A stretch of 64,000 nucleotides of DNA from Catonella massiliensis (GTDB taxonomy: Bacteria > Bacillota > Clostridia > Lachnospirales > Lachnospiraceae). Below the pieces are notes generated by a model. The model saw only the letters and a program-made list of their open reading frames with translations. It was not told the origin of the DNA and searched no databases. The stretch's first letter is position 1. The number at the start of each line of letters is the position of its first letter. The position numbers were made by a program, and so were the translations under genes. Positions 1 to 64,000 of the stretch are shown here, piece by piece. Where the stretch lies: assembly GCF_016651435.1 (NCBI RefSeq), contig NZ_JAEPRJ010000001.1:744001-808000 (forward strand), read 5' to 3'.

Positions 1-2
1 TT

Positions 3-65
3 ATTGACGTAGATGATTTATCTGTTGAAGAAATTGTTGACTCGATTATGAAAGATTTTACTTGA
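3..65 (+). CDS. C-terminal end of a truncated gene
   Basis: An open frame enters from the left edge and stops at 63-65. It encodes about 20 residues, acidic and helical in character (IDVDDLSVEEIVDSIMKDF). Too little remains to assign a family. A nucleoside or cytidylate kinase-like tail would fit, but this is a guess. The gene ends right on the rplM promoter. Confidence 0.5.
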   Translation: MDVDDLSVEEIVDSIMKDFT

Positions 66-90
66 CAATAAAAGTACTAAGCTGTATAAT
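62..90 (+). promoter_or_regulatory. Sigma-A promoter of rplM-rpsI
   Basis: TTGACA at 62-67 and TATAAT at 85-90 are separated by 17 bp, a perfect match to the housekeeping consensus. Transcription would start near 97 and give a leader of about 140 nt before rplM. Confidence 0.85.
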
Positions 91-96
91 AAACAA

Positions 97-236
97 TTGT
101 GACGGAATAATTACGCCATTATTCAGATAGGCCCGGACATCCTATCTAAGTAATACATATTCTTCTGCCATAGTAAAGAAAACGCAGCACATACTCCTTA
201 ATGTGCTTTTAACAATATTTTTTGGGAGGAATAACC
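97..236 (+). promoter_or_regulatory. rplM 5' leader, possible L13 autoregulatory element
   Basis: The untranslated leader holds a short hairpin at about 187-208 (AGCACAT / ATGTGCT followed by TTTT), resembling a weak terminator. Firmicute rplM genes often carry an L13-binding leader, so autoregulation is plausible. I cannot match it base by base to the known leader family, so this is inference from position and structure. Confidence 0.4.
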
Positions 237-677
237 ATGAAGACATTTATGGCTAACCCTAACAGCGTTGAGAAGAAATGGTATGTAATCGATGCTGAGG
301 GACAGACACTTGGACGCCTTGCAACAGAAGTGGCTAACCTTTTAAGAGGTAAGAGAAAGCCTGAATATACACCTTTTGTAGATACCGGCGATTATGTAAT
401 CGTTATTAACGCAAAGGGCATTAAAGTAAGCGGTAAGAAGCTTGATCAGAAGATTTACTATCGTCATAGTGATTATGTTGGTGGACTTAAGCAGAAGACT
501 CTTAGGGAAACCCTTAATACAAAGCCAGAAGATGCTATTACTCACGCAGTAAAGGGCATGCTTCCAAACGGAACTCTTGGTAATAAGATGCTCACAAAGC
601 TTCGCGTATATGCTGGTGCTGAATATGCACAGACAGCTCAGAAACCTGAAGTTTATGAGATCAAGAGCAGATACTAA
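237..677 (+). CDS. rplM: 50S ribosomal protein L13
   Basis: Large-subunit ribosomal protein L13, 146 residues, the normal length. Family hallmarks are visible: the N-terminal [16 protein letters not shown] block, the GDYVIVINA strand, and the [11 protein letters not shown] block near the C-terminus. The start is the ATG at 237, 6 nt after a GGGAGG ribosome site at 225-230; an in-frame TTG at 222 lies before that site and is rejected. It is the first gene of the rplM-rpsI operon, 24 nt ahead of rpsI, and is transcribed from the promoter at 62-90. Confidence 0.97.
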
Positions 678-701
678 TTAGAGTGAAGGGAGGATATTAC
701 A

Positions 702-1094
702 TTGGCTACTGTTAAATTTTATGGAACCGGAAGAAGAAAAAGCAGTGTTGCAAGAGTATATCTTGTAGCAGGATCAGGTAAGATTGTAGTAAACAAGAGA
801 GATATAGATGACTACTTTAGTCTTGAGACCTTAAAGACTATAGTACGCCAGCCACTTGCTCTTACAGAGACAGTTGAGAAGTTTGACGTACTCGTTACTG
901 TACGTGGTGGCGGTACTACAGGTCAGGCAGGTGCTATCCGTCATGGTATATCAAGAGCTCTTCTTGAGGCAGATGCAGACTATCGTCCATCTCTTAAGAA
1001 GGCAGGCTTCCTTACTCGTGATTCAAGAATGAAGGAGAGAAAGAAATACGGACTTAAGAAAGCTCGTAAGGCTCCTCAGTTCTCTAAGAGATAA
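702..1094 (+). CDS. rpsI: 30S ribosomal protein S9
   Basis: Small-subunit ribosomal protein S9, 130 residues, the family's usual length. The N-terminal [13 protein letters not shown] motif, the [19 protein letters not shown] core and the basic tail ending SKR, which reaches toward the P-site tRNA, are all present. Translation starts at a TTG preceded by GGGAGG at 688-693; no ATG is available in frame at this place. It is the second gene of the rplM operon and is followed by a strong terminator. Confidence 0.97.
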
Positions 1095-1124
1095 ATTGCC
1101 GAACAAACCGTATCAAAACAGGTC

Positions 1125-1160
1125 AAAAACCCCGGAAAATCAAGGTTTTCCGGGGTTTTG
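1125..1160 (+). terminator. Rho-independent terminator of rplM-rpsI
   Basis: An inverted repeat, CAAAAACCCCGGAAAA against TTTTCCGGGGTTTTG, forms a GC-centred stem of about 14 bp with flanking A and T runs, so it could work on both strands. Confidence 0.85.
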
Positions 1161-1333
1161 CCGTATAAAATCCTTTGATTCGGTTTGACTTTTTTTGTCC
1201 TGATTTATCCGGTTCTGATCCTGTTTTTTGGGTTAAAATTGGGGGAAAACTCGTTTTGGAGGTGGTTTTGAGTTAAAAAATGGGAGGGGGGAAAATTGAG
1301 CCCATTTGAGCATGTAAAATGGAGCTGTGAACG

Positions 1334-1731
1334 GTGCTCGTTTTCCGTGTTTCTTTCTCAGACGGGGCAGGCAAATCCACGCAGATAAACCTGCTGAAGA
1401 AGCATATGGATCAGCATAATATCAGGGTGGAAAAGCAATTGTTCAATTACAATTCGGAGGAAAAGCGCCGATTTTTGATCGAAAACCCGATCTCTAGCGG
1501 AGGCGAAGGCCTAACCCTGCTTATTTCCACGACCGGCAGCTCCTCAGCTGGAAAAAAGCGTCTGACAGTGGTAATATCTTCGAAATGTTTGCAGCTAGGA
1601 AAATGCAGTACACCTTTTTTATAGGCATCTATGAGCATGACTACTGCCGGAAAGTATACGGTCCTTTCAGCATAAAGGCCGTCGTGATGAAGGACGCTGT
1701 CCTCGAATATTATTTAAAAAACAGGAGGTAG
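1334..1731 (+). pseudogene. Frameshifted P-loop kinase-like relic
   Basis: From GTG 1334 one frame encodes a P-loop (SDGAGKSTQINLLKKHM), like the start of thymidylate kinase-type proteins. The sense then appears to move into another frame around 1495-1505, which stays open to the stop at 1729-1731 and ends GPFSIKAVVMKDAVLEYYL. No single frame covers both parts, so the gene looks broken by at least one indel. Its end abuts the ribosome site of the first ABC-2 permease, so it was probably the first gene of that operon. Function is unknown; the kinase label rests only on the P-loop region. Confidence 0.5.
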
Positions 1732-1738
1732 CACAATA

Positions 1739-2539
1739 TTGATGGATAAACTGAAATGTCTGCTGTATATAGCAAAGCTCAGCTACAAGACAAACGCCAC
1801 ATATAAGCAGTCTAACCTCTTCGGCATAATTGTCAATTCTTTCTGGCTGATAATCCAGATGTACATACTTGTCGCTTTTATCAAACACGGTATTAGCTCA
1901 TATACCGTACAGCAGGGCGTCGGCTATGTCATTCTCACTGAGGCTCTACTGACTATAACCGGTCTTAGCGGTAGCCTGGGCGGAATAGATATAGATGATC
2001 TGATAAAAACGGGTAATATTATTTTTTACCTTACCAATCCCATCGGCCTGATTGGGTACCTTATCGGCATGGAGGTCGGACGCGTGCTGTATTATCTGCT
2101 CTGGCGCTTCCTGCCGCTTCTTCTTATTGGAGTGGTTGCGCTGACATGGTATCCTAACGTCACGCCTATGATGCTGTTATACTTTGTTTATTCGATCATT
2201 ATCGGACTTGTTATCGCCAACGAAATCCAGTTCATTATTGTAATGCTGGCAATAAAAAACAGAACGTCGATGGGAGTGGTAGACCTGATAATGGCGATTG
2301 AGCTTTTCTTCTCAGGCGGACTGCTGCCGCTGAACATTTTTCCAGAATGGCTCTACAGGATATCGCTCCATTTACCTTTTTCCTCGCAGATTTATCTGCC
2401 TATCTCAATCATCCTCGGAACTGAGGGAAGTATACTGAAGCTGCTTATCCTTGAAACTTTCTGGGCGCTGGCACTATGGCTGGTATCTTATTTCGTTTAT
2501 GATAAGGAAAGGAAAAAAGTCTATGTTCAGGGAGGTTAA
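1739..2539 (+). CDS. ABC-2 family exporter permease, first subunit
   Basis: Integral membrane subunit of an ABC exporter, 266 residues, with about six hydrophobic segments (for example around residues 25-45, 110-135 and 145-170) and a basic C-terminus. Its pairing with the next permease and the ATPase at 3323 matches the three-gene exporter group with two unequal ABC-2 permeases and one long ATPase (COG4587/COG3694/COG4586 type). The start is TTG 1739 or ATG 1742; AGGAGG at 1723-1728 is slightly far from either. The last 17 nt overlap the second permease. Substrate unknown; a modified peptide is possible given the radical SAM gene downstream. Confidence 0.8.
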   Translation: MMDKLKCLLYIAKLSYKTNATYKQSNLFGIIVNSFWLIIQMYILVAFIKHGISSYTVQQGVGYVILTEALLTITGLSGSLGGIDIDDLIKTGNIIFYLTNPIGLIGYLIGMEVGRVLYYLLWRFLPLLLIGVVALTWYPNVTPMMLLYFVYSIIIGLVIANEIQFIIVMLAIKNRTSMGVVDLIMAIELFFSGGLLPLNIFPEWLYRISLHLPFSSQIYLPISIILGTEGSILKLLILETFWALALWLVSYFVYDKERKKVYVQGG

Positions 2540-3320
2540 ACATAAGATCGGCGTTTGGGTCATGTGCCTAACGATGAGTCTTAAATCACAGTTCCAATAC
2601 AGGTCGTCCTTCGTTTTGAAATGCTTTGTGATGTTTATAACTTACTTCTGCGAATATATATCGACTTTGTTCCTGATAAGTAAGGTGTCGGATATCAACA
2701 AGTGGTCAAAATATGAGATAATGCTGATTTACGGAATGGCTACCGTCGCTTACGCGATGTCTAGGCTGATGTTGTGTGGTATCAACAACATCCCCAGGCA
2801 GTTGAAAAACGGTAAGTTTCTTATGAAACTGATACGCCCAGAAAGCGATCTTTTCTGTGCGATGATAGAGGAAATACCTGTTGATCGTTTGGGGCAGGTA
2901 CTGCTGGGCCTGCTGATCATAATTTACTCGTGTGTCAGGAATTTTAGCAGTACCTCTATCTTCTGGCTGGTTGTATTCCTTGCCACGGGTACCGTGATAT
3001 ACAGCGCGATATTCATCATTACAGCCAGTGTATCCTTCTGGATCATCAATTCGCGGGAGCTGCTTGGGATCTTCACCCACGGAACACTGCGAGCTATAGT
3101 TTACCCGATAACTATCTACAGCCGGATCCTGCAAGAAATATTTACATACTTAGTGCCCGTCGCTTTTATCAGCTATTACCCCGCCATAGTCATATTGAAT
3201 AAGGAGGGTGACCACACTGTCATAAAGCTGGTGATATTCCTTGTAGTTGCTCTGATGTGGGGCATAGCAAAACTTGCATGGACGATGGGAATCAAAAAAT
3301 ATGAAGGAGCAGGAGGCTAA
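2523..3320 (+). CDS. ABC-2 family exporter permease, second subunit
   Basis: Second membrane subunit of the same exporter, 265 residues from ATG 2523, with hydrophobic segments across the protein and the conserved-looking IPRQLKNGKFLMKLIRPES stretch typical of this permease type. An open frame reaches back to 2451, but the ATG at 2523 has an AAAGGAAA ribosome site and gives the shared 17-nt overlap with the upstream gene, suggesting translational coupling. The ATPase begins 2 nt after its stop. The region is visibly richer in G+C codons than the flanking chromosome. Confidence 0.8.
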   Translation: MFREVKHKIGVWVMCLTMSLKSQFQYRSSFVLKCFVMFITYFCEYISTLFLISKVSDINKWSKYEIMLIYGMATVAYAMSRLMLCGINNIPRQLKNGKFLMKLIRPESDLFCAMIEEIPVDRLGQVLLGLLIIIYSCVRNFSSTSIFWLVVFLATGTVIYSAIFIITASVSFWIINSRELLGIFTHGTLRAIVYPITIYSRILQEIFTYLVPVAFISYYPAIVILNKEGDHTVIKLVIFLVVALMWGIAKLAWTMGIKKYEGAGG

Positions 3321-3322
3321 TA

Positions 3323-4237
3323 ATGATAAAAATAGACGGATTAACTAAGATATACAATAACAACACAAAAAAAGCGGTAACGGCTGTAGACAATCTGAAT
3401 CTTGAAATAAAGGACGGTAGCATAGTCGGACTACTCGGGCCTAATGGTGCCGGTAAGTCTACACTGATAAAAATGATACTGGGTGTCATGTACCCTACCA
3501 AAGGATTTGTCACAATCGATGGGAAGAACACATTTAACCACCGCAAGCAGCTGATGAATGATATAGGCATAGTTTTCGGCCAGCGGAGCCAGATGTGGTG
3601 GGATTTACCAGCTATGGATACCTTCAGTCTTTTGCGCAGGGTCTATAGGGTGGACAAGGATGAATTTGACATGTGGCTTGACGAGATTATAAATGAAATG
3701 GACGCGCGCGAAATCGTAAACAAGCCAGTCAGACTGCTCAGCCTTGGCCAGAGGATGCGTTGTGAGATAATAGCCGCTCTGTGCTTCAAGCCTCGGATAA
3801 TAGTTCTTGACGAACCGACCATCGGTCTGGATATTTCGGTAAAAGAAAAAATCCGCAATTTCCTAGTCTATCTCAACAGGAAGAAAAATGTGACCATTCT
3901 ACTGACGACCCATGACCTTACCGACGTCGACGCTATCTGCGATAGGGTAATCGTGCTCAACCACGGCAAGGTGCTGTATGACGACACCTCGAGTGAAATA
4001 AATGAAAAGAACTCCGGAAAAAACTGTGAGATCGTTTATGCCCCTCACGGCAGAGAAAAAGGAGACTTTCCCTTTGAAGCGGAGACCGTCGATATCAGCA
4101 GCAAGAAGATCATTACCTTTAAGGGCGACACCTCAGACGTTATGAAGGCGATCATCTGGTGCAGTCAGCACGGAGACATAGAGGATGTCAATATTACAAA
4201 GCCCAAAATAGAGGATATCGTAAAGAACTTTTATTGA
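3323..4237 (+). CDS. ABC exporter ATP-binding protein
   Basis: Cytoplasmic ATPase that powers the two preceding permeases, 304 residues. Walker A is GPNGAGKST (about residues 39-47), the Q-loop region contains the GQRSQMWWDLPA stretch typical of this subgroup, the signature is LSLGQRMR, Walker B ends in IIVLDEPTIGLD, and the switch histidine lies in LLTTHDL. A C-terminal domain of about 80 residues follows, as in COG4586-type ATPases. Ribosome site AGGAGG lies at 3309-3314. All key residues are intact, so this gene may still be functional even though both ends of the cassette are damaged. Confidence 0.88.
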   Translation: MIKIDGLTKIYNNNTKKAVTAVDNLNLEIKDGSIVGLLGPNGAGKSTLIKMILGVMYPTKGFVTIDGKNTFNHRKQLMNDIGIVFGQRSQMWWDLPAMDTFSLLRRVYRVDKDEFDMWLDEIINEMDAREIVNKPVRLLSLGQRMRCEIIAALCFKPRIIVLDEPTIGLDISVKEKIRNFLVYLNRKKNVTILLTTHDLTDVDAICDRVIVLNHGKVLYDDTSSEINEKNSGKNCEIVYAPHGREKGDFPFEAETVDISSKKIITFKGDTSDVMKAIIWCSQHGDIEDVNITKPKIEDIVKNFY

Positions 4238-4268
4238 CAAACGCAATACGCGCTGCCGGGGCGGGTCA

Positions 4269-4529
4269 ATGAATATAAACGGTTCGCTCCGTGAAGCCAG
4301 GCAAAAGGAATGCTCAAACATGATCAATTATATTTTCTGGAAAATAACCCACCGTTGCAACCAGCGATGCAGGGTTTGCCACTTGTATGGCGAACACAAC
4401 CACACAAAGCTGCATAAGGAGCTATCCTATGAACAGAATATAGGCATAATCGATAAGCTTTACGATTATTTCGGCGGCAGGGTGCCGAGGATCAAATTTT
4501 CCTGCGGCGAGCCTTTCATTAAGAGATAA
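4269..4529 (+). pseudogene. Truncated radical SAM protein, likely peptide maturase
   Basis: N-terminal fragment of a radical SAM enzyme. The iron-sulfur cluster motif CNQRCRVC (CX3CX2C) and the SAM-binding motif, here SCGEPFI in place of GGEP, are both present, but the frame ends just after the latter. The stop lies inside a 117-bp repeat that starts at 4525. A complete enzyme of this class would need some 200-350 more residues. ATG 4269 or ATG 4320 could be the start; the family-like sequence begins at 4320. Being directly behind an ABC exporter, it probably modified an exported peptide, but no precursor gene is visible. Confidence 0.75.
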
Positions 4530-4641
4530 GAAACAGCGATTTTTACATCCCGTAAAATTGGGCAAAACCCCGATTTTATGGGATTTTTCTTTGTCTGCGT
4601 TTCTTAGCGTTTCGCTCTGATAGTAACACGATAGTAACAAA
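4525..4641 (+). repeat. 117-bp direct repeat, left copy
   Basis: Matches 6742-6858 with three substitutions in 117 bp. It contains an imperfect palindrome (CATCCCGTAAAAT against ATTTTATGGGAT) around a short loop, then the tandem GATAGTAACAC / GATAGTAACAA. The left copy ends the radical SAM frame. The two copies bracket a 2.1-kb cargo segment, so they may be element ends or attachment remnants. Confidence 0.9.
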
Positions 4642-4691
4642 GTGAGGTGCTAATTTTGGGTGTCTTCCGTTATACGCAAAAACTAAAAAAT

Positions 4692-4763
4692 AACTACTTG
4701 AACTACTTATTAACTACTTTGCGACTTTGAAATGCAGAACTGGTGCGACTTTGAGCGACTTTC
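4692..4763. repeat. Two sets of short direct repeats beside the 117-bp repeat
   Basis: AACTACTT occurs three times (4692, 4701, 4712) with 9-11 bp spacing, followed by GCGACTTTG at 4721 and 4745 and GCGACTTTC at 4755. On the minus strand the first set reads AAGTAGTT, similar in style to the arm-type repeats bound by Tn916-family integrases. No integrase is present here. Confidence 0.6.
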
Positions 4764-4786
4764 GGCTTTCAACACTATAACACATA

Positions 4787-4996
4787 TCAATTACCCCACA
4801 CTTCATCACTGGTATAAGTAACGGGATTTTTTAAAAATTCATTATATGCCTCTTCTGCGATTATTGCGTCATACTCATCTTCAATAGCTTCAAGCGTTGA
4901 TGATTTTATAACCTGCTCTACGCTTATACCGTGAACTTTTGCGTAGCTTTCAATTAGATGTAATTCATCATCTGTTAAGTTGATTGTAATGATCAT
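4787..4996 (-). CDS. RelB-like (DUF6290-type) antitoxin without a toxin
   Basis: A 69-residue acidic protein whose N-terminal MIITINLTDDELHLIESYA and following helix match the ribbon-helix-helix start of RelB/DUF6290 antitoxins; the C-terminal half is acidic as expected for a toxin-wrapping tail. The start ATG is at 4996, behind GTGAGG. In complete systems a RelE/ParE-type toxin follows. Here the 145 bp downstream (4642-4786) contain only repeats and no such frame, so it is an orphan antitoxin, perhaps after loss of its partner when the repeat region formed. Confidence 0.65.
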   Translation of the reverse strand: MIITINLTDDELHLIESYAKVHGISVEQVIKSSTLEAIEDEYDAIIAEEAYNEFLKNPVTYTSDEVWGN

Positions 4997-5076
4997 ATTA
5001 TTAACCTCACTTTCTAATTTAATAGCATGTAATTATAATATAGTTCGTGTGGTGCAATGTCCATGACATTATAATC

Positions 5077-5274
5077 TTAAAAACGGTAGTTTATGCCGCT
5101 TTGTTTAAGTATTGCGTTAGCCGTATGCCGTGATTTGATTTTTCCATCTACTACAATATTATGGTCATTGATAGGGCTGTGCCATATATCGTGGTCACCT
5201 TTACCGTGCCTTATGAAATAACATCCGTAACTTTTTAATATTTCTCTTACTTTCTTTTCATATTCAGCTATTAT
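5077..5274 (-). CDS. hicA: HicA-family mRNA interferase toxin
   Basis: A 65-residue protein that reads as HicA: the N-terminal helix EYEKKVREILKSYG, then CYFIRHGKGDHDIWHSP, where the histidine of GDH aligns with the catalytic histidine of HicA toxins, then IVVDGK and the C-terminal helix NAILKQSGINYRF. HicA cleaves mRNA as a double-stranded-RNA-binding-fold nuclease. The frame has no ATG, GTG or TTG at the right place. It begins at tandem ATA codons (5274 or 5271) that overlap the hicB stop, behind GAGGTG. Translation therefore seems coupled to hicB with a weak start. Confidence 0.75.
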   Translation of the reverse strand: MIAEYEKKVREILKSYGCYFIRHGKGDHDIWHSPINDHNIVVDGKIKSRHTANAILKQSGINYRF

Positions 5275-5489
5275 GCATACACCTCTTCAAGCCGTTCGGA
5301 TTTGAACAGGATTTTAGCGTGTTCAATAGGCTGATGGTTCAGTTCTAAAAGTTCGGGCGCAATTCGGCGCACACGCTCGATTAATACATCTAGTGAACCG
5401 CTTTCAAGTACAAGCCCTATAATATCATCACTGGTAGCAACCCACACATCTGCTTCACTATCCCATAACAGATTAACTGTATAATTCAT
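5271..5489 (-). CDS. hicB: HicB-like (DUF1902) antitoxin
   Basis: A 72-residue protein of the short HicB/DUF1902 type, with the partial RNase H-like fold signature: YTVNLLWDSEADVWVATSDD, then IIGLVLESGSLDVLIERV. It would neutralise the HicA encoded directly downstream. The start ATG at 5489 follows an AGAAAGAGAGG ribosome site. The C-terminus lacks an added DNA-binding domain, so operon control could fall to the neighbouring XRE regulator at 5505-5720, which lies 15 nt upstream on the same strand. Confidence 0.8.
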   Translation of the reverse strand: MNYTVNLLWDSEADVWVATSDDIIGLVLESGSLDVLIERVRRIAPELLELNHQPIEHAKILFKSERLEEVYA

Positions 5490-5504
5490 TTTATACCTCT
5501 CTTT

Positions 5505-5720
5505 CTAATATTCTACTTTTTCACCGTTGGGAAGGACAAAAGAAGTTTGATAAGTACATTCCAATTTATCCGCTATTGCTTTCAAATCGTCAACAGTTAG
5601 GGTATTACGCTTTAATTTTTGACTAAAGTTTTGAGGGCTGATATTATTCAGCCTTGCTAACTCTGATAAGCTGATATCTTTCTTAACACATAAGATTTTT
5701 ATTTGCTCCTCCACACTCAT
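5505..5720 (-). CDS. Small XRE-family helix-turn-helix regulator
   Basis: A 71-residue DNA-binding protein consisting almost only of a Cro/C1-type helix-turn-helix: IKILCVKKDISLSELARLNN, then ISPQNFSQKLKR as recognition helix, then LTVDDLKAIADKLEC. The chosen start is ATG 5720 with GGAGG upstream; the frame could be read back to 5834 but that stretch overlaps the promoter. Transcribed first in the minus-strand operon with hicBA, it is the likely repressor of this operon and of the divergent genes at 5906-6654. Confidence 0.85.
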   Translation of the reverse strand: MSVEEQIKILCVKKDISLSELARLNNISPQNFSQKLKRNTLTVDDLKAIADKLECTYQTSFVLPNGEKVEY

Positions 5721-5753
5721 ATTATTATAACCTCCTTTTCTATATATGTTTAC

Positions 5754-5782
5754 ATTATATATGTAATAATTTATATTGTCAA
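5754..5782 (-). promoter_or_regulatory. Promoter of the XRE-hicBA operon
   Basis: On the minus strand TTGACA (5782-5777) and TATAAT (5759-5754) are 17 bp apart, a perfect sigma-A promoter. Its -35 lies within a TTGACAATATAAAT motif that recurs in this intergenic region. Confidence 0.85.
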
Positions 5783-5842
5783 TCAAAAAATTAACAATAT
5801 AAATAAAAAAGTTTATAAAACCTATTGACAACATAAATAAAA
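5777..5842. promoter_or_regulatory. Three repeated operator-like motifs
   Basis: The motif TTGACAAyATAAAT occurs three times in the divergent intergenic region: on the minus strand at about 5782, and on the plus strand at about 5790 (as TTAACAATATAAAT) and 5825 (TTGACAACATAAAT). The outer two cover the -35 boxes of the two divergent promoters. This layout suits binding by the small XRE protein. Confidence 0.55.
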
Positions 5843-5853
5843 TCGTTTATAAT
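5825..5853 (+). promoter_or_regulatory. Divergent promoter for the EXLDI side
   Basis: TTGACA at 5825-5830 and TATAAT at 5848-5853 with 17-bp spacing drive rightward transcription toward the frameshifted gene at 5906 and the EXLDI gene. Confidence 0.85.
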
Positions 5854-5905
5854 ATAAACAAGATAAAACAAAACATAAACGAAATCAATATAGTAGGACA
5901 AAATT

Positions 5906-6197
5906 ATGGCAAAGAAAAAGCCCCTGGGTTAGTTACCGCCTCCTACTCGATTGCAAAAACGAAGAACTTTGTATATTGCATTTTGATATTAGGCTCCCGG
6001 TATCAGTGAAGAATCACAGTCTTCAACATCATAATGATGGAAAGAAAGTCTATCTTGACAAAATACCTCTATATGATTATAATTATGTTCATAATCATAT
6101 AGATACTAAACTTCAGATACAAGTTACAAAAATAAGGAGGTATGGTTATGGCCACAAAAAATATTTATGTTGCAGAAGCAGATCTACACTTATTTGA
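5906..6197 (+). pseudogene. Small gene with a +1 frameshift in a C run
   Basis: ATG 5906 encodes only MAKKKPLG before a stop. If one C of the CCCC run at 5921-5924 is removed, the frame continues as PWVSYRLLLDCKNEELC and stays open to 6197, for about 96 residues in total. The unshifted part is visible as an open frame from TTG 5976. Function unknown; it is the first gene behind the promoter at 5825-5853. It overlaps the start of the EXLDI gene by about 50 nt. Either a real inactivating insertion, a sequencing error, or programmed slippage. Confidence 0.45.
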
Positions 6198-6654
6198 TGA
6201 TGCTGCCAAGTACGCCGGAAGTGTTTCTGCCGCTGTGATACAGGCACTTCAGGACTTTCTAAGTGTTCAACGCAACAAAAGCGAAGGATATGACAAGATT
6301 GAGTTAAACCTCTATGAAAAAGGGGTAAGAAGAAAGGTAATGTTCTATGGTATGGAGATTACTCGTGTAGAACGTCCGGTAGACGGTGGAATAAGGATTG
6401 ACACGATTTATAAAACTGCAAAAGGGCAGCTTGCAGTGGCAACCAAGGTTCGCAAGGAGCTTCCGAATTGGGCGAAAGGAAATCCACACGTATGGGAAAA
6501 CCCGCAGTCTTGGTCACATGATTTTTGGAATCTGGGGGACAGAGTGTTAAACGTATATCCGGACATAGAGAGCCTAAAGGAGAAGGATGCGTATCTTGCT
6601 GAGTGCTGCGAATCTTCTCTTTCGGAAAAGCCTTATGAGTTTTTGGATATTTAG
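6148..6654 (+). CDS. EXLDI-family protein
   Basis: A 168-residue protein ending in EFLDI, the C-terminal signature that gives the EXLDI family its name. The N-terminal part (TKNIYVAEADLHLFDDAAKYAG, then a predicted helix ending QALQDFL) resembles a ribbon-helix-helix DNA-binding unit. The middle is a beta-rich domain of unknown role. The start is ATG 6148, 7 nt after AAGGAGG; ATG 6142 is too close to that site. Family function is not known to me beyond being a small, probably DNA-associated accessory protein. It lies divergent from the XRE-hicBA operon inside the repeat-bounded island. Confidence 0.7.
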   Translation: MATKNIYVAEADLHLFDDAAKYAGSVSAAVIQALQDFLSVQRNKSEGYDKIELNLYEKGVRRKVMFYGMEITRVERPVDGGIRIDTIYKTAKGQLAVATKVRKELPNWAKGNPHVWENPQSWSHDFWNLGDRVLNVYPDIESLKEKDAYLAECCESSLSEKPYEFLDI

Positions 6655-6741
6655 ATTAGGTATAAATACTAGATTTATAGAACTATAACAAGCAAATAAT
6701 GAGATAGCTTTGTGTTTATATATCATATGGATTTCAGAGAT

Positions 6742-6858
6742 GATAAGAAACAGCGATTTTTACATCCCGTAAAATTGGGCAAAACCCTGATTTTATGGGA
6801 TTTTTCTTTGTCTGCGTTTCTTAGCGTTTCTCTTTGATAGTAACACGATAGTAACAAA
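6742..6858 (+). repeat. 117-bp direct repeat, right copy
   Basis: Second copy of the repeat at 4525-4641, with three substitutions. Its right end abuts a complete promoter (6863-6891). No continuation of the truncated radical SAM gene is found beyond it, so the island did not simply insert into that gene, or a deletion followed. Confidence 0.9.
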
Positions 6859-6862
6859 TAGA

Positions 6863-6891
6863 TTTACAGCCTGCTAATCTGGGAGTATAAT
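6863..6891 (+). promoter_or_regulatory. Promoter of the small membrane peptide gene
   Basis: TTTACA at 6863-6868 and TATAAT at 6886-6891 with 17-bp spacing, only 4 bp beyond the right 117-bp repeat. Confidence 0.75.
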
Positions 6892-6920
6892 AAAATTGAA
6901 AAACTGGGAGGTATTGTACT

Positions 6921-7007
6921 ATGATAGCTAATTTATTATGGTTTGTTATTTGTGCCATTATATTTCTCGTATTTTTATTTGGTGAATTACTAAAGAAAAA
7001 TAAATAG
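6921..7007 (+). CDS. 28-residue single-span membrane peptide
   Basis: ATG 6921 lies 9 nt after GGGAGG (6906-6911) and encodes MIANLLWFVICAIIFLVFLF, then GELLKKNK. That is one hydrophobic span followed by a positively charged tail, as in small regulatory or assembly membrane peptides. It has its own consensus promoter. The next gene is amt, with a separate weaker promoter at 7074-7102. No homologue is recognised; a role as modulator of the ammonium or urea transporter is only suggested by position. Confidence 0.6.
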   Translation: MIANLLWFVICAIIFLVFLFGELLKKNK

Positions 7008-7073
7008 TCTGTCAGAAGTAGAGTTATAATGTTTTTCTTGGCTAATGCTGGTGATAATGATTATTAATATAGC

Positions 7074-7102
7074 TTGACTTTGTATTAGCAAAGGTCTACA
7101 CT
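7074..7102 (+). promoter_or_regulatory. Probable promoter of amt
   Basis: TTGACT at 7074-7079 and TACACT at 7097-7102 with 17-bp spacing, 35 bp before the amt start codon. The -10 is weak, which would fit an activated promoter. Confidence 0.5.
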
Positions 7103-7137
7103 TAAAATAACTAATAACACTACACAAAGGAGAGGCT

Positions 7138-8346
7138 ATGAATATAAACAATGGAGATACAGCATTTATGATGCTAGCAACTTCTATGGTTTGCCTTATG
7201 ACCCCAGGACTTGCGCTATTTTATGGAGGACTTGCAAGAAAGCGAAATGTACTCTTTATTATGATGCAGTCTTTTATATCAATGGGTATTATTACCCTGA
7301 TGTGGATATTTGGAGGGTTTAGTCTCGCCTTCGGTGGAGATATAGGTGGAGTTATAGGTAATATTGGCGATTATTTTGCACTTAATAATATTAATTTTTT
7401 ACCTGATGGAACACAGGTTACAACTATTCCATTTGCTCTTTTCTTTGCATATCAGATGATGTTTTGTGTAATTACAGTGCCCCTTATTAGTGGTGCTTTC
7501 GCAGAAAGACTCAATATGAAGGGGTACATTGGTCTTCTTATATTCTGGACATTGCTTGTCTATATCCCTGTAGCACATTGGGTCTGGGGTTCAGGATTTT
7601 TATCTAAGCTTGGCTTTGCAGACTTTGCAGGAGGAGCAGTTATACATACAACTGCTGGATTTTCTGCACTTGCCGCGATATATGCACTCGGCAAGAGAAA
7701 AATAAAAAATACTTCAATGGCACCTAATAACCTTATGATTGCGACAGTGGGTACCGGGTTACTGTGGTTTGGCTGGTTTGGCTTCAATTCAGGAGGAGCA
7801 CTAAAAGCAGATAATCTTGCTGCAACAGCATTTCTTAATACTGCAATAGGCCTTGCTGCAGGTATGATGTCCTGGTGTGTATACGCTCTTATAGTTAGAA
7901 AAAAGGTAAACTTTGTCGATGTGTTGACAGGTTCTGTTGCAGGTCTTGCGACCATCACGCCTGCCGCAGGATATGTTAATATGGTTTCAGCAGTGATAAT
8001 CGGTTTAATTGCAGGTGTTATATGTAATATTTCCCTCGGTTTTCAGGAAAAGAACGGCTGGGATGATGCACTTGGAGTATGGGGAGTACACGGAATGGGT
8101 GGATTTACAGGAACTATTCTTATAGGAGTATTTGCTGACAGCAATGTAAACACTGTAGTTCCTTCTATTCATCAGTTGCTCGTACAGGCAGGGGGAGCAG
8201 TTTTAATAGCTGTATATTCGATGATTGTTACTTTTATAATACTTAAGGTTTATGGAAGTATTACCAATATTAAGCCAAAGGATGAGGATGTGGTTAAGGG
8301 ACTTGATTCCACACTTCTTGACGAAAAAGCATATGATATTATGTGA
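7138..8346 (+). CDS. amt: Ammonium transporter Amt
   Basis: Membrane channel for ammonia/ammonium, 402 residues, about 11 transmembrane spans. The pore twin histidines are visible as H170 (GGAVIHTTAG) and H318 (GVHGMGG), close to the positions known from E. coli AmtB, and D162 precedes the first in DFAGGAVIH. The start ATG follows AAAGGAGAGG. No signal peptide is evident. It precedes ureI and the urease genes, so it probably handles ammonia made by urea hydrolysis or scavenges external ammonium. A PII (glnK) gene, often next to amt, is absent here. Its short C-terminal tail carries a conserved-type GXXXXXXXX-acidic stretch but no added domain. Confidence 0.95.
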   Translation: MNINNGDTAFMMLATSMVCLMTPGLALFYGGLARKRNVLFIMMQSFISMGIITLMWIFGGFSLAFGGDIGGVIGNIGDYFALNNINFLPDGTQVTTIPFALFFAYQMMFCVITVPLISGAFAERLNMKGYIGLLIFWTLLVYIPVAHWVWGSGFLSKLGFADFAGGAVIHTTAGFSALAAIYALGKRKIKNTSMAPNNLMIATVGTGLLWFGWFGFNSGGALKADNLAATAFLNTAIGLAAGMMSWCVYALIVRKKVNFVDVLTGSVAGLATITPAAGYVNMVSAVIIGLIAGVICNISLGFQEKNGWDDALGVWGVHGMGGFTGTILIGVFADSNVNTVVPSIHQLLVQAGGAVLIAVYSMIVTFIILKVYGSITNIKPKDEDVVKGLDSTLLDEKAYDIM

Positions 8347-8431
8347 TAGTACATAATACGCGCGGCTATAACGATGAGTGCGTTTATGATATATAAGACC
8401 TGGTTATAAGGTTTTGTGAAAGGAGTACAAA

Positions 8432-8950
8432 TTGTTAGGAGTTATTTTGCTTTACGTTGGTATGGTTCTTATGAGTAACGGTTTTTATCGTTTGGAAGGG
8501 ATTAAGGACAAGTCAAATGTAGTCATGAATATATTCACTGGCGGACTCGGACTTATATTAAATCTTGCGGTAATCGCTTATGGAGCCATGGTTGGCAAGG
8601 ATGCATCCTGGTTTTATGCTTCTGCTACAGGTTTGCTCTTTGCATTTACTTACCTCTACACCGCAATCAACACAATTTTTAATTTCGATCAAAGATTGTA
8701 TGGTTGGTTTAGTTTATTTGTAGCTATCAACTCAATCCCAGCAGGAGTGCTTTGCTTTGTAGGCTATGGTGGGAACTGGATGTATGGTGTAATATGGTGG
8801 TTATGGGGGCTTTTATGGTTGACAGCGTTTATTGAAATTAACCTCAAAAAAGATTTGGGTAAGTTTGTTCCATGTCTTGCTATTTTTGAGGGTATTGTGA
8901 CGGCTTGGATACCGGGATTCCTTATGCTTACTAATCACTGGCCAAATTAA
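8432..8950 (+). CDS. ureI: UreI/AmiS-family urea channel
   Basis: Membrane channel that lets urea (or short amides) enter, 172 residues with about six hydrophobic spans and no signal peptide. The N-terminal [19 protein letters not shown] and the loop before [15 protein letters not shown] are typical of AmiS/UreI proteins. The start is TTG 8432 behind AAAGGAG (8420-8426). The short loops make it more like AmiS than like the acid-gated H. pylori UreI, so pH gating cannot be claimed. Its place directly ahead of ureABC supports urea as substrate. Confidence 0.88.
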
Positions 8951-8970
8951 GAATCAAGAAAGGGGACAGT

Positions 8971-9273
8971 ATGCAGTTAACAGAAAGAGAACAGGAAAAA
9001 ATGATGATTAGCCTTGCGGCTATGATTGCACAGAATCGAAAAGATAAGGGGATTAAACTCAATCACCCTGAAAGTGTTGCACTGATAACTAGTTATATAC
9101 TTGAAGGTGCAAGAGAAGGAAAAACTGTGGAAGAACTAATGAATGAAGGCGGCAAGGTTCTTACAAGAAAAGATGTGATGGAAGGTATACCTGAAATGAT
9201 ACCTATGATTCAGGTGGAGGCTACATTCGTTGATGGAACCAAGCTTGTTACAATTCATGATCCTATACGCTAA
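8971..9273 (+). CDS. ureA: Urease gamma subunit
   Basis: Smallest structural subunit of urease, 100 residues, the usual length. It has the family stretches [32 protein letters not shown] and [22 protein letters not shown], ending in TIHDPI. The start ATG follows AAAGGGG. It assembles with UreB and UreC in the cytoplasm into the (alpha beta gamma)3 apoenzyme. Confidence 0.97.
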
Positions 9274-9336
9274 GTGTATGAAAGGATAATGAAAAAATAT
9301 CATATCACCGGGTTTGATACGGTGGAAAGGAGCAAT

Positions 9337-9657
9337 ATGATACCGGGAGAATACAAATCAGCTAAAGAACCTGTCGAGTACAATAAGGGTTATGATGCAA
9401 TCAAATTAAAAGTTAAAAATGTTGGAGATAGAGCTGTCCAAGTAGGTTCACACTTTCATTTTTATGAGGCAAACGAAGAGGGACTTAAGTTCGATAGAGA
9501 AAAGGCATATGGAAAGAGGCTTGATATCGCTGCAGGTACTGCAGTAAGGTTTGAGCCGGGTGAAGAGAGAGAGGTAACGCTCATCGATTTCGGCGGTAAA
9601 AGACGTGTATACGGCTTTAATAACAAGGTTAACGGATTTTTGGATATTCAAAAGTAG
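9337..9657 (+). CDS. ureB: Urease beta subunit
   Basis: Structural beta subunit of urease. The frame is open from GTG 9274, but the family start [16 protein letters not shown] lies at ATG 9337, which has a good AAAGGAG site 5 nt upstream; the upstream 21 codons have no clear ribosome site at GTG. From 9337 the protein has 106 residues, the normal length. Core motifs are [13 protein letters not shown] and [26 protein letters not shown]. If translation began at 9274 or 9289 the protein would carry an unusual short N-terminal extension. ureC starts 11 nt downstream. Confidence 0.93.
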
Positions 9658-9668
9658 GAGGAAACAAC

Positions 9669-11390
9669 ATGAGTTTTAAAATGGATAGAGAAACCTACAA
9701 TTCTCTTTACGGACCTACTGTAGGCGACAGCGTGCGTTTGGGAGATACAAACCTTTTCGCAGCTATTGAAAAAGACTATACCATACACGGACAGGAAAGC
9801 AAGTTCGGTGGCGGTAAAGTTCTTAGAGATGGAATGGGTGTTAACGCTACAGAATTAAGAAGTGAAAATCCACTTATTGCTGACACCATCATTTCAGGTG
9901 TTACAATAATAGATTATACAGGAATAATAAAAGCAGATATAGGTATAAGAGATGGAAAGATTTTATCCATAGGTAAGGGTGGCAATCCTGACATTATGGA
10001 TGATGTAGACTTTGTTGTAGGCGCAAGCACTGAGGCAATATCCGGAGAAGGCCTGATAGTAACTGCAGGTGGAATTGACCTTCACGTTCACTATATATCA
10101 CCTGGACTTTCACATGCTGCTCTTGACAACGGTATAACGACCTTGTTTGGAGGTGGTACGGGACCTGCTGACGGCTCAAACTCTGCAACAACATCTCCAG
10201 GTAAATACCATATTCACAGAATGCTTGAAGCAGTAGACAGTGAGCCACTAAACTTCGGTATTCTTGCAAAGGGTACAGGTGCGGTTCCTGAAACAATTGC
10301 AGAGCAGATAGAGGCTGGAGCAGCGGGAATAAAGACACATGAAGACTGGGGCGCTACCTTTGCGGGTATTGATAATTCTCTTAAAGCTGCGGATAAGTAT
10401 GATGTACAGTTTGCAGTTCATACCGACTCGTTAAATGAGGGTGGATTTGTCTCAAATACAATAAATGCTTTTGGCGGAAGAACTGTCCACACCTTCCATT
10501 CCGAGGGTGCGGGCGGCGGTCATGCACCTGATATAATGGTTGTTGCGGGACATAAGAATGTACTTCCTTCTTCTACCAACCCGACCAACCCATATACAAG
10601 AAATGTTATAGATGAGCTTTTTGATATGACAATGGTTTGCCACAACCTTGATCCTAAGGTGCCTGAAGACGTTGCTTTTGCAGAGTCACGTGTCCGTAAG
10701 CAGACAGTTGCAGCAGAAGACGTGCTCCACGACTTGGGTGCGATCTCCGTTATGACAAGTGATGCTATGGCTATGGGAAGAGTTGGTGAGGTTGCTATGC
10801 GCTGCTGGCAGCTCGCCGACAAAATGAAGGCTCAAAGAGGTCCGCTTGAGGGAGATACAAAGTATAACGATAACAACCGAATCAAGAGATATGTTGCGAA
10901 ATATACAATAAATCCTGCGATTATGAACGGTATGAGTTCTTATATCGGCTCAGTAGAAGTTGGTAAGTATGCTGACTTGGTTCTCTGGGAGCCTGCAAAG
11001 TTTGGTGCAAAGCCTAAGATGGTACTTAAAGCAGGGATGATTACCTATGGTGTAATGGGAGATGCAAGCTCAAGCTTACCTACACCACAGCCTAGATTTA
11101 TGAGGGATTTATATGGTGCCAGAGGAAAGGCAGTTGGCTCTACCAATATCACCTTCGTATCTAAGTATGCCTATGATCACGGCATTAAAGAAGAATTGCA
11201 CCTGGATAAAATAGTGTTGCCTGTAATGAATACAAGAAATCTTACAAAGCATGACATGAAACTTAATGACTACACACCAAGCACTATAAAGATAGATCCT
11301 CAGAACTTTAATGTTACGATAGACGGACAGCTGATTACTTGTGAAACTGTAGATACTATCGCCCTGGCGCAGAGATACTACTTATTCTAA
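9669..11390 (+). CDS. ureC: Urease alpha (catalytic) subunit
   Basis: Catalytic subunit that hydrolyses urea to ammonia and carbamate, 573 residues, full length. All active-site residues can be placed: nickel ligands H139 and H141 (DLHVHY), the carbamylated lysine K222 (GIKTHEDWG), H251 (VHTDSLNE), H277 (HTFHSEG), H295 ([13 protein letters not shown]) and D365 ([12 protein letters not shown]); the flap Cys-His pair is C324-H325 (MVCHNLD). The start ATG follows TAGGAGGAAA. It lies between ureB and a double hairpin that separates the structural from the accessory genes. Confidence 0.98.
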
Positions 11391-11394
11391 AGAT

Positions 11395-11460
11395 AAGCCG
11401 GGAAATTGCTTCCCGGCTTTTATGTAAGAGGAAATTTCCCTGAAATTCCCTCTTACATAA
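11395..11460 (+). terminator. Double hairpin between ureC and ureE
   Basis: Hairpin 1 pairs AAGCCGGGAA (11395-11404) with TTCCCGGCTT (11410-11419) and ends in a few T residues. Hairpin 2 pairs 11420-11437 with 11443-11460 over 18 positions with one mismatch. The first is terminator-like, but the accessory genes continue on the same strand, so it may partly terminate or mark an mRNA processing site that sets ureABC above ureEFGD. Confidence 0.7.
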
Positions 11461-11533
11461 AAGTTCTACAAAGGATACGATTGTGGCAGATTGAAATCCG
11501 ATATATTAAAACTTGGCAGTTTAGGAGGTTGAA

Positions 11534-12034
11534 ATGATTTTTACTAAAATATCAGGCAATCTAAAGGATGATGCATCCGTGAAAAGCAAGCATATTGAGA
11601 CAGCAATGGTAAAAAGCGATGATTTGTCAAAGGTGATTCTAAGAGTTAAATCAGACCATGGCAATGAGTTTGGAATTAGGCTAAGTGATGACGAAAAGCT
11701 TGAGAATGGCTCGTATTTTATAATTGATGAAGGTCACATACTTGCTCTTTCTGTTATTCCTGAGGAGATGATAATAATTGCTCCAAAGGATATAAATGAC
11801 ATGGGTATCATTGCACATACTTTGGGCAACCTTCATAAGCCTGTACAGGTAAGGGATGGTAAGATTTCTCTTTTATATGATCCTGTTGTTGAAGTAAATC
11901 TTAAAAAGATGGGTACCCCATTCTGCATTGAAAAAGTTCAGCTTGAGGAAGCACTTCATTATGCAAACCTTAGTTCAGATGGAGCTCATAAGCACGAAGG
12001 CGAGGGACATAAGGAACATCCTCATACACATTAA
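11534..12034 (+). CDS. ureE: Urease accessory protein UreE (nickel metallochaperone)
   Basis: Cytoplasmic nickel chaperone for urease maturation, 166 residues. It has the conserved nickel-binding histidine region AHTLGNLHKPVQV and the (V)LYDPVVEVNLKKMG stretch of the C-terminal domain. It ends in a histidine-rich tail (HKHEGEGHKEHPHTH) that adds nickel capacity. The start ATG follows TAGGAGG. First of the accessory genes, behind the hairpin pair. Confidence 0.93.
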   Translation: MIFTKISGNLKDDASVKSKHIETAMVKSDDLSKVILRVKSDHGNEFGIRLSDDEKLENGSYFIIDEGHILALSVIPEEMIIIAPKDINDMGIIAHTLGNLHKPVQVRDGKISLLYDPVVEVNLKKMGTPFCIEKVQLEEALHYANLSSDGAHKHEGEGHKEHPHTH

Positions 12035-12066
12035 GAGAAATTTTAAGTCATAGAAGCGGAGAGATT

Positions 12067-12762
12067 ATGGGGAGAAAATCAAAAACACTAGATTTATTTC
12101 AAATCTGTGATTCGACTTTTCCGATAGGAAGTTTTAATCACTCGTTTGGTATGGAGAATTATCTGTCAGACGGAAGGATTAAGAAGGCCGATGATTTTAA
12201 TATTTGGATAAAGAACTTTTTTGAGTCGCAGTTTACCTATGGAGAGGGGCTCCTTGTACTGCTATCACTAGAAGCCTTGAGCCTTAATAAGCTTAATCTG
12301 TTAAAAGATTATGATAGAATACTCACAATATCCACCCTTGCAAAGGAAACGAGAAACGGTACCAAACTGATAGGCAAACAGATGCTTCGCTTGATAGAAG
12401 GAATCCACGGGAACATACCAGGACTTGAGAGGTATATGAAGTGGATTGCAGAGGGTGAGTCCTATGGGAATCCTGCTGTGGTGTTCTCAATTTTTGCACA
12501 TTCTATTGGAATATTTAAAGAAGATGCATTTTTATATTATGGCTACAGTATAGCCTCAACCCTTATACAAAATGCCGTCAGAGCGATACCGCTAGGTCAA
12601 AGAGAGGGGCAGGTTATTCTTAGAAATATAAATGAAATGTTATCGGATTTATATGAAACTGCAAAGGAACTGTCGGTTGATGATCTTGGTGCAAATGCAC
12701 CTGGTATAGAAATGGCACAGATAAGGCATGAAAGACAGGAAGCAAGGCTTTTTATGTCTTGA
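12067..12762 (+). CDS. ureF: Urease accessory protein UreF
   Basis: All-helical chaperone that, with UreD and UreG, delivers nickel to urease, 231 residues. Recognisable stretches are [20 protein letters not shown] at the N-terminus and [22 protein letters not shown] in the C-terminal half, ending [17 protein letters not shown]. The start ATG is preceded by GCGGAGAG. It ends 54 nt before the ureG start chosen here. Confidence 0.93.
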
Positions 12763-12815
12763 CCGGGGAGAGCTTTAGATGTCTTAACTGTAATCTTTAT
12801 ATGAAGGAGGAACAG

Positions 12816-13430
12816 ATGAAAAGAGCTGTAAGGATAGGAGTAGGTGGACCGGTAGGTTCAGGAAAGACACTTCTTATTGAGAGACTTACCCGTAGAATGG
12901 CTAACGACTATAATATCGGGGTTATCACAAATGATATATACACCAAGGAAGACGCAGAGTTTATGGTGAAAAACTCCGTTTTGTCAGAAGACAGAATAAT
13001 AGGAGTAGAAACAGGCGGATGCCCTCATACTGCAATCAGAGAGGATGCTTCAATGAATATGGCGGCCATTGAAGAACTCGAGGAAAGATTTCATAATGAA
13101 CTTGATTTGATTTTTTTGGAAAGCGGCGGTGACAATTTGGCGGCAACCTTTAGCCCGGAGCTGGTTGACTTTTCCATTTATATAATTGACGTTGCAGAGG
13201 GAGAGAAGATACCTAGAAAAGCAGGACAAGGTATGATAAAGTCAGATCTGTTTATAATAAATAAAATCGATTTGGCTCCTTATGTTGGTGCAAATCTTGA
13301 TAGGATGAGAAGTGACTCTGAAAAGTTTCGTTCAAAGGGAACATTCCTATTTACTAATCTAAAGACTGATGAAGGTCTTGATGAGGTAATAAAATGGATA
13401 AAGAAGGACGTGCTTTTAGAGGATCTTTAG
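12816..13430 (+). CDS. ureG: Urease accessory GTPase UreG
   Basis: SIMIBI-class GTPase that couples GTP hydrolysis to nickel insertion, 204 residues. It has the P-loop GPVGSGKT (residues 11-18), the [13 protein letters not shown] block, the nickel-binding CPH motif in [13 protein letters not shown], the [14 protein letters not shown] block and [11 protein letters not shown] for guanine recognition. An open frame begins at 12759, but ATG 12816 has AAGGAGG at 12804-12810 and matches the usual UreG start [16 protein letters not shown]. Confidence 0.96.
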
Positions 13431-13433
13431 TAT

Positions 13434-14333
13434 ATGTACTTAAAATCATTGTTAACTTATGGAAAGTGGGGAATGATGAAAAAAGAAGAATATGACGGGA
13501 TTACCAAGCTCCACTTCAAGCTTAGAGATGGAAGAAACTATTTAGACAAGGGGTACAGAAGTGGAAACTCAAGAATTTCTGCTATGCTTCCAAGAACTGA
13601 CCTTATTCCGCTATACTTTCTGGTTTCTACCGGTGGAGGTTTCCTTGAAGGAGAGAGTTATTACAGCGAGGTTTTGCTTGATGATTATTGCCGCGCAATA
13701 TTAACGACACAGACTCCCAGCTACATCTACAAGTGTGAAAACGGACAGGAAACAACACAGTTAAACGAAATAACAGTAGGAGAAGACGGCTTTTTGGAGT
13801 ACTATATAGATGAGGTCATTCCTTATGAAAACTCTGTTTTTAAACAGGATACCAAGATACATCTTAAAAAAGGAGCAGGTCTTATTCTGACAGATGGTAT
13901 TACATCTGGCTGGTCAAAGGATGAAAAGCTGTTTTCTTATAATAGGGTAAAACTAAGGACAAAAGTCTATAGGGAAAATAGACTTTGCTTTAATGACTAC
14001 CTTGTTTTTGAACCGGGGAAAATGCCAATTAATGAGCTTGGGTTTATGGAAGGATATAAGAATTTTAATTCCTTACTTGTAATTGATGATGATTATAACA
14101 AAAACTGGATAGACCTCATTTACAGTGAACTTGAAAATGAATATAGAGGAACTGATTCTAATGAAGAGACCTCAATTTTTGGGATTTCGGAAATTGAAGA
14201 AGGTGGCTTTATACTAAGAATTATGGGCGATAGTTTGCACGAAAACAGTAAGTTGCTTTATAGAGCTATTGACTTTTATAGAGAGCAGTTAAAAGGACTC
14301 AAACCTCTAAACTTACGCAAAAAACAATATTAA
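13434..14333 (+). CDS. ureD: Urease accessory protein UreD/UreH
   Basis: Scaffold that binds apo-urease and UreF/UreG during nickel loading, 299 residues, normal length. Family features are the early arginine-rich ISAMLPRTDLIPLYFLVSTGGGFLEGE block, TTQTPSYIYKCENGQ, and FLEYYIDEVIPYENSVF. ATG 13434 lies 3 nt after the ureG stop; an internal ATG pair at about 13473 also has a ribosome-like site. The order ureEFGD is common in Firmicutes. The nickel transporter genes follow 18 nt downstream. Confidence 0.92.
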   Translation: MYLKSLLTYGKWGMMKKEEYDGITKLHFKLRDGRNYLDKGYRSGNSRISAMLPRTDLIPLYFLVSTGGGFLEGESYYSEVLLDDYCRAILTTQTPSYIYKCENGQETTQLNEITVGEDGFLEYYIDEVIPYENSVFKQDTKIHLKKGAGLILTDGITSGWSKDEKLFSYNRVKLRTKVYRENRLCFNDYLVFEPGKMPINELGFMEGYKNFNSLLVIDDDYNKNWIDLIYSELENEYRGTDSNEETSIFGISEIEEGGFILRIMGDSLHENSKLLYRAIDFYREQLKGLKPLNLRKKQY

Positions 14334-14351
14334 ATAATAAAGGGGGAAAAT

Positions 14352-15362
14352 ATGCATATTCCGGATAATTATCTAAGTCCACTATCTTGTGCCGTAACAG
14401 CAGGTGTTGCTGCACCGGTTCTTGCTTATTCTGTAAAGAAGGTTAAGGAGGCAGTAAGAGATAATAGAGAGATGGCTCCTATGCTTGGAGTTGCATCTTC
14501 ATTATCGTTTTTGATGATGATGTTCAATGTTCCGGTACCCGGAGGTACAACGGCGCACGCTGTAGGCTCGGTTTTGTTGGCTATTCTTATGGGACCGTAC
14601 GCTGCGTCAATATCTGTTTCAGTCGCTTTAATATTACAGGCCTTTCTCTTTGGAGATGGAGGAATACTGGCACTGGGAGCCAACATCCTTAATATGGCTA
14701 TAATTATGCCATTTGCTGGTTATGCTATATATAGATTTTTTCAAAAAAGAAATCTTGAGACCATAGGTGTTATTATTTCTTCTTATGTGGGACTTAATTT
14801 AGCGGCTTTAGCTACTGCTATAGAGCTGGGAATTCAGCCGATACTATTTAACGATGGTGGTGTTGCGCTTTATAATCCTTACGGACTATCTGTCACCATT
14901 CCTGCAATGATGTTTACTCACTTGGCTGTTGCCGGCTTTGTTGAAGCATTTTTTACACTTGTCATTTTTAAGTTTGTTAAAAGGATATCACCTGAAAAAA
15001 TTCAGGGTCCTGTTATGGAAGATAAAAAACAGGGTCACTCCATTGTGACTAAGCTTAGATATTTTATTATTTTTCTTTTGATACTTACACCACTTGGTCT
15101 TCTTGCAGAAGGTACTGCATTTGGAGAGTGGTCAAATGAGGAGCTTCTTGAGATCTTGAATAAGACAAACCCTGGAGCCCTCTTACCTAAAGGTTTGGAA
15201 AGAGGTTTTGAGTTTAATTCGATATTCCCGGATTATACTATCCCTAATACTAATCTTTCGATAGGATATATACTATCTGCAGTTACTGCGATTTTGATCT
15301 TCTTTATACTGGGTAAGATAATACAGACAGTTATACAGAGCAAATCGAAAACAAATGTATAG
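14352..15362 (+). CDS. nikM: ECF nickel transporter substrate-binding subunit (NikM/CbiM family)
   Basis: Membrane substrate-specificity component of an energy-coupling-factor transporter for nickel or cobalt, 336 residues. The mature N-terminus MHIPDNYLSP carries the Met1-His2 metal site of this family. The GGTTAHAVGSVLLAILMGPYA and LFGDGGILALGANILNMA stretches are the conserved membrane core. The C-terminal third has an extra soluble loop and two hydrophobic spans (about 235-255 and 310-330), matching a fused NikN-type domain. Placement straight after ureEFGD argues for nickel, which urease needs. Confidence 0.88.
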   Translation: MHIPDNYLSPLSCAVTAGVAAPVLAYSVKKVKEAVRDNREMAPMLGVASSLSFLMMMFNVPVPGGTTAHAVGSVLLAILMGPYAASISVSVALILQAFLFGDGGILALGANILNMAIIMPFAGYAIYRFFQKRNLETIGVIISSYVGLNLAALATAIELGIQPILFNDGGVALYNPYGLSVTIPAMMFTHLAVAGFVEAFFTLVIFKFVKRISPEKIQGPVMEDKKQGHSIVTKLRYFIIFLLILTPLGLLAEGTAFGEWSNEELLEILNKTNPGALLPKGLERGFEFNSIFPDYTIPNTNLSIGYILSAVTAILIFFILGKIIQTVIQSKSKTNV

Positions 15363-15396
15363 CGGCTATTCTCATTATTGATAAAAGGAAGTGCTG

Positions 15397-16230
15397 ATGA
15401 AAGAGGATTTATTTAAGCAAGAGACATACAAGGAGGAAGAGTTTTATCTTCCTCTTTTCTTAAAAAAAAATGAATGTAGTGACTTTGAGTTTAAGAAATC
15501 TTCAATGTTTCTTGGCAAGAACTTAAACACATTGTCTAAGATGTTGGATAAAATTAGATTCACGCGTAATGAAGCTAGTGAAAAAAACTCTCCTTATATT
15601 AGGTTACTGGAATTTATGATATTAACAATTGTTATTTCGCTCAGTAAAAACCTAATATTTTTATGGATAACCTCCTTGTTTTTCCTATCAAAGCTGGCTT
15701 TATTTAAGGGGAGTACCATTATATCGGTTGTTAAAAGACTCTTCATTTTATGTCTTCTCTCGTTTGTATTTATTTTGCCGGGAGTTATATTTGCTAACAA
15801 TGTGAATCCTTCACTATTCTTATTTCGTGTGGGTGTAAATTTGTTGAACTTATCGATATTTTCAGCATCTACTCCATTTCCTTCGCTTGTGAAAGCACTC
15901 AGACAGCTAGGGATGCCAATGTTGTTTGTACAAACTATGGATATATGCTATAAGTATATATATGTACTTGGCAATGTAACAGTTAGCATAATTGAAGCGG
16001 TTAAACTAAGATGTATAGGAATGAAGGAAGACAAAAGACTGGTTGGAGCAATTATAGGGCAGTTATACCTAAGTACTGATCGATATACCAGAGAGCTTTA
16101 TGAGGCGATGGTTTTACGAGGTTATAATTTGAATAACTTAAGAAAAAAAAGATTATCTTTTAACCGCTATGATTTATTATCTGTGCTTAGGACTGTTGTC
16201 TTGTTGATGATTTTCATTGTATTAAAATAA
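15397..16230 (+). CDS. nikQ: ECF transporter transmembrane coupling subunit (NikQ/CbiQ family)
   Basis: Coupling (T) component of the nickel ECF transporter, 277 residues, about five hydrophobic spans after a charged N-terminal 65 residues. The C-terminal ELYEAMVLRGYN is the second coupling helix with the A-R-G type motif that contacts the ATPase; the first is weaker around VKLRCIGMKED. The start ATG 15397 follows AAAAGGAA; GTG 15391 is also in frame. It sits between nikM and the ATPase gene. Confidence 0.83.
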   Translation: MKEDLFKQETYKEEEFYLPLFLKKNECSDFEFKKSSMFLGKNLNTLSKMLDKIRFTRNEASEKNSPYIRLLEFMILTIVISLSKNLIFLWITSLFFLSKLALFKGSTIISVVKRLFILCLLSFVFILPGVIFANNVNPSLFLFRVGVNLLNLSIFSASTPFPSLVKALRQLGMPMLFVQTMDICYKYIYVLGNVTVSIIEAVKLRCIGMKEDKRLVGAIIGQLYLSTDRYTRELYEAMVLRGYNLNNLRKKRLSFNRYDLLSVLRTVVLLMIFIVLK

Positions 16231-16248
16231 ATTGACTCGGAGGGCGTA

Positions 16249-16974
16249 GTGATATCAATACATAAGGGTGAGTATTTTTATAGTGATGGCATAGGAGTTT
16301 CAAACATTAATCTGGATATCAAAGAGGGTGAGTCTGCCTGCATCATGGGGCCAAATGGTGCCGGTAAGTCTACCTTGCTTAAAATATTAGTGGGGCTATA
16401 CCCACTCTCTGCTGGAGAATATCTTTATAAGGGTATAAAAGTTGATGCGGCACTTATAAAGGATAGAAAAAAGATAGCAAATATTTATAAAAGCATAGGA
16501 CTTGTATTTCAAAATAGTGATATTCAGCTGTTTAATAACTCAGTACGAGATGAACTTGCCTTTGGTCCGGAGCAAATGGGACTATCAGATGAGGAAGTAA
16601 AGGAGAGGGTAGATGAAATACTAAGACTATTAAAAATTGAACATCTACAGGATAGAATACCATATCATCTTTCAGGTGGGGAAAAAAAGCTTGTAGCAAT
16701 CGGCTCGGTGCTAACGATGAATCCTGATGTATACATTTTTGATGAGCCTTTTAACGGTCTTTCGCCAAGTTATAGAGAGCTGATTCTTAAACTTATGAAG
16801 AGCCTTAAGGACAGCGGGAAAACCATAATTATCTCAAGCCATCATTTTAATCAGTTAAAAGATATTGCAGATAAAATATTTGTATTTTCTAAGGAGCATA
16901 CTATAGACAGGTCTATTATGAGGGATGAGTGGAGCAAATTTCCTAGTTTTACGGAATTTTTTGATAATCTATAA
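16249..16974 (+). CDS. nikO: ECF transporter ATPase (NikO/CbiO family)
   Basis: Cytoplasmic ATPase of the nickel ECF transporter, 241 residues. Walker A is GPNGAGKST, the Q-loop is LVFQNSDIQLFNNSVRDELAFGP (Q followed by the family's typical D-x-Q-L-F), the signature is HLSGGEKKLVAIGSVL, Walker B is VYIFDEPFNGLSP and the switch histidine lies in ISSHHF. The start is GTG 16249 behind CGGAGGG (16238-16244). Last gene of the amt-urease-nickel module. No strong terminator follows; a new promoter starts at 17052. Confidence 0.9.
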   Translation: MISIHKGEYFYSDGIGVSNINLDIKEGESACIMGPNGAGKSTLLKILVGLYPLSAGEYLYKGIKVDAALIKDRKKIANIYKSIGLVFQNSDIQLFNNSVRDELAFGPEQMGLSDEEVKERVDEILRLLKIEHLQDRIPYHLSGGEKKLVAIGSVLTMNPDVYIFDEPFNGLSPSYRELILKLMKSLKDSGKTIIISSHHFNQLKDIADKIFVFSKEHTIDRSIMRDEWSKFPSFTEFFDNL

Positions 16975-17028
16975 AATGATATGGACGTCAAAAGTATTAT
17001 TCTAACTGATAATGACTTTTAATTATTC

Positions 17029-17042
17029 GTTGTTAAAACAAC
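17029..17042. promoter_or_regulatory. Crp/Fnr-type palindrome GTTGT-N4-ACAAC
   Basis: GTTGT TAAA ACAAC, a perfect palindrome with the size and arm spacing of Crp/Fnr boxes. It is centred about 52 bp upstream of the predicted start of the DUF438 transcript. The same arms recur at 19486-19499 beside the Crp/Fnr gene. Confidence 0.65.
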
Positions 17043-17051
17043 ATAATTTTA

Positions 17052-17081
17052 TTGTATCTTGCATTATCCTTATAGTATAAT
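17052..17081 (+). promoter_or_regulatory. Promoter of the DUF438 gene
   Basis: TTGTAT at 17052-17057 and TATAAT at 17076-17081 with 18-bp spacing, just ahead of the GAGGAGG ribosome site. Confidence 0.6.
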
Positions 17082-17102
17082 AACGAAGAGGAGGACGATA
17101 CA

Positions 17103-18686
17103 ATGTCAAAGAAAATAGATTTAAATAAAACAGTATATGAACTGGTTAGTGAATATCCGGAGTTAACAGATATAATGTACAATCTTGGCTTTACTGAGAT
17201 TACCAAAAAGGCGATGTTAAACTCTGTAGGAAGAATCACTACCATACCAAAGGGCGCCAAGATGAAGGGTATATCAATGATGGATATAGTCTCTGCCCTT
17301 ATGTCAAATGGCTTTGAACTTGTAGGTGAGATGCCTGCTATGGCAGGTAAAAAGGAGTCAGCAAAGCCTGCTGATACTGTGGAAAAGGCTGAAGGAGCAG
17401 TTAAGACGGAAGAGGAGGCAAAGGCAGCTAAAGAGAATAAGACCGGTGAGGAGACAAAGCCTGAAAGCCGTACAGAACAGTTAAAGGGATACTTAAAGAG
17501 ACTTGGAGCAGGAGAGGACCTTGAAAGTGTAAGAGCTGACTTTGCTAAAAACTTCGCCTCAGTAGAGGCCTCTGAGATAATGAGGGCTGAGCAGGAGCTT
17601 ATCAAGGAGGGAACCCCTATAACAGAGATGCAAAAGCTTTGTGATATTCATTCAGCACTTTTTCATGGAGCAACCACCGAAGAAAAGATTGCCAATGCAG
17701 AGAAGGCGGTTGAGGCTTCCCTTATGAAAGAAAGAATTGCTGCTGAGCTTGCTAAGCGTGATTCCTTCCCTAAAAAAGACTATTCAGACAAACACGAGAG
17801 AGCGGCGGCGCTTACACAGACAGTTGGACATCCTCTCTATACATTTACTAAGGAAAATGACGCTCTTACTGTACTTTTAGAGGAGTTTAAGAAAAACAGA
17901 AGTGAAGAGATATTTAATAAGATAAGGGAGATTTCCATCCACTATGCCAAGAAGGGTGATCTTCTATATCCTCATCTTAAGGTAAAATACGGAGTTTCAG
18001 GGCCTTCAGCAGTTATGTGGACAGTGGATGATGAGATCCGTGACGAGCTGGGAAGCCTGGCAAAGGTAACTGAGCATAGTCCTGAATGGAATGTGCATCT
18101 GGATGAAGTATTAAAGCGTGCTGAAGAAATGATATATAAGGAGCAGAACATCCTCTTCCCTATCTGCGCGGTTAATTTTACCACTGAAGAGTGGTATGGA
18201 ATTTATCGTGATTCTAAGGACTATGCTGAATGTCTTGGGGTTAAGAATGAGCGTTGGGAAGAAGCAGAGAATGCAAAGGTTGCGGCAAAGCCACAGGTAG
18301 AAGGAGAGATAGTTATGCCTGGAGGACATATGACTGTTCCTCAGCTCACCGCCCTTCTAAATACTATTCCTGTTGAAATTACCTTTATAGATGAGAATGA
18401 TATCAACCGTTACTTCAATGAAGGACCTAAGGTATTTAAGCGCCCTGGTATGGCGATTGACAGAGAAGTATACTCCTGCCATCCACCTAAGATAGAGCCA
18501 ATGGTTCGATCAATCTTAGATGACTTTAAGAGTGGAGCAAGGGACCAGGTTCAGATCTGGATGGAAAAGGGTGGACGTACCATGCTGGTATCCTACATTG
18601 CTGTCAGGGATAGCTCAGGTAAATATGTAGGAACTACAGAAGTAGTACAGGATATGGAATTTGCAAAAGAGCATTTTCAGAAGTAA
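17103..18686 (+). CDS. DUF438/hemerythrin/PAS sensor-like protein
   Basis: A 527-residue soluble multidomain protein. Residues 5-70 match DUF1858, followed by a charged Glu/Lys/Ala linker (about 78-120), the DUF438 helical region (about 122-190), a hemerythrin-like HHE region (about 220-370, with HPLYTFTKEND, HYAKKGDLLYPHL, HSPEWNVHLDE and KEQNILFP) and a C-terminal PAS-like domain (about 410-520, with ITFIDENDINRYFNEG and HPPK). Proteins of this architecture are thought to sense oxygen, NO or a redox ligand through the iron and PAS sites. ATG 17103 follows GAGGAGG. The promoter carries a palindrome shared with the crp-like gene downstream. Standalone transcript, ended at 18706-18760. Confidence 0.85.
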   Translation: MSKKIDLNKTVYELVSEYPELTDIMYNLGFTEITKKAMLNSVGRITTIPKGAKMKGISMMDIVSALMSNGFELVGEMPAMAGKKESAKPADTVEKAEGAVKTEEEAKAAKENKTGEETKPESRTEQLKGYLKRLGAGEDLESVRADFAKNFASVEASEIMRAEQELIKEGTPITEMQKLCDIHSALFHGATTEEKIANAEKAVEASLMKERIAAELAKRDSFPKKDYSDKHERAAALTQTVGHPLYTFTKENDALTVLLEEFKKNRSEEIFNKIREISIHYAKKGDLLYPHLKVKYGVSGPSAVMWTVDDEIRDELGSLAKVTEHSPEWNVHLDEVLKRAEEMIYKEQNILFPICAVNFTTEEWYGIYRDSKDYAECLGVKNERWEEAENAKVAAKPQVEGEIVMPGGHMTVPQLTALLNTIPVEITFIDENDINRYFNEGPKVFKRPGMAIDREVYSCHPPKIEPMVRSILDDFKSGARDQVQIWMEKGGRTMLVSYIAVRDSSGKYVGTTEVVQDMEFAKEHFQK

Positions 18687-18705
18687 TAGATAAAAGAAAT
18701 AACAA

Positions 18706-18760
18706 AGGGTTGCCACATTGGAAAGATGACTAGCTGTCTAGCTTTAATGTGGTAACCCTA
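18706..18760. terminator. Terminator between convergent DUF438 and crp-like genes
   Basis: Inverted repeat AGGGTTGCCACATT against AATGTGGTAACCCT, with a smaller inner hairpin (AGCT-rich) in the loop. It sits between two convergent genes and could serve both strands. Confidence 0.7.
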
Positions 18761-18810
18761 TTATTTATGTATGTAAATAAACCAAAATATTAATTATAAT
18801 TTGCACCAGG

Positions 18811-19470
18811 TTAAGTTTCGTGCAGGATAAATTCATTTTTCTTAAAGGAAATGAGGCCATCCTTTTGCATCTTGCTAAGCTCATTTGACAAAGCACTGCG
18901 GTCTACACCCAGATAGTCTGCAAGCTGCTGGCGGTCAAAAGGAATGGTAAAATGTGTGTTGCTATTTACCATTGCCTGCTCGGATAGGTAGGAGAGCAGT
19001 TTGTCACGTATGGATTTTGGAGCAGTGTGCATCATCCTTGAGGAGAGGTTAAGGCTTTTCATAGCAGAGATACGAAGGAGATTGTGTATCAGCCTCTGAT
19101 GGAAGGAACAGCCACTGGTACAGGTAGTGAGTAACTTTGTCAGATTAAGAAAGAGAATCTCACAAGGCTCTGCTGCTACAACATCACAGAGAAGTTCTTT
19201 GCCCGGGATGGCAGCGTAGTTTTCAGCAAATATCATTCCCGTTTCTACATGGCCGAAGATATTGCTGTTTCCCCAGTAGAAATTGACCACTATATTTACA
19301 CTCCCTGACTGAACAAGGCCTATTTCACTCACGGCACTGCCTGCCCTGAATATGATTTCGTTCTTTTGATAAGTCTTTTCTCTTGCACCTAGGCAGGAAA
19401 GCAGGTGCTCTATCTCATCTTCTCTTACTCCATGGAATAAGGGGGTATTTGTAAGAAATAAATAATTCAT
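18811..19470 (-). CDS. Crp/Fnr-family transcriptional regulator
   Basis: A 219-residue regulator with an N-terminal cyclic-nucleotide-binding fold (LFHGVREDEIEHLLSCLGAR, then YQKNEIIFRAGSAVSEIGLVQSGSV) and a C-terminal winged helix (FDRQQLADYLGVDRSALSNELSKMQKDGLI, with the recognition helix in DRSALSNELSKM). It has several cysteines in the sensor half (CLGAR, LLCDVV, EPCEI, TTCTSGCSF) that could bind a metal or react with redox signals, but no Fnr-type N-terminal cluster. It is divergent from the gene at 19573, with a GTTGT-N4-ACAAC palindrome between them, suggesting autoregulation. Confidence 0.9.
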   Translation of the reverse strand: MNYLFLTNTPLFHGVREDEIEHLLSCLGAREKTYQKNEIIFRAGSAVSEIGLVQSGSVNIVVNFYWGNSNIFGHVETGMIFAENYAAIPGKELLCDVVAAEPCEILFLNLTKLLTTCTSGCSFHQRLIHNLLRISAMKSLNLSSRMMHTAPKSIRDKLLSYLSEQAMVNSNTHFTIPFDRQQLADYLGVDRSALSNELSKMQKDGLISFKKNEFILHET

Positions 19471-19485
19471 AAAAACCTCTTTTTA

Positions 19486-19499
19486 GTTGTCTATACAAC
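19486..19499. promoter_or_regulatory. Second GTTGT-N4-ACAAC palindrome
   Basis: GTTGT CTAT ACAAC lies in the divergent space between the crp-like gene and the gene at 19573. Its right half overlaps a possible -35 (TTGTCT, 19487-19492) that is 18 bp from TATAAT at 19511-19516, so binding here would block or modulate rightward transcription. Confidence 0.65.
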
Positions 19500-19572
19500 G
19501 TATTTTATGTTATAATTATAGTAAGTTGTAGTGATAAAGTCAACTAAAAGACACCGAAGGGAGAATATACAT

Positions 19573-20157
19573 ATGAGTTTGTTTTTAGGTCCAATTCATT
19601 ATTGGTTGTATGACAAGATTAGAAATCAGGAGGATCTTACTGAAAAAGTAGCGGTAGAGGCAAAAGAGCATGGATGGATAGAGGATTCCAAGGAATATAC
19701 CAAAGTGCTTCCAAAGCTTGATGAGGTGATTGATGAAAGCAATATACATGGCTGGCTTCAGTCACAGATTATAGACGCAGAAAGCCGTTTTGCAAGGCTT
19801 ATTACTGATGTCTTAGCTAAAGGAGCTGACTTTAACGAACTTAGTAAACTTGCTTTTGACTTTGGCAAGGAGAATAAGGCAGGTTCGTTAAATGGAGTAG
19901 AGGATATATACCAATACTTTGAAGATTTCTTTGTAAATGGCATGCCTTGTGACCATGTTAATCAGGTAACAGGAAGGACAGATACAGAGCTGTCTTGGGA
20001 AATGATTCAGGATATTCACGCACAGTATTGGGTAGACGGTGATGTGGAGAATTATTACAGACTTCGTAAGGCGGTGATGGACGGTATGCTTGATGGTAGT
20101 GAATGTGAAGTAAAAATGAGTGACCCATATCATTATGAGATACGAATAACTGTATAA
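19573..20157 (+). CDS. Conserved unknown protein divergent from crp-like gene
   Basis: A 194-residue soluble protein starting MSLFLGPIHYWLYDKIRNQE, a start I associate with uncharacterised clostridial proteins. No known domain is recognised. It is helical and acidic, with a single CDHVNQVTG stretch and a WEMIQDIHAQYW stretch near the C-terminus that could hold a ligand (one Cys, several His). The start is ATG 19573, behind AAGGGAG; the upstream open frame from 19531 is unlikely. Control by the adjacent Crp/Fnr protein is suggested by the palindrome over its promoter, which hints at a redox or stress role. Confidence 0.7.
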   Translation: MSLFLGPIHYWLYDKIRNQEDLTEKVAVEAKEHGWIEDSKEYTKVLPKLDEVIDESNIHGWLQSQIIDAESRFARLITDVLAKGADFNELSKLAFDFGKENKAGSLNGVEDIYQYFEDFFVNGMPCDHVNQVTGRTDTELSWEMIQDIHAQYWVDGDVENYYRLRKAVMDGMLDGSECEVKMSDPYHYEIRITV

Positions 20158-20259
20158 ATGACAAGATGAAGAACTTATTGCAAACAGGTTTACAAATGAG
20201 CCTTGGACGAGGAAAATTAAACAAGAATCTTGATTGAATAATTTAATAAAAGGGATTAA

Positions 20260-20295
20260 AATGGTAAGGAATATAAATTCTTTACCATTTTATTT
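20260..20295 (+). terminator. Hairpin before aspA
   Basis: AAATGGTAAGGAA pairs with TTCTTTACCATTT and is followed by TATTTA. It ends only a few bases before the aspA ribosome site, so it may terminate the upstream transcript or control aspA translation. Confidence 0.55.
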
Positions 20296-20307
20296 AAAGG
20301 AGACAGG

Positions 20308-21732
20308 ATGATGGATGAGGAAAAAGCTATATTAAGGACAGAAAGTGACTCAATTGGAGAAAAGGAAGTACCTGAGGATGCTTACTACGGGGTGCAGTCC
20401 CTTAGGGCTGCAGAGAATTTTCACATAACAGGACTTAAGATGCATCCGGAGCTCATAAGAAGCCTTGCCTTTATCAAAAAGGCTGCTGCTATGGCTAACC
20501 ACAAGGTAGGACTCCTTGATGACAATATAACAAGAGCAATAATAGTAGCCTGCGATGAGATAATACTCGGAAATTACTGGAAGGACTTTATAGTAGATCC
20601 TATACAGGGTGGCGCAGGAACTTCCATCAATATGAATGCGAACGAAGTTATAGCAAACCGTGCAATAGAGCTGCTTGGCGGTAAGAAGGGAGATTACTCC
20701 GTTGTACATCCGAATGACCATGTAAACTATGGCCAGTCAACTAATGATGTAATACCTACAGCAGGCAAGATGACTACGATACGTCTGCTTGACAGGCTTA
20801 AACATGAGCTTCTAAGGCTTCACACTGCGCTTTGTGATAAGGCTATAGAGTTTGACCATATTATCAAAATGGGAAGGACTCAGATGCAGGATGCGGTGCC
20901 TATAAGGCTCGGACAGGAGTTTAAGGCTTATTCTGTAGCAATTATGCGTGATATCAACCGTATGGAGCACGCTATAGAAGAGATGAAATTTGTCAATATG
21001 GGCGGCACTGCAATAGGTACCGGAATAAATGCAGACAAGGGATATATGGAGATAATAGCACCTACTCTCTCGGAAGTATCCGGAATCAAGTTTGAACTTG
21101 CTGAAGACCTTATAGATGCAACTCAAAATATAGATGCCTTCGTCTCTGTATCAGGTTCGATAAAGGCTTGTGCAGTTACATTATCTAAGATAGCCAATGA
21201 CCTTAGGCTCTTATCTTCAGGACCTCGTGCAGGATTTAACGAGATTAATCTTCCTGCCAAGCAGAACGGCTCATCCATAATGCCTGGTAAGGTAAATCCT
21301 GTTATACCTGAGGTAGTCAATCAGGTTGCATTTAAGGTAATAGGCAATGATATGACCATCACTATGGCGGCAGAAGGAGGACAGCTGGAGCTTAACGCCT
21401 TTGAGCCTGTGGTATTTTACTGTATGTTTGAATCAATAGATATCCTTGCAAGTGCGGTGCAGACCTTTGTAGATAACTGCGTAACCGGAATTACTGCCAA
21501 TGAAGCCCGTTGTCAGGAGCTTGTGGATCATAGTGTAGGTGTTGTTACGGCTCTCTGCCCTTATCTTGGGTATAAAAAATCAGCAGAGCTTGCAAAGAAG
21601 GCTCTTCAGTCCAATAAGTCGATTAGAGACCTTCTTTTAGAGGAGAAGATACTTTCAGCAGAGGAAATTGACAAGATACTTGATCCGGTAAACATGACCG
21701 AGCCTATATCACTTAAGCCCTCAAAGCACTAA
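20308..21732 (+). CDS. aspA: Aspartate ammonia-lyase
   Basis: Fumarase/aspartase superfamily enzyme that converts aspartate to fumarate and ammonia, 474 residues. The superfamily signature GSSIMPGKVNP is present, as are GGAGTSINMNANEVIANRA, HPNDHVNYGQSTNDVIPTA and GRTQMQDAVPIRLGQEF. TNDV and QDAVP favour aspartase over fumarase. Tandem ATGs at 20308 and 20311 follow AAAGGAGA. The fliB gene starts 9 nt after its stop. Another ammonia-producing enzyme in the same window as urease and Amt. Confidence 0.93.
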   Translation: MMDEEKAILRTESDSIGEKEVPEDAYYGVQSLRAAENFHITGLKMHPELIRSLAFIKKAAAMANHKVGLLDDNITRAIIVACDEIILGNYWKDFIVDPIQGGAGTSINMNANEVIANRAIELLGGKKGDYSVVHPNDHVNYGQSTNDVIPTAGKMTTIRLLDRLKHELLRLHTALCDKAIEFDHIIKMGRTQMQDAVPIRLGQEFKAYSVAIMRDINRMEHAIEEMKFVNMGGTAIGTGINADKGYMEIIAPTLSEVSGIKFELAEDLIDATQNIDAFVSVSGSIKACAVTLSKIANDLRLLSSGPRAGFNEINLPAKQNGSSIMPGKVNPVIPEVVNQVAFKVIGNDMTITMAAEGGQLELNAFEPVVFYCMFESIDILASAVQTFVDNCVTGITANEARCQELVDHSVGVVTALCPYLGYKKSAELAKKALQSNKSIRDLLLEEKILSAEEIDKILDPVNMTEPISLKPSKH

Positions 21733-21741
21733 AGGAGAAAA

Positions 21742-22866
21742 ATGAAACTTAGAGTACCTGATTATTATTATGATTTTAAATGTATAGGCGGGGACTGCAC
21801 GGATAGCTGCTGTATAGGCTGGGAGCTTGATATTGATGAAGACTCTTATGAGGCCTATAAAAAAGTGGAAGGAAGCTTTGGAGATAGGCTTAGGGAGTCT
21901 ATGGTTGACGGCTCAGACGAAGAGGATGAGTGTAATACCTTTAGACTAAAGGATGGCAGATGTCCATTCCTAAATGAAAAAAATCTTTGTGATATCTACA
22001 TAAATCTTGGTGAAAAGTCGCTATGTAAGGTGTGTACCGAGTATCCAAGGTTTACGGTAGAGTATGAAAATACAAGGGAAAAGAGTATGGCCCTCTCTTG
22101 TGAAGTAGTGGGGAGGCTTTTATTCTCAAGGGAAGATGAGATTAAGTTCATCTGGAAAGAAATACCTGATGAAGTGATATATGAAGAGAGTCTTCCTATG
22201 TTTGTAGATGAGATTGAGTATATAAGAGATAAAAGCATAGCTATCTTGCAGGATAGAACAAGGGACATCTATGAGAGGATTAGCGATTTTCTTTCCTTTG
22301 TATCAAAGGCACAGGAAATTATAAATGAGGGAGGAGAAGATGACGACCTCCCCAGAATGATTGCAGAATTGAAGCCTGTCTGTAACAATGATGGGAAAGC
22401 CTCTTTTGACGCATTTTTTGAAGAGGTATGTTATCTACTTGGTGAACTTTATGTGCTTGGAGAGGAATGGGTAGAGGTATTTGCAAGATTTAAGTCAGAA
22501 TTAAGCAAAGAAGTTTTGGAGGAATTTGAAAAATGCAGGAAAGAAAACAAAATGCTTGATATCTGGTATGAGAACCTTATGGTCTACTTCGTATTTAGGT
22601 ATTTTACCAAGGGAGTGTATGACTGTGATGTTATATCAAGGGCAAAGTTTGCATTTTTGGGATTCTTTAGTATAAGAGGAATTGCAGCGCTAAGATATAG
22701 GGATAACCTGAAATTTGATATAGACGATATGATAGTCTCAGCCAAGGCTTATTCTAAAGAGGTAGAGCATTCAGAGGGAAATATAGCTTATTTGATGGAG
22801 GAGTTTTTGTTTTCTGAAGAATTTGAGATAGCAAACTTACAGGCGGTAATTAAGAGGAGATACTAG
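21742..22866 (+). CDS. fliB: FliB-like flagellin lysine-N-methylase
   Basis: A 374-residue cysteine-rich protein of the FliB family, which methylates lysines of flagellin. The N-terminal CIGGDCTDSCCIGWELDIDE, then RCPFLNEKNLCDIY and LCKVCTEYPRF provide the family's conserved cysteines, probably a metal or cluster site. The rest is helical and acidic. ATG 21742 follows AAAGGAG and is close behind aspA. No flagellin gene is in the window, but a probable sigma-28 promoter immediately follows this gene, which supports a motile organism. Confidence 0.82.
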   Translation: MKLRVPDYYYDFKCIGGDCTDSCCIGWELDIDEDSYEAYKKVEGSFGDRLRESMVDGSDEEDECNTFRLKDGRCPFLNEKNLCDIYINLGEKSLCKVCTEYPRFTVEYENTREKSMALSCEVVGRLLFSREDEIKFIWKEIPDEVIYEESLPMFVDEIEYIRDKSIAILQDRTRDIYERISDFLSFVSKAQEIINEGGEDDDLPRMIAELKPVCNNDGKASFDAFFEEVCYLLGELYVLGEEWVEVFARFKSELSKEVLEEFEKCRKENKMLDIWYENLMVYFVFRYFTKGVYDCDVISRAKFAFLGFFSIRGIAALRYRDNLKFDIDDMIVSAKAYSKEVEHSEGNIAYLMEEFLFSEEFEIANLQAVIKRRY

Positions 22867-22868
22867 CA

Positions 22869-22895
22869 TAAAGATTGTCATTTAAATGCCGATAT
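22869..22895 (+). promoter_or_regulatory. Probable sigma-28 (SigD/FliA) promoter
   Basis: TAAA at 22869-22872, 15 bp, then GCCGATAT at 22888-22895. This matches the flagellar sigma factor consensus TAAA-N15-GCCGATAA with one mismatch. It lies 83 bp before the start of the gene at 22978. Confidence 0.7.
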
Positions 22896-22977
22896 AATTG
22901 ATAAGGGGCATTGTAAGTATATGCCTCTAAACAAAGCAAAAGGATTTGCGTAAATCTTCAAGGAAAGGAGAGAAAAA

Positions 22978-23805
22978 ATGAGTAGTATTATTGCAGGTGT
23001 TAGTGCCTCCGTAGCGCCTCAGGTAGGCGAGAAAAAAGTCTCAAAGACAAAAGATGCGGAAGTTTCTGTAAATGCCAAGGCCGTAAGTACCTCCTCACCG
23101 GAGTCCAAATCATCCGGTAAGGCAGACGCGAATGCTAAGGTTAAGACAGAAAATCAGGCAGCAGTCTATGAAAAGACTAAACAGGAAGACACTAACAAAG
23201 AACCTTACAAAATCAATAAGATGAGTAAGGAAGACAGAGCAGCCCTTGTTAAAGCCCTAAAAGAAGAGGTTGAGGCCAGACAGAAGCAGTTTTTAGAGCT
23301 TGTGAAACAGTCATTGACCGGACAGGGTGAAAAGATTGCTATTGCAACCGATAACATGGATGGAATCTGGAAAGCTCTTGCTAAAGGCAACTTTACAGTT
23401 AGTGAAGAGGTCAAAAAGCAGGCACAGGAAGACATTTCCGAAAAAGGTTACTGGGGAGTTGAAGCGACTTCAAAGAGAATGTTTGAACATGCTTCAGCCC
23501 TCGCAGGAGATGATGTGGAACAGATGAAAGCCATGCAAAAGGCAATGGAGAAGGGCTACAAAGAAGCAACTAAGGCTTGGGGTAAAGAACTTCCTGATAT
23601 ATCCAAGAAGACCTTAGAAGCTGCCAATAAGCTTTTTGAAGATTACTATAAGTCAAAAGGTGTAACGAGTGAGAAAGCTATGACGGCTCAGGCTTCATCA
23701 GAACTTACCGCTCAGGCGGCAGCACAAAGTGCAGCTACTGCGAAGACGACAAAGCCACAGCATGACCAGGCTGCAAAGGGCGTACAGTCAGTTTCAAAGA
23801 GCTGA
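22978..23805 (+). CDS. Probable flagellum-associated protein of unknown function
   Basis: A 275-residue soluble protein. Residues 1-75 are low-complexity Ser/Lys/Ala sequence, the middle (about 75-225) is helical, and the tail (230-275) is Ala/Gln-rich. The middle part YWGVEATSKRMFEHASALAG and LPDISKKTLEAANKLF resembles uncharacterised clostridial proteins found with flagellar genes; this is from memory and not a domain assignment. The start ATG follows AAGGAGAG. Its sigma-28-type promoter and fliB next door point to motility or flagellar regulation. A strong terminator follows. Confidence 0.65.
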   Translation: MSSIIAGVSASVAPQVGEKKVSKTKDAEVSVNAKAVSTSSPESKSSGKADANAKVKTENQAAVYEKTKQEDTNKEPYKINKMSKEDRAALVKALKEEVEARQKQFLELVKQSLTGQGEKIAIATDNMDGIWKALAKGNFTVSEEVKKQAQEDISEKGYWGVEATSKRMFEHASALAGDDVEQMKAMQKAMEKGYKEATKAWGKELPDISKKTLEAANKLFEDYYKSKGVTSEKAMTAQASSELTAQAAAQSAATAKTTKPQHDQAAKGVQSVSKS

Positions 23806-23845
23806 TAACAGTAACAAAGTTGAAATAAAACACGAAACGCTTTCA

Positions 23846-23879
23846 GAAAAGCTGTTGCATATTGCAACAGCTTTTCGTA
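23846..23879 (+). terminator. Terminator after the gene at 22978
   Basis: A perfect 14-bp stem, GAAAAGCTGTTGCA against TGCAACAGCTTTTC, with a 3-nt loop. Confidence 0.75.
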
Positions 23880-24005
23880 TACTAATAGTTTAGTAGGATA
23901 GGGCGTAAAAAGAATAGACATTTATCTTTAGATAAAAACAAAGCTTATGCCTGTAGCCTGGTATAACTTATATAAACAAAGAATTGCAAACACTATGGAG
24001 GAATC

Positions 24006-24485
24006 ATGGATAAAATAGCGAGTTTTACAGTTAATCACCTGGTACTTGAACCGGGAGTATATGTATCGAGAAAGGATAAAGTTGGCTCTGAAGTCTTAAC
24101 CACCTTTGATCTTAGGATGACAACACCCAACAAAGAACCGGTTATGAATACAGCTGAGCTTCATACCTTGGAACATATCTGTGCGACATTTTTAAGAAAT
24201 CACGAAAAATATAAGGATAGCATCATCTACTTTGGACCAATGGGCTGTAGAACAGGCTGCTATCTCATTATGGCCGGAGATTTGGAGTCTGGGGATGTTC
24301 TTCCTCTTTTGATAGAAATGTTCACTTTTCTAAGGGATTTTGAGGGAGATATACCGGGAGCAAGCCCTGTAGAGTGTGGAAACTACCTTGACCAGAATCT
24401 CCCTATGGCAAAATGGCTTGCAGACAGATATTTAAAGAATACTTTAGAAAACATTGATGAAGCACATTTACATTACGCAGAGTAA
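24006..24485 (+). CDS. luxS: S-ribosylhomocysteine lyase LuxS
   Basis: Cleaves S-ribosylhomocysteine to homocysteine and the autoinducer-2 precursor, 159 residues, normal length. Metal ligands H53 and H57 (HTLEH) and C124 (VECGNY) are present, and the catalytic cysteine is C81 in GPMGCRTG. ATG 24006 follows TGGAGG. The enzyme links to methionine recycling; metA lies far downstream in the same window. A TtcA-like gene starts 17 nt after its stop, so they are probably cotranscribed. Confidence 0.96.
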   Translation: MDKIASFTVNHLVLEPGVYVSRKDKVGSEVLTTFDLRMTTPNKEPVMNTAELHTLEHICATFLRNHEKYKDSIIYFGPMGCRTGCYLIMAGDLESGDVLPLLIEMFTFLRDFEGDIPGASPVECGNYLDQNLPMAKWLADRYLKNTLENIDEAHLHYAE

Positions 24486-24502
24486 ATTTAGAAAAGGTAT
24501 AT

Positions 24503-25345
24503 ATGAAGGAATTAGAGAGAGTTAAAGAAATAGAGAGAAGCATAGTAAAGAAGTATCATAAAGAGATATGGACCAATTTTGTAAAAGCCGTAAAAGAGTA
24601 CGAGCTAATCAAAGAGGGAGACAGAATTGCAGTCTGTATATCCGGTGGCAAGGATTCGTTCTTACTTGCGAAGCTTATGCAGGAGCTTAAAAGGCATAGG
24701 AAGTTTGAATATGAGTTAAAGTTCATTGTGATGGATCCGGGCTACAATCCTACAAACAGAAAGCTGATTGAAGAAAATGCAAAGCTTTTTGAAATACCTG
24801 TAGAAATCTTTGAAAGTGATATCTTTGATGCAGTTTTTGACATAGAAAAAAGTCCCTGCTATCTATGTGCAAGGATGAGAAGAGGGCATCTTTACAGCAA
24901 AGCAAGAGAGCTTGGCTGCAATAAGATAGCTCTTGGACATCACTTTGATGATGCAATAGAAACGGTACTGATGGGAATGTTCTACGCAGGAAAATACGAA
25001 ACCATGATGCCAAAGCTTCATAGCCAAAACTTTGAGGGGATGGAACTTATCCGCCCTCTATACATGGTTAGGGAAGAGCATATAAAGGCTTGGGTAAACT
25101 ATAATAACCTGACCTTTCTAAGATGCGCCTGTAGGTTTACAGAAGAGCAGGAGAAGCTTGGTGACGAGGGCACTTCAAAGAGAGCGGAGATGAAGGAGTT
25201 AGTTAAAGAGCTATCGAAGGTAAATCCAAGCGTGGCTACCAATATATTTAACAGTATGTCTCATGTGAACCTTGAAACTGTAATCGCCTATAAATACGGC
25301 GGGAAAAAGCATAGTTTTTTGGATAAATATTATGATAATGAATAA
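24503..25345 (+). CDS. TtcA-family tRNA 2-thiolation protein
   Basis: ATP-dependent PP-loop enzyme, 280 residues. The PP-loop SGGKDS (about residues 48-53) adenylates the target base; CYLCARMRR gives the C-X2-C pair and LRCACRF a further pair, as in iron-sulfur TtcA/TtuA-type sulfur transferases; GHHFDDAIETVL is the conserved core. The most likely role is cytidine-32 thiolation or a related tRNA thiolation. The last 14 nt overlap the next gene, indicating coupling. Confidence 0.85.
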   Translation: MKELERVKEIERSIVKKYHKEIWTNFVKAVKEYELIKEGDRIAVCISGGKDSFLLAKLMQELKRHRKFEYELKFIVMDPGYNPTNRKLIEENAKLFEIPVEIFESDIFDAVFDIEKSPCYLCARMRRGHLYSKARELGCNKIALGHHFDDAIETVLMGMFYAGKYETMMPKLHSQNFEGMELIRPLYMVREEHIKAWVNYNNLTFLRCACRFTEEQEKLGDEGTSKRAEMKELVKELSKVNPSVATNIFNSMSHVNLETVIAYKYGGKKHSFLDKYYDNE

Positions 25346-26642
25346 AAATCTTGAAGCAGTAAAAAGTGACACAGGCACGGGCAGTAAAAGACGTGAATGG
25401 GAAGAAAGGCTTGACCTGGTTCTTGATATTGCCGAGCAGATGGTGATGTCGGGAGCAGAGGTTGCAAGAACAGAGTATAGCATAAGAAGAATATGTAAGA
25501 GTTTTGGAGCTGTAAGGGCAGAAGCACTTTCGATAACCACTAGCCTGATTGTCACAGTATACTACGGCGAATATGGCTCTGTTACCCAGACTAGAAGGGT
25601 GGATAAATTTGCTTACAATATGGACAGACTTGAGAAAATGAACGCTCTTTCAAGAGAAATCTGTGATAATAAGCTGAGTGTGAAAGAGGGCAGGGGGAGA
25701 TTTAAGGAGCTGATGAATGAGAAGTATTACTCCTTTTATCACCAGATACTGTTTTTCATGCTGATTGCTTTCACCTTTACGCTTTTCTTCGGAGGAAGCG
25801 TTAAAGATGCCCTAACATCTTCAGCTATAGCTGTAATATTTAAGTATATTGATGAATTTGCAAAGAAAATAGAAATAAATAAATTTATCCCAATAGTGGT
25901 ATCATCTCTTATTGGTGGCTTCCTTGCTATAGTTGCAGTGAGGATGGGGATTGCAGACTCGGTAAGTATGGTCAGTATAGGAGATGTAATGCTGCTCATA
26001 CCTGGTATAATGCTAACCAATTCACTAAGGGATATGTTTGGCGGTGATACAATCACAGGTGGAATCAGATTTATAGAGGCAACCCTCATAGCTGTCATGA
26101 TAGCCCTCGGCTTTTCATCTGCATCAAGATTTTATGAGGATTTATTTGCAAGAACTATAGTGTCAAGTGTAGTAGAGCTGCCGTATTATATGGTAATTAT
26201 CATCACACTTGTGACATCGTTTTTTGGAAGCATAGGCTATGCCTGCACCTTTAATACCAATGCTAAAAGGCTCATGGCAGCTGGATTTGGAGGCTTTATA
26301 GGTTGGGCTGCATACATAGGAGTGGGATACTTTGTTTCTTCTGAGCCTATGAAGTACTTTGTGGCCGCCGTAGTGATAAATATTTATTCTGAAATCATGG
26401 CTGTAAGAGAGAAGGCGCCTTCAACAGTATTCTTAGTGTCTGCGATAATGCCACTTGTGCCGGGAGGAATGCTGTATAAAACTATGCACTATGCGGTAAC
26501 AAAGGAATGGCATAAATTTGGTAAACTGGGAGTGGGTACTATATCGGTTGCACTTGCTTTGGCACTTGGCATGCTTATTGCGAATTCGATTATAAAGAGC
26601 CTTAGGAAGAGAAGAAGAAAGAGACTTGGAATGCAGGCTTAA
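25332..26642 (+). CDS. ThrE-type threonine/serine exporter family protein
   Basis: A 436-residue membrane protein combining the two halves of this exporter family (DUF1212 and DUF3815 types). Residues 20-125 are a soluble N-terminal domain with LDIAEQMVMSGAEVARTEYS. About ten hydrophobic spans follow, including LMLIPGIMLTNSLRDMFGGD, whose pattern recurs in the second half as IMPLVPGGMLYKTMHY. Tandem starts at 25332 and 25338 overlap the ttcA-like gene. The substrate is predicted as threonine/serine by family only. The C-terminus is strongly basic (KSLRKRRRKR). Confidence 0.85.
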   Translation: MIMNKNLEAVKSDTGTGSKRREWEERLDLVLDIAEQMVMSGAEVARTEYSIRRICKSFGAVRAEALSITTSLIVTVYYGEYGSVTQTRRVDKFAYNMDRLEKMNALSREICDNKLSVKEGRGRFKELMNEKYYSFYHQILFFMLIAFTFTLFFGGSVKDALTSSAIAVIFKYIDEFAKKIEINKFIPIVVSSLIGGFLAIVAVRMGIADSVSMVSIGDVMLLIPGIMLTNSLRDMFGGDTITGGIRFIEATLIAVMIALGFSSASRFYEDLFARTIVSSVVELPYYMVIIITLVTSFFGSIGYACTFNTNAKRLMAAGFGGFIGWAAYIGVGYFVSSEPMKYFVAAVVINIYSEIMAVREKAPSTVFLVSAIMPLVPGGMLYKTMHYAVTKEWHKFGKLGVGTISVALALALGMLIANSIIKSLRKRRRKRLGMQA

Positions 26643-26678
26643 CTACTTTGATTTAATAGGTCGATATACCTGTAAACG

Positions 26679-26760
26679 CAAAAACTGATAAATGTCCGAA
26701 CCCGCTTAGACATCCGCTTCACTTCGTCTAATGAGTTTGCTAAGACTTTATCAGTTTTTG
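26679..26760. terminator. Bidirectional terminator between convergent genes
   Basis: CAAAAACTGATAAA (26679-26692) pairs with TTTATCAGTTTTTG (26747-26760) around a 54-nt loop that itself folds (TTAGAC against GTCTAA). It separates the exporter gene from the convergent trpS. Confidence 0.7.
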
Positions 26761-26772
26761 CTAATATCTTTA

Positions 26773-27855
26773 TTAGTGGAATCTTTCGCTCTGTTCTTTT
26801 ATTAGTTCAACATCATCAAAGTAATTGATTTTCATAGCGGATTTAACATCCAAAAGGGTGGCTGCGGCTACACTTCTTGCTTTCTCGCTACCCTTTTTAA
26901 GTATCTCATATACAGCAGGAATATCTTTTTCATATTCTTTTCTTCTGGCTCTTATAGGCTCAAGCTCCTCTTCAAGTATTGCATTAAGGAAGCGTTTCAC
27001 CTTCACATCTCCAAGTCCACCCGCCTGATAGTGGGCTTTAAGAGCATCCAGATTTTCATACTCAGGAAGATACTTGCTGAAGCTGTCATCCTTTACAAAG
27101 GCATCGAGATAAGTGAATACTGTATTTCCCTCAAGCTTACCCGGGTCACTTACCTTTATATGGTCAGGATCGGTGTACATACTCATAACCTTTGTCTTCA
27201 CTTCTTCCGCACTGTCAGAAAGGTAGATACAGTTCCCCAGAGACTTACTCATCTTAGCCTTGCCATCAGTTCCAGGAAGCCTCTTGCAGGCTTCATTGTC
27301 AGGGAGCATTATATTTGGCTCTACAAGCACATCACTATAAGTGAAGTTAAACTTTCTAACTATTTCACGAGTCTGCTCTATCATAGGCTCCTGATCCTCG
27401 CCCACAGGCACATGGGTAGCCTTAAATGCGGTGATGTCGGCAGCCTGGCTTATAGGATAAGTAAAGAATCCAACAGGAATACTTGTCTCAAAGTTTCTTA
27501 ACTGTATCTCGGCCTTTACGGTTGGGTTTCTTTGAAGTCTTGAAACCGTAACTAAATCCATATAATAGAAAGAAAGCTCACATAGCTCTGATATCTGTGA
27601 CTGGATGAATAGGGTACACTTACTTGGGTCAAGTCCTACTGAAAGATAATCCAGTGCCACCTCTATTATATTCTGCCTCACCTTCTCTGGATTATCAGCA
27701 TTGTCTGTAAGTGCCTGTGCATCGGCAATCATGATATATATTTCATCAAATTCACCTGAATTTTGAAGTTCAACTCTTCTCTTTAATGAGCCGACATAGT
27801 GGCCCAAATGGAGCTTTCCGGTAGGTCTGTCACCGGTTAAAATAATCTTAGACAT
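26773..27855 (-). CDS. trpS: Tryptophanyl-tRNA synthetase
   Basis: Class I aminoacyl-tRNA synthetase charging tRNA-Trp, 360 residues. HLGH (residues 16-19) and KMSKS (201-205) are the ATP-binding signatures; [17 protein letters not shown] is the typical N-terminus and QAADITAF lies in the tryptophan pocket. An ATG at 27873 is also in frame, but the ATG at 27855 has GAAGGAAG at a better distance and gives the family start. No T-box leader is seen in the short gap to the upstream gene at 27904. Confidence 0.95.
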
Positions 27856-27903
27856 TTCTCTTCCTTCTTTCATTTATTAGAGTTTAGCTGCTATATAAAA
27901 GCG

Positions 27904-28416
27904 TTATCTTGACATAAGTTGGATAACTTCACCTATGTACATATAATGATAGTCTTTATTTTCATAAAAGGTTTTGTCAATCTCAGGGTCAATTAAATCT
28001 TCCGGATTAATCTTAGTCACGGACAGCTTTTTCATGATTACAACATCACGCCCCTCATCAATATAAGGGGTACCATTGTAAAAATCTACATGAAACCTTG
28101 CATTTTCTATTTTGTTTTCATCGCGTCCCGATACACTTCCTATGTATTTGAGCATAAGACTTGTTGGCTTGTCGGGAGCAAAATAAGTCACTGAAAAAGT
28201 ATCGTATTTATCAAGAAACTCCTTAGTGTATCTGCTTCCTCTTATAAATACAAAGCCTACATCTTTGTTCCAGATGACACCAAGACCACCCCAGGAAATA
28301 GTCATTGTATTTACGTGCCCTTCTGTACCACAGGTGAGAAGGGCAGGCTCCTCGTTTATCTTAAATGGATTCATTGTAAGTATATCATTTTCATAAGGCT
28401 GAAATGAATGTTGCAC
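27904..28416 (-). CDS. Flavin reductase-like FMN-binding split-barrel protein
   Basis: A 170-residue protein of the flavin reductase/FMN-binding split barrel class. Recognisable parts are PFKINEEPALLTCG, NTMTISWGGLGVIWNKDVGFVFIRGSRYT, and FSVTYF, which form the flavin-binding barrel. The start is placed at GTG 28416, 6 nt after AGGAGG; the ATG at 28440 has no ribosome site. The electron acceptor is unknown. Upstream of and on the same strand as trpS, with 48 bp between them. Confidence 0.82.
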   Translation of the reverse strand: MQHSFQPYENDILTMNPFKINEEPALLTCGTEGHVNTMTISWGGLGVIWNKDVGFVFIRGSRYTKEFLDKYDTFSVTYFAPDKPTSLMLKYIGSVSGRDENKIENARFHVDFYNGTPYIDEGRDVVIMKKLSVTKINPEDLIDPEIDKTFYENKDYHYMYIGEVIQLMSR

Positions 28417-28639
28417 TTTATACCTCCTGTTTGCTTTCATTTTTAATATAAATAGTATATCAAAAATAAGGCTTAGTTTCTACACCTTTGCAAAGTTTTA
28501 CACAAAATAAATGATACGGATGTCAAAGGCTTTTTAGTCGCTGAACAGTGCGAATAAACCTTTCTTTTGTATAAAGGATAGAAAAAGAGAGTTATAATTA
28601 AAAAAACTTTATGAAAGTAGACAAAATTTAAAAAAGCAC

Positions 28640-28668
28640 TTGAATATTTTGCTTGACCATGCTATAAT
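28640..28668 (+). promoter_or_regulatory. Promoter of tRNA-Gln
   Basis: TTGAAT at 28640-28645 and TATAAT at 28663-28668 with 17-bp spacing, 15 bp before the tRNA. Confidence 0.75.
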
Positions 28669-28683
28669 TATTTTCGTTGTTGA

Positions 28684-28754
28684 TGGGCTATCGCCAAGCG
28701 GTAAGGCAACGGACTCTGACTCCGTCATCAAAGGTTCGAATCCTTTTAGCCCAG
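28684..28754 (+). tRNA. tRNA-Gln (CUG anticodon)
   Basis: A 71-nt cloverleaf. The acceptor stem TGGGCTA pairs with TAGCCCA, followed by discriminator G. The anticodon stem ACGGA/TCCGT encloses the loop CTCTGAC with anticodon CTG, and the T-arm contains GGTTCGAATCC. CCA is not encoded. A terminator at 28762-28788 follows. Confidence 0.93.
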
Positions 28755-28761
28755 TTACAAT

Positions 28762-28788
28762 AAAAGCACTCATAGAGAGTGCTTTTTT
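28762..28788 (+). terminator. Terminator after tRNA-Gln
   Basis: AAAAGCACTC pairs with GAGTGCTTTT around a 5-nt loop and is followed by T residues. Confidence 0.85.
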
Positions 28789-28927
28789 GTTAGTTCACTT
28801 AAAATGCAAAGCCAAATTATTAATGCTAAAGGTCACAAACTATTTATATTGCCTATAAAGTCAATTACTTTTTTCGTGACTATGGCGTGATATTGCGTAG
28901 ATAATTTGTGCCGAATCAGGGGGTATT

Positions 28928-29398
28928 ATGGCTAAGAATGTAATGACATATGAAGGTCTTAAAGAGCTTGAAAAAGAACTGGAGAACCTTAAAGTAAACC
29001 GCAGACGCGAAATTGCGGAGAAAATCAAAGAAGCTCGTGAACAGGGAGACCTTTCCGAGAATGCAGAGTATGATGCGGCAAAGGATGAGCAGCGTGATAT
29101 AGAAGCAAGGATTGAAGAGTTAGAGAAGATTCTTAAGAATGCTGAAGTATTCTTAGAGGAGGATGCTGAGAAGGGAACAGTTAATCTTGGCTCAACTTTT
29201 ACTCTGCTTGACATGGAGTACGATGAAGAGCTTGTATACAGGCTTGTTGGTGCGACAGAGGCGAACAGCCTTGAAGGAAAGATTTCAAATGAATCACCCG
29301 TAGGAAGAGCACTTAAGGGTGCCAAAGAGGGGGATATTGTTGAAGTTGAAACACCGGCAGGAACTCTTAAGTATAAGGTAATCAAGATTCATAAATAA
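28928..29398 (+). CDS. greA: Transcription elongation factor GreA
   Basis: Rescues backtracked RNA polymerase by stimulating transcript cleavage, 156 residues. The N-terminal coiled coil carries the catalytic acidic tip in EQGDLSENAEYDAAKDEQ, and the C-terminal FKBP-like domain contains ISNESPVGRALKGAKEGD. ATG 28928 follows GGGGG. lysS begins 11 nt after the stop, the greA-lysS order common in Clostridia. Confidence 0.96.
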   Translation: MAKNVMTYEGLKELEKELENLKVNRRREIAEKIKEAREQGDLSENAEYDAAKDEQRDIEARIEELEKILKNAEVFLEEDAEKGTVNLGSTFTLLDMEYDEELVYRLVGATEANSLEGKISNESPVGRALKGAKEGDIVEVETPAGTLKYKVIKIHK

Positions 29399-29409
29399 GG
29401 AGAAGAATA

Positions 29410-31320
29410 GTGGCACAGGAAAATCAGGCACTTGACACTAATGAGCAGGTTGAAATTCGCAAGGAGAAGCTTGAGACTCTTAAGGCGGCAGGCAAAGATC
29501 CTTTTGTGACAACCAAGTTTGATGTTACACATCATTCAGTAGATATAAAAAATGATTTTGATAATTTAGAGAATAAACAGGTAACAATAGCCGGAAGGAT
29601 GATGTTTAAGCGCATCATGGGTAAGGCAAGCTTTTGCAACCTTTCAGACAGATACGGAAGTATGCAGTGCTATGTAGCGAGAGATTCTATTGGAGAAGAG
29701 GCTTATGCTGAATTTAAGAAATATGATGTAGGTGATGTAATCGGCGTTAAGGGCTATGTATTTAAGACAAAGACTGGCGAGATTTCAGTACATGCTGAAG
29801 AAGTTACCCTCCTTACCAAGAGCCTTAGACCTCTTCCTGAGAAGTATCACGGACTTAAGGATACAGAGGCAAGATATCGTCAGAGATACCTTGACCTCAT
29901 TATGAATCAGGACGTAAGAAATACCTTTGAAAAAAGGTCACAGATACTTAAAGAAATCCGTTCCTTCCTTGCAGAGAAGGACTTTATGGAAGTAGAGACT
30001 CCTCTTCTTGTTGAAAACGCAGGCGGAGCGGCTGCAAGACCATTTTTCACTCATTACAATGCACTTGATGAAGAAAGAAAGCTTAGAATCTCTCTTGAGC
30101 TTTATCTTAAGCGCCTTATAGTAGGTGGTTTTGAAAGAGTGTTTGAGATTGGACGAGTATTTAGAAATGAGGGTGTAGATACCAGACACAACCCTGAATT
30201 TACACTTATGGAGCTTTATCAGGCTTATACGGACTATAACGGTATGATGGACCTTACTGAAGAGATGTTTAGATATCTTGCTGAGAAGGTTTGTGGAAGT
30301 GCTGTTATTACTTACAATGGAATAGAGCTTGATTTTAGCAAGCCATTTAAGCGTATAACTATGCTTGATGCGGTAAAAGAGTATTCAGGAGTTGATTTTA
30401 GTACAATCACCACAGATGAAGCGGCTAAGGCTATAGCTAAGGAGAAGAATATTGCTTTCGAGCCTCATCACAAGAGGGGTGATATCATCAACCTTTTCTT
30501 CGAGGAATTCTGCGAGGAGAAGATGATACAGCCTACCTTTGTTATGGATCATCCTATTGAGATTTCACCTCTTACCAAGAAAAAGCCGGGAGCAGAGGAT
30601 AGAGTTGAGCGTTTCGAGCTTTTCATAAATACCTGGGAGATGTGTAACGCTTATTCAGAGCTTAATGATCCTATCGATCAGAGAGAGCGTTTTGCTGCTC
30701 AGGATGCACTTGCTGCAGCAGGCGATGAAGAAGCAAACCACACTGACGAGGACTTCCTTACAGCACTTGAGTATGGTATGCCTCCTACAGGCGGTATCGG
30801 TTACGGTATAGACAGACTTGTAATGCTACTTACCGATTCAGCCTCAATTAGAGATGTACTCTTATTCCCTACACTTAAGAGCCTTAACCCTGATAAGAAG
30901 ACATCTTCATCAGTAAGCACAGAGTCAAAGCCTGTGGAGAAGATTGATTTCTCAAAGGTTGAAATAGAGCCGCTTTTTGCAGATACAGTGGACTTTGAGA
31001 CTTTCAGTAAGTCTGATTTTAGAGCAGTTAAGGTAAAAGACTGTGTAGCAGTACCTAAGAGCAAGAAGCTGTTACAGTTCACCCTCGATGATGGTACAGG
31101 CACAGACAGAACAATTTTAAGTGGCATTCATGCCTACTATGAGCCTGAGGAGTTAATTGGAAAGACACTTGTTGCCATTACCAACCTTCCTCCAAGAGCT
31201 ATGATGGGAATTGAGTCCTGTGGTATGTTACTTTCAGCTATTCACAGCGAAGAAGGCGAGGAGAGACTTAACCTTCTTATGGTAGATAACAGGATACCTG
31301 CTGGTGCTAAGTTGTACTAG
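29410..31320 (+). CDS. lysS: Lysyl-tRNA synthetase with C-terminal tRNA-binding domain
   Basis: Class II aminoacyl-tRNA synthetase for lysine, 636 residues from GTG 29410. The N-terminal OB fold (about 55-150), class II motif 1 (FLAEKDFMEVETPLL), motif 2 (FERVFEIGRVFRNEG) and motif 3 (GIGYGIDRLVMLLT) are present. The usual enzyme ends near residue 500; here a linker is followed by a second OB-fold tRNA-binding domain like the MetRS C-terminus (about 530-636, DFRAVKVKDCVAVPKSKKLL to PAGAKLY). The last 101 bp are duplicated at 35750-35850. Confidence 0.96.
   Translation: MAQENQALDTNEQVEIRKEKLETLKAAGKDPFVTTKFDVTHHSVDIKNDFDNLENKQVTIAGRMMFKRIMGKASFCNLSDRYGSMQCYVARDSIGEEAYAEFKKYDVGDVIGVKGYVFKTKTGEISVHAEEVTLLTKSLRPLPEKYHGLKDTEARYRQRYLDLIMNQDVRNTFEKRSQILKEIRSFLAEKDFMEVETPLLVENAGGAAARPFFTHYNALDEERKLRISLELYLKRLIVGGFERVFEIGRVFRNEGVDTRHNPEFTLMELYQAYTDYNGMMDLTEEMFRYLAEKVCGSAVITYNGIELDFSKPFKRITMLDAVKEYSGVDFSTITTDEAAKAIAKEKNIAFEPHHKRGDIINLFFEEFCEEKMIQPTFVMDHPIEISPLTKKKPGAEDRVERFELFINTWEMCNAYSELNDPIDQRERFAAQDALAAAGDEEANHTDEDFLTALEYGMPPTGGIGYGIDRLVMLLTDSASIRDVLLFPTLKSLNPDKKTSSSVSTESKPVEKIDFSKVEIEPLFADTVDFETFSKSDFRAVKVKDCVAVPKSKKLLQFTLDDGTGTDRTILSGIHAYYEPEELIGKTLVAITNLPPRAMMGIESCGMLLSAIHSEEGEERLNLLMVDNRIPAGAKLY
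31220..31320 (+). repeat. lysS 3'-end repeat, left copy (within lysS)
   Basis: The last 101 bp of lysS match 35750-35850 at 93 of 101 positions, including an exact core of 38 bp. All eight differences are synonymous. Confidence 0.95.
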
Positions 31321-31378
31321 TTAGAAGAATTTGTAATTGGTGTCATGTGTATTAAACTAAATAAAATGTAATATATAA

Positions 31379-31421
31379 GACTGCTCCATAGCTAAAAGAC
31401 AGCTGTGGACGGTCTTTTTTT
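31379..31421 (+). terminator. Terminator after lysS
   Basis: GACTGCTCCATAGCT pairs imperfectly with AGCTGTGGACGGTC and is followed by seven T residues. Confidence 0.8.
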
Positions 31422-31427
31422 GTTTGG

Positions 31428-31476
31428 TTGACAAACAATCAAAAAAATATTATAATAAAAACTGACTGAAGTCAGT
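31428..31476 (+). promoter_or_regulatory. Promoter and operator of tetR-ABC operon
   Basis: TTGACA at 31428-31433 and TATAAT at 31451-31456 with 17-bp spacing. Immediately downstream lies a palindrome, ACTGACT GA AAGTCAGT read as arms 31461-31467 and 31470-31476. It covers the transcription start, the typical place for a TetR-type repressor to bind. Confidence 0.75.
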
Positions 31477-31500
31477 CAATAAATATGAGGTAGAATTTAC

Positions 31501-32097
31501 ATGGCAAAAACTAAAGAAGAAAGACGCAAGGAAATCATTGAGACAGCTGGAAAGTTGTTTGAGGAGAAGGGATATGAGCAGACACAAGTACAGGATATTG
31601 TCAATGAAATTGGAGTAGCAAAGGGACTTTTCTATTATTACTTCAAGTCAAAAGATGAAGTAATGGAGGAGTTGGCAGATAGATATGCAGACGCGATAAT
31701 AGATGCTGTCAACGAATTGATAGATAAGGATATAAGCACCTTTGACAAAATCAATCGTATTTTTCAAATTTTTATTGATTCGGCAGAAAAAAAGTCTGGC
31801 ATATTTATGGGAATCCTAAATGTGAAAAACGGTATAACACACGAGAGGATTTTTTTCAATGTTGGGGAAAAAATGGTTCCTCTTGTAACAGAACTTATAC
31901 TTTCTGGAAATGATAATGGAGAATGCAACTGCAGTGACCCAAAGTTTATCACTGAGTTTTTGGTTTCAGGATTGTTTAATATCATGAATCAAATTTCTCC
32001 AGATGAGAAGATCGATTATTTGAAGGAAAAACTACCAACAATCAAGACAATGATTCTTAAACTATATAATTTTGCTGAACAGAAGGAGAGCAAATGA
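31501..32097 (+). CDS. TetR-family transcriptional regulator
   Basis: A 198-residue regulator. The N-terminal helix-turn-helix is RKEIIETAGKLFEEKGYEQTQVQDIVNEIGVAKGLFYYYFKSKDEV, the canonical TetR sequence, and the rest is the helical ligand-binding domain. A Cys cluster near the C-terminus (ECNCSDP) could take part in ligand sensing. ATG 31501 follows TGAGG. The palindrome over its promoter suggests autorepression, and the exporter-like ABC genes at 32273-35280 are the likely target. Confidence 0.9.
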   Translation: MAKTKEERRKEIIETAGKLFEEKGYEQTQVQDIVNEIGVAKGLFYYYFKSKDEVMEELADRYADAIIDAVNELIDKDISTFDKINRIFQIFIDSAEKKSGIFMGILNVKNGITHERIFFNVGEKMVPLVTELILSGNDNGECNCSDPKFITEFLVSGLFNIMNQISPDEKIDYLKEKLPTIKTMILKLYNFAEQKESK

Positions 32098-32201
32098 GTA
32101 GATATTACGTATACACAGAATTAACAAATGCCATTGAACAGGCGATGCTAGTATGCGGTCTTGAGTCAGAAAGTACGCAAATATCTCATTTCATTGTTTA
32201 G
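32094..32201 (+). CDS. Small ORF overlapping the tetR stop
   Basis: ATG 32094 overlaps the tetR stop (ATGA) and encodes 35 residues, starting MSRYYVYTELTNAIEQAM. The upstream AAGGAGAG (end of tetR) is a good ribosome site, so it may be translated by coupling. No family is recognised; it could be a truncated gene, since further codons downstream are not in frame. Confidence 0.4.
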   Translation: MSRYYVYTELTNAIEQAMLVCGLESESTQISHFIV

Positions 32202-32272
32202 CATGGTGAACGTTTCCATTTTGCTCCCGAAAAAGGACGATATTGTATTCTTTACATAGCGAGGTGAATATA

Positions 32273-32974
32273 TTGAAAACAGTTACATTTGAGAATGTAT
32301 CAAAGACATATAATGTTGGTGACAGCGAGGTAACGGCACTTGATCATGTCAGCTTCAGCATTGAAGACGAAAGCGTCACTGTGATTTTAGGACCGAGCGG
32401 ATCTGGAAAGAGTACGATGCTCAATCTTATAGGTGGCATGGATAGAGCCTCATCTGGGTGCATACGGGTGTCAGATACCGATATTTCAAAGCTCAATGAA
32501 TTTGAACTAACCGAATACAGAAGGAAAAAGATAGGATTTGTTTTCCAGTTTTACAATCTGATACCATCACTTAATGCGCTAGAGAATGTCAGTATTGTGG
32601 CTAAGATGACGCCACATTCGTTTGACGCAAAGGAAATGATCCGTAGTGTCGGGCTGGAGGATAGATGTCAGCATTTTCCTGATGAACTTTCAGGCGGAGA
32701 AATGCAGCGCTTGTCTATCGCACGTGCCATATGTAAAAATCCTGACATTCTTCTCTGTGATGAGCCAACAGGGGCTCTGGACAGCGCTACAGGAAGGAGT
32801 GTACTTCAACTTCTTACGGATATGGCCAGGAAATATAACAAAACCGTAATCATAGTGACGCATAATGCATCTATTGCGCTATGCGCTAATGAAGTGATAC
32901 ACCTAAAGGACGGTAGGATCGAATTTTCTGAGAAAAATGAAAAACCTTTGAAGGTTGACGAGGTAAACTGGTAA
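32273..32974 (+). CDS. ABC transporter ATPase, MacB/LolD/FtsE type
   Basis: ATPase partner of the FtsX-like permease that follows, 233 residues from TTG 32273. Walker A is GPSGSGKST, the Q-loop is FVFQFYNLIPSLNALENV, the signature is LSGGEMQRLSIARAI, Walker B is ILLCDEPTGALD, and the switch is IVTHN. These are the hallmarks of the MacB/LolD group. The start is chosen at TTG because GAGGTG lies 6 nt upstream; the open frame from 32243 includes the ribosome site itself. The stop overlaps the permease start (TAATG). Confidence 0.9.
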   Translation: MKTVTFENVSKTYNVGDSEVTALDHVSFSIEDESVTVILGPSGSGKSTMLNLIGGMDRASSGCIRVSDTDISKLNEFELTEYRRKKIGFVFQFYNLIPSLNALENVSIVAKMTPHSFDAKEMIRSVGLEDRCQHFPDELSGGEMQRLSIARAICKNPDILLCDEPTGALDSATGRSVLQLLTDMARKYNKTVIIVTHNASIALCANEVIHLKDGRIEFSEKNEKPLKVDEVNW

Positions 32975-35280
32975 TGGGTACACTGTTTCGTAAAATGCTT
33001 CGTGACATCTGGCGACTGAAATCTCAGTTCCTGTCGATATTTATCATGTGCGCTCTTGGAATGCTGATATACTCAGGTATCGAGGGAGTATGGAACGGTA
33101 TGGAGCAGGAAGAGATTGCCTATTTTAAGGATTCAAATCTGGCAGATATCTGGATCAATGGTCTCGGATTTGACAATGATGATATTGGACAGATAAAAGA
33201 GCTTGATGGGGTAAACGAAACCCAGCTTTCCGCTGTAGAAAGCGCATATCTGGATAGCGATTCCAATGTCAATATCTGTCTTATATCCAACAAAGACAAT
33301 AAAATATCAAAGCCTTTATGTATTAACGGAAATGAATATAAGCCAACAGAAGACGGCATCTGGCTGGATAAAGATTATGCAGACAATAAGAAAATCCATG
33401 TTGGTGACCAGATTCAGATATACTACGGTGAAAAAAGTCAAAAGTTAGAAGTTAAGGGATTGGTCTACAGCCCTGAGTATATCTGCTATACAGGTTCATC
33501 TACATCCACGGTGCCAGATCATTCGAAATATACCTATGGATTCATATCAGCAGATACTCTTTCTCAGATAGTCCCTAATGCAGCCTATAATCAGATAAAA
33601 ATTACTACAGATAATATAACTGACGTGGATTCACTGCGCTCAGATTTGAAAACTATTCTAGGTGATAAATATATGATGTGTTATGACAGAACGGAATACA
33701 CACCTGTATCTTCATACATAAATAAGATCGGGCAGATAAAAAAGATGTCTGTCATGTTTTCACTCGTATTTTTTCTTCTGGCACTCCTTACCATTTACAC
33801 AACTATGACAAGAATTGTCAGGAAGCAGCGTACACAGATCGGAATATTAAAGGCGCTTGGTTTTCATCCTCTTCAGATCCAGCTACATTATGCTGTTTAC
33901 GGACTTGTCATCAGCATTCCAGCAGCATTACTGGGCTATGAGCTTGCACCATATACAGTAACCCCTGTCCTTCTTTCTCTGCAGAAAAAGTTTTACAGCA
34001 TGCCTGAATGGCTGGGGCGTAATTCGTATTATTCAGTAATACTTATTGTACTGCTTATCACTATCTGTACCTTATCTGCCTGGATCTCATGCAGATCCAT
34101 CGTAGCTGAGACACCGGCTGATTTGCTCCGTGCTTCTGGCAGGCAGAGTCAGAAAAAGGTCTTTGCTGAACATTTTAAAGTTCTGTGGAACAGACTGAGC
34201 TTTGACTGGAGATGGATCATCCGAGATGCAGGACAGAACAAAATTCGTACAGCAATAGGAATTGTAGGCGTTTTAGGGAGCATGATGCTTCTGATGTCAA
34301 GCTTCGGATTAAAAGACACTATCAACATCGTAAACAGTGAGATTTATGGCAGGCAATACACTTATTATGAAAAGTTAAATCTCAGTATGTCTCCAACAGA
34401 GGATGAAGTCAAAAAAATAGAATCTCTTCTGTCAGGCGACTGTCAGTGGGTAAGCGAACAGTCATGTGAGGCAAAAAGCTCAATGTCTGTTCATTCTGAA
34501 AGTCTGTTTATTATTGGTCAGGGTTATTTTTTCACGACATATGATACTGATGGAAATGTGCTGGAACTGCCTGATGATGGAATAATTCTATCCGGTTCTT
34601 CAGCCAGGGATCTGAATGTGAAAGAAAACGGATTTATCAGCATACTTATAGCGGGAAAGAGAAATTATCTGAAGGTCTCCCAGATAGCAGATATAAACAG
34701 CCCTCAGGGAATATTTATGTCGCAGTCATACTGGAAATCGCTTGGCAATACATTTACAGCCAGCGCATTATTGGCAGATGACAACATGAATCTGGACGAT
34801 GTGAGGCAGATGTCTGTTATCAAAGATTCAGTCAAGTTGAAGAAACAATACAGTGAGTCAGAGGAATTGCTGGACAGCGTTCAAGGAGTGATCATACTTC
34901 TAATCGTAGCAGCCATTCTTCTAAGTATTGTGATCCAGTATAATCTCGGATTATTGAACTTTACAGAAAAATACAGAGAATATGCCACACTTCGTGTTCT
35001 CGGCAGCTACAATACAGATATAAAGAGTCTTATCTTTAAAAGCAGCCTGATCACCATGGTGACAGGGTGGATAATTGGCTCGATTGCCGGATGGTATTTT
35101 CTTGGACTATATGTCAGAACAGTCTCAACAACCACGATTTCATATTCACCTCATTTACGATTGATATCATATATAATTGTTTCATTGATCGTCGTAGGCT
35201 GCTCTCTTTTGATCCAGCTTATGGTATGCAGGTTAACAGCACATATAGATATGGTCGAATCGTTGAAGTCGGTCGAATAA
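32974..35280 (+). CDS. FtsX-like ABC transporter permease
   Basis: A 768-residue membrane protein with two FtsX-type repeats. An N-terminal span (about 15-35) is followed by an extracytoplasmic domain, then three spans (about 255-400), one span near 425-445, a second extracytoplasmic domain, and three more spans (about 635-755). This MacB/YknZ-like layout serves export or mechanotransmission rather than channel-like transport. RKQRTQIGILKALGFH and EKYREYATLRVLGSY are the paired coupling helices. With the ATPase it forms a complete transporter under the upstream TetR regulator. Substrate unknown; antimicrobial or lipid export is typical. Confidence 0.88.
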   Translation: MGTLFRKMLRDIWRLKSQFLSIFIMCALGMLIYSGIEGVWNGMEQEEIAYFKDSNLADIWINGLGFDNDDIGQIKELDGVNETQLSAVESAYLDSDSNVNICLISNKDNKISKPLCINGNEYKPTEDGIWLDKDYADNKKIHVGDQIQIYYGEKSQKLEVKGLVYSPEYICYTGSSTSTVPDHSKYTYGFISADTLSQIVPNAAYNQIKITTDNITDVDSLRSDLKTILGDKYMMCYDRTEYTPVSSYINKIGQIKKMSVMFSLVFFLLALLTIYTTMTRIVRKQRTQIGILKALGFHPLQIQLHYAVYGLVISIPAALLGYELAPYTVTPVLLSLQKKFYSMPEWLGRNSYYSVILIVLLITICTLSAWISCRSIVAETPADLLRASGRQSQKKVFAEHFKVLWNRLSFDWRWIIRDAGQNKIRTAIGIVGVLGSMMLLMSSFGLKDTINIVNSEIYGRQYTYYEKLNLSMSPTEDEVKKIESLLSGDCQWVSEQSCEAKSSMSVHSESLFIIGQGYFFTTYDTDGNVLELPDDGIILSGSSARDLNVKENGFISILIAGKRNYLKVSQIADINSPQGIFMSQSYWKSLGNTFTASALLADDNMNLDDVRQMSVIKDSVKLKKQYSESEELLDSVQGVIILLIVAAILLSIVIQYNLGLLNFTEKYREYATLRVLGSYNTDIKSLIFKSSLITMVTGWIIGSIAGWYFLGLYVRTVSTTTISYSPHLRLISYIIVSLIVVGCSLLIQLMVCRLTAHIDMVESLKSVE

Positions 35281-35389
35281 AATGTTGTCTTAAGAAAAAA
35301 TAACCGCCGTCTGCAGATATTTAAAATCCTGTGCGAGATTACCGCACCGGGTTAACTGCAGTACGCCTAGTGGTGCACGTTTCTAACAG

Positions 35390-35745
35390 GTTCAGAGCCT
35401 GAATTTATAGAAGATGACGTATTTAAAATCATTATTCCCCTGTCTGTCGGTTCGAGGACAAAGGTAGGCCCAGAGACTTCTCTTGTAGCAAGTGGTCAAG
35501 TCAAGTGGTCAAGTCAAGTGATCAAGTTGATTAAAAGATGATCGGAGTCAAGCTGGATATTGTGAAACTTAATGAATTGCTGCACAGAAGCCAGGACAAG
35601 AGCTGAAATACAGGAATTTTGTGATATTAGTTCCAGGGACTATTTCCGGAAAAAGATTTTGATGCCGTTACTTAACAGCGGCAGACTGAAACGCACAATC
35701 CCTGAAAAGCCAAACAGCAGCAAGCAGAAATATATAAAGGCATAA
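35390..35745 (+). pseudogene. Remnant of an AlbA_2/HATPase_c_4-type ATP-binding protein
   Basis: Two fragments in different frames. The first (about 35390-35541) reads GSEPEFIEDDVFKIIIPLSV, then a Ser-Gly-Gln-Val-type linker encoded by tandem copies of AAGTGGTCAAGTC, and stops. The second (about 35578-35745) reads RTRAEIQEFCDISSRDYFRK, then LMPLLNSGRLKRTIPEKPN and stops. This is the typical C-terminal end of the predicted regulators with AlbA_2 DNA-binding and HATPase_c_4 domains. The N-terminal two thirds are absent. Confidence 0.6.
35491..35530 (+). repeat. Short tandem repeat AAGTGGTCAAGTC
   Basis: About three imperfect copies of a 13-15 bp unit, encoding the SGQV-like linker of the relic. 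A related stretch (AGTGGTCAAGTTGTCAAGT) recurs at about 37646-37665 after abiEii, also followed by a GATCAAAAGGTGAT-type tail, suggesting a second relic of the same gene type. Confidence 0.6.
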
Positions 35746-35749
35746 ACAA

Positions 35750-35850
35750 GTGGTATGCTTCTTTCAGCTATTCACAGTGAAGAGGGCGAGGAGAGACTTA
35801 ACCTTCTTATGGTAGATAACAGAATACCAGCTGGGGCGAAGTTGTACTAG
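35750..35850 (+). pseudogene. Duplicate of the lysS 3' end (right copy)
   Basis: Encodes SGMLLSAIHSEEGEERLNLL and on to PAGAKLY and a stop, identical in protein sequence to the end of lysS at 31220-31320 but with eight synonymous changes. It has no start codon and follows directly after a relic gene. It marks the right boundary of the island inserted behind lysS and was probably once the end of a complete lysS. Confidence 0.9.
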
Positions 35851-35907
35851 AAGAAAGCTTGTTGCTTTTAAGGTGTATTTAGAAATAAGAAAATTGAATA
35901 ACAATGT

Positions 35908-35937
35908 AAAACGCTCGGATTAGTCCGGGCGTTTTTT
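35908..35937 (+). terminator. Terminator behind the lysS end copy
   Basis: AAAACGCTCGGA pairs with TCCGGGCGTTTT around a 4-nt loop, followed by T residues. It may be the ancestral lysS terminator. Confidence 0.85.
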
Positions 35938-36114
35938 GTCGGAATTTTCTATCTAAAAATATGTATTTACTTTAGCTAATAAATTTTTTAGATAAGATCA
36001 AAGGAAAAAGCCAAATTACATTGACATTTAGTGGATTAAAAAGTATAATATAATTATTAAACTATACAAAAATATATAGATAATTGTATAATATAATTAA
36101 AAGAGGTAATTGTG

Positions 36115-36708
36115 ATGAGTAAAAGCCTTAGATCAATTTTTGATAAATATGGTGGAATAATGAGTACTGCTGAACTTAAAGAGGAAGGTTTTTATTATAA
36201 GAAGATTCAGAATGCGCTGGAAGAAGGTGAGATAGAGCAGGTAAGGAGAGGATATTATCAATATTTGGGCGAGCATTCGTTTTCTGATATACCTGTTATA
36301 ACCAGATTATTTCCAGATGGAGTAATATGTATGGAAAGTGCACTGGATTTTTATGGATATACTGACAGGACTCCATCTGCTTGGCACTTGGCGGTGGATA
36401 ATAAAAGCACGAGGACAAGGTTTTATATTGATTATCCTATTATAAAGCCCCATTTTATTAAAAGAGAGAGATATAAGGTGGGAATAGAAGAAGCAGAAAT
36501 TGATGGTAAATTGGTCAAGATTTATAATAGAGAAAGAACAATTTGCGATCTTCTTCTTCATAGAAATAAAGTCGATGGAGAAGTATTCAATACAGCCATT
36601 CAAAGATATATTCAAGATCCCGACAAGGTTACTGCGAGATTGGTGAAATATGCGAAGCAACTTCAAGTGGAAAAAAAGGTGAGGGAGGTTCTGGGGGTAT
36701 GGCTTTGA
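36115..36708 (+). CDS. AbiEi-type antitoxin
   Basis: A 197-residue protein with an N-terminal winged-helix part (LRSIFDKYGGIMSTAELKEEGFYYKKIQNALEEGEIEQVRRGYYQ) and a C-terminal domain of the AbiEi_1/AbiEi_4 type (VICMESALDFYGYTDRTPSAWHLAV, RTICDLLLHRNKV). It is the antitoxin and autorepressor of a type IV-like AbiE system. The start is ATG 36115, behind AAGAGGT; GTG 36112 is also in frame. The toxin gene overlaps its last 10 nt, as usual for this pair. Confidence 0.85.
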   Translation: MSKSLRSIFDKYGGIMSTAELKEEGFYYKKIQNALEEGEIEQVRRGYYQYLGEHSFSDIPVITRLFPDGVICMESALDFYGYTDRTPSAWHLAVDNKSTRTRFYIDYPIIKPHFIKRERYKVGIEEAEIDGKLVKIYNRERTICDLLLHRNKVDGEVFNTAIQRYIQDPDKVTARLVKYAKQLQVEKKVREVLGVWL

Positions 36709-37598
36709 AAAACATAGCTGCATCAGTTTTAGCAAGATTGAAGAATCAGTCAAAAGAAGAAGGGATATCATTTCAGCTGGTACTTCAACTTTTTGCTCAG
36801 GAAGAATTCTTAAGAAAACTATCTGTGTCTAGGTACTCCGATAATTTGATACTAAAAGGTGGAATGTTCATCTACACACTTACAGAATTTGATTCCAGAC
36901 CTACTAGAGACATAGACTTTATGATTAGAGAACTTCATGGAAGCCTTGAGAATATAAGGCAAACAATGGAGTGTATATGTAATGTCAGCACAGGAAATGA
37001 TTTTATAAAGCTTGAGGTTTTGGACACAGAGCCAATTACAGTCGATAAAAAATATCCTGGTGTGAAGACTATGCTTATTGGTAGAATTGAGAAAGTGAGA
37101 ATTCCATTTTCTATTGATATAGGTATTGATGATGTAATTGTGCCAATCCCTGTAAAAAGAACTATTGTTACAAGACTTTCTGGTTTTGTATCACCTGAGG
37201 TTTTTACATATTCGTTGGAGAGTACAATTGCAGAGAAATTTGATGCAATTCTTCAGAGGATGTCTGGAACAAGTAGAATGAAGGACTTTTATGATATTTA
37301 TTATCTTTGTGGGATATTTGATTTTGAAGGTATTGTCCTTACGCAAGCACTTAGAAGCACTTTAACACACAGAAATAGGGTGTTACAAACAGATGCCTTC
37401 ACAGAAATCAGAGAATTTAAGGATAACGTTGTATTAAATACTCAGTGGACTGCATTTGATCCTGTAAAGAACTCGAAATTATTATTTGAAGAAGTAATAG
37501 ATAGGCTTATTACATTTATTGAACCTATTTATGAGATGTTGATAGCAAATCAAGATTTTAATAAAAACTGGAGTTGTAAAAGTAAAATGTGGAATTAA
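36699..37598 (+). CDS. AbiEii/AbiGii nucleotidyltransferase toxin
   Basis: A 299-residue nucleotidyltransferase-like toxin of the AbiEii family. The catalytic motif LKGGM (residues 52-56) plus TRDIDF (69-74) supplies the GG and the metal-binding aspartates, and ESTIAEKFDAIL with RMKDFYDIYYL is the third conserved block. Related toxins add nucleotides to tRNA. ATG 36699 overlaps the antitoxin gene. Key residues are intact, so the pair looks functional. It is a phage-defence-type module located next to the lysS-bounded island. Confidence 0.88.
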   Translation: MALKNIAASVLARLKNQSKEEGISFQLVLQLFAQEEFLRKLSVSRYSDNLILKGGMFIYTLTEFDSRPTRDIDFMIRELHGSLENIRQTMECICNVSTGNDFIKLEVLDTEPITVDKKYPGVKTMLIGRIEKVRIPFSIDIGIDDVIVPIPVKRTIVTRLSGFVSPEVFTYSLESTIAEKFDAILQRMSGTSRMKDFYDIYYLCGIFDFEGIVLTQALRSTLTHRNRVLQTDAFTEIREFKDNVVLNTQWTAFDPVKNSKLLFEEVIDRLITFIEPIYEMLIANQDFNKNWSCKSKMWN

Positions 37599-37757
37599 AA
37601 GAATGCCTACTGATAGCTATTTTTATCTCTTAGTGGGCATTTAAAGTGGTCAAGTTGTCAAGTCGATCAAAAGGTGATTGGAGTTTAATTGATAGATTAT
37701 GGTATACTGTAATAAAGCAATGTGAGTTAATATTACAAAAGTTTAGGAGACACAAAA

Positions 37758-38558
37758 ATGTCAAATCAAACAGATATAATCATACATGAGATAGAAGCAG
37801 AAAAGCTTCGTAGAGAAAATCTCACTGTGGAAGAATTAAAGAAAGCTTACAATAAGCTGGCAGAGCATAATTTCCCAGGAGCAGAAAGAATTAAATTTAT
37901 AGCTGACTTAGGTGGCAGCAGGGAAATTGCCTATCACTATGAACTTATCTGTAAGGACTTAAAAGAAGGTAATAGGTTAAATATATCAAGTAGCTTTGAC
38001 AGGCACGGAAAAGAAGGACTTGAGTTTTTACTTTGTGAACTTGATAAAACTGAGGATGAGGAAGAAAAGGTAAATACAGCTTATCTGATGGCGGAAAATC
38101 TGTCTAAAATGAAACACAGAGATTTTTATATAGATTTTTGTGATAGATTAAATCCTATACTAGCTTTGCTTTTAGCAACAAAGGACAGTAAGCTTAGGCA
38201 GAAGGTAATCATAGCATTAGGCTGGGTTGGATCCGAGAGAGAAGCAGATATCTTATCAAAGCGGATGCTTATTGATGAAGATGAGCTTTGCAGGGCTTGG
38301 TCAGCTTCGAGCCTCATGCAAATGTCATTTCATAGGATAAAAACAGAGACAATATGTAAGCTTTCTGCTAAAGCATTTATGCAAGCTATTGAAGCTGAGA
38401 AAGATATCGAGGCTTCTGCGATAATGATAGAAGCGGCGCAGACTTTGTTTAGAAAGCGCTGGCTGCGAACATCTGATATAGATAATACGGATGATGAAAA
38501 AGTAGAAAAGGCAAGAAAATCCGCTGTGAAATTTTTAGATAAGTATGATATAATGTGA
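37758..38558 (+). CDS. HEAT-repeat-like helical protein
   Basis: A 266-residue, all-helical, acidic soluble protein. The part from about 60 to 230 has repeating helical pairs resembling HEAT repeats (for example KDSKLRQKVIIALGWVGSEREADILSKRM followed by CRAWSASSLMQMSF). Such repeats bind proteins or nucleic acids; no partner can be named. ATG 37758 follows TAGGAGA. It stands between the AbiE pair and the YgbA-like/Fic pair, on the same strand. Confidence 0.6.
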   Translation: MSNQTDIIIHEIEAEKLRRENLTVEELKKAYNKLAEHNFPGAERIKFIADLGGSREIAYHYELICKDLKEGNRLNISSSFDRHGKEGLEFLLCELDKTEDEEEKVNTAYLMAENLSKMKHRDFYIDFCDRLNPILALLLATKDSKLRQKVIIALGWVGSEREADILSKRMLIDEDELCRAWSASSLMQMSFHRIKTETICKLSAKAFMQAIEAEKDIEASAIMIEAAQTLFRKRWLRTSDIDNTDDEKVEKARKSAVKFLDKYDIM

Positions 38559-38671
38559 AGGCTGAGCTTAGTACTTGTGATATGATGATACAGAAGTAAG
38601 GTGATTATTATACTTAAAACATTTGAATATAAACCACAAGGTGGAGTTTAAATTTCGGAAGGTAAATCTCT

Positions 38672-39004
38672 ATGGATAAGATAGAAAAGAAAAGGCAGAA
38701 CGATAAAGATATCGTAGCATTTATGATAAGGTGGTATTGCAAAAAGAAGCATGGAAAGAAGGAGGGGCTTTGTCCTTCCTGCAAGGAGTTACACGACTAT
38801 GCTATGTTTCGCATAGACCGTTGCCCCTTTATGGAGACAAAGACATTTTGCTCAAACTGTAAGTCGCACTGCTACAGTCCTGAGATGAGGGGTAAAATCA
38901 AAGATGTAATGCGGTTTTCAGGACCAAGACTACTGCTTAGTCATCCGATTTTAGCTATCAGACATGTAATTGATACAATTAAGAATAAAAGAAGAGGGAA
39001 ATAA
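38672..39004 (+). CDS. YgbA-like (nitrous oxide-stimulated promoter family) protein
   Basis: A 110-residue basic protein with conserved cysteines: GLCPSCKELHDYAMFRIDRCPF and TFCSNCKSHCYSPEMRGKI. This pattern matches the YgbA family named after a nitrous oxide-stimulated promoter; members are linked to recovery from nitrosative stress. The cysteines probably bind a metal. The stop overlaps the fic start by 1 nt (AATGA-type junction), so translation is coupled. Confidence 0.8.
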   Translation: MDKIEKKRQNDKDIVAFMIRWYCKKKHGKKEGLCPSCKELHDYAMFRIDRCPFMETKTFCSNCKSHCYSPEMRGKIKDVMRFSGPRLLLSHPILAIRHVIDTIKNKRRGK

Positions 39005-39609
39005 TGACGATAGATAATAAACTTGGAATAACCGACTCATTTAAGCTTGCCAATGAAGAAGAGAGAATAAGTAAGAAAAAGGCTATAGACTTGTTTCAAA
39101 CAGATTTTATGAATGAATTAAAGCCTGGAAGTCTTGAAGCACTTGTTAAAATCCATCGCCATTTATTTGAAGACATATATGAATTTGCAGGTCAGCTAAG
39201 AACGGTTAATATAGCAAAAGGAAATTTTAGATTTGCCCCAACAATCTATCTTAATGAGGCTCTTAAAAGCATAGAGAAAATGCCACAGTCTACCTTTGAT
39301 GAGATAATTGAGAAATATGTCGAAATGAACATTGCCCATCCTTTTAGGGAAGGCAACGGGAGAAGTGCAAGGATATGGCTTGATTTAATATTAAAATCTG
39401 AACTTAAAAAGGTGGTGGATTGGAGCAAAGTAGATAAAGACGATTATTTATTAGCGATGGAAAGAAGTCCGGTCAAGGATATCGAAATCAAGACTCTTTT
39501 ATTTTCGGCTTTGACTGATAAAACAGACGACAGAGAGGTTTTTATGAAAGGCCTTGATTACAGCTATTATTATGAGGGCTATGCTACTTACAAGGCAGAT
39601 GAATTATAA
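39004..39609 (+). CDS. Fic-domain AMP-transferase, class III
   Basis: A 201-residue Fic enzyme. The active-site motif HPFREGNGR (residues 112-120) is perfect, and the beta-hairpin flap lies around 65-85. The C-terminal helix contains SYYYEG (187-192), matching the inhibitory motif (S/T)xxxE(G/N). In class III proteins this motif blocks ATP binding from within the same protein, so no separate antitoxin is needed and none is seen. The target is unknown. ATG 39004 overlaps the YgbA-like gene. A terminator follows at 39625-39662. Confidence 0.88.
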   Translation: MTIDNKLGITDSFKLANEEERISKKKAIDLFQTDFMNELKPGSLEALVKIHRHLFEDIYEFAGQLRTVNIAKGNFRFAPTIYLNEALKSIEKMPQSTFDEIIEKYVEMNIAHPFREGNGRSARIWLDLILKSELKKVVDWSKVDKDDYLLAMERSPVKDIEIKTLLFSALTDKTDDREVFMKGLDYSYYYEGYATYKADEL

Positions 39610-39624
39610 ATATATTTCAAAAAT

Positions 39625-39662
39625 AAAAAGTGACTATCACAACTTGAGACAGTCACTTTTTT
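39625..39662. terminator. Terminator between fic and the convergent hydrolase gene
   Basis: AAAAAGTGACT pairs with AGTCACTTTTTT around a 15-nt loop; A and T tracts on both sides allow bidirectional use. Confidence 0.8.
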
Positions 39663-39696
39663 ATTGGCTGGAAGCATTTTATATTGATTTTAGAGA

Positions 39697-40905
39697 TTAT
39701 TTAGAAGCCTTGGTATTTTCCAAATCTAATATAAAGGTATGCTCTTTTTCACCAAAATGCTCATTATCTACCCAGATAGCGGTCTTGTCAGTGAGATTGT
39801 AGACAACGCTGTGGATGGTTAAGGAGTTGCTATCCTCATTGTTCATCCCTCTACGGCCAACTATTGCAAGAGTTTTCATTCCTTCCTCTTCGTCTACCAG
39901 CACTCCGCCCTTTGGTGCAAGAGCAGCCTCAAGCATCTTAAGGCGGTCAACTCCGTGTGCCTCTTTTTCAGGCACATCTTTATAATATCCGTCTGAAAGT
40001 ATGTAGTTGGTAATTATCTGATAGTTGCCATCCCTAGCAGGGTCGTTATAGATAATATTTAGCTTTCTCTTTGAAGCATCGTTATCGGTAGAATCGGTAC
40101 CATTTACCCATTCTAAGATGGCGCTTTTACCTGTAGCATCTGCAATCATATAGTGATAAGAGGTCTTGGCTGAGTCATGCAGATCATACTTTTGAATCAT
40201 TTCAACGGCCTCATCAACATTGTCCGCATAGTCAAGAACCATCCTAAGCATAGTAGTGCTGGTAAGGTCTGGCTTATCGGTATTTACATCGGTAGGAACG
40301 GTATTTTCGCCCTGATAGGACATAAATATTCCACAGCTCACCCCTGCATCATTTACTCCATCAAGGGGTGCGTAGGGAGCAGCCAGACATAGTATCTTAT
40401 CTTTTAAGCCTGTGATACCTGTATCGATATTAACGCTGACAAACTGAAGGTCAACAGTTGAAACTGAAGCATGTCTGCCCCCGCCGGGATTGGTATGGAC
40501 TATCATAGTGTTTGTCTTTTTAAAATCATAGTTTCGTCCGAAAATGCGCTTGCCGTCTGAGGTTGAGGCAGTAAAAGCTGAGCAGGCAATTTCGGAATTC
40601 TTAATCTTCATAGGGATGATTCCCTTGGTAATCTTCCCGGTTATAAAGCTTATAAGCTCGGTATCATTCTTAGCGCCGTTCTCCTTAAGAAATTCATCAA
40701 AATAATAATCTCCGGATACCTTCATTGTGTAGACAGCTCCATCGCCATGCTCCGGATTGGCATCGCTGATTTTCTTTATAGAGGTCACGCTTGATATCTC
40801 GTTGTGCCAGAGTACAAATACAGCAATTAGAAGAATGATAAATATACAGGCTATCCCTATGAAAAAAACGGAAATAAGCCTGACAGCTCTTTTTTTAGTA
40901 TTCAT
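39697..40905 (-). CDS. Linear amide C-N hydrolase (Ntn hydrolase) with membrane anchor
   Basis: A 402-residue protein with an N-terminal membrane span (about residues 10-33) followed by an Ntn-hydrolase domain of the choloylglycine hydrolase/penicillin acylase or C45 type. The presumed nucleophile is the cysteine in CSAFTASTSDGKRIFGRNYDF; the RNYDF stretch carries the conserved Arg-Asn-x-Asp of the family. Processing before the cysteine would be needed if it follows the family mechanism. The enzyme would act outside the cytoplasm on amide-linked molecules; a bile-salt or acyl-homoserine target is not supported by sequence alone. Divergent from tetR at 41082. Confidence 0.75.
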   Translation of the reverse strand: MNTKKRAVRLISVFFIGIACIFIILLIAVFVLWHNEISSVTSIKKISDANPEHGDGAVYTMKVSGDYYFDEFLKENGAKNDTELISFITGKITKGIIPMKIKNSEIACSAFTASTSDGKRIFGRNYDFKKTNTMIVHTNPGGGRHASVSTVDLQFVSVNIDTGITGLKDKILCLAAPYAPLDGVNDAGVSCGIFMSYQGENTVPTDVNTDKPDLTSTTMLRMVLDYADNVDEAVEMIQKYDLHDSAKTSYHYMIADATGKSAILEWVNGTDSTDNDASKRKLNIIYNDPARDGNYQIITNYILSDGYYKDVPEKEAHGVDRLKMLEAALAPKGGVLVDEEEGMKTLAIVGRRGMNNEDSNSLTIHSVVYNLTDKTAIWVDNEHFGEKEHTFILDLENTKASK

Positions 40906-40955
40906 TTTAACTCCTTTTTGTTGAATTAATAGTTTCTTGGGGTTACAATAAGTTT

Positions 40956-41037
40956 GTCGACACCTGTTGCTTTAACCAGACTATTATACTTTTATGATAA
41001 TAATCTATCAATCATCAAATTGCTTACAGGTGTTGAC
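40956..41037. promoter_or_regulatory. Inverted repeat in the divergent hydrolase/tetR space
   Basis: GTCGACACCTGT at 40956-40967 and ACAGGTGTTGAC at 41026-41037 are inverted copies (11 of 12) 58 bp apart. Each contains a possible -35 element reading outward toward its own gene, so a TetR protein bound at both could control both directions. Confidence 0.5.
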
Positions 41038-41081
41038 TTAAACAACACTTACTATAAAAATGTTGCTAAATGGAGAATACT

Positions 41082-41633
41082 ATGGATGTAAGAGTTAAGT
41101 TAACCAAAAAAATGATATTTGAGGCTTTTCTAAACATTCTAAAGAATAAGCCTATAGCCAAGATGACTGTGAAAGAAATCTGCTTTGCCGCAGGCATTAA
41201 TAGAACTACATTTTATAAGTACTATAAGGATACCTATGATTTGTTGGAGCAGATAGAAGATGAGCTTATTGACAATTTGCAGGCTAATTTAGAGCATATT
41301 GACAAGTCAAGCCTCTCCGATATATTTACAATTATTCTAACTGATATCTCTGAAAAAAGGAAGCTTTATGTTGCCTTATTTTCTGAGAGTCAGGGCAAGG
41401 TATTTCGCAAAAGGCTGTTTTCGCTTTGCTATGAAGATAATAAGAAAGTATTACTTGAGTACTTCCCAGGACTTCCTGAAGATAAGCAGGAATGGATGTA
41501 TTACTTTATAGCAGATGGATGTAATAGTGTCCTTAAGCAGTGGATACAAGGTGGGTTTAAGCAGTCTATAGAAGAATTGGTTGATTTTTTGATAAAGTTG
41601 ATAGGAGCAGTTAACAAATTTGCAGAATTGTAA
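41082..41633 (+). CDS. TetR/AcrR-family regulator
   Basis: A 183-residue regulator with N-terminal helix-turn-helix (TKKMIFEAFLNILKNKPIAKMTVKEICFAAGINRTTFYKYYKDTYDLL) and a C-terminal domain resembling the TetR_C group of DhaS-like regulators (YYFIADGCNSVLKQWIQGGF). ATG 41082 is preferred over ATG 41070 because GGAGA lies just before it. It is divergent from the Ntn hydrolase and is likely its regulator. Confidence 0.87.
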   Translation: MDVRVKLTKKMIFEAFLNILKNKPIAKMTVKEICFAAGINRTTFYKYYKDTYDLLEQIEDELIDNLQANLEHIDKSSLSDIFTIILTDISEKRKLYVALFSESQGKVFRKRLFSLCYEDNKKVLLEYFPGLPEDKQEWMYYFIADGCNSVLKQWIQGGFKQSIEELVDFLIKLIGAVNKFAEL

Positions 41634-41825
41634 TAATATGATGCGGTCTTAAACAATAATAAGTTCTATTACAATAAAACCATAAACGAATTTTTATGCT
41701 TTTGCTACTTGTATTATAAAAAAACTTTTAGTTGAAATAATTATATGGTATAATGAACTTTGTTATTGAATTAATCTTAAGGATGATTAGTTAATGAAAT
41801 ATTTTAATTTTTGGAGGATGGGTTA

Positions 41826-42650
41826 ATGTCAGATTTTAAGGCTAAAGGTATATATTTAGGACATAGTGGTTTTTTGCTTGAGCTTGAGAGTGCTACTCTG
41901 ATTTTCGATTGGTATCAGGGAGATATTCCGCCTATCAGGGGAGAGAAGCCACTTTACATATTTGCAAGTAATATCAATCAGGATCACTTCAGGCCTGAGA
42001 TTTTTGGAGCGGTTGAACAGCTTCCCCATGCAGAGATTTTCATAGGATACGACCACTCTATCCCGGAGGTTGACACATTTTTAGACGGTCTTCCTGAAAA
42101 AATTCAGGACCATGTAAGCTGCTTTGGAGGAGATGCAAGGCTTTATTCTGAGAATGGGGAAATGCTTGTTACCTCAATTCCTGCTACAGAGATGGGAGTG
42201 GGCTTTATAGTTGAAATAGAGGGTAAAACTATTTTCCATGCCGGAACTCTCTACCTCAATCAGACTGCTTCAGAGGAAGAGTATAATAAATGGTATCAAA
42301 AAATGTCTTTAGAGCATCCTGACTTAAGTATTGCTGATTATGAAGCTTATCTTGACCATTGTGAAGATGAATTTGAAAAATGCACTGATAAAATAAAAGG
42401 AAGAACCTTTGATTTTGCCATGCTTCCACTTGAACCTAAGTTTGGTGATGTAGGAGAGCGTACCATAAAGAGATATATGGAGGTGGCTAATTACAAGACT
42501 TGGGCCCCTATTCAGCTCCATGGAATGTACGAGATTGTGGATGAGCTTGTGACAAACCACCCTGAGTATGCAAAAAATATGATCGGTGTTACTACGAAGC
42601 CGGGGGTAAAACAGTCCATCAAGTCCGGTGAGAAATTCACTTTTAATTAA
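41826..42650 (+). CDS. MBL-fold protein lacking canonical metal ligands
   Basis: A 274-residue protein of the metallo-beta-lactamase fold, UlaG-like group. The start GIYLGHSGFLLELESATLIFDW is typical. Where the family has HxHxDH, this protein has NINQDH (residues 49-54), so only the Asp and last His remain. The later HAGD motif reads HAGT. A full dinuclear metal site therefore cannot form; the protein may be a non-catalytic relative or bind one metal. ATG 41826 follows GGAGG. The glutaredoxin-like gene follows 36 nt after. Confidence 0.75.
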   Translation: MSDFKAKGIYLGHSGFLLELESATLIFDWYQGDIPPIRGEKPLYIFASNINQDHFRPEIFGAVEQLPHAEIFIGYDHSIPEVDTFLDGLPEKIQDHVSCFGGDARLYSENGEMLVTSIPATEMGVGFIVEIEGKTIFHAGTLYLNQTASEEEYNKWYQKMSLEHPDLSIADYEAYLDHCEDEFEKCTDKIKGRTFDFAMLPLEPKFGDVGERTIKRYMEVANYKTWAPIQLHGMYEIVDELVTNHPEYAKNMIGVTTKPGVKQSIKSGEKFTFN

Positions 42651-42686
42651 GTCTTTGGTTGACTACGAGTTAAGAAAGGGAAAATT

Positions 42687-42965
42687 ATGATTACGATATA
42701 TGGAAGCAAGATGTGTCCAGACTGCCAGAACTGTAAATATAATTTTGACAGATATGGAATAGATTATAAATTCTTGGATGTGCATACCAACTTACAGTAC
42801 TTAAAAGAATTTCTAAAATACCGCGACACCAATCCTGTTTTTGACAGACTTAAAAAGGTCTATGATATCGCCTATCCTGCGTGCATTGATGAGGATGGAA
42901 CCGTGTTTACAGACTGGGAGACCTACCTTAGAAATAAAGGATTAGATCCTGTGTACTTAGCATAA
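42687..42965 (+). CDS. Glutaredoxin-like protein
   Basis: A 92-residue thioredoxin-fold protein with the redox motif CPDC (residues 10-13) followed by a third cysteine (QNC), then YNFDRYGIDYKFLDV, and a cis-proline stretch AYPACIDEDGTVF. It probably works as a thiol-disulfide reductant. ATG 42687 follows AAAGGG. It is the last gene before the rRNA operon. Confidence 0.82.
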   Translation: MITIYGSKMCPDCQNCKYNFDRYGIDYKFLDVHTNLQYLKEFLKYRDTNPVFDRLKKVYDIAYPACIDEDGTVFTDWETYLRNKGLDPVYLA

Positions 42966-43079
42966 CTAAGTTGGGTTCTGCTTAGACGTAAGATATTTGC
43001 ATAGATGCACCTTTTTAGGGTGCATCTTACTATATCGGCAGGTTTTAAAAATTTCTTTAATAAATCTTTAAAAAAGTTG

Positions 43080-43109
43080 TTGACAAATATGTCGAAACTG
43101 TGGTATCAT
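43080..43109 (+). promoter_or_regulatory. rRNA operon promoter
   Basis: TTGACA at 43080-43085 and TATCAT at 43104-43109 with 18-bp spacing; CATACT just after is an alternative -10. The leader of about 240 nt before 16S holds GATAACTAAATAG-type antitermination-like sequence near 43190. Confidence 0.65.
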
Positions 43110-43354
43110 ACTATCCGTTGCCCCACAAGAAACTACTTGATATAAACTAAAAAGTCTAGTATACAAGCGGTTTGTAAGGCAAAGAACCTTGATAACTAAA
43201 TAGTGAGACAATCTTGAAAATTCAAACGAACGCGTATAAGTAGTAATGCTTATACACCTTTAAAAAAACAGTAAAAATTATCGACTTTAGCCGGTCGATA
43301 ACGGAATAAGCAAGAGATGATAAATGTCAGCTTGTTCTGACGAAGGCAAACACT

Positions 43355-44894
<1,540 letters not shown>

Positions 44895-44949
44895 AAGAAG
44901 AAGTAGAGATTGTCTTACTATCTAGTTATCAACGAGATAACTTAAATAC

Positions 44950-45068
44950 GTCTGGTGGCGATGCGTCCAGGGGTCACACCCGTTCTCATCCCGAACACGA
45001 AGGTTAAGGCCTGGGCGGCCGATGGTACTGCACTGGAGACGGTGTGGGAGAGTAGGTGGCTGCCAGAC
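44950..45068 (+). rRNA. 5S ribosomal RNA, between 16S and 23S
   Basis: 119 nt. The 5' GTCTGGTGGC pairs with the 3' end GCTGCCAGAC to close the molecule, and the CCGTTCTCATCCCGAACACG and GGTACTGCACTGGAGACGG-type arms are characteristic. It lies 59 bp after 16S and about 680 bp before 23S. No other 5S gene follows the 23S gene in this operon. Confidence 0.93.
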
Positions 45069-45748
45069 ATTAATTTCTTGACATTAAATTCTTAATGAAT
45101 GCGAGCCGAAGGCGAAGTATGAATTTAGAATTTAAGTCGTTCTTTTGAGCGAAGCGAAAAAGAACTTCCTCTAATAAACACTACACTCTTCGAGTAAGAG
45201 CGAAGCTCGAACGGAAGTATCTTAAAAGAATTAAAGCTTGGAATAGCAGAATAGCTTAAAAAGGACTAAAGCCTTCAATTAGTGATTTGATGTAATCAAT
45301 AACTAGATAATAGTTGTTAGTTGGTTGTATCAAATGACTGATTGAAAAGTCAGTCAAATGTACCTTGAAAACTGCATACCGAACAAATATTTATGCAAGT
45401 ATAGCTTTTAGTGATTTAATCATTAGGAGATATACAGCTAGATATGAAACAACATCGAGAAGTTGAATTTCTGATTAGCACAAGTTGAAAAACAAGTGTG
45501 ATTTAGAATTCAATAAAACAATGTATTTATTAAAAAGGTTTAATACTGATACGCTAGTCAGTGTTAAATTAAAGAGAACCAATATAAGTTATCAAAAGTT
45601 AAATTGAATTGGGTCACTCGCAGAAATGCTTCGCATTTCACGCTCGTGATGTGCGTTTCATGGAAACGCACCCCACAAGGCATCAGGCACCGTAAGCAAG
45701 CAAGCTTGCACAGTGCCTTACGCCTTGTGGCATTCCCAATTCAATAAT
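45069..45748 (+). other. Long 5S-23S spacer with a structured element, no tRNA
   Basis: A 680-bp spacer. It holds a boxA-like CCTTGAAAACTGCATA near 45363 and a structured block at 45603-45745. The block is closed by ATTGAATTGGG against CCCAATTCAAT and contains stem-loops GAAATGC-ttc-GCATTTC, GTGCGTTTC-atg-GAAACGCAC and CCACAAGGC against GCCTTGTGG. No tRNA cloverleaf is seen. Confidence 0.75.
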
Positions 45749-48643
<2,895 letters not shown>

Positions 48644-48689
48644 AAGAAAAGGAAGATGTTGATTCGGTTGCAGTTTTGAAGATATATGT

Positions 48690-48718
48690 AAAAAGGACAC
48701 CTAAGGGGTGTCCTTTTT
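48690..48718 (+). terminator. Terminator of the rRNA operon
   Basis: AAAAAGGACACC pairs with GGTGTCCTTTTT around TAAGG. Confidence 0.88.
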
Positions 48719-48895
48719 AGTTTAATAGGAGATAGAAAATCACCCACATAATACAATTATATTTTACACAATTCACAGGTTCATTAAATGGTCCAAGTAT
48801 ACGATATATATATTGTTAGATAAATGAAAAGCATGAATATTCTTTGCAAATTTATTTGCAACTGAATTTATTTTCCATATATTCAAGGAGGAATG

Positions 48896-49744
48896 ATGTT
48901 TAATTTTACTAAGGATTGCTTTGTTGGGTCGGTTAGTATTGATAAATACAGAATTGAATATTTTGAAACTCTAAACTATGTACTTAGAAAAGATAGTTCA
49001 GATAGTCCTATAGTGAAACTTAAGAAGGTAATAGCTGACCTTGAACGATATGCTAGTCACGGATTCAAAGAAGAAGAAGATTACATGACAGAAACTGTGG
49101 ACAGAGAGCTTGAAGTACAGAAAAATGAGCATAAATGGTTCTCTGATAAACTAGAGACAATCAAAAGTGAAGTTGGCAGTGTGGTAGATGAGACTGCAAA
49201 GGCAAAGCTTGACGAAGTGATTAGATTTATGATTAAGTGGCTGTACAGCCATATTGTGAGTAAGGATACTCTTATTAGTAAGCCTGTTATTATATCTGAA
49301 AAGAAGGCTTCTAAAGAAAATATTGAAGAAGAAAGTACAGATCCATTTGCATTTACAAGTAAATATCTGGTTGGAGTTAGTTTTATTGATGATGAACATA
49401 AAAGGCTCTTTGAAATCATCAAAGAGGCAAACGATGTGATGCATAACGACTTTCTCTATGATAAATTTGACCAGATTAGTAATGTGCTTGGTGAGCTTTT
49501 GGAATATACAAAGGTTCATTTTGCAGATGAAGAGAAGTATATGGAGAGCATCAACTATAAGGGACTTGAAGATCAGAAGAGGGCACACTCTATGTTTGTA
49601 GAGAAAATTGAGAATATTAATCTTGATGATGTGGATGAAAATCAGGATGAATATCTGACCGGACTCTTGAATTTCCTCTTGGATTGGCTGGCTAACCATA
49701 TATTAAAGGCCGATAAGCTCATACCCGTTGTGGAACTTAAGTAA
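48896..49744 (+). CDS. Tandem bacteriohemerythrin
   Basis: A 282-residue cytoplasmic protein with two hemerythrin domains. The second (about residues 150-280) has the full ligand pattern: DDEHKRLFE, HFADEEKYM, HSMF and HILKADKL, a di-iron oxygen-binding site. The first (about 8-125) has HGFKEEEDYM, NEHKWF and HIVSKDTL but IDKYRIEYF in place of the usual first His, so it probably lacks one ligand. ATG 48893 and 48896 are adjacent; the second has better spacing to AAGGAGG. Standalone gene between the rRNA operon and rpsO, likely oxygen or NO binding. Confidence 0.88.
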   Translation: MFNFTKDCFVGSVSIDKYRIEYFETLNYVLRKDSSDSPIVKLKKVIADLERYASHGFKEEEDYMTETVDRELEVQKNEHKWFSDKLETIKSEVGSVVDETAKAKLDEVIRFMIKWLYSHIVSKDTLISKPVIISEKKASKENIEEESTDPFAFTSKYLVGVSFIDDEHKRLFEIIKEANDVMHNDFLYDKFDQISNVLGELLEYTKVHFADEEKYMESINYKGLEDQKRAHSMFVEKIENINLDDVDENQDEYLTGLLNFLLDWLANHILKADKLIPVVELK

Positions 49745-49787
49745 AAATATACTTTACTTATTTAATAATTTATGATAGAATAACCTG

Positions 49788-49878
49788 AGTGTGCATGCAC
49801 ACATAGAATACTGCCGCGCAGTATATGGATACTCCGACCTTATACTTGGCGACAGCGAATCAATGAAAGGAGAATAAT
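49788..49878 (+). promoter_or_regulatory. rpsO 5' leader with hairpins
   Basis: The region upstream of rpsO holds the palindrome GTGTGCATGCACAC at about 49789-49802 and ACTGCCGCGCAGT near 49811. S15 genes often carry leaders bound by their own protein, so autoregulation is likely. A possible promoter (TTTACT near 49752, TAGAAT near 49776) lies just before it. Confidence 0.45.
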
Positions 49879-50145
49879 ATGATAACAAAAGAGAAAAAAG
49901 CCGAACTTATTAAGGAATATGGCAGAACACCTGGAGATACAGGTTCACCTGAGGTTCAGATAGCTATCCTTACTGAGAGAATCGCAGAGCTTAACGCACA
50001 TCTTTCTGTTAATGCAAAGGATCATCATTCAAGAAGAGGTCTTCTTAAGATGGTTGGTGCAAGAAGAAGACTTCTTGCTTATTATCAGAAGAAGGACCTT
50101 GAGGGATACCGTAAGCTTATCGCTCGTTTAGGACTCAGAAAGTAA
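49879..50145 (+). CDS. rpsO: 30S ribosomal protein S15
   Basis: Small-subunit protein S15, 88 residues, the usual length. Motifs are [21 protein letters not shown] and [20 protein letters not shown], which contact 16S rRNA helix 22. ATG 49879 follows AAAGGAG. Transcribed alone and ended by the hairpin at 50178-50205. Confidence 0.98.
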
Positions 50146-50177
50146 TAGGATTATTAACACACAACACACAAACACTG

Positions 50178-50205
50178 AAGGATGTCATTTGGCATCCTTT
50201 TTTTG
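50178..50205 (+). terminator. Terminator of rpsO
   Basis: AAGGATG pairs with CATCCTT and is followed by a run of T. Confidence 0.8.
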
Positions 50206-50348
50206 CTTTTTTTAAGATAAAAAACTAAAAATATATATAAAAATGACACAAATACATGTTATACTGTAAAAGCGTCGTAAGCCTTACAAGGATGGGTATT
50301 GAAACTTAACTTCGCAACAGATTATAAGCATTATGAAAGGGATATCAG

Positions 50349-51896
50349 ATGCATAAAATGATTAAATTGGCTGTAAAACTATCATTAGCATTTATATTTT
50401 TTACAGCTATAAATAGTTATACCGAAGTTTCAGCTATGGCAGCAAATAGAGTAATAAAGGTAAACAATGATGATTCTAAGGAAATACGAATAAAAGAGGA
50501 TGATTTTATAACTTTTGTTCCTCAGGATAAATACAAAAAAGGGAAAAAGTCGTATTTTTATTATTCACCTGAAAATGGAAAGAACCTTTTTCAGTTTGGC
50601 AATGGAAAATACTGGGTTAATAAAAAGGGACTTGCTTCTGTAGCCATATCAGGCATGGATAGGCAGGGAAACCTGTTTTTTATGGCAGAGTATAAGCTTA
50701 TTATAGAGAAAAAAGTTGTTAAAAAAGTAAATATTGTTTCGGATAAAAAGCCAAGCTCGAGTGTCGGAAACAATGGCGGGCAGGGCAATGCTGACAACAA
50801 TAATACTAACATCGGTAAAGGCAATAATAATAGTAATAATAACAGTGGGAATAGTACCAATAACAACAGCGGGAATAGCACCAATAGCAACAGTACCATT
50901 GTAAATAACACTATTGTGGCAACACCTTCATCAGTACAAAAGACTCTTGCGGACGTTTCCTCAGTAACACTTACACAGAATAGGCTTGTAGCTAAAAGGA
51001 CTAAAATAGGTGAATTTGACAATGAAGTCACCAGCTTCAAAGTAGATGTCAACAGCAGGGTCGAACTTAGTGAGACTACCAATGCTAACGTGAGTGTTGT
51101 CAGTTCAAACCCAAATATGAAGGTTGCAGCCTATCTTGAAAAAAACGTGCTTTCAATAGATGTTTACAATCCGGGAGTTAGTACACTTACAGTAGATATC
51201 AATGGTAAAAAGTTCAATTTGGATGTAAATATTATCGATAATGAAATGTCATCTACTTCGATAGTATTGGCTGAGGGAGGCTCCCACCAGCTTAGAATCA
51301 GAGGTGAGGGAACTGGGAATACTGTATGGAGTTCAGCAAATCCAGCCATTGCAGAAGTTGATTCTAGTGGAAGGATAGTAGGAAAATCAAAGGGAAATAC
51401 TTTGGTGACTGCTAAGGTTAACGGCAAGACTTTTGGATGTGTAGTATCTGTGACTTCAGAACTTCGTAAAAATGTGGTAGAATGGGCCAGAGCTTATTCT
51501 TTAAGAAGTAAATACAGCCAGTCAAGGAGAATGGAAGAGGGTTATTATGATTGCAGCGCACTTGCGTGGAGGGCGTATAATAAGTTTGGCTTTAACATAA
51601 TGAGTACCAATTACGCTCCGACTGCAGCAGCAATGGGAAAGTACTATGACCAGAACAAAAAGATAGTAGAAGGCGGACTTTCGGATGCGAATATAAGGAA
51701 TATGATGTTTGAACCGGGCGACCTTTTCTTTATGGAAGGCTTTGTAAACAATGGAAGATATAGAAATGTATATCATGTTGAAATAATTTCGGGTTACACA
51801 TTTAATGGCTTTGACAAGAGCGGTAACCCTATTATAGGAATTGAATTTGCCAATAGAAATCAGAGTGATCTAAGAGGCTTTGTAGGTAAACCATAA
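50349..51896 (+). CDS. Secreted NlpC/P60-type cell-wall hydrolase with Ig-like domain
   Basis: A 515-residue exported protein. Residues 1-31 form a signal peptide (basic start, hydrophobic core, SAMA-A cleavage-like end). A beta-rich part (35-130) is followed by an Asn/Gly/Ser low-complexity linker (about 140-195), a bacterial Ig-like (BIG_2) domain (about 295-375, with WSSANPAIAEVDSSGRIVGK) and a C-terminal NlpC/P60-like domain. There the catalytic pair would be the Cys of YYDCSALAW and the His of HVEIISGY. It probably cleaves peptidoglycan stem peptides. ATG 50349 follows GAAAGGGATA. No riboswitch could be matched in the leader. Confidence 0.82.
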   Translation: MHKMIKLAVKLSLAFIFFTAINSYTEVSAMAANRVIKVNNDDSKEIRIKEDDFITFVPQDKYKKGKKSYFYYSPENGKNLFQFGNGKYWVNKKGLASVAISGMDRQGNLFFMAEYKLIIEKKVVKKVNIVSDKKPSSSVGNNGGQGNADNNNTNIGKGNNNSNNNSGNSTNNNSGNSTNSNSTIVNNTIVATPSSVQKTLADVSSVTLTQNRLVAKRTKIGEFDNEVTSFKVDVNSRVELSETTNANVSVVSSNPNMKVAAYLEKNVLSIDVYNPGVSTLTVDINGKKFNLDVNIIDNEMSSTSIVLAEGGSHQLRIRGEGTGNTVWSSANPAIAEVDSSGRIVGKSKGNTLVTAKVNGKTFGCVVSVTSELRKNVVEWARAYSLRSKYSQSRRMEEGYYDCSALAWRAYNKFGFNIMSTNYAPTAAAMGKYYDQNKKIVEGGLSDANIRNMMFEPGDLFFMEGFVNNGRYRNVYHVEIISGYTFNGFDKSGNPIIGIEFANRNQSDLRGFVGKP

Positions 51897-51908
51897 TAGG
51901 AGGGATAG

Positions 51909-52718
51909 ATGGCGTTAGGTTTATATTTTATATGTTTTATTATATTTAGTTTTATGGGCTGGATATATGAGAGTATATATTGTACCATACGTACTCATCA
52001 TTGGGACAATAGGGGGTTCTTATTTGGGCCTATTTGTCCGATATATGGAACAGGGGCAGTAGTTGCCACTCTGGTATTTAATGAGATATTTAAGAATGGC
52101 GAAGCAAAGCTGTGGCAGATATTTCTTATAAGTATGTTGGGTAGTGCGGTGATTGAGTTTGTGACTTCTTATGTGCTTGAAAAGCTGTTTCACGCAGTAT
52201 GGTGGGACTATAGTGAGGTTCCGTTTAACATACAGGGTAGAATCTGCCTCCCTGCATCAATTGGATTTGGAATAGCAGGTATATTTGTGGTAAAATATAT
52301 ATCTCCTGCTGTGTTTGGACTGTTTGTAGATGTTCCTCCGCTTGTGATAGAAGGAATAGCAATGTTATTGATTGCTGTACTTGGTGCGGATTTGGCACTT
52401 ACCGTATCAGGACTTACAGAGCTTGTTAAGAAAATGGAGGAAATGGGTGCAGAATTTGACCGCAGAATGGAAGCCTCTTATCAGGTGATTGAGGAAAAGA
52501 GACAGTTTATTACAGAAAAGTGGGAAGCGTACGAGAAGCTTACATCTGACAAGGTAAAAGAATATACGTCTACGATGAGTAAAGCTCAGCAGCATGCTCT
52601 AAGAAGTATGAAACAGTTCAGGTCAAATGGAGCAGCTCAAATAGCAGGCAGAGTCAAGGAAACTATCGGCTTGTTGCCGGTAGTGGGAAATAAAAGGAAG
52701 ATTAGCGATGAAAAATAA
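51909..52718 (+). CDS. CmpB-like (DUF1113) membrane protein
   Basis: A 269-residue protein with about five membrane spans in residues 1-165 and a cytoplasmic helical tail (170-269) likely to form a coiled coil. FIIFSFMGWIYESIYCTI, RGFLFGPICPIYGTGAV and VWWDYSEVPFNIQGRICL are the signature stretches of the family annotated as putative ABC transporter permeases (ABC_trans_CmpB), though no ATPase is next to it. ATG 51909 follows GGAGGG. It lies 12 nt after the NlpC/P60 gene and overlaps the HD gene by 11 nt. Confidence 0.82.
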   Translation: MALGLYFICFIIFSFMGWIYESIYCTIRTHHWDNRGFLFGPICPIYGTGAVVATLVFNEIFKNGEAKLWQIFLISMLGSAVIEFVTSYVLEKLFHAVWWDYSEVPFNIQGRICLPASIGFGIAGIFVVKYISPAVFGLFVDVPPLVIEGIAMLLIAVLGADLALTVSGLTELVKKMEEMGAEFDRRMEASYQVIEEKRQFITEKWEAYEKLTSDKVKEYTSTMSKAQQHALRSMKQFRSNGAAQIAGRVKETIGLLPVVGNKRKISDEK

Positions 52719-53187
52719 TGAAGTCATAAAGGCTGAGGTAACAAGACTCCTTGAAGGGATAAATGAGCACGAGCATGTGCTTAGAATGAGGACCTTTATC
52801 CAGCACGGTAAGATAACTACCTATGACCACTGCTTTAGGGTGGCAGCAATGAGTTATAGAATTAACAAGATGTTCAAGCTTAAGTCAGATGAGAAGGCAC
52901 TGATAAGAGGAGCATTTTTACACGACTACTTTTTATACGATTGGCATAAAAAGAAAGCCAAATTCAAAAATCTAAAGGAATTTTTCAAGCTGCATGGCTT
53001 TATGCACCCTAGTTACGCTGCCGCAAATGCAAAGCGTGATTTTGGAATAGGCGAAAAGGAAGAGAATATAATTAGGAGCCACATGTGGCCTCTTACAGTA
53101 ACAAAGCTTCCTAAGTGTAGGGAGGCTGTTATTGTTTGTATTGCAGATAAGCTGACATCAGCAACCGAGACAATACTTAGATTCTAA
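52708..53187 (+). CDS. HD-domain phosphohydrolase
   Basis: A 159-residue HD-superfamily protein. Metal-binding residues are visible as H of YDHCFRVA, HD in FLHDYFLYDW and H in the MHPSYAAAN/IIRSHMWPL region, with D of CIADKL closing the site. Members act on nucleotides or nucleic acid ends; the substrate here is unknown. Start codon overlaps the CmpB-like gene's end, indicating a three-gene operon 50349-53187. Confidence 0.85.
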   Translation: MKNNEVIKAEVTRLLEGINEHEHVLRMRTFIQHGKITTYDHCFRVAAMSYRINKMFKLKSDEKALIRGAFLHDYFLYDWHKKKAKFKNLKEFFKLHGFMHPSYAAANAKRDFGIGEKEENIIRSHMWPLTVTKLPKCREAVIVCIADKLTSATETILRF

Positions 53188-53190
53188 AAA

Positions 53191-53247
53191 AGCCCTTAGA
53201 TACAGTGGGAGTAAACCTTTAAGGTACCACCGCCATATCTAAGGGCT
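53191..53247. terminator. Bidirectional terminator with internal fold
   Basis: AGCCCTTAGATA (53191-53202) pairs with TATCTAAGGGCT (53236-53247). The loop carries a further stem (GTGG...CCAC and ACCTT/AAGGT). It separates convergent genes. Confidence 0.75.
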
Positions 53248-53291
53248 GATATTTTGATCTAATATAAATACTAAACCGGATAAACACCTGT

Positions 53292-54464
53292 CTATATCTC
53301 TTTAATCTTGTAGGAAAGTGTAACTCTATCTGTTCTATGCCTCTTTTTGTATCTTGCAAGAATTCTGTTCATAACTATATCAGCATTTTCAAAATTCACA
53401 CAGGATAACATGAGGATGTACTGCGCTCCACTGTATTTGGATACGACATCACCGGTTCTAAGACTTATCTTAAGTATGCCGAGAACCTTTGACATATAGT
53501 CATCAAGCTTAGCAAAGTCAAGTGCCTTGGCGCTGTCTGCCTGAAGGGTTAAGAGGCAGAGATAGGTAGAAAGACCTAGACGCTCAAGTCTCCTCTTGGT
53601 TAACTGATAAGTTTTTACAAAATAACCATATTCGCAAAAGAATGCTCCTTCATCTGAAGAATTCTCCATGAGCTGCTCTTGGATTATAGCAAGGTCGGTC
53701 TCCATAGCCTTTTGCGTATCCATTATCTGGCTGTAAAGTGTTCTAAGCTCGTCTGATGGATTGACACCAAGGCATCTATAAAGCATATTAGTAGCATTAT
53801 CATAGTGGTCAAGAGCATCCTTGTAGCGGTCACACCTTATATATGCAAGTATAAGCAGGCAGTGAAGCTTTTCATCAAGGTTGTCTATTTCTATAGCTTT
53901 ATGAATTACCTTTATAATTGCATCAAAATCATTGTTTTCTTCTAATAGCTCACAAAGGCTTTTCACAGCCTCAAGGTACATGCTGTGATACCTTGCACTT
54001 ATAGGAATGGTCCAAACCTCTCCTGCCAGCTTAGGTATGAAATCCCCCTGATACAGCTTTAGGGCTTCCATATACCTGCTTATCTTTTCTTCTCTCGAGA
54101 GTGATGCATTTTCCGCATCCTGAATAAGCCCTTCAAATAACTCACAGTCTAGAACTATCTCGAACTCGGGGTTCCACGAATACGCCCCTCTGCTTGAAAG
54201 AATACATCCCTCACCTTCAAGTCCAAGTGGCTTAAGCATTTCCCTAGTACGAAAAAGCTGAGTCTTAAGAGCATTCACAGGGTTATTGTTGTCATCTGAC
54301 CATAATGAATCAATAAATCTGGACTGAGTAATCGCAGAATTATGATTCATAACAATAAAAGCAAGAAGATTCCACATCTTTTTGGAACGATTAATATCAT
54401 CTGATACTGTCTTTCCGTTATATTCAATGCTGAATTTCCCTAAAACAGAAATATTCATTGTCAT
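53292..54464 (-). CDS. BTAD-type transcriptional regulator with C-terminal GGDEF-like part
   Basis: A 390-residue protein. Residues 1-95 resemble the OmpR-type winged helix of SARP regulators (NISVLGKFSIEYNGKTVS, RSKKMWNLLAFI). Residues about 95-260 are a bacterial transcriptional activator domain with TPR-like helices (FEGLIQDAE, LYQGDFIPKL, LHCLLILAYIRCDRYKDALDHYDNA). The C-terminus (about 275-390) has LRTGDVVSKYSGAQYILMLS, which looks like a degenerate GGDEF fold where the GGDEF motif is SGAQY, so no cyclase activity is expected. The open frame extends to 54548, but ATG 54464 has GAGAGGG and a family-like start. Confidence 0.78.
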   Translation of the reverse strand: MTMNISVLGKFSIEYNGKTVSDDINRSKKMWNLLAFIVMNHNSAITQSRFIDSLWSDDNNNPVNALKTQLFRTREMLKPLGLEGEGCILSSRGAYSWNPEFEIVLDCELFEGLIQDAENASLSREEKISRYMEALKLYQGDFIPKLAGEVWTIPISARYHSMYLEAVKSLCELLEENNDFDAIIKVIHKAIEIDNLDEKLHCLLILAYIRCDRYKDALDHYDNATNMLYRCLGVNPSDELRTLYSQIMDTQKAMETDLAIIQEQLMENSSDEGAFFCEYGYFVKTYQLTKRRLERLGLSTYLCLLTLQADSAKALDFAKLDDYMSKVLGILKISLRTGDVVSKYSGAQYILMLSCVNFENADIVMNRILARYKKRHRTDRVTLSYKIKEI

Positions 54465-54619
54465 ACGGCTACATCCCTCTCTGAAACATTCTATATTTAA
54501 GTCCATTATACAGTGTATACTATGGTTTGGCAACCACGAATTTTGCACGAGTTTTATATCTAATTGTAATATAAATATGATATAATTGCAAATGTAATAT
54601 GATTAGTCTTGGAGGATAT

Positions 54620-54877
54620 ATGGATAATATAAAAGTGGTTGTTTCTCCTGTAATAAAGCAGGATGGAAGGCAGAAGATATTTATAAGCTTTATAGATGAA
54701 GAGGATAAGAGAGAGGCTGAGGCAATTATACCGGGTTTGGTTTTTATCAAGAACGTAGGATTTTCAGACGAAGAACTTGATGAATTCAGGGAATTTCTTG
54801 AAAATGAACAGGGAAATATACTTGAAACAGCTAAGACAATCAACCCTTTAGCTGAGTTTTTTGGAAAAAAGAAGTAG
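54620..54877 (+). CDS. Small acidic protein of unknown function
   Basis: An 85-residue soluble protein: beta-strand start NIKVVVSPVIKQDGRQKIFISF, then acidic helices (DEEDKREAEA, DEELDEFREFLENEQGNI), ending PLAEFFGKKK. ATG 54620 follows GGAGG; the frame from 54599 includes that site. No family recognised. It is the first of a run of forward genes leading to rluF, ligA and metA. Confidence 0.65.
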   Translation: MDNIKVVVSPVIKQDGRQKIFISFIDEEDKREAEAIIPGLVFIKNVGFSDEELDEFREFLENEQGNILETAKTINPLAEFFGKKK

Positions 54878-54968
54878 AAACTTAAGCAGTCTTTGTATGA
54901 TTCCTTGAATTAAATACTCAAAAATAGTATAATGATAGGGTACGATTTTGGCTTAAGTGAGGTTAATT

Positions 54969-55868
54969 ATGCGTTTTAAATATAAAAAGATAATCATAAG
55001 TGCCAGCTTTTCGGTTATGCTGCTTGGCATGGTGGTTTTTACCACTAAAAAATCTGTAGCTACAGGCACAGAAAGTGCACATACCGTTGTAAAGGATACT
55101 ACATCAGTAGTAGATAATGAGTCCTCTCATACAACCGGAAGCAATGGCTTGTCTGGAAGTACTTCAAAGACGGATAGCAGTGTATCAACATCTTCTGCAG
55201 CAAATGATAAGGCAAAAGAAACAGATAGCAGTAATAATGCAGCGGGTATCAGCATACTTATGAAAAATGCTTATCCTGAGGTAAATAAGCTGGTAGAGGA
55301 GTATCTTGAGGCCAGGCTTAAGGTAGATAAGGCTGAAATATCAAAGCTGGTTGACAATGTAAACTATGCAGGCATAGAAGAACTGCCTAAGATAATGAAA
55401 AACTTTGAAAGTATCAAGCTGGATGATTGCTACACTATAGATGGCCCTGAGGAGAATGCAAAGATGGTCTATGCGAAGACTGAAATTAAGATAAAGGGCA
55501 TAGATACCACGGCTTCCAGTATTGACGGCTTTTATGTAAGAGCTGATGAGGGTGGTGATTATAAGATAATCTTATCACCTTTACCTGATGAAGTTCAAAA
55601 AATCATTGATGCTGATATCAAAAGAGATGATGTGAGTGCACTGCTTTCAGATGTAAACACCCAGTTTGCACGCGAAATTAAAAGTGATAATAAGCTTGCT
55701 GACTTCTTTTCTAAGCTACAGAATAGAGAAGCAGGAAGTAATGAAGAGATAAAAGTATCAGACGGTAAGGATGATGCAAAGAGTACCAAGCAGAAGAAAG
55801 AAAAGTCAGGTAAAAAGTCAGAAAGCAGCAAAAAGAACACAAAAAGTAAGAAGAGTAAAAAGAAGTAA
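54969..55868 (+). CDS. Exported protein of unknown function with basic tail
   Basis: A 299-residue protein with an N-terminal export or anchor segment (basic FKYKK, then a hydrophobic stretch to about residue 26). A Ser/Thr-rich low-complexity linker (about 35-95) precedes a folded domain (about 98-235, with MKNAYPEVNKLVEEYLEARL, SIKLDDCYTIDG and FYVRADEGGDYKIILSPLPD). The last 45 residues are Lys/Ser-rich. The fold around residues 98-235 is reminiscent of NTF2-like domains in exported clostridial proteins, which is only a guess. ATG 54969 follows GTGAGG. Confidence 0.65.
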   Translation: MRFKYKKIIISASFSVMLLGMVVFTTKKSVATGTESAHTVVKDTTSVVDNESSHTTGSNGLSGSTSKTDSSVSTSSAANDKAKETDSSNNAAGISILMKNAYPEVNKLVEEYLEARLKVDKAEISKLVDNVNYAGIEELPKIMKNFESIKLDDCYTIDGPEENAKMVYAKTEIKIKGIDTTASSIDGFYVRADEGGDYKIILSPLPDEVQKIIDADIKRDDVSALLSDVNTQFAREIKSDNKLADFFSKLQNREAGSNEEIKVSDGKDDAKSTKQKKEKSGKKSESSKKNTKSKKSKKK

Positions 55869-55894
55869 TTATGGTTCGGATAGCATAGGTGATT

Positions 55895-56599
55895 ATGGAA
55901 TCAATTAGGATAAATAAATATTTAAGTGAAGCTGGTGTTTGCTCCAGAAGAGAGGCAGACAAGCTAATCAAAGAGGGCAGGGTGTCGATAAATGGAAGCC
56001 ATGCCCTCTTAGGCTCTGTAGTAAGCGAAGGTGATGAAGTTCAGGTAGATGAGAACATAATCGTGAGAAGTGCAAAAAAAGTCCTTATAGCTTTCAATAA
56101 GCCAAGAGGTATAGTCTGCACTACAAAGGATCCAAAATCAAAGGATGTAAATATAGTAGAATACATCAACCATCCTGAGCGGATTTTCCCTGTGGGTAGG
56201 CTTGATAAGGACTCAGAAGGACTCATTCTTCTTAGCAATGACGGAGATCTTTCTAACAGGATAATGAAGGCGAGAAACTACCACGAAAAGGAATACGAAG
56301 TAGAAGTAGATAAGCCATTTGACGATGAATTTCTTAAAAAAATGTCAGAAGGAGTACCTATTCTTGACACTATAACCAGAAAATGTAAGCTAAGGCGTAC
56401 AGGTAAGACGTCATTTAATATCATTCTTACACAGGGCCTTAACAGGCAGATAAGAAGGATGTGCGAGTATTTTGACTACAGGGTAGTGAAACTAAAAAGA
56501 ATAAGGATAATGAATATAAAGCTTGGCAATTTAAAGCCCGGTACATACAGAAATGTTACCGAAGAAGAATATAATGAGCTTGTAAAGGAATTGAGGTAG
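55895..56599 (+). CDS. RsuA/RluF-family rRNA pseudouridine synthase
   Basis: A 234-residue enzyme that isomerises a uridine in rRNA. Residues 1-60 are an S4 RNA-binding domain (RINKYLSEAGVCSRREADKLIKEGRVSING). The catalytic domain has the motif GRLDKDSEGLILLSNDGDL with the catalytic Asp, and LTQGLNRQIRRMCEYF near the C-terminus. The last motif fits the RluF type (23S U2604) better than RluB. ATG 55895 is chosen over GTG 55889. ligA starts 2 nt after the stop. Confidence 0.9.
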   Translation: MESIRINKYLSEAGVCSRREADKLIKEGRVSINGSHALLGSVVSEGDEVQVDENIIVRSAKKVLIAFNKPRGIVCTTKDPKSKDVNIVEYINHPERIFPVGRLDKDSEGLILLSNDGDLSNRIMKARNYHEKEYEVEVDKPFDDEFLKKMSEGVPILDTITRKCKLRRTGKTSFNIILTQGLNRQIRRMCEYFDYRVVKLKRIRIMNIKLGNLKPGTYRNVTEEEYNELVKELR

Positions 56600-56601
56600 A
56601 T

Positions 56602-58593
56602 ATGGATATAAATGCTAAAAAGCAGAGGATGAAAGAGCTGATAGAAATACTTGATAAGGCAGCAAAGGCTTATTATGCTGACAGTGCAGAGATTATGAGC
56701 AATGCCGAGTATGATGAGCTCTATGACGAACTTGAGAATCTTGAAAAAGAAACGGGCATAGTGCTCGCAGGAAGCCTTACAAAAAAGGTGGGTTATGAGG
56801 TACTTAGCTCCCTTCCAAAGAAAGCTCATAAGGAGCCAAGGCTTTCTCTTGCCAAAACTAAGGAAGTGGCTGAACTGGAATCTTTTTTAGGTGATAAAGA
56901 GGGGATACTTATGTGGAAGTTAGACGGGTTAACCATAGTTCTAACCTATGAAAATGGTGAGCTTGTCGAGGCTCTAACAAGAGGTAACGGAGAAATAGGA
57001 GAGGTTGTTACCGAAAATGCAAGGTTTTTTGAAAATATCCCTCTCGTAATCCCATATAAAGGGAGCCTCATGGTGCGTGGAGAGGCTATAATCAAGTATT
57101 CGGACTTTAATAGGATAAATGATGAAATCACTGATGTAGCTGAAAAATATAAGAATCCAAGAAATCTCTGCAGTGGCTCAGTTAGGCAGTTATCTACAGA
57201 GGTTACTGCAAGTAGAAATATAAATTTCATTGTATACGAAGACTTAGAGGGCGGAGAGAAGTTTAAGACAAGGGTGGAAGAGCTTAATTACCTTGAAAGT
57301 CTTGGTTTTACTGTAGTTGACCATCCTCTTGTAACCAGAGACAGCATCGAAGCAGAGGTAAGGACTTATGAAAAGAGAATAAAAAGCTATGATATCCCAT
57401 CTGACGGCCTGGTTCTGCAGTTTAACGATATAGCATACGGCAACAGTCTTGGAAAAACTGCAAAGTTTCCCAGACATTCCATAGCATTTAAGTGGAAGGA
57501 TGAGACTGCTGAAACCATTCTTCGTGAGATAGAGTGGTCTGCATCTAGAACAGGCCTCATCAATCCTGTAGCCATCTTTGACCCTGTTGAGCTTGAAGGC
57601 ACCACAGTTACGAGGGCCAGCGTACACAATGTAAGTATAATGAGAGGGCTAAAGCTTGGCGTGGGAGACAAGATTAAGGTATATAAAGCCAATATGATAA
57701 TTCCACAGATATTAGAAAACCTAACTGGAAGTGATGCTGAAGAGGTACCTGAGTTCTGCCCTGTATGTGGAGGAAAGACTGAGCTTAAGGATGAGGAAGG
57801 AGTACAGACGCTCTACTGTACCAATCCTGACTGTATGGCGAAGAAGATAAAGCTCCTTACACATTTTGTAAGCAGGGATGCTATGAATATAGCAGGACTT
57901 TCTGAGATGACCTTGGAGAAGTTTGTAGGAGAAAATATGATACATGAGCTAAGTGATGTATTTAAGCTTAGTGGTCATAGAGAAAAGATAGTTTCATTAG
58001 AGGGATTTGGCGAGAAATCTTACAACAACCTCATAGAGAGTATAGACAAGGCAAGAGAAACTACTGCGGTAAGAGTGCTTTACAGCCTTGGAATAGCCAA
58101 TATAGGACTTGCCACAGCTAAGCTAATATGCAGATTCTTTGATAATGATATAGAGAGGATAACAAAGGCAAAGCCTGATGAGCTTACTCAGATAGACGGA
58201 GTTGGTGAGGTTATGGCAGGAGTATTTGCAGATTATTTTAATAAGGATGAGAACCTTAGGACTTTGGAACATCTTCTCCTAGAGGTGCATATTGAAAATG
58301 CCGAAGCAAATGCGAATGATGAGGGCAGCAGTGAAGGCAGTAATACGATTTCGGGACTTACCTTTGTAGTTACAGGTGATGTGGAGAAGTTCAAGAACCG
58401 TAGAGAGCTGTCTGACTTTATTGAGAGTAAGGGCGGAAAGGTAACTGGCTCGGTTACCGGTAAGACTGATTATCTTATAAATAATGACCTTACATCTAAC
58501 TCAGGTAAGAACAAAAAGGCAAAGGAACTTGGAATCAAGATTATAAGCGAGAACGAGTTTTTGGAGCTTGTAGGAGGTAGTAATGCCGATTAA
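56602..58593 (+). CDS. ligA: NAD-dependent DNA ligase LigA
   Basis: Seals nicks in DNA during replication and repair, 663 residues. The adenylation domain carries KLDG with the nucleotide-binding K106, followed by ALTRGNGEIGEVVTENAR. The OB domain, a four-cysteine zinc finger (CPVC near residue 390, then CTNPDC), helix-hairpin-helix repeats (about 460-580) and a C-terminal BRCT domain (about 590-663, LTFVVTGDVEKFKNRRE) follow. The conserved SLAKTKEVAELESF precedes the active site. The 3' end overlaps metA by 11 nt. Confidence 0.96.
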   Translation: MDINAKKQRMKELIEILDKAAKAYYADSAEIMSNAEYDELYDELENLEKETGIVLAGSLTKKVGYEVLSSLPKKAHKEPRLSLAKTKEVAELESFLGDKEGILMWKLDGLTIVLTYENGELVEALTRGNGEIGEVVTENARFFENIPLVIPYKGSLMVRGEAIIKYSDFNRINDEITDVAEKYKNPRNLCSGSVRQLSTEVTASRNINFIVYEDLEGGEKFKTRVEELNYLESLGFTVVDHPLVTRDSIEAEVRTYEKRIKSYDIPSDGLVLQFNDIAYGNSLGKTAKFPRHSIAFKWKDETAETILREIEWSASRTGLINPVAIFDPVELEGTTVTRASVHNVSIMRGLKLGVGDKIKVYKANMIIPQILENLTGSDAEEVPEFCPVCGGKTELKDEEGVQTLYCTNPDCMAKKIKLLTHFVSRDAMNIAGLSEMTLEKFVGENMIHELSDVFKLSGHREKIVSLEGFGEKSYNNLIESIDKARETTAVRVLYSLGIANIGLATAKLICRFFDNDIERITKAKPDELTQIDGVGEVMAGVFADYFNKDENLRTLEHLLLEVHIENAEANANDEGSSEGSNTISGLTFVVTGDVEKFKNRRELSDFIESKGGKVTGSVTGKTDYLINNDLTSNSGKNKKAKELGIKIISENEFLELVGGSNAD

Positions 58594-59494
58594 GGTAAAA
58601 AATAATTTTCCGGCAAAGAAGATACTGGAAGATGAAAATATATTTATAATGGATGAAAACAGGGCTATGTCTCAGGATATCCGCCCGCTCAAAATCCTTA
58701 TACTAAATCTGATGCCTCTTAAGGAGGATACGGAAGTTCAGCTGATGAGGGCTCTTTCCAATACTCCTCTTCAGGTAAATGTTACATTTTTAACAACTGA
58801 AAGCTATGTAGGGAAAAATACCCCAACAAGCCATTTGGACGAGTTTTATGTGACATTTTCAGAGATTGAGAATAAAAAATATGACGGTCTAATAATTACA
58901 GGGGCTCCGGTTGAAACCTTAGCCTATGAGGAGGTTGCCTACTGGAAAGAAATCTGTGAGATTATGGACTGGGCAAAGACTCATGTGACCTCAACTCTTC
59001 ATCTGTGTTGGGCTGCAATGGCAGGAATGTACCATTATTATGGAGCTGATAAGTACCAGTTTGAGGACAAGCTTTTTGGTATATATCCACACAAGGTTTA
59101 TAACAGGAAAGAGCCTCTAATAAGAGGGTTTGACGATTATTTTTACGCTCCACACTCAAGGCATACAGGGGTTAAGAGAGAGGACATAGTAAAGAATGAT
59201 GACCTTGTGATACTTGCAGAGTCAGAAGAAGCAGGGGTATTTCTCTTTATGACGAAGGACGGAAAACGCATCTTTGTAATGGGGCATCCTGAGTATGACA
59301 GAATGACACTTGATGCGGAATACAAGAGGGATAAGTCTAAGGGGCTTCCTATCGAGCTTCCTAAGAATTATTATCCTGAAGACAATCCTGCAAAGAAGCC
59401 GGTTCTGTCATGGAGGGCACACGCCAATACGCTTTATACTAACTGGGTGAACTATTATATCTACCAGAACACACCTTATGATTTGACGAAATAA
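58583..59494 (+). CDS. metA: Homoserine O-acetyltransferase (MetA family)
   Basis: First committed enzyme of methionine synthesis, 303 residues. The catalytic residues are C142 (HLCWAAMAG), H235 (FVMGHPEYD) and E237. Residue 111 is Glu (GAPVETLAYEE). In this family Glu111 marks use of acetyl-CoA and Gly111 succinyl-CoA, so acetylation is predicted although the family is often labelled succinyltransferase. ATG 58583 overlaps the ligA end. No SAM riboswitch is possible in such a junction, so control must come from elsewhere. Confidence 0.93.
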   Translation: MPIKVKNNFPAKKILEDENIFIMDENRAMSQDIRPLKILILNLMPLKEDTEVQLMRALSNTPLQVNVTFLTTESYVGKNTPTSHLDEFYVTFSEIENKKYDGLIITGAPVETLAYEEVAYWKEICEIMDWAKTHVTSTLHLCWAAMAGMYHYYGADKYQFEDKLFGIYPHKVYNRKEPLIRGFDDYFYAPHSRHTGVKREDIVKNDDLVILAESEEAGVFLFMTKDGKRIFVMGHPEYDRMTLDAEYKRDKSKGLPIELPKNYYPEDNPAKKPVLSWRAHANTLYTNWVNYYIYQNTPYDLTK

Positions 59495-59542
59495 AAGATG
59501 TGGATGATTTATTGAAATGTGCTAGAAAGCAGAATATATAAT

Positions 59543-59634
59543 GAAAAAGCCGGTGACAAGAAAATGCAGATGTTGGGTATAGTTTAAGTATAACTTAATG
59601 TACATATGCATTTTTCTTGGTTTGCCGGCTTTTC
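59543..59634. terminator. Terminator between metA and the convergent YerC-like gene
   Basis: AAAAGCCGG (near 59543) pairs with CCGGCTTTT (near 59626). Inside, AAGAAAATGCA and TGCATTTTTCTT pair as a second stem, making one long interrupted hairpin. Confidence 0.75.
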
Positions 59635-59654
59635 GTTTGAAGACACTAGCGAGA

Positions 59655-59957
59655 TTATTCCTTTACAGTTTCAGCCTCTATCCTCTCCATAGCAATATTG
59701 TAGCCGTCATTACCATACTCAAGTGAACGGTTAACACGGCTTATGGTTGCGGTGGAAGCTCCTGTCACCTCTGATATTTCTATATATGTCTTTCCCTCAG
59801 TAAGCATCTTAGCAACCATAAGTCTCTGAGATATGGTAAAGAGCTCATTTATGGTGCAGACATCTTCAAAAAAATTATAACATTCTTCCCTGCTTTTAAG
59901 TGTGAGGACTGCATCAAAGAAGTAGTCCATAGCAGGAGTTCTTAGTTTATCCTTCAT
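59655..59957 (-). CDS. YerC/YecD-type TrpR-like regulator
   Basis: A 100-residue protein of the TrpR-related YerC/YecD family. The helix-turn-helix is KTYIEISEVTGASTATISRVNRSL, and the N-terminal part DYFFDAVLTLKSREECYNFFEDVCT is the dimerisation unit. It is a small DNA-binding regulator whose ligand is not known. ATG 59957 follows AGAGATG. Confidence 0.87.
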   Translation of the reverse strand: MKDKLRTPAMDYFFDAVLTLKSREECYNFFEDVCTINELFTISQRLMVAKMLTEGKTYIEISEVTGASTATISRVNRSLEYGNDGYNIAMERIEAETVKE

Positions 59958-60116
59958 CTCTTTTCTCCAAAAGTCATAATGATATCATAAAAGCTTCTAA
60001 TAAATATCATAAATACAAGCTTAGGTTTACATTACTTGGTTTAACCATGATACAAGGTAATTTTAGCACTTTACAAGGGCAAAGTAAAGAGTAATAAATT
60101 CACCCTGATATTTAAC

Positions 60117-60230
60117 GAATTTAATTCTTATGGCATAATGAAGGCTGTATAGGACGTTGCTTTGATGTCAATATGTATATGTAAGTAATGAAAATGTGTG
60201 AGAGTTAATGGGAGTGAGGTAATGGAGAAA
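60117..60230 (+). repeat. 114-bp leader repeat, left copy
   Basis: Matches 61692-61805 at 109 of 114 positions. It contains a leader, a GAGG ribosome site and the first codons ATGGAGAAA of the gene at 61797. Confidence 0.93.
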
Positions 60231-60320
60231 AAAGAGATATCAAAGATCAAAACTATAAGATGGAATAAAAAACATATTATGCCACGAAAATTATTCCTTA
60301 TGATTGCGATTACTCTTTAA
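60222..60320 (+). pseudogene. Truncated start of a paralogue of the gene at 61797
   Basis: ATG 60222, in the same position within the repeat as the start codon 61797, encodes MEKKEISKIKTIRWNKKH and stops after 32 codons. After the first three codons the sequence no longer resembles the gene at 61797. It is probably a leader joined to unrelated DNA. Confidence 0.5.
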
Positions 60321-60392
60321 CTGTGATAAAATATATACAAATAAAAAACGTGGCAAAATATATAAATTATTCGTAGAAAAGAGGTGTGGGAT

Positions 60393-61685
60393 ATGATTAT
60401 AGAAAGAAAGCAATATTTAGATGAACTAATTAAGAAAAAGGATAACGGAAGAATTAAAATCATCACAGGTATCAGAAGGTGTGGTAAGTCATATTTGTTG
60501 TTTGAACTATACAAGAATTATTTATTGAAAAATTGTATAGCTGAAAACCAAATTATTGAAATGGCTCTCGATGATATCGAAAATAGTGGGTATAGAGATC
60601 CGTTTAAGCTCAATGAATATATAAAAAATAAGATAACTAGTGATAAAAGATATTATATTTTTATTGACGAGATACAATTTTCAAGGTCGGTAAAAAATCC
60701 ATATATTGATGATGATGATGAAAAGATTACTTTTGTTGATGCATTACTTTCACTTATGAAACGAAAAAATCTTGATATATATGTTACCGGAAGTAATTCA
60801 AAAATGCTTTCTAAAGATATTTTGACACAATTTAGAGATAGGGGAGATGAAATACATGTTTATCCTTTATCGTTTGCTGAGATGAGTAGCTGTTACGAGG
60901 ATAAAGATAAAGCATGGGAAGATTATGTACTTTGCGGTGGAATGCCATTTGTACTAGAAATGGACACCTTTGAAGAAAAGAGCAGATATTTGAAAGGATT
61001 ATTTGAGGAAACATATATTAAGGATATCATAGATCGAAAGCAGATAAAAAATAGTGAGGAAGTATTAGAAGTTTTACTAGATTTTGTATCATCAGCAGTA
61101 GGCTCACTTACAAATCCACTTAAGCTATCTAATAGATATGCTTCGGAAAAAAAGATAAATATATCAAATAATACTATTTCAAAGTATTTAACATATTTTG
61201 AAGAAGCCTATGTTTTGTATGCTGCTAAAAGATACGATATTAAAGGTTCAAAATACTTTTCTACACCACTTAAATACTATTTTGCTGATATTGGTCTTAG
61301 AAATGCAAGATTGAATTTTAGACAAGTTGAAGAAACGCATATTATGGAAAATATCATTTACAATGACTTGTTAAGAAGAGGATTTAATGTTGATGTGGGT
61401 GTTGTGGAATATTTTCCAAATGTGGAGGGAAAAACAACAAGAGTACAATTAGAGGTTGATTTTATTATTAACAGAGGAAATCTCAGATATTATATTCAAT
61501 CAGCTTTTGCTATAAACAGTGAGGAGAAGAAAGAACAGGAAAGAAACTCTCTAAAACGAATTGACGATTCTTTTAAGAAAATTATTATTGTCAGAGATAA
61601 TATAGTGCCAAGATACGATGAGTATGGAATTTTCTACGTTGGAATCAGAGACTTTTTGCTAATGGACGATTTTCTTGAAGCATAA
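60393..61685 (+). CDS. AAA_14/DUF4143-type ATPase
   Basis: A 430-residue ATP-binding protein. Walker A is TGIRRCGKSYLLFEL (about residues 25-39), Walker B is YYIFIDEIQF, sensor region VTGSNSKMLSKD, and the C-terminal half is DUF4143-like (PLKYYFADIGLRNARLNFRQ, LEVDFIINRG). The C-terminal part has a PD-(D/E)XK-nuclease-like E-V-D-F pattern. Such genes are common, variable accessory genes of uncertain role, often mobile or defence-linked. ATG 60393 follows GAGGTG. Base composition is more AT-rich than its neighbours, and it lies between the 114-bp leader repeats. Confidence 0.85.
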   Translation: MIIERKQYLDELIKKKDNGRIKIITGIRRCGKSYLLFELYKNYLLKNCIAENQIIEMALDDIENSGYRDPFKLNEYIKNKITSDKRYYIFIDEIQFSRSVKNPYIDDDDEKITFVDALLSLMKRKNLDIYVTGSNSKMLSKDILTQFRDRGDEIHVYPLSFAEMSSCYEDKDKAWEDYVLCGGMPFVLEMDTFEEKSRYLKGLFEETYIKDIIDRKQIKNSEEVLEVLLDFVSSAVGSLTNPLKLSNRYASEKKINISNNTISKYLTYFEEAYVLYAAKRYDIKGSKYFSTPLKYYFADIGLRNARLNFRQVEETHIMENIIYNDLLRRGFNVDVGVVEYFPNVEGKTTRVQLEVDFIINRGNLRYYIQSAFAINSEEKKEQERNSLKRIDDSFKKIIIVRDNIVPRYDEYGIFYVGIRDFLLMDDFLEA

Positions 61686-61691
61686 TTGAAT

Positions 61692-61805
61692 GAATTTTAT
61701 TCTTATGGCATAATGGAGGCTGTATAGGACGTTGCTTTGATGCCAACATATATATGTAAGTAATGAAAATGTGTGAGAGTTAATGGGAGTGAGGTAATGG
61801 AGAAA
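61692..61805 (+). repeat. 114-bp leader repeat, right copy
   Basis: Leader and start of the gene at 61797; five substitutions relative to 60117-60230. Confidence 0.93.
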
Positions 61806-62768
61806 CTAAAACTAAATCTTATAGAAAAATGGGATACAAACGGTGAATATACCTTTGTCCATAGTTGTGGAATATTAAGCGATGGAAGGGCATTGGTACT
61901 TACATCTGAGGCTGAAAACTATCGTAAATACAGTGTTCTTGAGCTTTCATCACAGGGTATTAGAAAGGTTGCTGCCTTTGATTATACAGATAGCAGGAGA
62001 AATTATCCTGTGTTTTTTAAGTACGGAGAAGGATTTGGCATAATAAAGCCTGAGAATGAGCTTTTGTACTACACCGTAGATTTCTCTTCTCCTTTGGTCA
62101 TACCAATTAAAAATGGCTCCTTATTTTCAGGAAAGGTTGTGCCTGAAAAGGCAGAGCAGAGGTATTTTCAGGTCGTATCTGACAGCACTCTCATACCGGT
62201 TTGCTTTGAGAATAAGGTATATTATGATTTATCAAGATGTTTTGCTTTGTTAGATATTGATTTTAAGGCAAAGTCAGCCAAGTGGAAGAGCTTTTTGGAA
62301 ATTGATAAACAGGGATTTACCAATCATGATGAAAGTAATGAAGAAATGCCTAAAATCGACTCCTTGAAAATACTTAATAATGAAATCTATGCCTTTACTT
62401 CAGGAGAAAGCACAACATCTGTCAATAAATGGGGCTTAGACTACTATGCAATTGCTAAGATATCAGACAAGGGAAAGGTAATCAAAAAGTATATTGAATC
62501 TGACAACTTGAAAAGGTCAGAGAAAAAAGGCGGTGTAAACGGTGTATTTACAGACTCTGACTATGTGATATTGACGCCATTATTTAAGAGCGATGAGTGG
62601 AAAGGGAAACAAAGAGTATTTTCCCTAAGTAATGGAGAATACTTTGACATAGGTTTTCCAAAAGGGATGTCAAAGCATAAACTGCATAATATTAACGGCA
62701 GTCTCTGTCTGACTTCTCTGTATGATAGAGGGTTACAGGAGATTGCACTGTGTAAATTTGAAGGCTAA
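61797..62768 (+). CDS. Protein of unknown function, beta-rich
   Basis: A 323-residue soluble protein with many short strands (for example FVHSCGILSDGRALVLTSE, RNYPVFFKYGEGFGIIKPEN, NGSLCLTSLYDRGLQEIALCKF), consistent with a propeller-like fold. No family is recognised. The start ATG 61797 follows GTGAGG; the open frame from 61773 is upstream of that site. Its leader is duplicated at 60117-60230. Confidence 0.65.
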   Translation: MEKLKLNLIEKWDTNGEYTFVHSCGILSDGRALVLTSEAENYRKYSVLELSSQGIRKVAAFDYTDSRRNYPVFFKYGEGFGIIKPENELLYYTVDFSSPLVIPIKNGSLFSGKVVPEKAEQRYFQVVSDSTLIPVCFENKVYYDLSRCFALLDIDFKAKSAKWKSFLEIDKQGFTNHDESNEEMPKIDSLKILNNEIYAFTSGESTTSVNKWGLDYYAIAKISDKGKVIKKYIESDNLKRSEKKGGVNGVFTDSDYVILTPLFKSDEWKGKQRVFSLSNGEYFDIGFPKGMSKHKLHNINGSLCLTSLYDRGLQEIALCKFEG

Positions 62769-62904
62769 AATTTTGTAAAATGATTGAGTTACTGACAGAT
62801 AATTTTGCAGTCTCCCTGAGAATTGAAGCTGTAGGGGAACGCATTAATGGGTGCCAAATACTTTTGACACCAATATTATTTTGATTAGATAAGAGGAAAA
62901 AGAA

Positions 62905-64000
62905 TTGAAAAAAGGTGAGATTAACGAGGGTATAGTAAGTTATGTGGATTTTCCTGACAAGGGAATTATATTTCTTTCAGATGATGAGAGAAAGGTTGTA
63001 CTTAAGGGCGGAATCGAAGGACAGAAGGTTAGATACAGGGTTGGGAGAAGAAGAAATGACAGGTACGAGGCCCGTATAGAAGAAGTTTTAGAAAAAGCAC
63101 CTACAGAGACCAGGGAGCCTGCCTGTAAGAACTATGGACTTTGCGGAGGCTGTTCATATCATACCCTGCCTTATGAGGAGCAGCTTAAACTAAAGAGCTC
63201 TCAGGTAAAGAAGATGCTTGACAGGGTAATTAGCAGCGAATATGAGTATGAGGAAATTCTTGGAAGCCCTACAGAGTGGGAAACCAGAAATAAGATGGAG
63301 TATGCCTTTGGGGACAGCTATAAGGGAGGGCCAATGTCACTTGGTCTTCACAAGCGTGGGCATTTTCACGATATTTTATTCACAGATGACTGCAAGATAG
63401 TAAATGATGATTTTAATAGAATATTAAGATGTGTATTCGAGCATTTTAATGAAGCAGAAATCTCATTTTACAATAAGGCAATGCACAGAGGGTATCTCAG
63501 GCATTTGCTTGTAAGAAGGGCATCTAAGACAGGAGAGATTCTGGTAGCACTTGAAACTTCTTCTGACTTTATAACAAAGGCAGAAAAGACAGCCATGGAA
63601 ATGGACAGCCTAAAGGAATTCCTAGCTTCTCCTAATGCAGTGTATGAAAAGGGAGAACAGAGCGAAGAAGAGAAGGATATCCTAGCAGAGATGGTGGAGA
63701 AGCTTAAAAAAGTCAGCTTAGAAGGAGAAATAACTGGAATCATCCATCTTGTAAATGATGAAGTTTCAGATGATGTGAAGGCAGAGAGACAGGAAATTCT
63801 CTTCGGCAGGGACTATATAAATGAGGAGCTTCTGGGTCTTAAGTTTAAGATAACTACATTTTCATTTTTCCAGACCAATTCTCTCGGCGCAGAGGTGCTC
63901 TACAGCAAGGTAAGGGAGTATGTAGGTAACAATGAGGGAAATGTGGTATATGACCTCTATAGCGGAACCGGTACCATAGGACAGATAATTTCTCCTGTGG
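62905..64000 (+). CDS. 23S rRNA (uracil-5-)-methyltransferase, RlmD family, partial
   Basis: An RNA m5U methyltransferase running off the right edge, with about 365 codons visible. An N-terminal TRAM-like region is followed by CKNYGLCGGCSYHTL, which gives the Fe-S cysteines of RlmD-type enzymes. The SAM-dependent part includes FFQTNSLGAEVLYSKV and DLYSGTGTIGQ. The catalytic cysteine region lies beyond the window. The start is TTG 62905, behind AAGAGG. Confidence 0.85.
   Translation, partial: MKKGEINEGIVSYVDFPDKGIIFLSDDERKVVLKGGIEGQKVRYRVGRRRNDRYEARIEEVLEKAPTETREPACKNYGLCGGCSYHTLPYEEQLKLKSSQVKKMLDRVISSEYEYEEILGSPTEWETRNKMEYAFGDSYKGGPMSLGLHKRGHFHDILFTDDCKIVNDDFNRILRCVFEHFNEAEISFYNKAMHRGYLRHLLVRRASKTGEILVALETSSDFITKAEKTAMEMDSLKEFLASPNAVYEKGEQSEEEKDILAEMVEKLKKVSLEGEITGIIHLVNDEVSDDVKAERQEILFGRDYINEELLGLKFKITTFSFFQTNSLGAEVLYSKVREYVGNNEGNVVYDLYSGTGTIGQIISPV

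Follow-up and report, generated by a model that had tools for sequence, protein, structure and literature searches.

The window, that is, the whole 64,000-nucleotide stretch of Catonella massiliensis DNA that was analysed, contains lysS followed by an island of transporter genes and gene relics, at the far end of which the 3' end of lysS occurs a second time. The following features were identified at this locus.

29410-31320, forward strand: lysS, encoding a 636-aa LysRS with an anticodon-binding OB fold, the catalytic core and a C-terminal tRNA_bind domain (ORF; Pfam PF00152, PF01336, PF01588)
30865-30877, forward strand: site of the 13-bp integration core inside lysS, here TTCCCTACACTTA (codons FPTLK; pattern scan, core defined in relatives)
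31015-31317, forward strand: stretch coding for the LysRS tRNA_bind domain (tBLASTn boundaries; PF01588 at residues 538-633)
31220-31320, forward strand: left repeat copy, the present lysS end (repeat search, direct comparison)
31501-32097, forward strand: TetR-family regulator of the island (PF00440)
32243-32974, forward strand: ABC transporter ATPase of the island (PF00005)
32974-35280, forward strand: FtsX-type ABC permease of the island (PF02687)
35389-35745, forward strand: gene relic with a Fic-like_C end (PF21247); a shorter relic lies elsewhere, at C1:3013684-3013812
35750-35850, forward strand: right repeat copy, the last 101 bp of a putative displaced lysS end, with a sharp left edge (repeat search, direct comparison, genome BLAST)

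The two copies share 93 of 101 bases, lie 4,530 bp apart and are on the same strand. Their eight base differences fall in seven codons without any amino-acid change, and both copies encode the same 32 residues. The repeat search and the direct comparison thus reproduced the preliminary description, according to which the last 101 bp of lysS recur at 35750-35850 with synonymous differences only. The match had a BLAST E value of 3e-37 in a database of the window and ten fetched loci; in a search of the whole genome, with lysS itself as the sole other match, it was 3.3e-35. These comparisons confirm that the repeat is real and exclude chance. The right copy corresponds to the terminal part of the tRNA_bind domain (PF01588), the domain fused to LysRS in the window. 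Whole-genome BLAST recovered one complete lysS besides the right copy, and hence not the complete second lysS that had been considered earlier as a possible source of this copy. In relatives, a 13-bp core, TTCCCNACNATGA (codons FPTMK), lies at the end of the LysRS catalytic core; TTCCCTACACTTA in the window departs from it at positions 6, 10 and 12. A tRNA gene was also considered as the insertion target and rejected, as the sole tRNA found in the window, tRNA-Gln at 28684, is distant from the repeat.

Between the copies, Pfam recognises a TetR-family regulator, an ABC ATPase, an FtsX-type permease and Fic-like_C fragments, in agreement with the earlier reading of a TetR-controlled ABC transporter accompanied by gene relics. 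The right copy begins at 35750, four bases past the stop codon of the preceding Fic-like_C relic. This relic and the one at C1:3013684-3013812 both hold ...GCATAAACAA and diverge from there; because they share this sequence and then part, 35749/35750 represents a true junction. No 13-bp core was found ahead of the right copy, and the displaced end begins only at 35750. The loss of the integrase, as previously described, was also seen here: no integrase relic was found in 31000-38600, where the best integrase match had an E value of 0.03 over 31 aa. Neither convincing DUF6462, ParA or ParB relics nor conjugation genes were found in the window. Searches of 40 relatives with the island DNA returned short weak matches only. 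Base composition was tried as an island marker and discarded, the contrast between island genes (0.34-0.42) and flanks (0.39-0.40) not being useful.

Past the right copy, but still ahead of the resumption of synteny with the sister species C. morbi, Pfam and PADLOC identify an AbiEi/AbiEii type IV toxin-antitoxin pair (36112-37598); the variable region therefore extends past 35850. Short AGTGGTCAAGTC repeat units occur at 35491-35527, within the gene relic, and at 37632-37655, behind the AbiE genes. A 121-bp direct repeat with 94% identity (60110-60230 and 61685-61805) is located towards the right end of the window.

The nearest relative of the window genome is Catonella morbi ATCC 51271 (G003). 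The last 141 bp of lysS gave one match in C. morbi, its own lysS, and no second copy of the lysS tail was found there with this query. Window DNA from about 37745 onward aligns ~27.8 kb downstream of C. morbi lysS; therefore, the inserts that separate lysS from a HEAT-repeat gene in the two species are unrelated. A comparison with relatives lacking the 4.5-kb segment had been proposed, and C. morbi is such a relative, with other DNA behind its lysS. This DNA starts with decayed DUF6462-type, ParA and ParB pieces (E values of 7e-30, 4e-5 and 2e-17, respectively) directly behind the gene, and DUF6462, ParA and ParB genes also adjoin lysS in several intact elements of the family described below (the gene-cluster label DUF6462 is based on one member). 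Over the 101 bp, the left copy and C. morbi differ at 11 bases, the left and right copies at 8, and the right copy and C. morbi at 9 (92/101 identical); the latter two values indicate that the displaced end originated inside the genus.

PADLOC matches to DrmA and DrmB (DISARM) and two NERD/UvrD-type helicases were present in the C. morbi insert (L033, 300-9100), indicating that the locus behind lysS houses defence genes in that species. Among other congeners, lysS of G004 is unfused and the contig of G002 stops 54 bp past a fused lysS. A contig of G001 (L042, G001:C55) breaks off within the 13-bp lysS core, after eight of its bases, as would be expected of an assembler faced with alternative junctions.

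A 66-aa LysRS tail was searched against 397 genomes of the family (E ≤ 1e-12) and matched in 145 of them, three of which (G004, G112 and G214; about 1e-13) are probably matches to MetRS. Two or more matches were found in 30/397 genomes, including the window genome. In many of these multi-match genomes, one copy ends a full-length lysS and the others stand separately on that strand, at distances of 7 to 98 kb. Members of a recombinase family of about 410 aa immediately precede separate lysS tails, and the one member scanned with Pfam has Tn916 Integrase_DNA and Phage_integrase domains. A tyrosine recombinase, which had been suggested as a feature to look for in larger versions of the island, was thus located in other genomes, adjoining the displaced lysS end. 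An integrase search (E ≤ 1e-100) gave 76 matches in 66 of the 397 genomes, and 50 of these matches were looked at. At 44 of the 50 loci, a lysS end that begins with the core is present 160-404 bp downstream of the integrase; it is absent from the remaining six, one of which (L152) spans 202 bp only. The 44 ends comprise 18 with tRNA_bind, 25 short ends (such as FPTMKSLDK) and one 217-aa HD-like end in G183, whose HD-domain resemblance scores 21.5 against a Pfam cut-off of 22 bits. A stricter core pattern gave lysS ends behind the integrase at 17/30 and 5/20 loci, and the false-positive rate of the relaxed pattern was then measured. In these controls (PT motif, at most four mismatches), ends were found at 0/50 loci on the reverse strand, and shuffled DNA gave 0.25 per 50 on average.

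The linkage between integrase and displaced end was also evaluated in loci retrieved by the tail alone, a fairer test because the other loci were picked for having an integrase. A count of 27/39 was biased in this way, many loci having been fetched for the integrase, and the tail-only set was relied on instead. It contains 58 loci, with 45 tails fused to lysS and 13 separate, 11 of the latter having at least 1 kb upstream. Within 1.1 kb upstream, an integrase adjoins 7 of these 11 separate tails and none of the 45 fused ones; none was found within this distance for the other four separate tails. By genome presence, the tail occurs in 31/66 integrase genomes versus 145/397 overall, a weak association, as expected if elements bear either form of the end. 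The integrase is 100% identical in protein sequence in two genera (G165 and G342). Examples of other genes in the elements of relatives are a MobA/VirD2-type relaxase, a T4SS coupling protein, ParA, ParB and RepA_N; the conjugation genes were recorded as examples, not element by element. Truncated displaced tails are also present in L067, G449 and G520.

Two further arrangements were observed. In L089-L092 (G165:C8), three displaced tails, each with its own integrase, stand in a row behind one lysS, forming a tandem element array. In L124 (G139:C11), around 5255, the core, a tRNA_bind end and DUF6462-type, ParA, ParB and RepA genes follow a short non-lysS ORF, and this element seems to have entered a secondary site.

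Outside the family, 52/391 genomes of a class-level sample matched the tail (E ≤ 1e-15), and the weakest four of these matches (about 1e-16) may be MetRS. G556, a member of another family, has a separate tail preceded by an integrase piece with 99% identity over 223 aa to a reference integrase. IMG/VR yielded one partial match. A phage collection yielded 18 records, of which the three closest are all unverified faecal contigs. MT839044, filed as phage, carries a DUF6462-type piece, an integrase and a tail, and MT838375, likewise filed as phage, carries ParB, RepA, a free domain and a coupling protein; both are element pieces. The third record contains the tail alone. The plasmid matches that were opened showed lysS on very large replicons.

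The effect on LysRS was investigated by comparing 107 distinct fused lysS genes (5,671 pairs). Pairwise identity in one half of the core region correlates with that in the other half at 0.85; between core and 3' end the correlation is only 0.28. Of all pairs, 64 have 3' ends that agree to at least 95%, and in 47 of these both core halves are at most 80% alike. The 47 discordant pairs span 12 genera, one of them from another family (G462). As a control, 450 bp of the core are at least 95% alike in two pairs, neither of which is discordant. In the class-level sample, the proteins of G428 and G464 share 59-60% identity with that of the window in the LysRS core and 90-92% in the domain. Everything 3' of the 13-bp core is swapped, often ~150 aa including the tRNA_bind domain. 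In four mapped pairs, identity is 60-77% in the 30 bp ahead of the core and 98-100% behind it, and the core itself agrees at 13/13 positions in three pairs and at 11/13 in one. Past the stop codon, G290 and G058 remain 100% identical for 920 bp; the other three pairs show 93% then 58%, 84% then 64% (G211/G122), and 98% over the 201 bp compared. From these genome comparisons we conclude that LysRS ends move across genera, and at least once across families, by what appears to be site-specific recombination with mobile elements.

A nearly empty site was found in the congeners G395 and G092, whose lysS cores are 95.6% alike. In G092, about 80 kb separate lysS from the last displaced tail, and the DNA behind that tail matches the DNA behind lysS in G395 over 2,253 bp with 95.5% identity; a ~1.85-kb stretch exclusive to G395 precedes the match. 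The pair G122/G413 was set aside as proof of an empty site, being uninformative with 592 bp that match alike on either side. The proposal that every LysRS fusion was made by an element was unsupported, as records of Collinsella aerofaciens and Vescimonas fastidiosa contain fused lysS with no adjacent element.

In some genomes, LysRS is without the domain. The lysS genes of G124, G281 and G301 end in FPTMKPIDK, FPTMKTVKE and FPTMKQLDK; in each case the tRNA_bind end is found on the same contig and strand, preceded by an integrase, at a distance of about 120, 169 and 60 kb downstream, respectively. Five further genomes (G048, G067, G189, G223 and G388) combine a short lysS end with a tRNA_bind end behind an integrase on other draft contigs, and in G183 the short end is paired with the HD-like end on another contig. 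Gain of the domain has one candidate only, G322, spread over two contigs; the congeners G017 (short end) and G357 (fused, widely shared end) are consistent with gain. In G123 and G400, which have short lysS ends, a free-standing tRNA_bind ORF is situated a few kb behind lysS, after ParA, ParB and RepA, and the gene order of MT838375 is that of these free-domain elements. G284, also with a short end, has a free tRNA_bind ORF about 70 kb away, some 6 kb ahead of an integrase, and another such ORF is present in G247. Judged by eye, the starts of the free ORFs look like they have proper ribosome-binding sites. The three genomes with short ends suggest that elements that leave LysRS without its domain may supply the domain in trans.

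No internal stops were found in the 34 separate domains that are not identical to a fused one, and the median dN/dS was 0.087 for separate domains (n = 31) versus 0.109 for fused ones (n = 123); since free-standing genes are among the 34, these values fit recent displacement and selection alike. We tentatively propose, as a possibility with somewhat less than an even chance of being right, that the elements exchange a domain of an essential synthetase, that integration and excision give LysRS a C-terminal domain (tRNA-binding or HD-like) or take it away, and that some of the elements leaving the synthetase without the domain encode it as a separate gene. If so, mobile DNA would reversibly determine how LysRS is built in Clostridia, and effects on lysine charging may serve the element.

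Against this background, the repeated lysS end in the window most likely marks where a mobile element, since decayed, entered lysS by site-specific recombination; 31321-35749 would be what remains of it. In intact relatives from gut bacteria, as genome comparison shows, a Tn916-type tyrosine recombinase joins the element to the 13-bp core at the end of the lysS catalytic core, its catalysis being presumed from the integrase family. The element brings a new lysS 3' end and displaces the old one to its far right, right behind the integrase. On this reading, the lysS of the window today ends in the left copy, the right copy preserves the final 101 bp of what was displaced, and a later deletion probably eliminated both integrase and right att core together with ~350 bp at the start of the displaced end. 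Both copies encode the same peptide, presumably because each was a LysRS end for most of its history. A displaced same-strand lysS end is present at the far end of the insert (its last 101 bp), the 13-bp core before it and a tyrosine integrase beside it are absent, and C. morbi carries a different, ~27.8-kb insert. With the integrase and the right att core gone from the window, both its membership of this element family and the site-specific step are inferred. The preliminary description had proposed an element or homologous event that used the 3' end of lysS as target. The insert in C. morbi and the integrases beside displaced ends support the element, and the likely target shifts from the 101 bp to the 13-bp core ~350 bp further upstream in lysS. 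The restoration of the gene end from a diverged relative, also proposed there, is supported and proves to be wider in scope, the whole end of the protein being swapped in relatives, often with a domain.

The absence of both the integrase and the att core from the window, the plain junction of the right copy with a gene relic and the origin of this copy in the same genus would also suit homologous or illegitimate recombination without an integrase, for instance the uptake of DNA from a related strain in which a lysS end and the transporter genes arrived together, with two lysS ends as the outcome. We consider this unlikely, as integrases in the family are commonly followed by a displaced lysS end and decayed pieces of such an element lie directly behind lysS in C. 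morbi. In favour of a simple duplication of the lysS end within the lineage, with the copies then diverging and other genes inserting between them, no closer match to either copy was found than the other copy (93/101). A startless 101-bp fragment drifting freely is, however, unlikely to show eight differences and no amino-acid change, and the region is wholly different between the two sister species, which makes a duplication highly improbable. An origin of the right copy from a former complete second lysS is barely credible: no point supporting it was found, both Catonella genomes argue against it (one complete lysS in the window genome, one match only in C. morbi), and what precedes the copy is a gene relic unrelated to lysS.

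The lysS 3' ends shared across the family could in principle have arisen without integration of elements, through gene conversion among lysS genes. Identity fades past the stop codon in three of the four mapped pairs, as in G211/G122, and fused lysS genes without an adjoining element exist. Yet the break falls at the 13-bp core in all four pairs, the identity of G290 and G058 runs far beyond the stop codon, and displaced ends sit behind integrases. Gene conversion is therefore very unlikely, and integration of mobile elements at the core remains our preferred explanation for the shared ends.

The window holds only a relic, and the main interest lies in the family-wide swapping of the end of an essential synthetase. 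An essential enzyme usually deemed to be vertically inherited acquires its C-terminal end from mobile elements, and such exchange explains both mosaic LysRS sequences and the patchy occurrence of the tRNA-binding domain. An orphan LysRS end behind an integrase can serve as a clear marker for these elements and their relics. Excision is predicted to change the form of LysRS inside one strain.

The exchanged domain has sequence relatives in Trbp111 and the C-terminal tRNA-binding domain of MetRS (PDB 1pyb, 8vtz and 1mkh; E value of 8.5e-20 for 1pyb), whereas in the lysS elements it is fused to LysRS or free inside some elements. The only LysRS chains matched in the PDB comparison were 4up7/4up8 and kin (777 aa), with a weak E value of 1e-6. 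Exchange of a LysRS domain by such elements was not found in the literature searched, a body of text without most subscription journals. The insertion of prophage e14 into icd of E. coli was reportedly first described by Hill et al. in 1989. Like the lysS elements, e14 supplies a diverged 3' end to a gene of an essential pathway, and the old end, 163 bp long, persists as a duplicate on its far side; according to the available part of the source, the protein is little altered, whereas lysS elements exchange, remove or omit a whole domain (PMC6379469).

lysS itself is already known as an integration target. Three Streptococcus ICEs have been reported whose tyrosine integrases target the lysS 3' end; unlike the elements described here, their direct repeats are 13 or 17 bp long, and the accessible portion of the report does not mention domain exchange (PMC4701971). 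The vanD islands or putative ICEs of Enterococcus (Tn6711-Tn6713, ICEVREfm_vanD) also integrate in the lysS 3' end; their 13-bp repeat lies 17 bp from the gene end, and LysRS domain exchange is unmentioned in the parts of these papers available to us (PMC8301612, PMC10765050). The relic in the window differs from them in that the repeat at the right end and the integrase are both missing. In the excerpts at hand, circularisation of the vanD islands is reported (PMC8301612), and their authors suggest an origin in Blautia or other Clostridiales (PMC8301612, PMC10765050). As given there, these islands have an integrase, and their 13-bp repeat, TTCCC[g/a/c]AC[a/g]ATGA, is the core of the lysS elements described here (PMC8301612, PMC10765050).
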